33,828 nt of DNA from Acidimicrobiaceae bacterium (GTDB lineage: Bacteria > Actinomycetota > Acidimicrobiia > Acidimicrobiales > RAAP-2): contig JABEUR010000078.1 of assembly GCA_013044405.1 (NCBI GenBank), positions 1 through 33,828 on the forward strand, given 5' to 3'. Under the pieces are notes generated by a model. That model was not told where the DNA came from and searched no databases. It worked only from the letters and a program-made list of their open reading frames with translations. Each line of letters opens with the position of its first letter. Position 1 is the stretch's first letter. Positions 1 through 33,828 of the stretch are shown piece by piece. A program made the position numbers and the translations under genes.

Positions 1-675
1 ACCGGCGTTGCTCTGGCGCAGATTGCGGTGCGATTGATGATGGGCGAGACGATCGAGCAGTTGCGTGAGGCGTCTATCGTGCCGACGGGCGCCCCGGCTC
101 CCGGTTACGTCTGTGTCAAGGAGGCGGTTCTCCCGTTCAATCGGTTCCCGGGAGTCGACACGGTGCTGGGACCCGAGATGCGGTCGACGGGCGAAGTGAT
201 GGGCATCGGAGAGAGTTTCGGTATCGCCTTTGCCAAGGCGCAACTCGCCGCCGGGTCGCGCCTTCCCGATACGGGTCAAGTGTTCATGTCACTCGCCGAT
301 CGTGACAAGGTTCATGGTCTCGAGCTCGCGCGCCAGCTGGTGGAACTGGGTTTTAGCCTCGCCGCCACGGTCGGCACCGCGGGATACCTTCGAGCCAATC
401 ACGTCCCCGTTGCCACCCTCGTGGGCAAGGTGGGCCCGGCGGACCTTGGACTCGATGCCGTTTCGATGATCGCATCGGGACAGGTGCACCTGGTGGTCAA
501 CACGCCATCGGGAGGCGGTGCTCGGGCCGACGGTGCGCTCATTCGAAGTGCCTGTGTCGTCAACGCCGTTCCGTGCTTGACGACACTCAGTGCCGGCTTC
601 GCTGCCGCCAAGGGAATTGCCGATACTCGTGAGCGAGGATGGCGTGTCCACTCGCTTCAGGAGCTGCACGGATGA
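1..675 (+). CDS. carB: Carbamoyl-phosphate synthase large subunit, C-terminal part (5' truncated by window edge)
   Basis: Frame is open from base 1 (TGVALAQIAVRLMMGETIEQL); VKEAVLPFNRFPGVDTVLGPEMRSTGEVMGIG and MGS-like C-terminal domain. Confidence 0.95.
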   Translation, partial: TGVALAQIAVRLMMGETIEQLREASIVPTGAPAPGYVCVKEAVLPFNRFPGVDTVLGPEMRSTGEVMGIGESFGIAFAKAQLAAGSRLPDTGQVFMSLADRDKVHGLELARQLVELGFSLAATVGTAGYLRANHVPVATLVGKVGPADLGLDAVSMIASGQVHLVVNTPSGGGARADGALIRSACVVNAVPCLTTLSAGFAAAKGIADTRERGWRVHSLQELHG

Positions 676-1580
676 GGAGTGAGGAGACGCGCGTCGGGGA
701 CGTTGTCTTGCCCTCGGTGGTGATGACCGCCGCTGGGACCTCTGGTTACGGGGACGAACTGGCGGGATACGGCGACCTCGCTGAACTTGGAGCGATTGTC
801 ACCAAGTCCCTGGCCGCATTTGCGTGGGACGGTAACGCCGCGCCGCGCGTGGCGGCCTCGGGCCAAGAGATGCTCAATGGCGTTGGGCTGGCCGGACCCG
901 GCGTCGGTGTCTGGCGAAGCACGTATCTGCCCGCGCTCGAGCGTCGAGGTGCCCGAGTCGTTGGATCGATTTGGGGTCGAACCGTGGCCGAGTTCGCCCA
1001 AGCGGCCGAGGCAATGCGTGGAGCGAACGTCATTGCCCTCGAGGTCAATGCGAGTTGTCCTAACCTGGAGACTCGCTCCACGATGTTCGCCCATTCGCCC
1101 GGCGCGACCGGTGACGTCGTTGCCGCCTCCAAGGTGGCGGGGATTCCGCTGTGGGTAAAGTTGAGTCCCAATACTCCAGAATTGGTTGAGGTCGCGGGAG
1201 CCGCCATTGCGGCCGGAGCCGATGCACTGGTGCTGGTCAACACCGTTCTTGGCCTTTCGATCGACATTGAGAAGCGGTCGCCCTCGCTCGGTAATGGTGG
1301 GGGAGGCGTCAGTGGACGCGCGGTGCTACCGGTGTCCCTTCGCGCGGTCTACGACTGTCGTGAGGCCTTCGCCGATATTTCGATCGTCGGGGTGGGTGGG
1401 ATTTCCAGCGGTGACGACGTAGTGGCCATGTTGATGGCCGGCGCCAACGCCGTCGAAATCGGTACGGCCACCTTCGCGAATCCGCGTGCGCCCTGGATCA
1501 TCCAGCGCCAGCTTCGAAAGTGGTTGAAGCGTCACGACGTGCGCAACGTCTGCGAACTGATTGGAGTGGCCCATGGTTGA
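672..1580 (+). CDS. pyrD: Dihydroorotate dehydrogenase
   Basis: ATG at 672 overlaps carB stop (ATGA); motifs ALEVNASCPN, LWVKLSPN, GVGGISSGDD, GANAVEIGTA. Confidence 0.93.
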   Translation: MRSEETRVGDVVLPSVVMTAAGTSGYGDELAGYGDLAELGAIVTKSLAAFAWDGNAAPRVAASGQEMLNGVGLAGPGVGVWRSTYLPALERRGARVVGSIWGRTVAEFAQAAEAMRGANVIALEVNASCPNLETRSTMFAHSPGATGDVVAASKVAGIPLWVKLSPNTPELVEVAGAAIAAGADALVLVNTVLGLSIDIEKRSPSLGNGGGGVSGRAVLPVSLRAVYDCREAFADISIVGVGGISSGDDVVAMLMAGANAVEIGTATFANPRAPWIIQRQLRKWLKRHDVRNVCELIGVAHG

Positions 1581-2409
1581 GCCCTTCGGCATGAGGCTCC
1601 AGGAGCGCATTCGCGCACTCGGTCCCCTCTGTGTCGGTGTCGATCCCAGTCGCCAGCTTCTCGAATCGTGGAGTCGCCCGGACTCGATCGAGGGTCTCGA
1701 ATTCTTCAGCCTGGCGGTGTTGGAGGCGGTGATCGACGTCGCCGCAGTCATCAAACCCCAGGTCTCATATTTCGAGCGCTTTGGCTCCGAGGGATATCGC
1801 GTCCTCGAGCGGCTCCTCCAGGAGGCTCGCGATGCAGACGTCTTGGTGGTCGCCGACGCCAAGCGTGGCGACATCCTCTCGTCGAACGACGGCTATGCCC
1901 AAGCGTGGCTGAGCGATCGTTCAACGCTTCGTGTGGATGCGCTCACCGTCAGTCCCTACGCGGGAGTCGGGGCCCTGATGCCGCTGATCGATGCTGCTCA
2001 GTCGAGTGGACGTGGTGTCTTCATCCTCGCCGCGACCTCCAACGACGAAGGAAGGACGCTGCAGCGTGCGCGAAGCGCAGACAACGAACGCATCGAGGAC
2101 ATGGTTCTGAGCAAGATCGGGGGGATCAACCGACGAGACGACGGACTGGGCAGCGTTGGCGCCGTCTTTGGTGCGACTCGAGATCGTCCCGAATTCAACC
2201 TCGCCTCGCTCGGCGGGCCTTACCTCGTGCCAGGCATCGGGGCCCAGGGTGCCGACGCCGATAGGGTCTCTCGACTCTTCGAGCGCTGTCCCCAGGGGAC
2301 TGTGCTGGCCACCGTGAGTCGAGCCATACTCCAAGCCGGTCCCGACCGTGCCGCAATCCGTGACGCCGCCCAGCGATGGCGCGACGAACTGAGTCGAGCC
2401 CTGCTCTAA
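1573..2409 (+). CDS. pyrF: Orotidine 5'-phosphate decarboxylase (type 2)
   Basis: CVGVDPS, VADAKRGDILSS, DALTVSPYAGVGALMPL, YLVPGIGAQGAD; overlaps pyrD by 8 bp. Confidence 0.93.
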   Translation: MVEPFGMRLQERIRALGPLCVGVDPSRQLLESWSRPDSIEGLEFFSLAVLEAVIDVAAVIKPQVSYFERFGSEGYRVLERLLQEARDADVLVVADAKRGDILSSNDGYAQAWLSDRSTLRVDALTVSPYAGVGALMPLIDAAQSSGRGVFILAATSNDEGRTLQRARSADNERIEDMVLSKIGGINRRDDGLGSVGAVFGATRDRPEFNLASLGGPYLVPGIGAQGADADRVSRLFERCPQGTVLATVSRAILQAGPDRAAIRDAAQRWRDELSRALL

Positions 2410-2442
2410 ACACGCCTCACCCATGCGGAGTAATCTGACGTC

Positions 2443-2763
2443 GTGACTCCGACTCCGCCAACACTTTCGCACGAGCAACGCGTGGAGGCTTCGCGATTGG
2501 CCGTGGCCAACCGTCGTCGTCGGGCCGAAGTCAAACGATTGGTGAAGACTGGCGAGTTGTCGTTGGACGAATTGTTCGATCTAGCCGCGCGAGAGGAGTG
2601 CGTGGCTCAGATGCGTGCCTACGATCTCATCAGCGCCCTTCCCGCCATCGGCGAGGTCAAGGCCGATCGCATCATGAAGAACGCTTCCATTGCCCGGACT
2701 CGTCGGATTCGAGGTTTGGGTCCCAAGCAACGCGCTGAACTCTTTCGAGCCCTTGTCCGCTGA
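2443..2763 (+). CDS. mihF: Actinobacterial-type integration host factor
   Basis: GTG start; RRAEVKRLVKTGELSLDELF...LPAIGEVKADRIMKNASIARTRRIRGLGPKQRAELF; adjacent to gmk as in other actinobacteria. Confidence 0.92.
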   Translation: MTPTPPTLSHEQRVEASRLAVANRRRRAEVKRLVKTGELSLDELFDLAAREECVAQMRAYDLISALPAIGEVKADRIMKNASIARTRRIRGLGPKQRAELFRALVR

Positions 2764-3328
2764 ACCGCTCGTCGTTGTGCTCATTGGGCCCGGCGGAGTG
2801 GGTAAGGGAACCATTGCTCGAAAGTTGGTGGAGCGAGACGGACATCTGTGGCTGAGTAGGAGTTGGACGACACGGCCGCGTCGATCCACCGAGGACGGTT
2901 CGGAGTATCACTTCGTCGAACGGACACAGTTCGAAAGCGCCATTGACGAGGACCAGTTCCTGGAGTGGGCCGAGTTTCACGGCAACCTCTACGGCACTCC
3001 GACGCCCCAAGCTCCCGAGGATAGCGACGTGCTCCTCGAGATCGAGGTCCAAGGCGCCGAGCAGATCCTCCAGAAGACTCCCGACGCGGTCGTGATCTTG
3101 ATCCTCGCACCGAGCATGGCCGACCTCGAAGAGCGACTGCGCTCGCGTGGCGATCAAGAAGATCACGTGGCGATGCGGCTCTCGAGCACCCCTCGAGAGT
3201 TGGCAAAAGGAAGGGAATTGGCCTCGTACGTCGTGGTGAACGACGAATTGGAGCGGGCGAGCGGTGAAATCATCTCTATACTGGAAGGACTTCGTCTTCG
3301 TCGGCGAAACCCCCCGGAAAAGGACTGA
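2753..3328 (+). CDS. gmk: Guanylate kinase (probable TTG start at 2753; longer ORF opens at 2690)
   Basis: P-loop GPGGVGKGT, SRSWTTRPRRSTEDGSEYHFV, LYGTP, LLEIEVQGAEQI. Confidence 0.9.
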   Translation: MSAEPLVVVLIGPGGVGKGTIARKLVERDGHLWLSRSWTTRPRRSTEDGSEYHFVERTQFESAIDEDQFLEWAEFHGNLYGTPTPQAPEDSDVLLEIEVQGAEQILQKTPDAVVILILAPSMADLEERLRSRGDQEDHVAMRLSSTPRELAKGRELASYVVVNDELERASGEIISILEGLRLRRRNPPEKD

Positions 3329-3333
3329 ACCCC

Positions 3334-3687
3334 ATGGCTGAACGCCCCACTCTCGTCGATCCGCCCATCGAGGAACTCCTTCACAAAGTTGGTGACTCGA
3401 AGTTCACGCTGGTGGCGGTCTCCGCGATACGAGCTCGAGAGATCAACGAGTACTACAACGGCCTTGGTTCGGGCCACGGTAGCGTGATTCCTCCTCAGGT
3501 CTCGTCGTTATCGAACAAGTCGCTCTCGCTGGCCATGGAAGAGCTCTTCCAGGGAAAGTTGGAGTTCCACCGACCGACCAGTGATGAACTCGAGAACGAG
3601 CGAGTTGAGGCCGAGGCGAAGGAGCGGGCGCGTCTGGATGCGAACAACGACCTCGACGCCTTCACCGATGCCCTTCGCGACGCCTGA
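3334..3687 (+). CDS. rpoZ: DNA-directed RNA polymerase omega subunit
   Basis: PPIEELLHKVGDSKFTLVAVSAIRAREIN; located between gmk and coaBC. Confidence 0.9.
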   Translation: MAERPTLVDPPIEELLHKVGDSKFTLVAVSAIRAREINEYYNGLGSGHGSVIPPQVSSLSNKSLSLAMEELFQGKLEFHRPTSDELENERVEAEAKERARLDANNDLDAFTDALRDA

Positions 3688-4900
3688 TTCGTCCAAGCCT
3701 CGAATCGTCCTAGGGGTCAGCGGCGGGATAGCGGCCTACAAATCCGTCGAACTATTGCGACTGTTGCGTGATGGTGGCTACCACGTGGCACCCGTGCTCA
3801 CTCGTGAAGCGACACGATTCGTCGGCACGGTCACCTTCTCGGCATTGGCCAGCGAACCGGCACGCACCGAACTGTTTGGTGACCCCTCAACGCCCATACC
3901 CCATACCTACCTCGGCCAAAACGCCGATCTGATCGTCGTCGCACCGGCCACGGCCCACCTCATTGCGCGTTACGCCATTGGACTTGGTGACGACCTCTTG
4001 TGTGCCACCCTCCTGGCGACGAAGGCACCGGTGCTGCTCTGTCCGGCGATGCACACCGAGATGTGGGAACAACCCTCGGTTCAGGAGAACCTCGCCACCT
4101 TGCGCCGCCGGGGCGTGATGGTCATCGAGCCCGACACGGGACCGTTGGCGGGAGGAGACGTTGGCCCCGGTCGCCTGGCCGATCCATCCTCCATCTTCGA
4201 ACGCGTTGAGCGAATCATCCACGGCTACCGAGGTCCCCTCAGTGGACGACACCTGCTCATCAGCGCCGGAGGGACCCGTGAGCCCATCGACCCCGTTCGC
4301 GTCATCACGAACCGCTCTTCGGGCCGACAGGGCCACGCTCTGGCCGAGGTGGCGAGTCGTCTGGGAGCCAGTGTCACCCTGGTGACGACTTCGGAACTTG
4401 GCGTGGCTCTCGATGTCGTGCGTTCGATCGAGGTGGTGAAGGTAGAAACGGCCGCGCAGATGCACGATGCGATCGTGCAGCGAATCAGCGATGCCGACGC
4501 CTTGATCATGGCCGCGGCCGTCTCGGACTTCTCGGTGCGGAGTTCTCCCCAAAAGATCAAACGACATGACGGTGTGCCCCAGCTTCGCCTCGAGGCGACT
4601 GCGGACATTCTCGCATCGGTCTCGTCGCTTCGTCGCCCCGATCAAGTCATCGTCGGCTTCGCTGCTGAGACCAACGACGTCATGGAGAATGCGCGCGACA
4701 AACTTCGCCAAAAGGGGGTCGACCTCCTGATCGTGAACGATGTATCGGCGCCGGGCGTTGGATTCGCGCACGACACCAATGAAGTGACGATCTTGGGTCG
4801 TGACGGTCGAAGCGAGAGCGTCTCGCTTCGCTCGAAAGAAGCGGTATCCCTGGAGATCTTGACTAGGGTGGCTTCATTGTTACTGCAAGGAGCACTATGA
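3668..4900 (+). CDS. coaBC: Bifunctional phosphopantothenoylcysteine decarboxylase / phosphopantothenate-cysteine ligase
   Basis: ATG 3668 overlaps rpo[62 protein letters not shown]. Confidence 0.95.
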
Positions 4901-6093
4901 GCGACCGCACCCTCTTCACCTCGGAGTCGGTGACCGAGGGCCACCCTGACAAGATCGCTGACCAGGTCTCCGATGCGGTGCTCGACGCGATTCTCGCCCA
5001 GGACCCTATGGCTCGGGTGGCGTGTGAGACGTTGCTGACCACCGGTTTGTGCGTGGTGGCCGGCGAGATAACCACGAGCGCCTACGTTGATATCAACTCC
5101 ATCGCTCGGCGAACGATCACCGACATTGGCTACGACGACGGCGCCATGGGTTTCGACGGACGTAGTTGCGGGATCCTGGTTTCGTTGGACAAGCAGAGTC
5201 CCGACATCGCAGACGGTGTGGACATGGCTCTCGAGCGCCGTTCGGGTTCGGGCGGCGAGGATGAGTTGAATGCGCTTGGCGCGGGCGACCAGGGCATGAT
5301 GTTCGGTTACGCCTGCGATGACAATGATGACTTCATGCCGCTGCCCATTTGGCTGGCGCACCGACTCTCGATGAGATTGGCCCAGGTGCGTCGCTCGGGC
5401 CAGGTGCCCTACTTGCGTCCCGATGGCAAGACTCAAGTCACGATTGTCTACGAGGGCGGACGCCCCGTTGGCGTCGATACGGTGCTCATCTCAACCCAGC
5501 ACGAGGATGGCTATGACTCGCAGACGACCATAAGGGCCGACCTGCTCGAGCACGTGATCCGCCCGATGTTACCCGCGGACCTCGACACCAGTTCAATGCG
5601 TGTCTACGTCAATCCGTCGGGGAAGTTCGTCCTGGGTGGACCCCACGCCGACACCGGCCTGACGGGCCGAAAGATCATCGTCGACACGTATGGCGGAATG
5701 GCCCGCCATGGGGGAGGTGCATTCTCCGGAAAGGATCCCTCCAAGGTGGACCGTTCGGGGGCGTACGCTGCGCGATGGGTCGCCAAGCACGTCGTTGCCT
5801 CGGGTGCGGCGCAACGTTGTGAGGTTCAGGTCGCCTACGCGATCGGCGTTGCCCGTCCGGTCTCAGTGCTGATTGAGACGTTCGGTACCGAACGAGTGGA
5901 TCGCAGCAAGATCGCCAAAGCGGTCGATAGCCTGTTCGACCTGCGTCCGGCGGCCATCATCCGTGACCTGGACCTGCGACGCCCGGTGTACCTACGCACC
6001 GCTGCTTACGGACACTTTGGACGGGGCGACCAAGGATTCACCTGGGAGCAGACTTCGCGCGTCGACGACCTGCGTCGGGAACTGTCGCTCTAG
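4897..6093 (+). CDS. metK: S-adenosylmethionine synthetase
   Basis: [58 protein letters not shown]. Confidence 0.98.
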
Positions 6094-6095
6094 GG

Positions 6096-7808
6096 GTGAG
6101 TACGCCGCGGGCGGTGCGCATCATCACCGAGGTCGCAGCGGTGGACCGGGCATTCGACTATCGCCTTTCGGCGACGAGTGAACGGGCCCAGCTCGGCGAT
6201 CGAGTGCGCGTTGACTTCAACCACCGATCAGTTCGGGGATGGGTGATGGGAGAGGTCGAGGCGACACCTGATCTCAAGGAGGTCACCAAGTGGTTGGGTT
6301 ACGGACCGCCGTCTTCGCTACTCGCGCTCTTGGAGTGGGCAAGTGATCGATGGTACGGACCCGTATCGCGATTTCTGGTCGCCGCCTCAACACGTCGACT
6401 CGTGGCCACCTTGCCCGAACCGCCCGAGCGCAAGGACGTGGGCTCCGATGCGAATTTCGAGGAGCCGGTGCTTCGAGCGGGGATCGTCCAAGTCGCCCCG
6501 ACCACCGACCCGATGTCGATCATCGTGAGCGCCTACGAGGCAACACTTGAGCGTGCCGGTTCTCTGCTCGTACTCGTGCCCACCGAATCGTGGGCGAGCC
6601 GATTGCGCGCGCGTCTCGAGCGCCGGGGGTACTCGGTGGCTGCGGGAGAGGCCGAGTGGGACCGCATGCGATCTGGATGGCCGGTCGTGGTGGGCGCTCG
6701 AGGGGCCGCGCTCGCACCGCTGTCCAGGCTGTGCGGTGCAGTGATCATCGACGCCGATGACGAGTCGTACGTGTCGCACGCCACACCGACCTGGAATGCC
6801 TTCACGATGCTTCAAGAACGGTGCCGCCGCGACGACGCGCCCTTGTGGGCGACCAGCATGTTGCCGTCGGCGAAGATGGTCGGGTTGGCAGCGTTCCAGC
6901 GACTGCCCGATCTCGAACACGGATGGCCGAGCGTCGACTTCGTCGATCGGCGACTGAGCGATCCCCATGACGGGGTGCTCTCGCGAGAGTCGTTGGAGGC
7001 CGCCCATGAAGCGCTCGCCACTGACGAGGCCGTGGCGGTCGTGGTCGTCTTGCAACGTTTGGGATCGGGACGACTCTTCGCGTGTTCGCGCTGCGGGGAG
7101 TTGGCGCGATGCGCGTCGTGCGGACAGGGTGAGCGAGAGGTCGGAACCTTGATCGCCTGCGACCAGGCCCACGAACCGAGACAGAAGTACTGTCGCCACT
7201 GTGGTGCGACCAGCCTCAAGGCGGTACGCGCGGGAGTGGCCACCCTGGCCAGAGACGTCTCGGCGCAACTTTCGCGTGGGGTCAGTGAGTTGACGGCCGC
7301 GAGTCCCCTCGACGCCCCCCTAGAGCGGGTCGTCGTCGGCACCGAGGCGGTGTGGCAGCGAGTGCGCCGTTGCGCATTGGTGATCTTCGTTGACTTTGAC
7401 CAGTATCTCCTCGCCCCTCGCGCATCGGCTCGGCGCGAGGCGATCATGGCGGTGGGCAAAGCGGGCCGACTGGTGGGTGCACGCTCACAAGGACGTGGTG
7501 CGGTCATGGTCCAGACCCGCAGGGGCAACGACCCGGTCGTGGAGTCGCTGCGCTCAGGCAACTTCGACTCGATCATCGATGACGAGGTCGAGACGGCGCG
7601 TCTCTTGGGACTCGCCCCGTTCGGCGCGCAGGCCACCGTCTCGGGCCCGGGAGCGCGTGCGTTCGTCGAACAACTATCGGCGCGCGACCTAGTGGTTCAT
7701 CAATCCGGCGACGTGTTCACCTTGAACGCGCCTGACGTGGTAACTCTGTCGAGATCACTATCCGACGTGCGCCGTCCCAGCCAAAGGGTTCGCGTAGCGG
7801 TTGAGTGA
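6096..7808 (+). CDS. priA: PriA-like primosomal protein N' with degenerate helicase motifs
   Basis: N-terminal VAAVDRAFDYRLSATSERAQLGDRVRVDFNHRSVRGWV; Zn cluster CSRCGELARCASCG...CRHCGATSL; no Walker A. Confidence 0.85.
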   Translation: MSTPRAVRIITEVAAVDRAFDYRLSATSERAQLGDRVRVDFNHRSVRGWVMGEVEATPDLKEVTKWLGYGPPSSLLALLEWASDRWYGPVSRFLVAASTRRLVATLPEPPERKDVGSDANFEEPVLRAGIVQVAPTTDPMSIIVSAYEATLERAGSLLVLVPTESWASRLRARLERRGYSVAAGEAEWDRMRSGWPVVVGARGAALAPLSRLCGAVIIDADDESYVSHATPTWNAFTMLQERCRRDDAPLWATSMLPSAKMVGLAAFQRLPDLEHGWPSVDFVDRRLSDPHDGVLSRESLEAAHEALATDEAVAVVVVLQRLGSGRLFACSRCGELARCASCGQGEREVGTLIACDQAHEPRQKYCRHCGATSLKAVRAGVATLARDVSAQLSRGVSELTAASPLDAPLERVVVGTEAVWQRVRRCALVIFVDFDQYLLAPRASARREAIMAVGKAGRLVGARSQGRGAVMVQTRRGNDPVVESLRSGNFDSIIDDEVETARLLGLAPFGAQATVSGPGARAFVEQLSARDLVVHQSGDVFTLNAPDVVTLSRSLSDVRRPSQRVRVAVE

Positions 7809-7847
7809 AGCGGTGCCGGCACAGGGTACGGACGGTATCGTGGAAGC

Positions 7848-8381
7848 GTGAGTTCCCTGCCGATTCGCGTCTACGGAGACCCCGTGCTCAACACCGCCGC
7901 GAGCGAGGTCGAGGAGATCGACGGGCGGATCGCCCAGTTGGCCGATCTGATGATCGAGACCATGTACGCAGCGCCCGGCGTGGGCCTGGCCGCGAATCAG
8001 ATCGGCGTTCAAAAGCGCCTGTTCGTCTACGACAAGGGCGATGGGCCCGTGGTCGTGATCAATCCGCTCATCGTCGAGTCCGAGGGTGAATGGACCTACG
8101 AGGAGGGTTGCCTTTCCGTGCCGGGCCTCAGCTGGGAGATCACTCGACCCAACGCCATCCACCTGAAGGGTTACGACCTGGACGGCAACGAGATCGAAGT
8201 GGAGACCGATGAGTTCGAAGGTCGAATCTTTCAGCACGAGATGGACCACCTCAACGGGGTGCTCTTGATTGAACGACTCGACCCGGACCAGAGGAGGGCG
8301 GCGAAGAAGCTACTGCGTCAGCGTAACGTCGAGATTGCGCGAAGCGACCCGGACGGTCTGCACCTGCTGCTCGGCGAGTGA
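7848..8381 (+). CDS. def: Peptide deformylase
   Basis: GVGLAANQIGVQKRLFVYD, EEGCLSVPG, FQHEMDHLNGVL. Confidence 0.96.
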   Translation: MSSLPIRVYGDPVLNTAASEVEEIDGRIAQLADLMIETMYAAPGVGLAANQIGVQKRLFVYDKGDGPVVVINPLIVESEGEWTYEEGCLSVPGLSWEITRPNAIHLKGYDLDGNEIEVETDEFEGRIFQHEMDHLNGVLLIERLDPDQRRAAKKLLRQRNVEIARSDPDGLHLLLGE

Positions 8382-9253
8382 TGCGAATCGCGTTCCTCGG
8401 CACTCCCGCAGCCGCAGTGCCCGCCCTGCGCGCGTTGGTGGGGGCCGGACACGACGTTGCCGTGGTGATCACCCGTCCCGACCGCCGACGAGGTCGCGGA
8501 CCGGACGTGGTGGCCAGTCCGGTGAAGCGGGCCGCGCTCGATTTGGGGCTGCGCGTCGAGCATTCCTTGAGCGCCATCGAGGGCTCCGAGGCGGAGCGTG
8601 GCGTCGTCGTCGCCTATGGCGCAATCATCCCTTCGACGTTGCTCGATCAAGTACCGATGCTCAATGTTCATTTTTCGCTGCTTCCGCGCTGGCGTGGCGC
8701 GGCGCCGGTGGAGCGGGCCATCCTCGCCGGAGACTACGAGACCGGCGTCTGTGTCATGAGCCTCGAGCCTGAGCTCGATACTGGACCCATCCACCTCGCG
8801 CTGCGTACCGACGTCGCGCAAAAGACAGCGAGCGAGCTCACCGATGAGCTGGCCACCATGGGGGCTACGGCCATCGTCCAGGTGTTGGACTCTCGTGACT
8901 TGCTCGCCAACCCCAGGGCCCAATCGGGGGAAGTCACCTACGCCGAGAAATTGACCAAGGAGTCGTTTCACCTTCAACCGCGAATGACCACGCAGGAACT
9001 CTCGCGCACGGTCCGACTGGGTCGAGCCTTCACCTTCATCGAGCAACGCCGTCTGCGCGTGGACACGGTGGGGCTGAGCCGCAATTCGCTCCGCGCCGGA
9101 GAGGTCGCGATGATTGATGGCGACATCCTGATGGGATGTGCTGACGGCGCGGTCGTGCTTGGCCGGGTCCAACCCGAAGGATCACGACCGATGTCGGCAT
9201 TGGCGTGGTGGGGTGGGGCGAGGTTCTCGTCGAACTCTCCACGCTGGACGTAA
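8378..9253 (+). CDS. fmt: Methionyl-tRNA formyltransferase (start GTG 8378 or ATG 8381)
   Basis: MRIAFLGTPAAAVPAL, NVHFSLLPRWRGAAPVERAILAGDYETGVCVM. Confidence 0.94.
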   Translation: MMRIAFLGTPAAAVPALRALVGAGHDVAVVITRPDRRRGRGPDVVASPVKRAALDLGLRVEHSLSAIEGSEAERGVVVAYGAIIPSTLLDQVPMLNVHFSLLPRWRGAAPVERAILAGDYETGVCVMSLEPELDTGPIHLALRTDVAQKTASELTDELATMGATAIVQVLDSRDLLANPRAQSGEVTYAEKLTKESFHLQPRMTTQELSRTVRLGRAFTFIEQRRLRVDTVGLSRNSLRAGEVAMIDGDILMGCADGAVVLGRVQPEGSRPMSALAWWGGARFSSNSPRWT

Positions 9254-9283
9254 TGGCCCGTTCGACGCCCTAGGCTTAAGGCC

Positions 9284-9973
9284 GTGACGATGGTCGATGC
9301 CGGTCCTTTCGGTGCTCTTCGGATTGCCCCCTCCATTCTGGCCGCCGATTTTGGCGCCCTCGCCCGAGAGGTGGAACGGATCGACGCCGAGACCGATTGG
9401 CTGCACATCGACGTGATGGACGGACACTTTGTTCCCAATGTGTCCATTGGGCCACCGGTGGTCAAGTCCCTACGTCCCTACAGTGCCCGATTCTTCGACT
9501 GTCACCTCATGATGAGCGATCCCGGCCGCTATCTCGAGGCCTTTCGAAGCGCCGGAGCCAACGGCTGCACGGTGCACGTCGAAGTGGGCGGGACCGAGGG
9601 GCTGATCGCGGACGCTCGCGCACTGGGACTGCGCGTGGGTTTGGCTGCGAACCCAGATACTCCCTTCGAGCGCGTTGCGCCGTTCCTCGGCGATATCGAC
9701 CTGCTGCTACTCATGACCGTGTTCCCGGGTTTCGGTGGACAGTCGTTCATGGCCGCAGTCTTGGAGAAGGTGAGTCAAGCGCGCGCTGAGGTCGACCGGG
9801 CAGGTCTGGAACTCGACGTCGAAGTCGACGGTGGTATTGACGAATCGACCGCCCCGTTGGCCGTTGGCGCCGGAGCCAACGTTTTGGTTGCGGGGTCGGC
9901 CATCTTCTCGCGCGCCGACCCCCTGGTCGCCGCTCGGACCCTTCGCGCCGCCGCCCTCGGCGCACGAGAATGA
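9284..9973 (+). CDS. rpe: Ribulose-phosphate 3-epimerase
   Basis: IAPSILAADFGALAREVE, LHIDVMDGHFVPNVSIGP, MTVFPGFGGQSF, VEVDGGI. Confidence 0.96.
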   Translation: MTMVDAGPFGALRIAPSILAADFGALAREVERIDAETDWLHIDVMDGHFVPNVSIGPPVVKSLRPYSARFFDCHLMMSDPGRYLEAFRSAGANGCTVHVEVGGTEGLIADARALGLRVGLAANPDTPFERVAPFLGDIDLLLLMTVFPGFGGQSFMAAVLEKVSQARAEVDRAGLELDVEVDGGIDESTAPLAVGAGANVLVAGSAIFSRADPLVAARTLRAAALGARE

Positions 9974-10965
9974 AGTTCTCTGACGCTGAACTGATGACCA
10001 TGGCCATCGCGGCGGGGGAGAAGGCGCGCCTGCACGCTCCGCCCAACCCTTGGGTCGGTGCGCTCGTGGTGAGCGATCAGGGTGTGGTGATCAGCGAGGG
10101 ACGCACGCAGGCTCCGGGGGAGTCCCACGCCGAGGTCGAGGCACTGAGACGGGCGGGACCAGCCGCTCGAGGTGCCACGCTGGTGGTCACCCTTGAACCG
10201 TGCAGTCACGTGGGAAGAACGGGACCATGTAGTCAAGCCATCATCGAGGCGGGGGTGGCCAAGGTAGTCGTCGGTACGCTCGATCCCGATATTCGGGTGA
10301 ATGGTCGAGGTATCGAGATCCTGCGTGAGGCGGGTATCGAGGTGCAACTTGGTGTCGAGGAGGAAGCGGTACGAGACCAGTTGGCGGCCTATCTCTGGCA
10401 GCGAACGACCGGTCGTCCCTACGTCGTGGCGAAGGTCGCGAGTACGTTGGACGGAATCGTCGCGATGTCTGATGGCACGAGCCAGTGGATCACGTCGGAA
10501 GCGGCACGTCGAGACGCACATGTTCTGCGCGCTCAGAGCCAGGCGATAGTGGTCGGTGCCGGCACCGTGCGCAGTGACGACCCGTCGCTCACCGCGCGTC
10601 TCGGCGACATCGTCGTCGAGCCCCTGCGCGTGGTGCTTGGGCGCGCCCCGCTCGTCGCGCGAGTGCGACCTTGTCTCGAACTCTCCGGCGGGCTCGAGGA
10701 CGTCATCGCAGCGTTGGCCGAGCGTGGTGTGCTCCAGATCCTCGTCGAGGGTGGCCCCACGACCACCAGTTCCTTCTTCGCCGCTGGACTCGTCAACCAC
10801 GTCGCCTGGTACGTTGCGCCAGCATTTGGTGGTGCGCGCCACTCCAAAGGGGCCCTGTGCGAGCTCGAAACCTCGACCATGAGTGAACTGCGTCGTGGTC
10901 GAGTGGTCGACGTACGCAGAATCGGCGAAGATGTACGAGTAGACGTGGAGGTCTTATGGCGCTAG
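9970..10965 (+). CDS. ribD: Bifunctional diaminohydroxyphosphoribosylaminopyrimidine deaminase / 5-amino-6-(5-phosphoribosylamino)uracil reductase
   Basis: HAEVEAL...[19 protein letters not shown]; reductase domain [25 protein letters not shown]. Confidence 0.94.
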
Positions 10966-12176
10966 CGAGTATTGAAGAGGCGATCGAGCAGTTGCGCCGT
11001 GGCGGCATGGTCGTGGTCGTGGATGACGAAGACCGCGAGAACGAGGGAGATCTCATCATGTCCGCCGAAGACGTCACGCCCGAGAGCATGGCCTTCTTCC
11101 TCGAACACACCTCGGGAGTGTTCTGCGTGCCGCTCGAAACTGCCCGGGCCGATGAACTGGATCTGCCATTGATGGTCGTGGCCAATACCGAGGCGCAACG
11201 TACCGCCTTCACGGTGACGGTCGACTACCGCCACGGCACGACGACCGGCATCTCGGCTCACGACCGAGCCACCACCGTGCGGGCCCTGATCGACCCGGCG
11301 ACCCGGCCCACCGACCTGAGCCGTCCTGGTCATATCTTCCCCTTACGCTATCGACCAGGCGGCGTGCTCAAGCGCGCGGGCCACACCGAGGCGACCGTCG
11401 ACCTGTGTCGACTGGCGGGTAAGTATCCCTCGGGCGTCCTGTGCGAGATCGTGACCGAAGACAAGTCGGATATGGCGCGCCTGCCCGAATTGGAGCGCTT
11501 TGCCGCCAGGCACGCCCTTCCACTCGTGTCGATTGCCGACCTCATCCGATATCGACGCCATCACGAGAAGCTGGTTCGACGCATTGCCGAGGCCTCACTG
11601 CCCACGGAGCACGGCCAGTTCCAGGCGTATGTCTTTGAAAGTGTGCTCGATTCCGAGCAGCACATGGCACTCGTCTATGGCGATATTGAGAACGCCGGAG
11701 ACGTCCTCGTGCGCGTTCACTCCGAATGCCTCACCGGAGACGTGTTCGGATCCATGCGCTGTGATTGTGGCCCACAACTCGAGACCGCTCTGGCCAAGGT
11801 CGCTGCCGAGGGGGCTGGCGTCGTGGTCTACCTTCGTGGTCACGAGGGACGCGGTATTGGCCTGGGTCACAAGATCCGCGCGTACGCGCTCCAAGAGGAT
11901 GGCCGTGACACCGTTGACGCCAATCTGGAGTTGGGCTTGCCGGTGGACTCACGAGAATATGGCATCGGGGCTCAAATTCTCGTCGATCTCGGAGTGACCT
12001 CCATGCGTCTGATGACCAATAATCCCAGCAAGTACGGAGGGCTCGAGGGTTTCGGGCTCAATATCGTTGAACGCGTGCCGCTCGAGAGCAGTCCGACAGC
12101 GTTCAACATCGACTACCTTCGAACCAAACGCGAGCGTCTCGGCCACCTTCTGGGGGGACTCGATGACGTCCAGTGA
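10956..12176 (+). CDS. ribBA: Bifunctional 3,4-dihydroxy-2-butanone 4-phosphate synthase / GTP cyclohydrolase II
   Basis: [62 protein letters not shown]. Confidence 0.96.
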
Positions 12177-12702
12177 CGAGACGGCCTTCGATCCCGAAGT
12201 GGCTAGAGTGCTTCGGACTCGAGTTGGAGAATATCTCGAGGGTCAGGTGTTCGGCCGCGGACTGCGTATCGCCATCGTCTGTGCTCGATTCAACGGTGGG
12301 ATCACCAATCGACTCCTGCAAGGCACGCTCGATGCACTCTTCGAATCCGGGGTTGATCGAGCAGACGTGTCCATCGGATGGGTCCCCGGGGCGTTCGAAG
12401 TCCCCCTACTGGCCCTGGCCTACGCCGATGCGGTGAGGCCATTCGATGCGGTCATCACGCTTGGAGCGGTGATCCGCGGTGACACCGGGCACTATGAAGT
12501 GGTGGCCGGAGAGTGCGCCCGCGGCGTGCAAGACGTGCAGTTGAGCACACGTGTCCCCGTCGTCTTTGGAGTCTTGACGACCAATACGGTGCAACAGGCG
12601 CTCGATCGCTCTCGGCCAGACTCTTCCAACAAGGGTCGCGAGGCGGCCTTGACCGCACTGGAGATGGCCAACGTGTTGCGCCAAGGTTCGTTGGCTGGCT
12701 GA
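12163..12702 (+). CDS. ribH: 6,7-dimethyl-8-ribityllumazine synthase
   Basis: [59 protein letters not shown]. Confidence 0.95.
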
Positions 12703-12911
12703 TGCAGGTCGAGGGGATCGTCGAGACGTTCGACGAGTATCGAGGAGACGGATTCCTCGTCAGTGACACCGGTGAGCGATTGTACTTTCATTGTGTCTCG
12801 ATCGCTGACGGCTCGCGCAACATCCCCGTGGGAGTACGGGCGAACGGTGAGCGCTCCGTTGGGCGAGTTGGGCGAGATGAGGTGGTCCGCCTTCAATATG
12901 CCCAAGATTGA
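12702..12911 (+). CDS. Small cold-shock-domain-like protein (69 aa)
   Basis: ATG 12702 overlapping ribH stop; [45 protein letters not shown] resembles Csp RNP1/RNP2 (DGFLVS, LYFHCV). Confidence 0.6.
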   Translation: MQVEGIVETFDEYRGDGFLVSDTGERLYFHCVSIADGSRNIPVGVRANGERSVGRVGRDEVVRLQYAQD

Positions 12912-12942
12912 CGACCGGCCCAGCTGCTTTGCTGCGCAGGGG

Positions 12943-13593
12943 TCAATTCAGGTGGAAGCGTGAATGCGAGGTCGTTGAACCCGTGCCCCCGGATGGGACC
13001 CGGCGCTTGGACGGTCGTGCGCCAAGCGCGATGAGTTCCGCGCTGCGCTGCATGGTCGCCTGGGCGATGGCGATCTTCAGGTTGGCTCGAGCGGTGACGA
13101 TCTCGGCCGAGTTGGTCGAAGCGGCGACTTCGGCTTGAAACGTGACGCGCTGCGCGTCCACGGTATCGGCGTAGTCCTGGTTGATCGCCTGACGCTCCAG
13201 GTTGTATTCGCTCAAATTGAGCGGACCGACCACCGGTGGTCCGGCTCCGAGATCGGCCAGAGCCGAAGTCTCCAAGGCGTCGGCGGTGGCCACCGCCGAG
13301 AGCAGCGTCGCTCGTGCCCCAGCCCGGGCTGCATCAGAGTGGGAGTGATTGACGGCGAAGTAGAAGGACATCTTGGCCGAATTCACCGCTTGCTTGTAGG
13401 TGATACGTATCTGGTGGCGATGGGAGATGTAGGCACTTTCGGCGTTAATCCAGCCCGCGGCGGAGTTGTTGGGAGCGTTGAAGGTCGTGGTCGGTCCCGA
13501 TTGTGAATCTGCGAAGGCCGAAGCAGGTACGCCCAGGGCCGCCGATCCGCACATGGCGCACACCAACGCCACCTTCGCCACCAGCGCGCGCAT
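12943..13593 (-). CDS. Predicted secreted Ala-rich protein of unknown function
   Basis: SD GAAAGGAG 5 nt before ATG at 13593; signal peptide MRALVAKVALVCAMCGSAALGVPASAFA|DS with A-x-A site. Confidence 0.65.
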   Translation of the reverse strand: MRALVAKVALVCAMCGSAALGVPASAFADSQSGPTTTFNAPNNSAAGWINAESAYISHRHQIRITYKQAVNSAKMSFYFAVNHSHSDAARAGARATLLSAVATADALETSALADLGAGPPVVGPLNLSEYNLERQAINQDYADTVDAQRVTFQAEVAASTNSAEIVTARANLKIAIAQATMQRSAELIALGARPSKRRVPSGGTGSTTSHSRFHLN

Positions 13594-13637
13594 CGACGCT
13601 CCTTTCAACACTCCGGCTACGAGCGTAATTTCAGACT

Positions 13638-13691
13638 CTGTGATTTTGCTGTGAGCCGACTGTTGCACACCTGTGAATCACTGGTGAAAGC
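13638..13691. promoter_or_regulatory. Candidate PhoP/PhoB-type operator: five 11-bp-phased direct repeats (CTGTGA-like)
   Basis: CTGTGA 13638, CTGTGA 13649, CTGTTG 13660, CTGTGA 13671, CTGGTGA 13681; GTGA cores at 13640/13651/13673/13684 with GTTG at 13662, i.e. exact 11-bp phase. Confidence 0.65.
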
Positions 13692-13748
13692 CTAATTCCC
13701 AGAGTCATCTCGGGCGTGGACGATACGCTCGCTCCAGGAGGTGAAGGT

Positions 13749-14438
13749 GTGGCCAAGATATTGATAGTGGACGACGAACCGGGCGTGCGCGACCTATTGC
13801 AGGACGCTTTGGAGTCCGCGGGTTACCAGACCGAGATGGCCTCGAACGGTGCCGAGGCGCTGGACCAGCTTCGCCGGCTCAACGCAGACTTGTGCATCGT
13901 GGACATCAACATGCCACTCATGAACGGCTTCGAATTCCTCGAGAAGTTGCGTCAGTACGACACCCAGACGCCGGTGCTGATGCTCTCGGCGCGCGATACG
14001 CCTGACGACGTCGCTCGCGGACTTCGATATGGCGCCGACGACTACGTGCGAAAGCCCTTCGGGATCGAAGAGCTGCTCTTGCGAACCTCGGCGATCCTTC
14101 GACGCACCGGAATCGACTCGAGTGGCGACCTGATCTTGATCGCCGGGCCGATCGAGATGAACGTCGATCGACACGAGCTGAGGGTCGAAGAGCGTGAGGT
14201 TGAACTCTCGGCCACCGAGTTTCGACTGCTCGAGGTGCTCCTGGAACGCAAGGACCGCCTGGTCACCAGGGAGCAATTGCTGCGCGAGGTGTGGAACATT
14301 GACTTCGACTCCGAGACCTCGGTGCTGGACACTTACATCTCGTACTTGCGCAAGAAGATCCACTCGAGTGATTTCGCACCCATCACCACAGTTCGAGGTG
14401 TCGGTTTCAAGTTGGTGAGTCCCGTCGGGGATCAGTGA
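13749..14438 (+). CDS. OmpR/PhoP-family response regulator (probable GTG start)
   Basis: Strong SD AGGAGGTGAAGG just upstream; VAKILIVDDEPGVRDLL, CIVDINMPLMNGFEFLEKL, GADDYVRKPF; winged-helix C-terminus LDTYISYLRKKI. Confidence 0.92.
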   Translation: MAKILIVDDEPGVRDLLQDALESAGYQTEMASNGAEALDQLRRLNADLCIVDINMPLMNGFEFLEKLRQYDTQTPVLMLSARDTPDDVARGLRYGADDYVRKPFGIEELLLRTSAILRRTGIDSSGDLILIAGPIEMNVDRHELRVEEREVELSATEFRLLEVLLERKDRLVTREQLLREVWNIDFDSETSVLDTYISYLRKKIHSSDFAPITTVRGVGFKLVSPVGDQ

Positions 14439-15823
14439 AATTAGTCACCCGGCTCACGATCCTGCTCACTGCCCTCACCGTGCTGCTGGTCGCTGGTATT
14501 GGGTGGTTCGCCGTCAACCAGAGCACCCGCTCGCAATACTCCCGTCTGGATACTTCGATCAATTCAGTCGTGGCCAGCGGAACAGGTCACCCAAACACCG
14601 CGTTGAGTGACGCCCTCAATATCGTCCAACAGCAGAGTTACGACCTCACCCTCGAAGTCGTCGATCCCAACGGCAGCGTCACCCAAGTCAGCACCGGCAC
14701 GGTCGTGCCAAAGCGCGTCCCGACTATCTCCGATGCGCTGAATAGCTTGCGCAACGTGCGCAGCTTGCCAGACCTTCCCGGCTTCCACGTGCGATCGCTG
14801 TACGTGGGAGGCGGGGCGTATCTGGTGGTCATTGGATCGACCAACCAAATCGACCAATCCAGCCGGAGACTCGCGTTCGACCTGGTATTGGTCGGGGTGC
14901 TCGCCACCGCGCTGATGATGTTCCTCGTGCGCCTCTTCACCCGACGCGACCTGCAGACGATGGAACGTCTGATCCACTACGCCAGTGCCGTTGCCGGTGG
15001 TCACGACGAGGGCCCGATCCCGCCGAGTCTAGGTAGCAGTGACGTTAGACAGTTGCAGGCTGCCTTAGCGATCATGGTGGCGGCCCTGCACGAGAGGATC
15101 TCCATCGAGTCGAGGAGTGTTGAGGCAATGCAGATGTTCATCGGTGACGCCTCGCACGAACTGCGCACCCCCTTGACGGTGATCAAGGGGTACAACCAAC
15201 TCTTGGCCAACCCGTCGATGAGCGAAGAGCAGCGGGTCAGAGCCATCGAACGCATGCGCCGCGAGATAGAGCGTATGGAGTCGCTCATCACCGACCTCCT
15301 GCTCGCGGCCGAACTTCGTGAGGCGCCACAGAACTTCGACCAGATCATCGACCTCAGCCTGTTGGTCGCGACCAGAACGGACGAATTCAGCAACGACCAT
15401 CCCGAGAGGACCGTAGCGATTTCGGTCGCGGCGGACCTCGAGGTTCGCGGTCGCGAGGATCTCCTGGACCGTCTGCTCACGAATGCGTTTGGCAATATTG
15501 CCCGCCATACCGAAGCCCATTTGCCCGTGCGCGTCAGCGCGACGAGAGATGAGCATTGGGTGTACTTGCGTATTGAGGACGGCGGTAAGGGTCTGCCGGC
15601 CTACGGTCTTCGACCACAGCGATTTGGTCGATTCGACGTCTCGCGATCGCGCGAGACGGGCGGATCAGGTCTGGGCATGAGCATCATGGCAGATATTGTT
15701 GAAGCATTCGGCGGTACTTTCGTCACCTCAAAAAGCGATTTAGGCGGACTGGCGCTGAGTTTCACCTTCCCCGTTGGCGTCGCACGAACTGGGGGGAGTC
15801 ACGAGGTCGTTGTACCGGCTTGA
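14435..15823 (+). CDS. Sensor histidine kinase
   Basis: Two N-terminal TM segments flanking a sensor loop; H-box FIGDASHELRTPLTVIKGY; ATPase motifs IEDGGKGLP, GGSGLGMSI; GTGA overlap with response regulator. Confidence 0.92.
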   Translation: MKLVTRLTILLTALTVLLVAGIGWFAVNQSTRSQYSRLDTSINSVVASGTGHPNTALSDALNIVQQQSYDLTLEVVDPNGSVTQVSTGTVVPKRVPTISDALNSLRNVRSLPDLPGFHVRSLYVGGGAYLVVIGSTNQIDQSSRRLAFDLVLVGVLATALMMFLVRLFTRRDLQTMERLIHYASAVAGGHDEGPIPPSLGSSDVRQLQAALAIMVAALHERISIESRSVEAMQMFIGDASHELRTPLTVIKGYNQLLANPSMSEEQRVRAIERMRREIERMESLITDLLLAAELREAPQNFDQIIDLSLLVATRTDEFSNDHPERTVAISVAADLEVRGREDLLDRLLTNAFGNIARHTEAHLPVRVSATRDEHWVYLRIEDGGKGLPAYGLRPQRFGRFDVSRSRETGGSGLGMSIMADIVEAFGGTFVTSKSDLGGLALSFTFPVGVARTGGSHEVVVPA

Positions 15824-16119
15824 CCGGAAGGACCGCTCGAAGCGCTTCGAACGTAGAGTTGTTGTACTTCTGCTAACGCGCTGCGATAGAGGTCGACGTG
15901 CTCACCGAGGCGTTCGCCGCCCGCCTGAAGCATCGCGGTGACGGTATCAATCACCAGTTGTGCTGCGCTCAGGTTGGGTGGCGTGGCTGCCAGATGGACC
16001 GCCGCAAGTTGAAGGAGGACGAAGAAATGATTCGCGAGCACCGTCTCGACCGGGGTCGTGCGCAAGTAGGCAATCTCTTCGGATTCGTTGATTGTGGAGT
16101 CTGGATCGTGTTCTGTCAC
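15799..16119 (-). CDS. DUF1844-like small protein (probable GTG start 16119)
   Basis: VETVLANHFFVLLQLAAVHLAATPPNLSAAQLVIDTVTAMLQAGGERLGEH resembles DUF1844; overlaps kinase 3' end convergently. Confidence 0.55.
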   Translation of the reverse strand: MTEHDPDSTINESEEIAYLRTTPVETVLANHFFVLLQLAAVHLAATPPNLSAAQLVIDTVTAMLQAGGERLGEHVDLYRSALAEVQQLYVRSASSGPSGQAGTTTS

Positions 16120-16281
16120 TCGAACAACGTAGCGGCTCAAGCCACTGACGGCCCCCTTCCGCGCTCGTCGAAAGCAGGGGTCGGCTCTCAAAACGAGTAG
16201 GCGCCAGAACACGGTGCAGTGCCCGTTGACGCTTCAGCTGGGTGCGCAGTGGTCAAGGTGAGGATACTTCGCGCAGTCTGG

Positions 16282-16287
16282 TACACT
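16282..16287 (+). promoter_or_regulatory. Candidate extended -10 (TGG-TACACT) for the infC operon
   Basis: tctggTACACTttc about 140 nt upstream of infC; no convincing -35. Confidence 0.35.
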
Positions 16288-16331
16288 TTCTGAGCAGTTC
16301 ACAGCAAGTGAGGTTGGCTACGCCAGCGTCC

Positions 16332-16356
16332 ACCTGGCCACACGAGTGCGCCAGGT
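16332..16356 (+). promoter_or_regulatory. Leader hairpin 1 upstream of infC
   Basis: ACCTGGC-CAC-ACGA-GTG-(C bulge)-GCCAGGT: 10 bp with one bulge and 4-nt loop. Confidence 0.5.
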
Positions 16357-16385
16357 TCCCAGGAGTTTGCGCCCCGCTTGCCGTG

Positions 16386-16406
16386 GTGACGCCATCGAGG
16401 CGTCAC
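16386..16406 (+). promoter_or_regulatory. Leader hairpin 2 immediately upstream of infC ribosome-binding site
   Basis: GTGACGCC-ATCGA-GGCGTCAC perfect 8-bp stem, 7 nt before AAGGAG. Confidence 0.55.
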
Positions 16407-16425
16407 AGAGAGCAAGGAGTGAGTT

Positions 16426-17037
16426 ATCGCAACAGTGCCTGGAGACCACCGCGTCAATGAGCGCATTCGTGTAGATACCGTACGTCTGATTGACCACGAG
16501 GGAAATCAGCGTGGTGTGATGACGAGCCGCGAAGCTTTGGCGTTGGCCCGAAGTCTCGATTTGGATCTCGTGGAGATTGCGCCGACGGCCCAACCACCGG
16601 TCTGTCGGATCATGGACTACGGAAAGTTCAAGTTCGACGAGGCTCAAAAGGCCAAGGAGTCGCGTCGCAAGACCCAGAGCGTGGGTGTCAAGGAAATGAA
16701 GTATCGCCCGAAGATCGGTCCAGGAGATTTTGACACCAAGACGCGGCTCGTCGAGAAGTTTCTCAACGAGGGCCACAAGGTGAAGGTCACGATCATGTTT
16801 CGTGGTCGCGAGTCCGCACATCCAGAACTGGGTAAGAAGATTCTCGATCGAATTGTCGAGAAGTTGACCGACATCGCCAAGATCGAGTCGGCAGCCAAGT
16901 TAGACGGTCGAAACATGATCATGGTTCTGGGCCCAGAGAAGAAGGCCAAACCCAAGGTCATCGAGAGTTCGAAAGAAGTAGCGCAGCAGGAAGTCGAGCC
17001 GAGTGTATCGGCCGAAGTAACGGTAGAGGAGGGCTGA
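16426..17037 (+). CDS. infC: Translation initiation factor IF-3, probable AUC start codon
   Basis: HRVNERIRVDTVRLIDHEGNQRGVM...; SD AAGGAG 16414-16419 is 6 nt from ATC 16426 but 15 nt from GTG 16435. Confidence 0.93.
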   Translation: MATVPGDHRVNERIRVDTVRLIDHEGNQRGVMTSREALALARSLDLDLVEIAPTAQPPVCRIMDYGKFKFDEAQKAKESRRKTQSVGVKEMKYRPKIGPGDFDTKTRLVEKFLNEGHKVKVTIMFRGRESAHPELGKKILDRIVEKLTDIAKIESAAKLDGRNMIMVLGPEKKAKPKVIESSKEVAQQEVEPSVSAEVTVEEG

Positions 17038-17038
17038 G

Positions 17039-17233
17039 ATGCCAAAGATGAAGACGGACAGTGGTGCGAAGAAGCGGATCAAGGTGACCGGCACCGGGAG
17101 ACTTCGTCGCCGCAAGGCATTTCGGGGTCACCTCATGGAGAAGAAGACGTCGGTCCGGTCACGACGTTTGGGTCGCGACACCGACATTTCGCCCGCGCTC
17201 GAGAAGAGCGTCAAACGTCTGATGGGCCTGTAG
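17039..17233 (+). CDS. rpmI: Ribosomal protein bL35
   Basis: MPKMKTDSGAKKRIKVTGTGRLRRRKAFRGHLMEKKT. Confidence 0.96.
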   Translation: MPKMKTDSGAKKRIKVTGTGRLRRRKAFRGHLMEKKTSVRSRRLGRDTDISPALEKSVKRLMGL

Positions 17234-17262
17234 AGAGTACGAGTTAGGAAAGAGGAACCGAT

Positions 17263-17622
17263 ATGGCACGAGTCAAGAGGGCGGTCAACGCCAAGAAGCA
17301 TCACAAGGCGATTCTCGAAGAGGCCAAGGGTTACTACGGTGACCGAAGTAGGACATTTCGTGCGGCGAATCAAGCCGTCCAACACTCAGGTGTCTACGCC
17401 TTTCGCGACCGGCGCGCTCGTAAGGGCGAGATGCGAAAACTCTGGATCCAGCGAATCAATGCGGGCACGCGTGAACACGGTATGAGTTACAGCCGATTCA
17501 TCGCCGGTCTCAACGCGGCCGGAATCGAAGTGGACCGTCGAATGTTGGCCGATCTGGCCGTGAACGACAACGCCGCATTTGCGGCGATCGTCGCACAAGC
17601 TAATGACGCCTTGGCGAAGTAG
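17263..17622 (+). CDS. rplT: Ribosomal protein bL20
   Basis: [40 protein letters not shown]. Confidence 0.97.
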
Positions 17623-17640
17623 GTAGTTCTGATCGAGGCG

Positions 17641-18462
17641 TTGGGGTCGTCACACCAGCGAGTGCGTCGGCTCCGGCGCCTCATCCAGAAGCGTTCGCTA
17701 CGACGAAGTGAAGAGGCGTGCGTGATCGAGGGCCCCGACTTGATCGAGGCCGCCTTGGCAGCGGGCGTTGAATTCGAGGCGATCTATTTCGACGGCGCCA
17801 TGATCGGCGTGTCGAGCATAGATTCACTCGTCTCCAGGGCGACCGTCCAAGGGGTGAGGGTGTTCCCCCTCGCCCCTGGCGTGCTCCAGAAGATCGCCGA
17901 CACGCAGACTCCCCAGCCCATTCTCGCCTCGGTTCGAGTTTCGCTGCGTGCTCTCGAGGAATTGCCGCTCCAAGGGCTGATCCTGGTTCTGCACGAGATT
18001 CGTGACCCCGGAAATGCCGGGACGATCATTCGATCGGCCGACGCTGCGGGTGCCGCGGGTATCGTCTTCACCGGGCAGTCCGTCGACCCTTTCAACCCCA
18101 AGACCCTACGCGCTACGGCCGGTTCGATATTCCACCTCCCGGTGGTGGTGGGCACGCTCGAATCGGTCCTGGATCATTTCTCGCGCGCTGGGGTACGCAC
18201 TCTTGCCAGTGTCGTTCGTGGGGGTACCAGTCACCGGGAGATCGATTTTCGTGCCTCCAACGTGGTGGTCATCGGCAATGAGTCAGACGGTCTCAAGCCC
18301 GAAGAAGTCGCTCTGTGCGACGAGCGTCTCACCATAGTCATGTCGGGACGCAACGAGTCGCTCAATGCCGGCGTCGCCGCGTCGTTGTTCGCTTTCGAGG
18401 CGATGTGGCAACGCCAAGACATCACTCGCCGGTCACCAGGCCCTAGCCTTGAAGAGCCATGA
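17641..18462 (+). CDS. TrmH/SpoU-family RNA 2'-O-methyltransferase (TTG start)
   Basis: LHEIRDPGNAGTIIRSADAAGAAGIVF, VVIGNESDGL, NESLNAGVAASLFAFE. Confidence 0.88.
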   Translation: MGSSHQRVRRLRRLIQKRSLRRSEEACVIEGPDLIEAALAAGVEFEAIYFDGAMIGVSSIDSLVSRATVQGVRVFPLAPGVLQKIADTQTPQPILASVRVSLRALEELPLQGLILVLHEIRDPGNAGTIIRSADAAGAAGIVFTGQSVDPFNPKTLRATAGSIFHLPVVVGTLESVLDHFSRAGVRTLASVVRGGTSHREIDFRASNVVVIGNESDGLKPEEVALCDERLTIVMSGRNESLNAGVAASLFAFEAMWQRQDITRRSPGPSLEEP

Positions 18463-19529
18463 CTTCGCCACTCGCCAATCTTCAATCCCAGATCGATGAA
18501 CTACTGGCGCGCATTGCCTCGCTCGAGTCACTCGAAGCCCTTCGTGCAGCCGAGCCATCGCTCACGGGAAAGCGCTCGGTCCTCAGCTCGCTCCAGAAGT
18601 CACTCGGTGGTTTGGCTCCCGAGGAGCGAAGTGACGCGGGCGCCACGTTGCAAGGCGCTCGACGCCACGTTGAGATCGCACTCGAGGATCGTCGAGTCGA
18701 ACTAGCCCGCGAAGAGCGCCGCATCCGCTTACAGGCCGATCGCCTCGACCTCGGTGACGTGGTCGTGCAGTCCGTGCGGTGGCCCGCTACGGTCGGTCAC
18801 CGAGGCCTGGTCCCGTCGACACAACGAGAGCTCGAGGATGTTTTTGTGGGTATGGGGTTCACCGTCGCCGACGGTCCCGAAGTGGAGAGCGACTGGTACA
18901 ACTTCGAGGCGCTCAATATCCCACCCGCACATCCCGCTCGTGGGATGTGGGACACCTTCTACGTCGATCTCGGCGAGCCCGAGACGGTCGTACTCAGAAC
19001 TCACACGTCACCGACCCAGATACACCTGATGGAGCTGGCCCTCGCGCAAGAGGCGCTGCCGATTCACTCGGTCATGCCGGGGAGGTGTTATCGCCGAGAC
19101 ACTCCCGACGCACGCCACTTAGCGACCTTCCATCAGATCGAGGGTCTGGTCGTCGACCGTGACATCACCTTCGCCGACCTCGCGGGAGTGATCGAGACCT
19201 TCACGCGCTCGTACTTCGGTTCCGATATCGAATCACGACTCCGTCCCGCGTACTTCCCGTTCACCGAACCCTCGGCGGAGTTCGAGATCACCTGCACGAT
19301 CTGTCGAGGTGACGGATGTCGCACCTGTTCTCAGACCGGTTGGATCGAGCTCGGTGGCTGTGGGATGCTCGACCCTGCGGTCTTTAGTGCCGTGGGACTC
19401 GACGCGGATGAGTGGAGCGGGTTCGCCTTCGGCTTCGGGATCGACCGGTGCGCTCAGATGCGTTACCAGATCGGCGATATGAGGGCACTCATCGAGAATG
19501 ACGTTCGTTTCCTTGGACAGTTCTCATGA
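18459..19529 (+). CDS. pheS: Phenylalanyl-tRNA synthetase alpha subunit
   Basis: GFTVADGPEVESDWYNFEALNIPPAHPARGMWDTFY; LRTHTSPTQ; GFAFGFGIDRCAQMRYQIGDMR. Confidence 0.97.
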   Translation: MTSPLANLQSQIDELLARIASLESLEALRAAEPSLTGKRSVLSSLQKSLGGLAPEERSDAGATLQGARRHVEIALEDRRVELAREERRIRLQADRLDLGDVVVQSVRWPATVGHRGLVPSTQRELEDVFVGMGFTVADGPEVESDWYNFEALNIPPAHPARGMWDTFYVDLGEPETVVLRTHTSPTQIHLMELALAQEALPIHSVMPGRCYRRDTPDARHLATFHQIEGLVVDRDITFADLAGVIETFTRSYFGSDIESRLRPAYFPFTEPSAEFEITCTICRGDGCRTCSQTGWIELGGCGMLDPAVFSAVGLDADEWSGFAFGFGIDRCAQMRYQIGDMRALIENDVRFLGQFS

Positions 19530-22000
19530 GAATCGCCCTGTCGTGGTTACAGGAGTTCGTCGGACTGCGCGAATCGCCCGATGAGCTTCGTGCGGTGATG
19601 GACGATCTCGGATTGGTGGTCGAAGGGATCGAGCACGTCGGCGCAGGACTCGAGAGCGTGGTGGTCGCTCGAATCGATGAAATTTCGCCCATCGCCGGAG
19701 CGGATCGCATTCGACGGATCAAGGTCGACGCTGGACATGGTCCGCTCGAGATCGTCTGTGGGGCGATGAATTTCTCCGTTGGCGATCACGTACCGCTGGC
19801 CCCGGTTGGCGCGGTGCTGCCCGGAGGATTCGAGATCGCCGAGCGAAGGATGAAGGGAGTGGTGTCCAATGGCATGCTCTGTTCGGCACGTGAACTCGGT
19901 CTCAGCGACGATCACGACGGCCTGATGGTGCTCGATCACTTGATCGCGCCAGTTGTTGGCCAACCCTTGCTCGAGGCACTCGACGTCGTTCCCGACGTGA
20001 TCTTTGACATATCGGTGGAGGGGAACCGTCCCGACGCGTGGTCAGTTGCGGGGGTCGCTCGAGACCTCGCGACTCGACTTGGCCGTCCGCTGTCGGCGCC
20101 GACCCTGGCCCAACCCAATGCTGGTGCGGTGACGAGTTCGGTCGCCCAGGCAGCAATCGAAGATGAGGAACTTTGTGGACGGCTCACGGTCTCGGTTCTG
20201 CGCAAGGTCGTCGTCGGTCCCTCACCAGCGTGGATCCGACGCCGCGTCGAGAGCGCCGGGATGAGATCGATTTCGAACGTCGTCGACGCCTCGAACCTGG
20301 TCATGATCGAACTGGGTCAACCAACTCACCCCTATGACCTCGCTCACGTGGCGGGCCAGACCATTCGAGTTCGTCGCGCTCGCACCGGTGAGCGTCTCGA
20401 GACGCTCGACGGAGTGGTTCGTGAACTGGCTAAAGGCGGTCGGGGCCTTGGAGATACTGGCGTCGACTGTGTCATTGTCGACGGTGACGATGTGGTCATT
20501 GGTTTGGCCGGGATCATGGGCGGCGCGTCAAGTGAGATCAGCCAATCGACCACCGAAGTGCTTCTGGAGTCCGCCTTCTTCGACCCGATGACGATTGCGC
20601 GCAGTGCGAAGCACCACGGACTCAGAAGCGAGGCTTCGAACCGTTTCGAACGTGGCGTAGACCCCCAACTGGCACTACGGGCGGTAGCTCGTTTCGTGGC
20701 GATCCTACGCGAGAGCGTGCCCGATCTCGAATGGTTGGACGAGCCCATCGATCTCTGGGGTGTCGTTCCTGAACTGCCGAGCATCACACTGCGCGACGGC
20801 GACGTCGAGCGCTCCCTAGGTGTCGCTATTGACGAAGATGTCGTGGTCGAGATCCTTGAAGGATTGGGCTTCAGTCTTCGAAGGAGCGGTCGCGATCTGA
20901 TCGTCGTTCCGTCGACGGCCCGACTCGACGTGCGCTCGGGCGCAGCCGGGCGCGCCGATGTCATCGAGGAGATTGCCCGCCTTTATAGTTACCGGCGCCT
21001 GCCGCGTCATACGCCGACGTGGCCTCAACCCGGGGGCCTTAGCGAACGACAGGTGCTTCGACGTCTGGTGCGTGACGTCGTCGTGGACCTTGGGGCGACG
21101 GAGGCTTGGACGCCCTCGCTCGGTAGTGACGTTGATTTCGAACTCCTTCATCCCCAATTGAGAAGAGTACGAATCACCAATCCTTTGACCGCCGAGGAAT
21201 CGGTGCTGCGCGCAACGATGATTACGGGACTCGTGCGTGCTTGGGTGCGCAACGTCGAACGCGGAACGGGCGACGTCGTACTCAGTGAGATGGGAGTGGT
21301 GTTCACCCACCCCGACGATGCGAAGATCCCACGACCTTCCAAGGGTGGCGTACAAGGAGCGGTCACCCTGATCTTGCCCAACGAGAACGAACGCCTCACG
21401 GTGATCCTCGGACGCGAACTTGATGATGCCCTAAGCGCGGTGGCCCTATGGTCCGTCCTCGCCGGTCGCCTCGGACTCGCCGACGTCGTAGTTCGCTCAT
21501 TGAAGGAACCGGTGCCCGGATTTCACCAGACGCGCTGCGCCGAGTTGACGGACCGTTCTACTGGGGCGCTGATTGGCCACGTGGGAGAAGTGGACGACGA
21601 ATTGATCGCGACGTTGTCGGGTGCCCTTGGGGGACGGCGACTCGGACTCGTCGACATCGACCTCGACGCCTTGGCGGACCAGGATCGTGTCATCCGTCGC
21701 AGTCAAGTAGCTCAGATTCCAAGTCGATATCCCAGTGCCGTGGTGGATCTGGCACTCGTGGCCCCCGAGTCACTGAATGCCCAGGATCTCGCCAATGCCT
21801 TGCGGACCGCTTCGCCGCTGGTGGAGTCGGTCCAGCTGTTCGATGTCTATCGAGGCGCCACTTTGGAGCACGGCACGCGTAGTCTTGCCTACCGCGTTCG
21901 ATTCAGCTCGCCTGATCGAACCCTTAGCGAGTCCGAGGTGTCCAAGGTGCGTGAACATTTGATCGAGGTCGCCCAGAGCACTGGTGCGAATCTTCGCTGA
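19526..22000 (+). CDS. pheT: Phenylalanyl-tRNA synthetase beta subunit
   Basis: MRIALSWLQEFV; EGNRPDAWSVAGVARDLA; RSEASNRFERGVDPQ; C-terminal FDX-ACB domain LFDVYRGATLEHGTRSLAYRVRF. Confidence 0.97.
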   Translation: MRIALSWLQEFVGLRESPDELRAVMDDLGLVVEGIEHVGAGLESVVVARIDEISPIAGADRIRRIKVDAGHGPLEIVCGAMNFSVGDHVPLAPVGAVLPGGFEIAERRMKGVVSNGMLCSARELGLSDDHDGLMVLDHLIAPVVGQPLLEALDVVPDVIFDISVEGNRPDAWSVAGVARDLATRLGRPLSAPTLAQPNAGAVTSSVAQAAIEDEELCGRLTVSVLRKVVVGPSPAWIRRRVESAGMRSISNVVDASNLVMIELGQPTHPYDLAHVAGQTIRVRRARTGERLETLDGVVRELAKGGRGLGDTGVDCVIVDGDDVVIGLAGIMGGASSEISQSTTEVLLESAFFDPMTIARSAKHHGLRSEASNRFERGVDPQLALRAVARFVAILRESVPDLEWLDEPIDLWGVVPELPSITLRDGDVERSLGVAIDEDVVVEILEGLGFSLRRSGRDLIVVPSTARLDVRSGAAGRADVIEEIARLYSYRRLPRHTPTWPQPGGLSERQVLRRLVRDVVVDLGATEAWTPSLGSDVDFELLHPQLRRVRITNPLTAEESVLRATMITGLVRAWVRNVERGTGDVVLSEMGVVFTHPDDAKIPRPSKGGVQGAVTLILPNENERLTVILGRELDDALSAVALWSVLAGRLGLADVVVRSLKEPVPGFHQTRCAELTDRSTGALIGHVGEVDDELIATLSGALGGRRLGLVDIDLDALADQDRVIRRSQVAQIPSRYPSAVVDLALVAPESLNAQDLANALRTASPLVESVQLFDVYRGATLEHGTRSLAYRVRFSSPDRTLSESEVSKVREHLIEVAQSTGANLR

Positions 22001-22037
22001 GTAGAGGTCTCGCTAGAGACTAAGGGAGTTGTACGAG

Positions 22038-22742
22038 ATGATCGAGTTCGTGTCCCCACCCGAACTGGGTCGGTGCTTCGGTGTTGACTACATCGTGCGA
22101 CTGGGCGACGTCGGTCCCGACGGAGTCATCAGACCCGATGGCGTTGCTCGTCACCTTCAAGACGTCGCCACCGACGACTGGGAGGATACCGGTGTCGACT
22201 CGAGCGACGTGTGGGTGGTTCGACGTACCTCGATTCGCCTGGCCCAGGGTGGGCGCTGGCCCAACTACAAAGAACGGATGAGGGTAACCACGTGGTGTGG
22301 GGGAGTTGGGGCGGCGTGGGCGGAACGTCGCACCAATTTTGAAGTGGACGGGACCTTGATGGTCGAAGCGGCAGCACTGTGGGTGCCGGTCGATCCTGGG
22401 GGGCACCCGGTGCGGATTCGCGAGAGCTTCTATGAAGTTTATGGCGAATCGATTCGAGGTCGAAAGGTGTCGGGTCGAATCGCCGCGCCGGTCGTTGCGG
22501 AGGGTGCCACCTTCGAATCCTGGCCACTTCGTCGAGCTGATTTGGACGTCGTAGGCCACGTCAACAACGCGGCGCTCTGGCAAGCAGTCAGTCAGGTCGC
22601 TCCCACACCCTTGTCCAGCGTTCAGCTCACGCACCACGGTTCGATCGTCGAAGGCGATGTGGTGACCTTGGCGCGTACGTTCGAACGTCTCTGGCTGCTG
22701 GTCGACGGCTCGGTTCAGGTCGCGGCTGAATTCTCAGCGTAG
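22038..22742 (+). CDS. Acyl-ACP thioesterase-like double-hotdog protein
   Basis: RLGDVGPDGVIRPDGVARHLQDVATDDW; ADLDVVGHVNNAALWQAV; SD AGGGAG upstream. Confidence 0.75.
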   Translation: MIEFVSPPELGRCFGVDYIVRLGDVGPDGVIRPDGVARHLQDVATDDWEDTGVDSSDVWVVRRTSIRLAQGGRWPNYKERMRVTTWCGGVGAAWAERRTNFEVDGTLMVEAAALWVPVDPGGHPVRIRESFYEVYGESIRGRKVSGRIAAPVVAEGATFESWPLRRADLDVVGHVNNAALWQAVSQVAPTPLSSVQLTHHGSIVEGDVVTLARTFERLWLLVDGSVQVAAEFSA

Positions 22743-23602
22743 GCACGTCGGTCTCGGGGTTCGCTCGTGGCGTAGATCGAGCCAACGAGTACGAGGGGAA
22801 AGCCAACGGCGATGCCGAGGGTCAGGTGTTCGTGCAGACCAACGATGCCCAAGATGACGGCGATGCCGGTGTTCACGTAGGTCACCACGACCGATCGCGT
22901 CGAACCGATCTCCTTGACCAGCTCGAAGAACACGAGGAACGCGATTGCCGTGCAGACAACCGAGAGGACCAACGCCGAGCTCCAGGTCTCGCCTGATATG
23001 CGTGACGGCCAGTGTTCGATGGTCCACGGAACCCACGCGAGCGCCACCACACTGGTGGCACCTGCGACGACCGCGATTCCCGGTACGTGAGCAAGTTTGG
23101 TCGCGAGGATCATCGGACCGACGCTGTAGCCAACCACGACGACCATCATCAGGGCAATCCAGGTGGTTGATCCGCCCCGGAGATCGAGACCGACGAGCAG
23201 GAGCACACCGAACGCTCCCACGCCGAGGCCGAAATATCGCCGTGGCGAAACGTGCTCGTCGGTCTTTCGAAGCCGTTGGACGAGCACTGAGAACAGCGGG
23301 ACGCAACAGACCAGCAGGCTCGTGAGCGAACTGGTGATGTGACGCTCAGAGTTCGCCATGAAGTACCACGGAATCCCGAATTCGACGACGCCAAAGACGC
23401 TGATCCAGCCAATGTGGTGCCACAGAGCGCGAAACTGATCGCGCATCACGACGATGGGCAGGAGGATGAGTGCCGCTGGAGCTGTCCGCACGAAGACCAG
23501 GACCCCCGGGTCGAGCTGACGCACGGCGACGCGGATCAGCAGATACGGGATTCCCCAGATGACCGCCATTGCCAAGAACAGGGTCCCGCCTCGTCGTGTC
23601 AT
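22715..23602 (-). CDS. EamA/DMT-family transporter
   Basis: Multiple hydrophobic helices, MTRRGGTLFLAMAVIWGIPYLLIRVAVRQLDPGVLVFVRTAPAALILLP; repeated EamA half VVVTYVNTGIAVILGIVGLHEHLTLG. Confidence 0.85.
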   Translation of the reverse strand: MTRRGGTLFLAMAVIWGIPYLLIRVAVRQLDPGVLVFVRTAPAALILLPIVVMRDQFRALWHHIGWISVFGVVEFGIPWYFMANSERHITSSLTSLLVCCVPLFSVLVQRLRKTDEHVSPRRYFGLGVGAFGVLLLVGLDLRGGSTTWIALMMVVVVGYSVGPMILATKLAHVPGIAVVAGATSVVALAWVPWTIEHWPSRISGETWSSALVLSVVCTAIAFLVFFELVKEIGSTRSVVVTYVNTGIAVILGIVGLHEHLTLGIAVGFPLVLVGSIYATSEPRDRRAYAENSAAT

Positions 23603-23635
23603 GACGTCGAGTTTAGCCCGAGGGCGGATGATGAT

Positions 23636-23671
23636 TTGCATAATTCATTGACGATATGCATAAAATGGCAG
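23636..23671 (+). promoter_or_regulatory. Candidate ArgR operator/promoter of the arg operon
   Basis: TTGCATAATTCATTG plus TATGCATAAAATGGCAGT (TGCAT-AAAA-TGGCA) with -10 TAAAAT 23661-23666 six nt before ATG. Confidence 0.5.
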
Positions 23672-23672
23672 T

Positions 23673-24689
23673 ATGCGAGTGGGAGTCGTCGGAGCGTCTG
23701 GGTACGCCGGAGCTGAGTTGCTTCGACTGATGTCGTCGCACCCCGAGCTCGACGTCGTCTTGGCGACCGGCGAGTCCAGTTCGGGGCGTCGCATTGGCGA
23801 TATGGTGCCGGCCCTCGCTGCGGTCTATCCCGATATGGTCTTCGCCCCGACGAGTTCGGTGCTTGTCGAACAGCTAGACGTCGTCTTCTTGGCCTTGCCC
23901 CATGGGGAGAGTCAGCGTTACGTGCCTGCACTGCTCCAGAGTGGTGTCCAGGTCGTCGATCTGGGCGCGGACTATCGCCTGAAGGACCCGCAGTCCTACC
24001 TTCACTGGTACGGCCAGGCCCATTCGAGTCCAGAGCTCCTGGGCAAATCGGTCTACGGCCTGGTGGAGCGCCATCGCCGCGAGTTGCCCGGCGCCCAACT
24101 CATCGCGGCTCCAGGTTGCTATCCGACCGCGGCGTCACTGGCGCTCGGCCCGTTACTCGATCACGCACTGGTCGAGCCCTCACGTATCGTGGTCAACGCC
24201 CTGAGCGGGGTATCTGGAGCGGGGCGGGCCACTTCGGACCGACTGCACTTTTCGAGACTGGCGAGCAACGCCGAAGCCTACGGCATCTCTTTTCATCGCC
24301 ACACACCTGAGATCGAACAGGAGGTCTCGGCACAGTTACTCTTCACCCCGCATTTGGTCCCCGTAGCTCGCGGCATGTTGGTGAGTGCATACGCCAGAAG
24401 CCTCGATCCAAATCTCAACACTGAAGTCGCTCTGGAAGTCCTGCGCACCACGTACGCGAGCGACCCGTTCGTCGTGGTCGTGGAGGAGCCACCGACGATG
24501 AAGGATCCGGTGGGTAGCAACCTCTGCTTCGTCAGTGTTCGTGTGGATCAGCGAACGGGTTGGGTCATCGCCATGAGCTCACTGGACAATCTGATCAAGG
24601 GAGCCGCGGGTCAAGCAATCCAGGCCTGGAACGTGGCGTCGGGTCGTGACGAGGTTCTCGGGCTCCCGTTGAGTGGAGTCACTCCGTGA
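23673..24689 (+). CDS. argC: N-acetyl-gamma-glutamyl-phosphate reductase
   Basis: MRVGVVGASGYAGAELLRLMSSHPEL; LPHGESQ; APGCYPTAASLAL. Confidence 0.97.
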   Translation: MRVGVVGASGYAGAELLRLMSSHPELDVVLATGESSSGRRIGDMVPALAAVYPDMVFAPTSSVLVEQLDVVFLALPHGESQRYVPALLQSGVQVVDLGADYRLKDPQSYLHWYGQAHSSPELLGKSVYGLVERHRRELPGAQLIAAPGCYPTAASLALGPLLDHALVEPSRIVVNALSGVSGAGRATSDRLHFSRLASNAEAYGISFHRHTPEIEQEVSAQLLFTPHLVPVARGMLVSAYARSLDPNLNTEVALEVLRTTYASDPFVVVVEEPPTMKDPVGSNLCFVSVRVDQRTGWVIAMSSLDNLIKGAAGQAIQAWNVASGRDEVLGLPLSGVTP

Positions 24690-25477
24690 ATTCGCTCGTG
24701 GTCAAGTTAGGTGGGCACACCCTCGACACGCTCGATCCCAACTCCGTGGTGCTGAGGGATTTAGCTTCTGACGTGATCGAACTGCGAGAACGTGGCACCA
24801 ACGTCATTGTCGTGCACGGCGGCGGTCCCCAGATCGAGCGTCTTTTGAAGAGCACGCGAGTCGAGAGCCACTTTCATGAGGGACTGCGAATCACTGACGA
24901 AGCGACCATGGAACTCGTGGCTATGGCCCTTGGTGAGGTCAATGTTCGCATCGTCGCTGCCTTGAACCATGCGGGGCTGGCCAGTGTGGGTGTCTGCGGT
25001 GCGGACGACACCGTTCTACTCTCGAGCGCCCTGGGCGAGCCCTGGCAACGTGCGGGGAGCGCTCCGCGGGTTCGAACATCATTCATCGAGTCGTTGTGGC
25101 GTGCGTCGCTCACCCCCGTGATGAGTTCGGTGGCAGTCGATGTCGATGGTCGACTCCTCAACTGCAATGCCGACAGTGTCGCCGGAGCCCTGGCCGGCGC
25201 TATCGGCGCGTCGACGCTGGTCCTGTTGAGTGACGTCGATCAACTGCGAATGGATGTAGACGATCCCACCAGCTCCATCGTGAGTGCCACCAGCGACCAG
25301 GTGCGTCAACTGATTGACTCCGGTGCCGCTCGCGACGGCATGCGCCCCAAGATGGTGGCGGCCCTCGACGCACTTGACGGTGGAGCGTCTGCGGTGCTCC
25401 TCGCGAATGGTTTGCGATCACACGCTCTGAGCGAGGCGCTCAGCGGATCGATCCCTACGACGGAGGTGCGTCAATGA
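24686..25477 (+). CDS. argB: Acetylglutamate kinase
   Basis: VVKLGGHTL, VIVVHGGGPQIERLL, EGLRITDEATMELV, NCNADSVAGALA. Confidence 0.95.
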   Translation: MNSLVVKLGGHTLDTLDPNSVVLRDLASDVIELRERGTNVIVVHGGGPQIERLLKSTRVESHFHEGLRITDEATMELVAMALGEVNVRIVAALNHAGLASVGVCGADDTVLLSSALGEPWQRAGSAPRVRTSFIESLWRASLTPVMSSVAVDVDGRLLNCNADSVAGALAGAIGASTLVLLSDVDQLRMDVDDPTSSIVSATSDQVRQLIDSGAARDGMRPKMVAALDALDGGASAVLLANGLRSHALSEALSGSIPTTEVRQ

Positions 25478-26397
25478 CACGACATTTCACGACGATCGAA
25501 CAGATCGCTGACCAGGACCTCTTCTCACTCTACGAGTTGGCGGTCTCGGCGTTCGACGATGAGACCCTCAAGGGCCAAGGAGTAGCGCTGGTCTTTGAAA
25601 GGCCGAGTCTGAGGACGCGGGCGTCGAGTTCGAGTGCGGTTCATGAACTCGGTGGATTCGTGACCATCTTCAGCGGCGAGGAGATCGGCCTCGATGCTCG
25701 CGAGAGCGCCGAAGACGTGGGCCGCACCCTTGCTGAGATGTACTCAGTGGCGGCGATGAGAGTGCGTCGCCATGACGTGTTTGAGCGCATTCGTGTCGCC
25801 ACTTCAGAGCGGATGTCGTTGATCAACTTATTGAGCGATGCCGCTCACCCGACCCAGGCGGTAGCTGACGTGCTCAGTATTGCCGAGCACTTCGCCAATG
25901 GCGACGTTCACGGGCTGCGAGGACTGCAGGTCAGTTACGTCGGGGATGCCACGAACGTCACACGTTCCCTGGCGAGCGCCTTGGTGCGACTCGGGGTGGA
26001 CGTGACCGTCGCCGCTCCGGTGGGCTACCAACTCCGTCCCGGTGGATTCGAGGATCCGACCCGCGTGGTGGGTGGGGGACTGTTACGCCAATGCGACGAC
26101 GCTCGCGATGGCGTCGAAGGTGCTGACGTTGTCTACACCGATGCCTGGGTCTCGATGGGCTTTGAGGACGAGGCCCCGCAGCGACGTATTGACTTACAGC
26201 CGTTTCGGGTCGATGCGAAATTGATGAGCCTCGCCAAGCCCGAGGCGGTCGTGATGCACTGCCTGCCGGCGCACCGCGGAGACGAAATATCGGACGGGGT
26301 GCTCGACGGCGACCAGTCGCTCGTCTGGCGACAGGTGTACCACCGACGTACGGCCATGCTGGGCGTGCTGCGCTGGATCAAGGAGGACTCGAAATGA
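25474..26397 (+). CDS. argF: Ornithine carbamoyltransferase
   Basis: FERPSLRTRASSSSAVHELGG; DAAHPTQAVADVLSIAEHF; VMHCLPAHRGDEI. Confidence 0.96.
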   Translation: MTRHFTTIEQIADQDLFSLYELAVSAFDDETLKGQGVALVFERPSLRTRASSSSAVHELGGFVTIFSGEEIGLDARESAEDVGRTLAEMYSVAAMRVRRHDVFERIRVATSERMSLINLLSDAAHPTQAVADVLSIAEHFANGDVHGLRGLQVSYVGDATNVTRSLASALVRLGVDVTVAAPVGYQLRPGGFEDPTRVVGGGLLRQCDDARDGVEGADVVYTDAWVSMGFEDEAPQRRIDLQPFRVDAKLMSLAKPEAVVMHCLPAHRGDEISDGVLDGDQSLVWRQVYHRRTAMLGVLRWIKEDSK

Positions 26398-26885
26398 CTA
26401 AGACTCAGCGTCAACACCGAATCGGTGAGTTGATAGAGCGAGAGGCGATCTCGACTGCGGCACAGATCGTCGGAAAATTACAGGCCGAGGGGATCTCCGC
26501 GACTCAGGCGACGGTCACTCGCGACCTCCAAGAACTGGGCACCATCAAGGTACGAGACGAGAAGGGCGCTCGGAGGATCGTGATGGCTACGGCATCGCGA
26601 ATCGCCCCCGCCCCGCTCGACCACCTGCGCCGGATGATGGGCGAATGGGTTGTCTCGGTGGAGAGTTCGGGGAACCTGGTCGTCGTGCGAACACCGCCGG
26701 GCTGTGCTCACGTCGTCGCGTCGGCGCTCGATCGTAGCGCTCTCGAGAGCGTGCTCGGCAGTGTCGCAGGAGATGACACAATCTTGGTGATCGCGGGCGA
26801 ACGCAGCAGTGGAGCGGTGCTCGCCAGTGAGTTCCGCAAGCTGGCGGGAATCGTCGAACCGGCGTCGAAAGTGAAGGGAAAGTAG
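26394..26885 (+). CDS. argR: Arginine repressor
   Basis: MTKTQRQHRIGELIEREAISTAAQIVGKLQAEGISATQATVTRDLQELGTIKV. Confidence 0.95.
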   Translation: MTKTQRQHRIGELIEREAISTAAQIVGKLQAEGISATQATVTRDLQELGTIKVRDEKGARRIVMATASRIAPAPLDHLRRMMGEWVVSVESSGNLVVVRTPPGCAHVVASALDRSALESVLGSVAGDDTILVIAGERSSGAVLASEFRKLAGIVEPASKVKGK

Positions 26886-26887
26886 TC

Positions 26888-28111
26888 ATGGCAAAGCGAG
26901 TGGTACTGGCGTACAGCGGCGGTCTCGACACCTCGGTCGCCGTTCGATGGATGATCGAGGAATGGGGAGTCGAAGTGGTCTGCGTGCTGGTGAACGTGGG
27001 CCAAGACACCGACGGCTCGGAGAATTTCTCCGAGATCAAGGCTCGAGCGGTCGCGGCGGGGGCGATCGAGTGTGTGGTGGTCGACGCGCGCCGCGAGATG
27101 GCTGAGGAGTTCTGCGCCAGCGCGATCTTCGCCAACGCTCGATACGAAGGTAAGTATCCGCTGGTCTCGGCCCTTTCGAGGCCGGTGATCGTGCGACACC
27201 TCGTCGATCAAGCCCGCAAGTTCAATGCCCAAGCCGTGGCTCACGGCTGCACGGGTAAGGGCAACGACCAGGTACGATTCGAAGTCGGCACGCACGCGTT
27301 GGCACCCGACCTCGAGGTGCTCGCGCCAGCGCGCAACTGGGGTATGACCCGCGCCGATTCGGTGGACTACGCACAGAAGTGGGACATCCCGATCAGGGCC
27401 ACCAAAGAGAAGATCTACTCGATTGACGAGAATCTCTGGGGACGCGCCATCGAGTGCGGAGCCATCGAGGACCCTTGGGCAACACCGCCCGAAGAGCCGT
27501 ACACGCTGACTCGGATCACCAACTCTGAGCCGGTGGAACTGACGATTAGCTTTCATGAGGGCCTGCCTGTCGCCATCGACGGCGTCAACCTTGCGCTCGC
27601 TGACCTGATCGGTGAGCTCAATGTCCGAGCCGGCGCCACCGGCTTTGGCCGCATCGACATGGTGGAGAATCGTCGAGTCGGTATCAAGAGTCGAGAAGTC
27701 TACGAGTGTCCTGCCGCACTCGCGCTGATCGCAGCGCACGCCGATCTCGAGGACCTGGTGCTCGAACGAGATGTCCATCACGAAAAGGCTCGCCTCGAGA
27801 CCCGATGGGCGGAACTGGTCTATGACGGCATGTGGTTCTCGCCGCTCAAAGAGGCGCTGGACGCATTCATGGCTGATACGCAGCGACCATTGAGCGGAGA
27901 CGTCCGACTGTTGTTCGAAGCACCGGGACTGATGCGCGTGGTGGGTCGGCGAAGTCCCAAAGCACTCTACGACCACGGTCTGGCTACCTATGACGCCGCC
28001 GACACCTTCCGCCACGCTGACTCGGAGGGCTACGTGAGGATCTACGGCCTCGGCGTAAAGACCTGGGCCGCCAGACAGGGCGCCAAGAACGCCACCCCAC
28101 GCCAGTCATGA
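26888..28111 (+). CDS. argG: Argininosuccinate synthase
   Basis: VVLAYSGGLDTSVAVRWM; AHGCTGKGNDQVRFE. Confidence 0.97.
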   Translation: MAKRVVLAYSGGLDTSVAVRWMIEEWGVEVVCVLVNVGQDTDGSENFSEIKARAVAAGAIECVVVDARREMAEEFCASAIFANARYEGKYPLVSALSRPVIVRHLVDQARKFNAQAVAHGCTGKGNDQVRFEVGTHALAPDLEVLAPARNWGMTRADSVDYAQKWDIPIRATKEKIYSIDENLWGRAIECGAIEDPWATPPEEPYTLTRITNSEPVELTISFHEGLPVAIDGVNLALADLIGELNVRAGATGFGRIDMVENRRVGIKSREVYECPAALALIAAHADLEDLVLERDVHHEKARLETRWAELVYDGMWFSPLKEALDAFMADTQRPLSGDVRLLFEAPGLMRVVGRRSPKALYDHGLATYDAADTFRHADSEGYVRIYGLGVKTWAARQGAKNATPRQS

Positions 28112-29478
28112 CCCTTTGGAGTGGACGATTTGCTACGTCGATGAACGAAGCGTTGTGGGATCTCTCGGAGAGTTTCTCCTTCGACCGGGTCCTCTATTCG
28201 TACGATATCGATGGTTCAATGGCTCACGTTCGTGGCCTGGTGCACTGCGGTTTGCTGAGTGACCTCGAAGGCCAGACGCTCGTCGATACGCTCGAACGTA
28301 TTCGCGAGGAGTTCTCGAGCGGTACGTTCGAACGGGCGCCGAGTGACGAGGACGTCCATATGGCGATCGAACGGCGCGCTACGGAGCTGGCGGGCGACGT
28401 GGGTGCGAAGATTCACACGGCACGGAGCCGAAATGACCAGGTCGCAACGACTCTGCGTCTGTTCACTCGCGACGCTCTCACCAGGATTGCTGCGGCCACC
28501 GTTGAAATGGTCGACACGCTCGTCAGCCTCGGTGAGTCCAATGCCTCGTCATATTTACCAGGCTACACACATCTCCAACGGGCCCAGCCGGTGTTACTGA
28601 GTCATCATTTGAACGCTCACGCCTGGTCACTGCTACGAGACCTCGAGCGACTCCTCGAGGCTCGCAGCCGTTGCAACGTTTCTCCGCTCGGCGCGGGTGC
28701 ATTGGCGGGCACTTCGCTCCCCATTGACCCATCCTTTGCCAGTACGGAATTGGGTTTCATTACGACATTCGCGAATTCAATGGATGCGGTGAGTGATCGT
28801 GATTTCGTGGCTGAGACGCTGTTCGATATTGCGCTGATTGGCGTCCACCTTTCTCGCATGGGTGAGGAACTCGTGTTGTGGACCTCGTCGGAGTTCGCCT
28901 TCGCCAAACTGGGCGATGACTTCACCACCGGATCTTCGATGCTGCCCCAGAAGAAGAACAGTGATGTGGCTGAACTGGCGCGGGCCAAGAGCGGTCGACT
29001 CATCGGAAACCTCACCGGGCTGCTGGTCACCTTGAAGGGACTTCCGCTGGCCTACAACCGGGACCTCCAAGAGGATAAGGAGCCGCTGTTCGACTCGGTA
29101 CGACAAGTTCTCATGACCCTGAAGGCCATGACTGGTGCCTATCGCTCGCTCGCCTTCGACGAGAGGACTGCAAGTCTCGCAGCCGATGACCCCTTCCTCG
29201 TCGCCATCGACCTCGCAGAAAGTCTCGTTGAGGAGGGAGTTCCCTTTCGTCAAGCACATGAAATGGTGGGGAAGCTCGTTGGACAATCGGTCGCGAACGA
29301 TGTCAGCTTCGCCATCGTGGTCCAGAACGATCCGGAGTTATCGAGGTACGCCCATCTCTTCGAGCCGGGGGCCGCCCTGACCCGGCGACGTTCTCCCGGT
29401 GCGTCCGGTCCTCACGCGATGCTTCGTCAAGCCGAGCGGCTCATGGAAGTTCGTCGTGCGCTCGCTTCGCGCATCTGA
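28108..29478 (+). CDS. argH: Argininosuccinate lyase
   Basis: TLWSGRFATSMNEALWDLSESFSFDRVLYSYDIDGSMAH; GSSMLPQKKNSDVAELARAKSGRLIGNL. Confidence 0.97.
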   Translation: MTLWSGRFATSMNEALWDLSESFSFDRVLYSYDIDGSMAHVRGLVHCGLLSDLEGQTLVDTLERIREEFSSGTFERAPSDEDVHMAIERRATELAGDVGAKIHTARSRNDQVATTLRLFTRDALTRIAAATVEMVDTLVSLGESNASSYLPGYTHLQRAQPVLLSHHLNAHAWSLLRDLERLLEARSRCNVSPLGAGALAGTSLPIDPSFASTELGFITTFANSMDAVSDRDFVAETLFDIALIGVHLSRMGEELVLWTSSEFAFAKLGDDFTTGSSMLPQKKNSDVAELARAKSGRLIGNLTGLLVTLKGLPLAYNRDLQEDKEPLFDSVRQVLMTLKAMTGAYRSLAFDERTASLAADDPFLVAIDLAESLVEEGVPFRQAHEMVGKLVGQSVANDVSFAIVVQNDPELSRYAHLFEPGAALTRRRSPGASGPHAMLRQAERLMEVRRALASRI

Positions 29479-29546
29479 TTGACGCGCAGGAGGTCACCGG
29501 TCTCGGAGCGCAGCGGCCACGGAGAGTGGTGCGGCACCGGAGGATT

Positions 29547-29568
29547 TCGGGTCGTGTGACAGACCCGA
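29547..29568 (+). other. Intergenic hairpin after argH (no U-tract)
   Basis: TCGGGTC-GTGTGACA-GACCCGA perfect 7-bp inverted repeat. Confidence 0.4.
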
Positions 29569-29625
29569 GCGATGATGTCCGAATGTCCATTTCCTTTTAC
29601 GAGACATTGCCTACAGTGGGTGTGA

Positions 29626-32600
29626 ATGCCTGAACGCCTCATCACTCCATCGAAGATCACCGCGTGGTTGGAGTGCGCACACTTTCTCACGCTGCGTAGT
29701 CAGGTCGACGCCGGGCAGTTGGAAGTCGGTGTTCAACAGATCAATTCGCTCGCTGAACTACTCATTCAGAAGGGAGCGGCCCATGAGAGAAGCTGTCTCG
29801 AAGAGTTCGAGAATGACGGTCAATACGTCTACCAAGTCCCTGGACGTAATCCCGACGAGTCATTTGAGCAGTGGGTCCAGCGCGTCGGCAATCCGATGGA
29901 CCAGAACTTTGACGTCATCTATCAAATGCCATTCGTTCACAGCGGGATCAGGGGAATCGCCGATTTTCTGGTGAAAGTGGAATCGCCTGTGGCTGGTTTT
30001 TGTCGCTACGAACCAATCGATGCCAAACTCACTCGTTCCGAAGGCAAGCCTGGTCACGTTCTCCAACTTTGCTTCTACGCCGACGCACTCGAAGAGCTCA
30101 CGGGCTTGCCCCCGCGCCTGATGCACCTTTGGCTCGGTTCCTCGCAACAAGAGTCACTCATCGTTGACCAGTTCAGACCTTATTGGAGGCGACTTCGTCG
30201 ACAACTGGCTTCCTTGCTCGATCTCGACGAAGTCGGGGTGGATACGTGGCCCGAGCCCTGCGAGCACTGTGACTACTGCGAGTTCAATCAGACTTGTCAA
30301 GAGCGCATGAGGTCTGAAGATTCCTTGGTCTACGTCGCCAACATCCGTGGCGATGACCGCAGCAATCTCGAAGCAGGAGGGATTCGCACCGTCGTCGAGT
30401 TGTCCAAGCGGCTCGAGCCAGTGCCCAAAGTCCACGAAGAGAATCTGGTCCGGTTGCGTCGTCAAGCGGCCTTGCAGGTCGAATCACGGGCTCGACCCGA
30501 TGAGACGCCGCCGTTCAAGTTGATCGAACCGGGCGACGATCCGGTTTATGGACACGGGTTCGATCTTCTGCCGGCGCCCGACTTCGGCGACGTCTTCTTT
30601 GATTTTGAGGGCCATCCCTTCTGGACTCCGCAAGACGGCCTGTTCTTCTTGAGCGGGCTCTACTATCGCGACGCTTCTGGTGAGTGGACGTACGACGCTC
30701 GTTGGGCTCACGATCTTGATCAACAAGGGATCATGATCAAAGAGTTGGTCGAGTTCTTTGCCCGAAGAAGACAGGCATACGCGGGTATGCACGTGTACCA
30801 CTACAACCACACAGAACGTTCATCGCTCGAACGATTGACCCGTGGAACCGATGCCGAGGGCCTCTTTGGCCAACTGAGTGACAGCGGCCTCTTCGTAGAC
30901 CTGTATGTGGTGGCTAAGAACGCGGTGCAAGTAGGGACTGAATCGTACGGGTTGAAATACCTCGAGCGCCTCAGTGGATTCGTGCGACGTGGCGGCATCG
31001 AACAGGGTGCCGGTGCGGTAGTCGAATACGAAGAGTACATGTCGACGCATAATGAACAGCTGCTGGACGAGATAGCACGCTACAACGAGGACGACGTTGC
31101 GGCCACGTTGGCGCTTCGTGCCTGGCTCGTGGATCAAAGGCCTTCGGACCTACCGTGGCGTGAGGCACAAGTGGAACAGGCATTGGCGTCCTTCGAGACC
31201 GACGAACTCATCGAAGGTCTCAAACAGTTCGGACGCGATAGCCCAGAACACCTCCTGGGTGATCTTTTGAACTATTGGCGTAGGGAGCGCGCAGCCAACG
31301 TGACGCCGAAGTTCGCGCGGGCCGCCTCGGACTTCGCGGAGCTCTACGGCGATCGAGATTTCATCGCGAATCTCAGCCTGGAAGGATTTGAGCAGTCCGA
31401 AAGTCGTGGCCAAGTGGTTACCAACGCCGTGTTGACGTGGCCCGCGCAGACGCTCGACCCATCGTTTTCTGATCGGCGCAACATGCTCTTCACTGGAGTG
31501 GGAGTGGAGCGAGGATATTGCTACGTACCAGAGATCAAGGTGTCGGCCCGTCGCCTCAAGATGCGCTGGAGGGAACGCGACGAATTGGCAGGTGTCGTGC
31601 CCTCGACCATGACCTATGACGACTACGTGAGCCCGGGCGAGAAGCCCGGCGTACTCGTCCACCTCGCCGAGCAGCTCATTCGACCTAATCGTGATGACCC
31701 GGTTAGTCCGGTCGCTATGGCGTTACTTGCTCGCCAACGGCCACGCTTCGCCGTGGGCCGTGGACCGATGAACGAGGTCTTTAGCGATGACCTTGACGAC
31801 ACGCTTTCCTGGGTTGGCGACCTCCAAGACAGCTTCGTCGCCATCCAGGGTCCACCCGGGACGGGAAAGACCTATAGCGGTTCGCACATCATCTACCAGT
31901 TGATTAAGTTGGGCCGGCGCGTCGGTATCACGGCGATGAGTCACAACGCCATTGACAACCTGTTTCGTGCAACCCACGAACTCTTCGAACAACGTGGCGA
32001 ACTCGCAGCACTGCGGGCTCTACGCTTCGGCGTATCCAAGCCGACCGAAGGTGCACTGAGTGGCGTCAAGTACCTCAAGAGCGGGGGCGAACAGGTCGAA
32101 AACGATCGGTTCAACCTGATCGCTGGAACGACCTGGTTATGGGCGAGGCCCGGAATCCGTGCGTACCCCGTGGACGTCTTGATCGTCGACGAGGCCGGTC
32201 AGTTGGCTCTGGCCGACGCCGTGGCCTCGACCAATGGAGCAAGAAACATGGTGCTCCTGGGCGATCCATTACAGCTCAGTCAAGTCGCCCAAGCCGAACA
32301 TCCCGACGGTTCTGGGGCGAGCGTGCTCGAGCACGTTCTTGGCCAATACGCAACGATCCCCTCAGATCAAGGGGTCTTCATCTCAGAGACGCGAAGAATG
32401 CATCCAGACGTTTGTCGTTTCATCTCGAATCAGATCTACGAAGGTCGACTCACGAGTCACGCTTCGTGCGCGCGCCAAGGGACGGATTTCGGTACAGGTC
32501 TTCGCTGGCTGCGAGTCGAACACGAGGAGCGCTCCACGGAGTCGGTGGAGGAGTGCGACGTGGTAGGTGATCAGATCCTCAAGATGTTAGGAAGCAGTTG

Positions 32601-33003
32601 GACCGATCATCGAGGTGATGGGCACGTATTTGGCGCAGAGGACTTCATGGTCGTGGCGCCCTACAACGATCAAGTACGTTTGATCGAGCGCCAATTCTCG
32701 GGGATCAATGGTCTCGAGGACGTGCAAGTAGGCACGGTTGACAAGTTTCAAGGGCGTGAGGCGCCCGTCGTCTTTTTCACGATGACTACCTCATCGGGTG
32801 CTGATATGCCGCGTGGTCCGGAATTTCTCTTTTCTCGCAATCGGCTCAACGTAGCGATCAGTCGTGCTCGTTGTCTGGCCTTTCTCGTTTGTACTGATGC
32901 CTTACTGAACTCACGGGCCCGCACCATCGATGAGATGCGATTGATTGGCACGCTCAGCGCCTTCGTCGAGTACTCCTTAGATCGCACTCACGAGTCGCTA
33001 TAA
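29626..33003 (+). CDS. TM0106-like RecB-family (Cas4-like Fe-S) nuclease fused to RNase H-like domain and Upf1/Dna2-like SF1 helicase
   Basis: N-terminal GIADFL, PIDAKL, QLCFY plus C17 and C215-x2-C218-x5-C224; DVFFDFEGHPFW...YNEDDVAATLAL; GPPGTGKT, VDEAGQL, GDPLQL, GTVDKFQGREAPVV, NVAISRAR. Confidence 0.85.
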   Translation: MPERLITPSKITAWLECAHFLTLRSQVDAGQLEVGVQQINSLAELLIQKGAAHERSCLEEFENDGQYVYQVPGRNPDESFEQWVQRVGNPMDQNFDVIYQMPFVHSGIRGIADFLVKVESPVAGFCRYEPIDAKLTRSEGKPGHVLQLCFYADALEELTGLPPRLMHLWLGSSQQESLIVDQFRPYWRRLRRQLASLLDLDEVGVDTWPEPCEHCDYCEFNQTCQERMRSEDSLVYVANIRGDDRSNLEAGGIRTVVELSKRLEPVPKVHEENLVRLRRQAALQVESRARPDETPPFKLIEPGDDPVYGHGFDLLPAPDFGDVFFDFEGHPFWTPQDGLFFLSGLYYRDASGEWTYDARWAHDLDQQGIMIKELVEFFARRRQAYAGMHVYHYNHTERSSLERLTRGTDAEGLFGQLSDSGLFVDLYVVAKNAVQVGTESYGLKYLERLSGFVRRGGIEQGAGAVVEYEEYMSTHNEQLLDEIARYNEDDVAATLALRAWLVDQRPSDLPWREAQVEQALASFETDELIEGLKQFGRDSPEHLLGDLLNYWRRERAANVTPKFARAASDFAELYGDRDFIANLSLEGFEQSESRGQVVTNAVLTWPAQTLDPSFSDRRNMLFTGVGVERGYCYVPEIKVSARRLKMRWRERDELAGVVPSTMTYDDYVSPGEKPGVLVHLAEQLIRPNRDDPVSPVAMALLARQRPRFAVGRGPMNEVFSDDLDDTLSWVGDLQDSFVAIQGPPGTGKTYSGSHIIYQLIKLGRRVGITAMSHNAIDNLFRATHELFEQRGELAALRALRFGVSKPTEGALSGVKYLKSGGEQVENDRFNLIAGTTWLWARPGIRAYPVDVLIVDEAGQLALADAVASTNGARNMVLLGDPLQLSQVAQAEHPDGSGASVLEHVLGQYATIPSDQGVFISETRRMHPDVCRFISNQIYEGRLTSHASCARQGTDFGTGLRWLRVEHEERSTESVEECDVVGDQILKMLGSSWTDHRGDGHVFGAEDFMVVAPYNDQVRLIERQFSGINGLEDVQVGTVDKFQGREAPVVFFTMTTSSGADMPRGPEFLFSRNRLNVAISRARCLAFLVCTDALLNSRARTIDEMRLIGTLSAFVEYSLDRTHESL

Positions 33004-33139
33004 GCCTTGGACCGCGGTTCGACCTCGAGTGTTCAGGTGGGTTGAGAAAGTTTTCGCAAAGCTGGTCCAAATGTCGCCATGGGACCGGGTCGACTGCTAC
33101 CATGGTTATCCCACCGCAGAGACCGCGGCCGGGTGTGAT

Positions 33140-33169
33140 TTGCACCCAGGCAGACGGCGCTGATAAGGT
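33140..33169 (+). promoter_or_regulatory. Candidate rrn promoter
   Basis: TTGCAC (33140-33145), 18-nt spacer, TAAGGT (33164-33169). Confidence 0.4.
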
Positions 33170-33178
33170 GGGCATCCC

Positions 33179-33202
33179 TGTAGCCGGGGAAATCCGGCCA
33201 CA
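33179..33202 (+). other. Hairpin in rrn leader
   Basis: TGTAGCCGG-GGAAAT-CCGGCCACA, 9-position stem with one A/C mismatch. Confidence 0.45.
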
Positions 33203-33464
33203 GATTCGACGGAGAAATCCCGAGATGGTGTACTTCACACCTCCGACCTTGGTCGTGTGTGTTGTCGCTCCTTGAAAACGGAAGAACGAGAGCCAAAAGC
33301 CAGTACGGGCGACGATGGACTGATCTAACAGGACGCGTCGTTCGTCAAAAGAAGTATTGCAGTAGGCAACGAGGCCACCCCGTGGTACTCGTTGTTGTCA
33401 GGTGGGTATTAGAGTCACCCATCTGGCTCTCTGATTCGTAGGGGACTTCGGTCCTTGAAAAATC

Positions 33465-33828
<364 letters not shown>

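What the first reader, a model, noticed from the sequence alone, without database searches (positions are those of the whole stretch)
13638..13691. Five-unit, 11-bp-phased CTGTGA repeat array between a PhoP-like two-component system and a divergent secreted-protein gene
Seen directly: CTGTGATTTTG-CTGTGAGCCGA-CTGTTGCACAC-CTGTGAATCA-CTGGTGAAAGC, with GTGA-type cores at 13640, 13651, 13662 (GTTG), 13673 and 13684, exactly 11 bp apart. On the minus strand the first two units read TCACAGC-AAAA-TCACAGA. Established knowledge: OmpR/PhoB-family regulators bind head-to-tail to direct repeats one helical turn apart, and M. tuberculosis PhoP prefers TCACAGC-N4-TCACAGC. Inference: this is a multi-dimer operator for the adjacent regulator, placed between two opposing -10-like elements (TACGCT on minus at 13627-13622, TAATTC on plus at 13693-13698), so it may both autoregulate the system and activate the secreted-protein gene.
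Basis: partly seen in the sequence, partly recalled or inferred. Interest (0 to 1): 0.75.

Follow-up and report, generated by a model that had tools for sequence, protein, structure and literature searches.

The report
Conserved operator for secreted-protein gene family
A row of DNA repeats spaced one helix turn apart, conserved across dozens of related uncultured soil and acid-water bacteria, sits in front of genes for a previously uncatalogued family of small secreted proteins and is very probably where the neighbouring two-component regulator docks to control them; it is a new, well-supported case of a known kind of switch.

Summary
Units of CTGTGA-type sequence lie exactly 11 bp apart at 13638-13681, with a weaker fifth unit at 13682-13692. 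No shuffle reproduces it, and no other place in the window matches it.

The pattern is conserved ungapped in about 55 non-redundant orthologous intergenic regions from Acidimicrobiaceae MAGs. Units A, B and D are strong, C is weak, E is not conserved. Unit A lies 10 nt from a TAC..T -10 element of the divergent secreted-protein gene in nearly all.

A profile built from these sites finds 20 further sites in relatives, none beside a regulator. In 15 the gene downstream is a paralogue of the same secreted helical protein; four precede a second secreted family; one is cut by a contig end. The window genome has two more family members with degenerate arrays.

The array is therefore primarily the pho-box-like operator of the secreted-protein promoter. 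Its likely reader is the adjacent OmpR-family regulator, whose recognition helix resembles M. tuberculosis PhoP.

Autoregulation is unsupported by geometry. By curated cut-offs the regulator is not PhoP/PhoB. Binding, direction of regulation and signal remain untested.

The parts
13638..13648 (.). unit A of the array (CTGTGATTTTG; TCACAG read towards the divergent gene), 10 nt from the divergent -10
13649..13659 (.). unit B (CTGTGAGCCGA), the most conserved unit in orthologues
   Evidence: T 62/62, G 62/62, T 60/62, G 62/62 at its core
13660..13670 (.). unit C (CTGTTGCACAC), weakly conserved; better kept at paralogue sites
13671..13681 (.). unit D (CTGTGAATCAC), strongly conserved
13682..13692 (.). 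degenerate fifth unit E (TGGTGAAAGCC); in phase but not conserved at this locus in orthologues; E and F units recur at distal paralogue sites in relatives
13622..13627 (-). -10 element TACGCT of the divergent secreted-protein promoter; fixed 10-nt spacing to unit A
   Evidence: in several orthologues the start codon is 6-7 nt downstream (leaderless), supporting the assignment
13599..13606 (-). ribosome-binding site GAAAGGAG of the secreted-protein gene
12943..13593 (-). divergent gene: 216-aa secreted helical protein carrying two copies of an alpha-helical hairpin domain; no Pfam or NCBIfam family
13724..13729 (+). conserved -10 element (GATACGCTC) of the response-regulator promoter; no conserved -35
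   Evidence: TAC[GC]CT anchored in 58 orthologous regions, G in 56 of 58 at the fourth base, no information at -35
13749..14438 (+). OmpR-family response regulator (Response_reg + Trans_reg_C), proposed reader of the array
14435..15823 (+). cognate sensor histidine kinase (HisKA + HATPase_c); a homologue follows the regulator in all 49 loci examined

Best explanation
The array is the operator of the divergent secreted-protein promoter. Phosphorylated dimers (or tetramers) of the adjacent OmpR-family response regulator bind head-to-tail to the TTCACAG-type units, one helical turn apart, on one face of the DNA. Unit A lies 10 nt upstream of the -10, so the units overlap the place of a missing -35 element. 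The regulator would then recruit RNA polymerase through sigma region 4, as in the PhoB/pho-box (class II) arrangement, and switch on the secreted helical protein. The same kind of operator controls further members of this protein family elsewhere in the genome and in relatives. Shown here: phasing, conservation, fixed promoter geometry, the distribution of sites, the families of the genes behind them, and recognition-helix similarity to M. tuberculosis PhoP. Inferred: that this regulator is the protein that binds, that it activates rather than represses, and that an envelope signal sensed by the kinase drives it.
For: 34 of 38 TGTGA-TGTGA distances in 65 non-redundant orthologous upstream regions are multiples of 11. 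Ungapped alignment of 62 regions: units A, B, D and a -10 at fixed 10-nt spacing, no -35. A profile built only from regulator-adjacent sites finds sites in 38 of the 40 same-genus genomes that have the regulator orthologue and in none of the 8 that lack it (Fisher p 1e-7, not corrected for shared descent). Twenty distal sites not used for building the profile lie in the same orientation and spacing before secreted-protein genes: 15 precede members of the same family, four a second secreted family, one is truncated. Two further family genes in the window genome carry arrays of four and two units at the same place. The base-contacting recognition-helix residues of M. tuberculosis PhoP N212, V213, E215, S216, Y217, Y220 (PMC4832192) correspond to S, V, D, T, Y, Y here; D, T and Y217 are invariant and V and Y220 nearly so in 61 orthologues. 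PhoP recognises TCACAGC-N4-TCACAGC.
Against: No binding, footprint or expression data exist. The sequence cannot distinguish activation from repression, since a regulator bound over -35 could also repress. MtrA, another OmpR-family regulator, has a similar motif (GTCACAGCG direct repeats; PMC13189361), and MtrA-like paralogues exist in this genome. At the home locus, loss of the array and the regulator gene together may be a single deletion, so co-occurrence there is not independent. A few genomes without the regulator keep a member of the secreted family (G013, G016, G022).
Confidence: 0.78

Rival explanations
1. Shared bidirectional operator: the same array also autoregulates the regulator-kinase operon. 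This would be in addition to, not instead of, control of the secreted gene.
For: The array is the only conserved element upstream of the regulator's -10 apart from the -10 itself, and that promoter has no -35. In one clade the profile window ends only 6-7 nt from the regulator's -10.
Against: Distance from unit D to the regulator's -10 varies from 21 to 57 nt without helical phasing, whereas the divergent spacing is fixed. Distal arrays have no regulator gene beside them.
Confidence: 0.35
2. The array is bound by a different OmpR-family protein, such as an MtrA-like paralogue, and the adjacent regulator is not the reader.
For: MtrA motif GTCACAGCG in direct repeats resembles the units (PMC13189361); MtrA-like proteins are encoded in this genome.
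Against: MtrA-like proteins are equally present in all 8 same-genus genomes that lack the adjacent regulator, yet those have no array sites at E <= 0.01. Published MtrA units are spaced by 5-6 nt. The adjacent regulator keeps the PhoP-like recognition residues. None of the MtrA-like hits passes the MtrA cut-off, so how close they are to true MtrA is open.
Confidence: 0.12
3. The regulator represses the secreted-protein promoter by covering its -35 region.
For: The site overlaps the -35 position.
Against: No -35 consensus is present to be covered. The close spacing to -10 and the direct repeats match class II activation as described for PhoB and proposed for M. tuberculosis PhoP at lipF and pks2 (PMC3413638, PMC3348028).
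Confidence: 0.15
4. CRP/FNR-type site or chance repeat without function.
For: TGTGA is the core of CRP half-sites (general knowledge).
Against: CRP/FNR sites are inverted repeats; here all units are direct. Chance is excluded by shuffles and by conservation.
Confidence: 0.02

Closest known systems
E. coli PhoB pho box (CTGTCAT-N4-CTGTCAT), class II activation
   Same: Direct repeats one turn apart, overlapping the -35 position; same regulator domain architecture; fixed close spacing to -10.
   Different: Motif reads TTCACAG, not CTGTCAT; 4-6 units; the regulator scores 178 against a cut-off of 296 for PhoB; targets are secreted helical proteins, not phosphate genes.
M. tuberculosis PhoP operator (TCACAGC-N4-TCACAGC)
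   Same: Nearly the same 7-bp motif and the same 4-bp spacer; recognition-helix base contacts identical or conservative.
   Different: The regulators share only general OmpR-family similarity (phmmer E 1.6e-45, no closer than to PrrA or RegX3); different regulon; paired with a divergent secreted-protein gene and its paralogues.
MtrA operators of actinobacteria (GTCACAGCG repeats)
   Same: Similar half-site sequence in direct repeat.
   Different: Published spacing 5-6 nt; the adjacent regulator is far below the MtrA cut-off (163 against 300 bits).
cpxP-cpxRA arrangement of E. coli (from general knowledge)
   Same: Small helical secreted protein gene divergent from a two-component system, with an operator of the system in between.
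   Different: No sequence relation found; no significant fold match to any solved structure (best Foldseek E 0.24); whether the secreted protein feeds back on the kinase is unknown.

Membership tests
OmpR/PhoB-type direct-repeat operator | two or more direct repeats one helical turn apart with a strict spacer | tested here: met
   11-bp period, ungapped in about 55 orthologous regions
OmpR/PhoB-type direct-repeat operator | linked to a response regulator with a Trans_reg_C winged-helix domain | tested here: met
   PF00072 and PF00486 hits; adjacent in orthologous loci
OmpR/PhoB-type direct-repeat operator | bound by that regulator as a tandem dimer | not testable with these tools
   needs EMSA or footprint
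Class II (pho-box) activated promoter | site overlaps -35 at fixed short distance from -10, no good -35 | tested here: met
   10 nt from unit A to -10 in nearly all aligned sites; the position 17 nt from -10 falls between units A and B and reads AGCAAA, not TTGACA
Class II (pho-box) activated promoter | expression depends on the regulator | not testable with these tools
   no expression data
PhoB / phosphate PhoP orthologue | passes curated model cut-off | tested here: not met
   TIGR02154 178.3 against 296.2 bits; NF008078 132.4 against 336 bits
MtrA orthologue | passes curated model cut-off | tested here: not met
   NF040689 163.7 against 300 bits
M. tuberculosis PhoP-like recognition | base-contacting residues of the recognition helix | tested here: met
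   N to S, V, E to D, S to T, Y, Y; D, T, Y217 invariant among 61 orthologues; similarity, not proof of the same specificity
CpxP/Spy/ZraP periplasmic chaperones | sequence family match | tested here: not met
   no Pfam or NCBIfam assignment; one of 37 members weakly hits ZraP at E 0.005, not a call

The most novel reading that the evidence does not exclude
A dedicated two-component system of Acidimicrobiaceae, with distant relatives in other Actinomycetota, whose main or only regulon is one uncatalogued family of secreted helical-hairpin proteins (plus a second secreted family), each under a phased 4-6-unit operator; the secreted protein might feed back on the kinase, a Cpx-like envelope circuit that arose independently.
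Probability: 0.3. Interest if true: 0.6.

Novelty: new member of a known kind. Interest (0 to 1): 0.45.

Why it matters
It gives a strongly supported operator, promoter geometry and candidate regulon for a two-component system in a lineage known almost only from metagenomes, and it attaches an uncatalogued secreted-protein family to a regulator. Because the motif and recognition helix resemble M. tuberculosis PhoP, it also offers an independent natural data set of multi-unit operators for that type of DNA recognition.

Tried and rejected
Loose two-unit patterns (TGWGA-N6-TGTGA, one mismatch) match the genome at background level, 97 against 98 for the reversed control, so only multi-unit profiles were trusted. 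The one other exact two-unit match (C114:6115) lacks a clear -10 and unit D and was dropped. The plus-strand -10 at 13693 was rejected. Pfam, NCBIfam, PDB sequence and Foldseek searches with the secreted protein gave no family or fold. A hairpin over the ribosome-binding site of the secreted genes looked suggestive but does not exceed shuffles. Plasmid search negative. Weak profile hits in other families of the order (G069, G074) were not pursued and may be chance. A literature search for a two-component system of this kind in Acidimicrobiia found nothing specific.

Full report
Observation. The window shows CTGTGATTTTG-CTGTGAGCCGA-CTGTTGCACAC-CTGTGAATCAC followed by TGGTGAAAGCC at 13638-13692. 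The cores are exactly 11 bp apart. The first four units agree at 22 of 24 hexamer positions; none of 3000 dinucleotide shuffles of the intergenic region reaches this at any step from 8 to 22, and no other place in the window does at an 11-bp step. The strict motif TCACAGC-N4-TCACAG occurs once in the assembly.

Surroundings. To the right lie an OmpR-family response regulator (GTG 13749) and a histidine kinase. To the left is a divergent gene for a 216-aa protein with a signal-peptide-like start and no Pfam or NCBIfam family. Named relatives in public genomes are Acidimicrobiaceae/Acidimicrobiales MAGs, many from palsa, bog and other cold or acidic sites by their isolate names.

Conservation. 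Orthologues of the regulator (55-80% identity) exist in 40 of 48 same-genus genomes sampled and in some 45 genome-contig loci. In 65 non-redundant upstream regions, 34 of 38 TGTGA pair distances are multiples of 11. An ungapped alignment of 62 of them shows units A, B and D as strong information peaks and unit C as a faint one. A block A..GTA (reverse complement of the -10 TAC..T) sits 10 nt to the left of unit A in nearly all. A few members (L011, L013, L085, L089-L092) fit less well, and one or two orthologous regions (L070, L088) show no array. Several orthologues start the divergent gene 6-7 nt after this -10, as leaderless genes would, which supports the assignment.

Which promoter the array serves. 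The regulator's own -10, TACGCT usually preceded by GG, is extremely conserved and lies at 13724-13729, not at 13693 as first proposed; there is no -35. The distance from unit D to it varies from 21 to 57 nt. The distance to the divergent -10 is fixed. The position where a -35 would lie, 17 nt from the divergent -10, falls between units A and B and reads AGCAAA. This is the geometry described for PhoB, whose sites overlap the -35, and proposed for M. tuberculosis PhoP at lipF and pks2 (PMC3348028, PMC3413638).

Other sites. A sequence-only profile built from 43 regulator-adjacent sites finds the window site (E 1.1e-5) as the only significant one in its own genome. Among relatives it finds sites in 38 of the 40 same-genus genomes with the regulator and none of 8 without. 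Sites used for building match by construction; the informative ones are the 20 distal sites read here. All have the same orientation and 10-nt spacing to a -10, and every one with enough contig precedes a secreted-protein gene. Fifteen encode members of the window protein's family, often with two domain copies; four encode a second secreted family of about 240 aa; one is cut by a contig end. Several of these arrays continue to phased units E and F. No regulator gene adjoins them. A protein profile of the family then found two more members in the window genome: C168 has a clear four-unit array (score 23.7 against a maximum of -5.9 elsewhere in the window) and C73 a two-unit remnant.

Who reads it. 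In M. tuberculosis PhoP the bases of TCACAGC are read by N212, V213, E215, S216, Y217 and Y220 (PMC4832192). The regulator here has S, V, D, T, Y, Y, and the D, T and first Y are invariant in 61 orthologues; RegX3 differs more. This makes the adjacent regulator the natural reader. MtrA is a rival because its repeats are GTCACAGCG in mycobacteria (PMC13189361). MtrA-like proteins are present in all eight same-genus genomes that lack both the adjacent regulator and the array, so they do not explain the distribution. Co-occurrence at the home locus could be a single joint loss, so the weight rests on the recognition helix and the linkage.

The secreted protein. Consensus aY..ar.aIn.tF..AV..A...y..Al..At..A.R.aAR......AI..A...R..AL..LG.PP. 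AlphaFold2 predicts two helical hairpins in the window protein (mean pLDDT 75; above 90 for most of the second hairpin). There is no significant fold match (best E 0.24). Divergent homologues accompany related two-component systems in a few other actinobacterial MAGs (L089-L092), with units A and B still recognisable in L090 and L092. In a sample of the phylum, matches outside the family of the window genome are sparse and weak.

Verdict. A genuine, conserved, phased operator of a known kind. Best reading: class II activation of a secreted-protein gene family by the adjacent response regulator. Activation, binding and signal are inferred, not shown. Autoregulation is possible but unsupported by geometry.

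Noticed in passing
window 12943-13593 (minus): The secreted protein carries its domain twice (about residues 45-114 and 127-190), while most direct orthologues have it once; many distal paralogues in relatives also have two copies.
   Followed up: partly
L186-L188 (G033:C12, G003:C59, G010:C1): In the closest relatives a second family gene with its own array lies about 900 bp further upstream, in tandem with the divergent gene.
   Followed up: partly
L189, L190, L192, L197: A second secreted family (about 240 aa, motif KDNRVYAVMSPQVFEMIEASVV, no Pfam) is preceded by the same array and promoter.
   Followed up: partly
window 13724-13748 and orthologues: Downstream of the regulator's -10 many orthologues have ATGG about where transcription should start, opening a 5-codon frame that ends in a TGA overlapping the regulator start (ATGA/GTGA); it may be only a ribosome-binding site, and the window itself has AGGAGG there.
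   Followed up: no
5' leaders of the distal secreted genes (L191-L205): Recurrent GTTCCTTTGAAAGGAGAAC around the ribosome-binding site suggests a hairpin, but predicted folding does not exceed shuffles.
   Followed up: yes
L006-L010, L012, L015, L048, L052: The divergent secreted gene appears leaderless (ATG 6-7 nt after the -10) in one clade, whereas the window gene has a leader with a ribosome-binding site.
   Followed up: partly
G013:C73:62293, G016:C12:5736, G022:C205:6526: Three genomes without the regulator still encode a member of the secreted family; how these are controlled is unknown.
   Followed up: no
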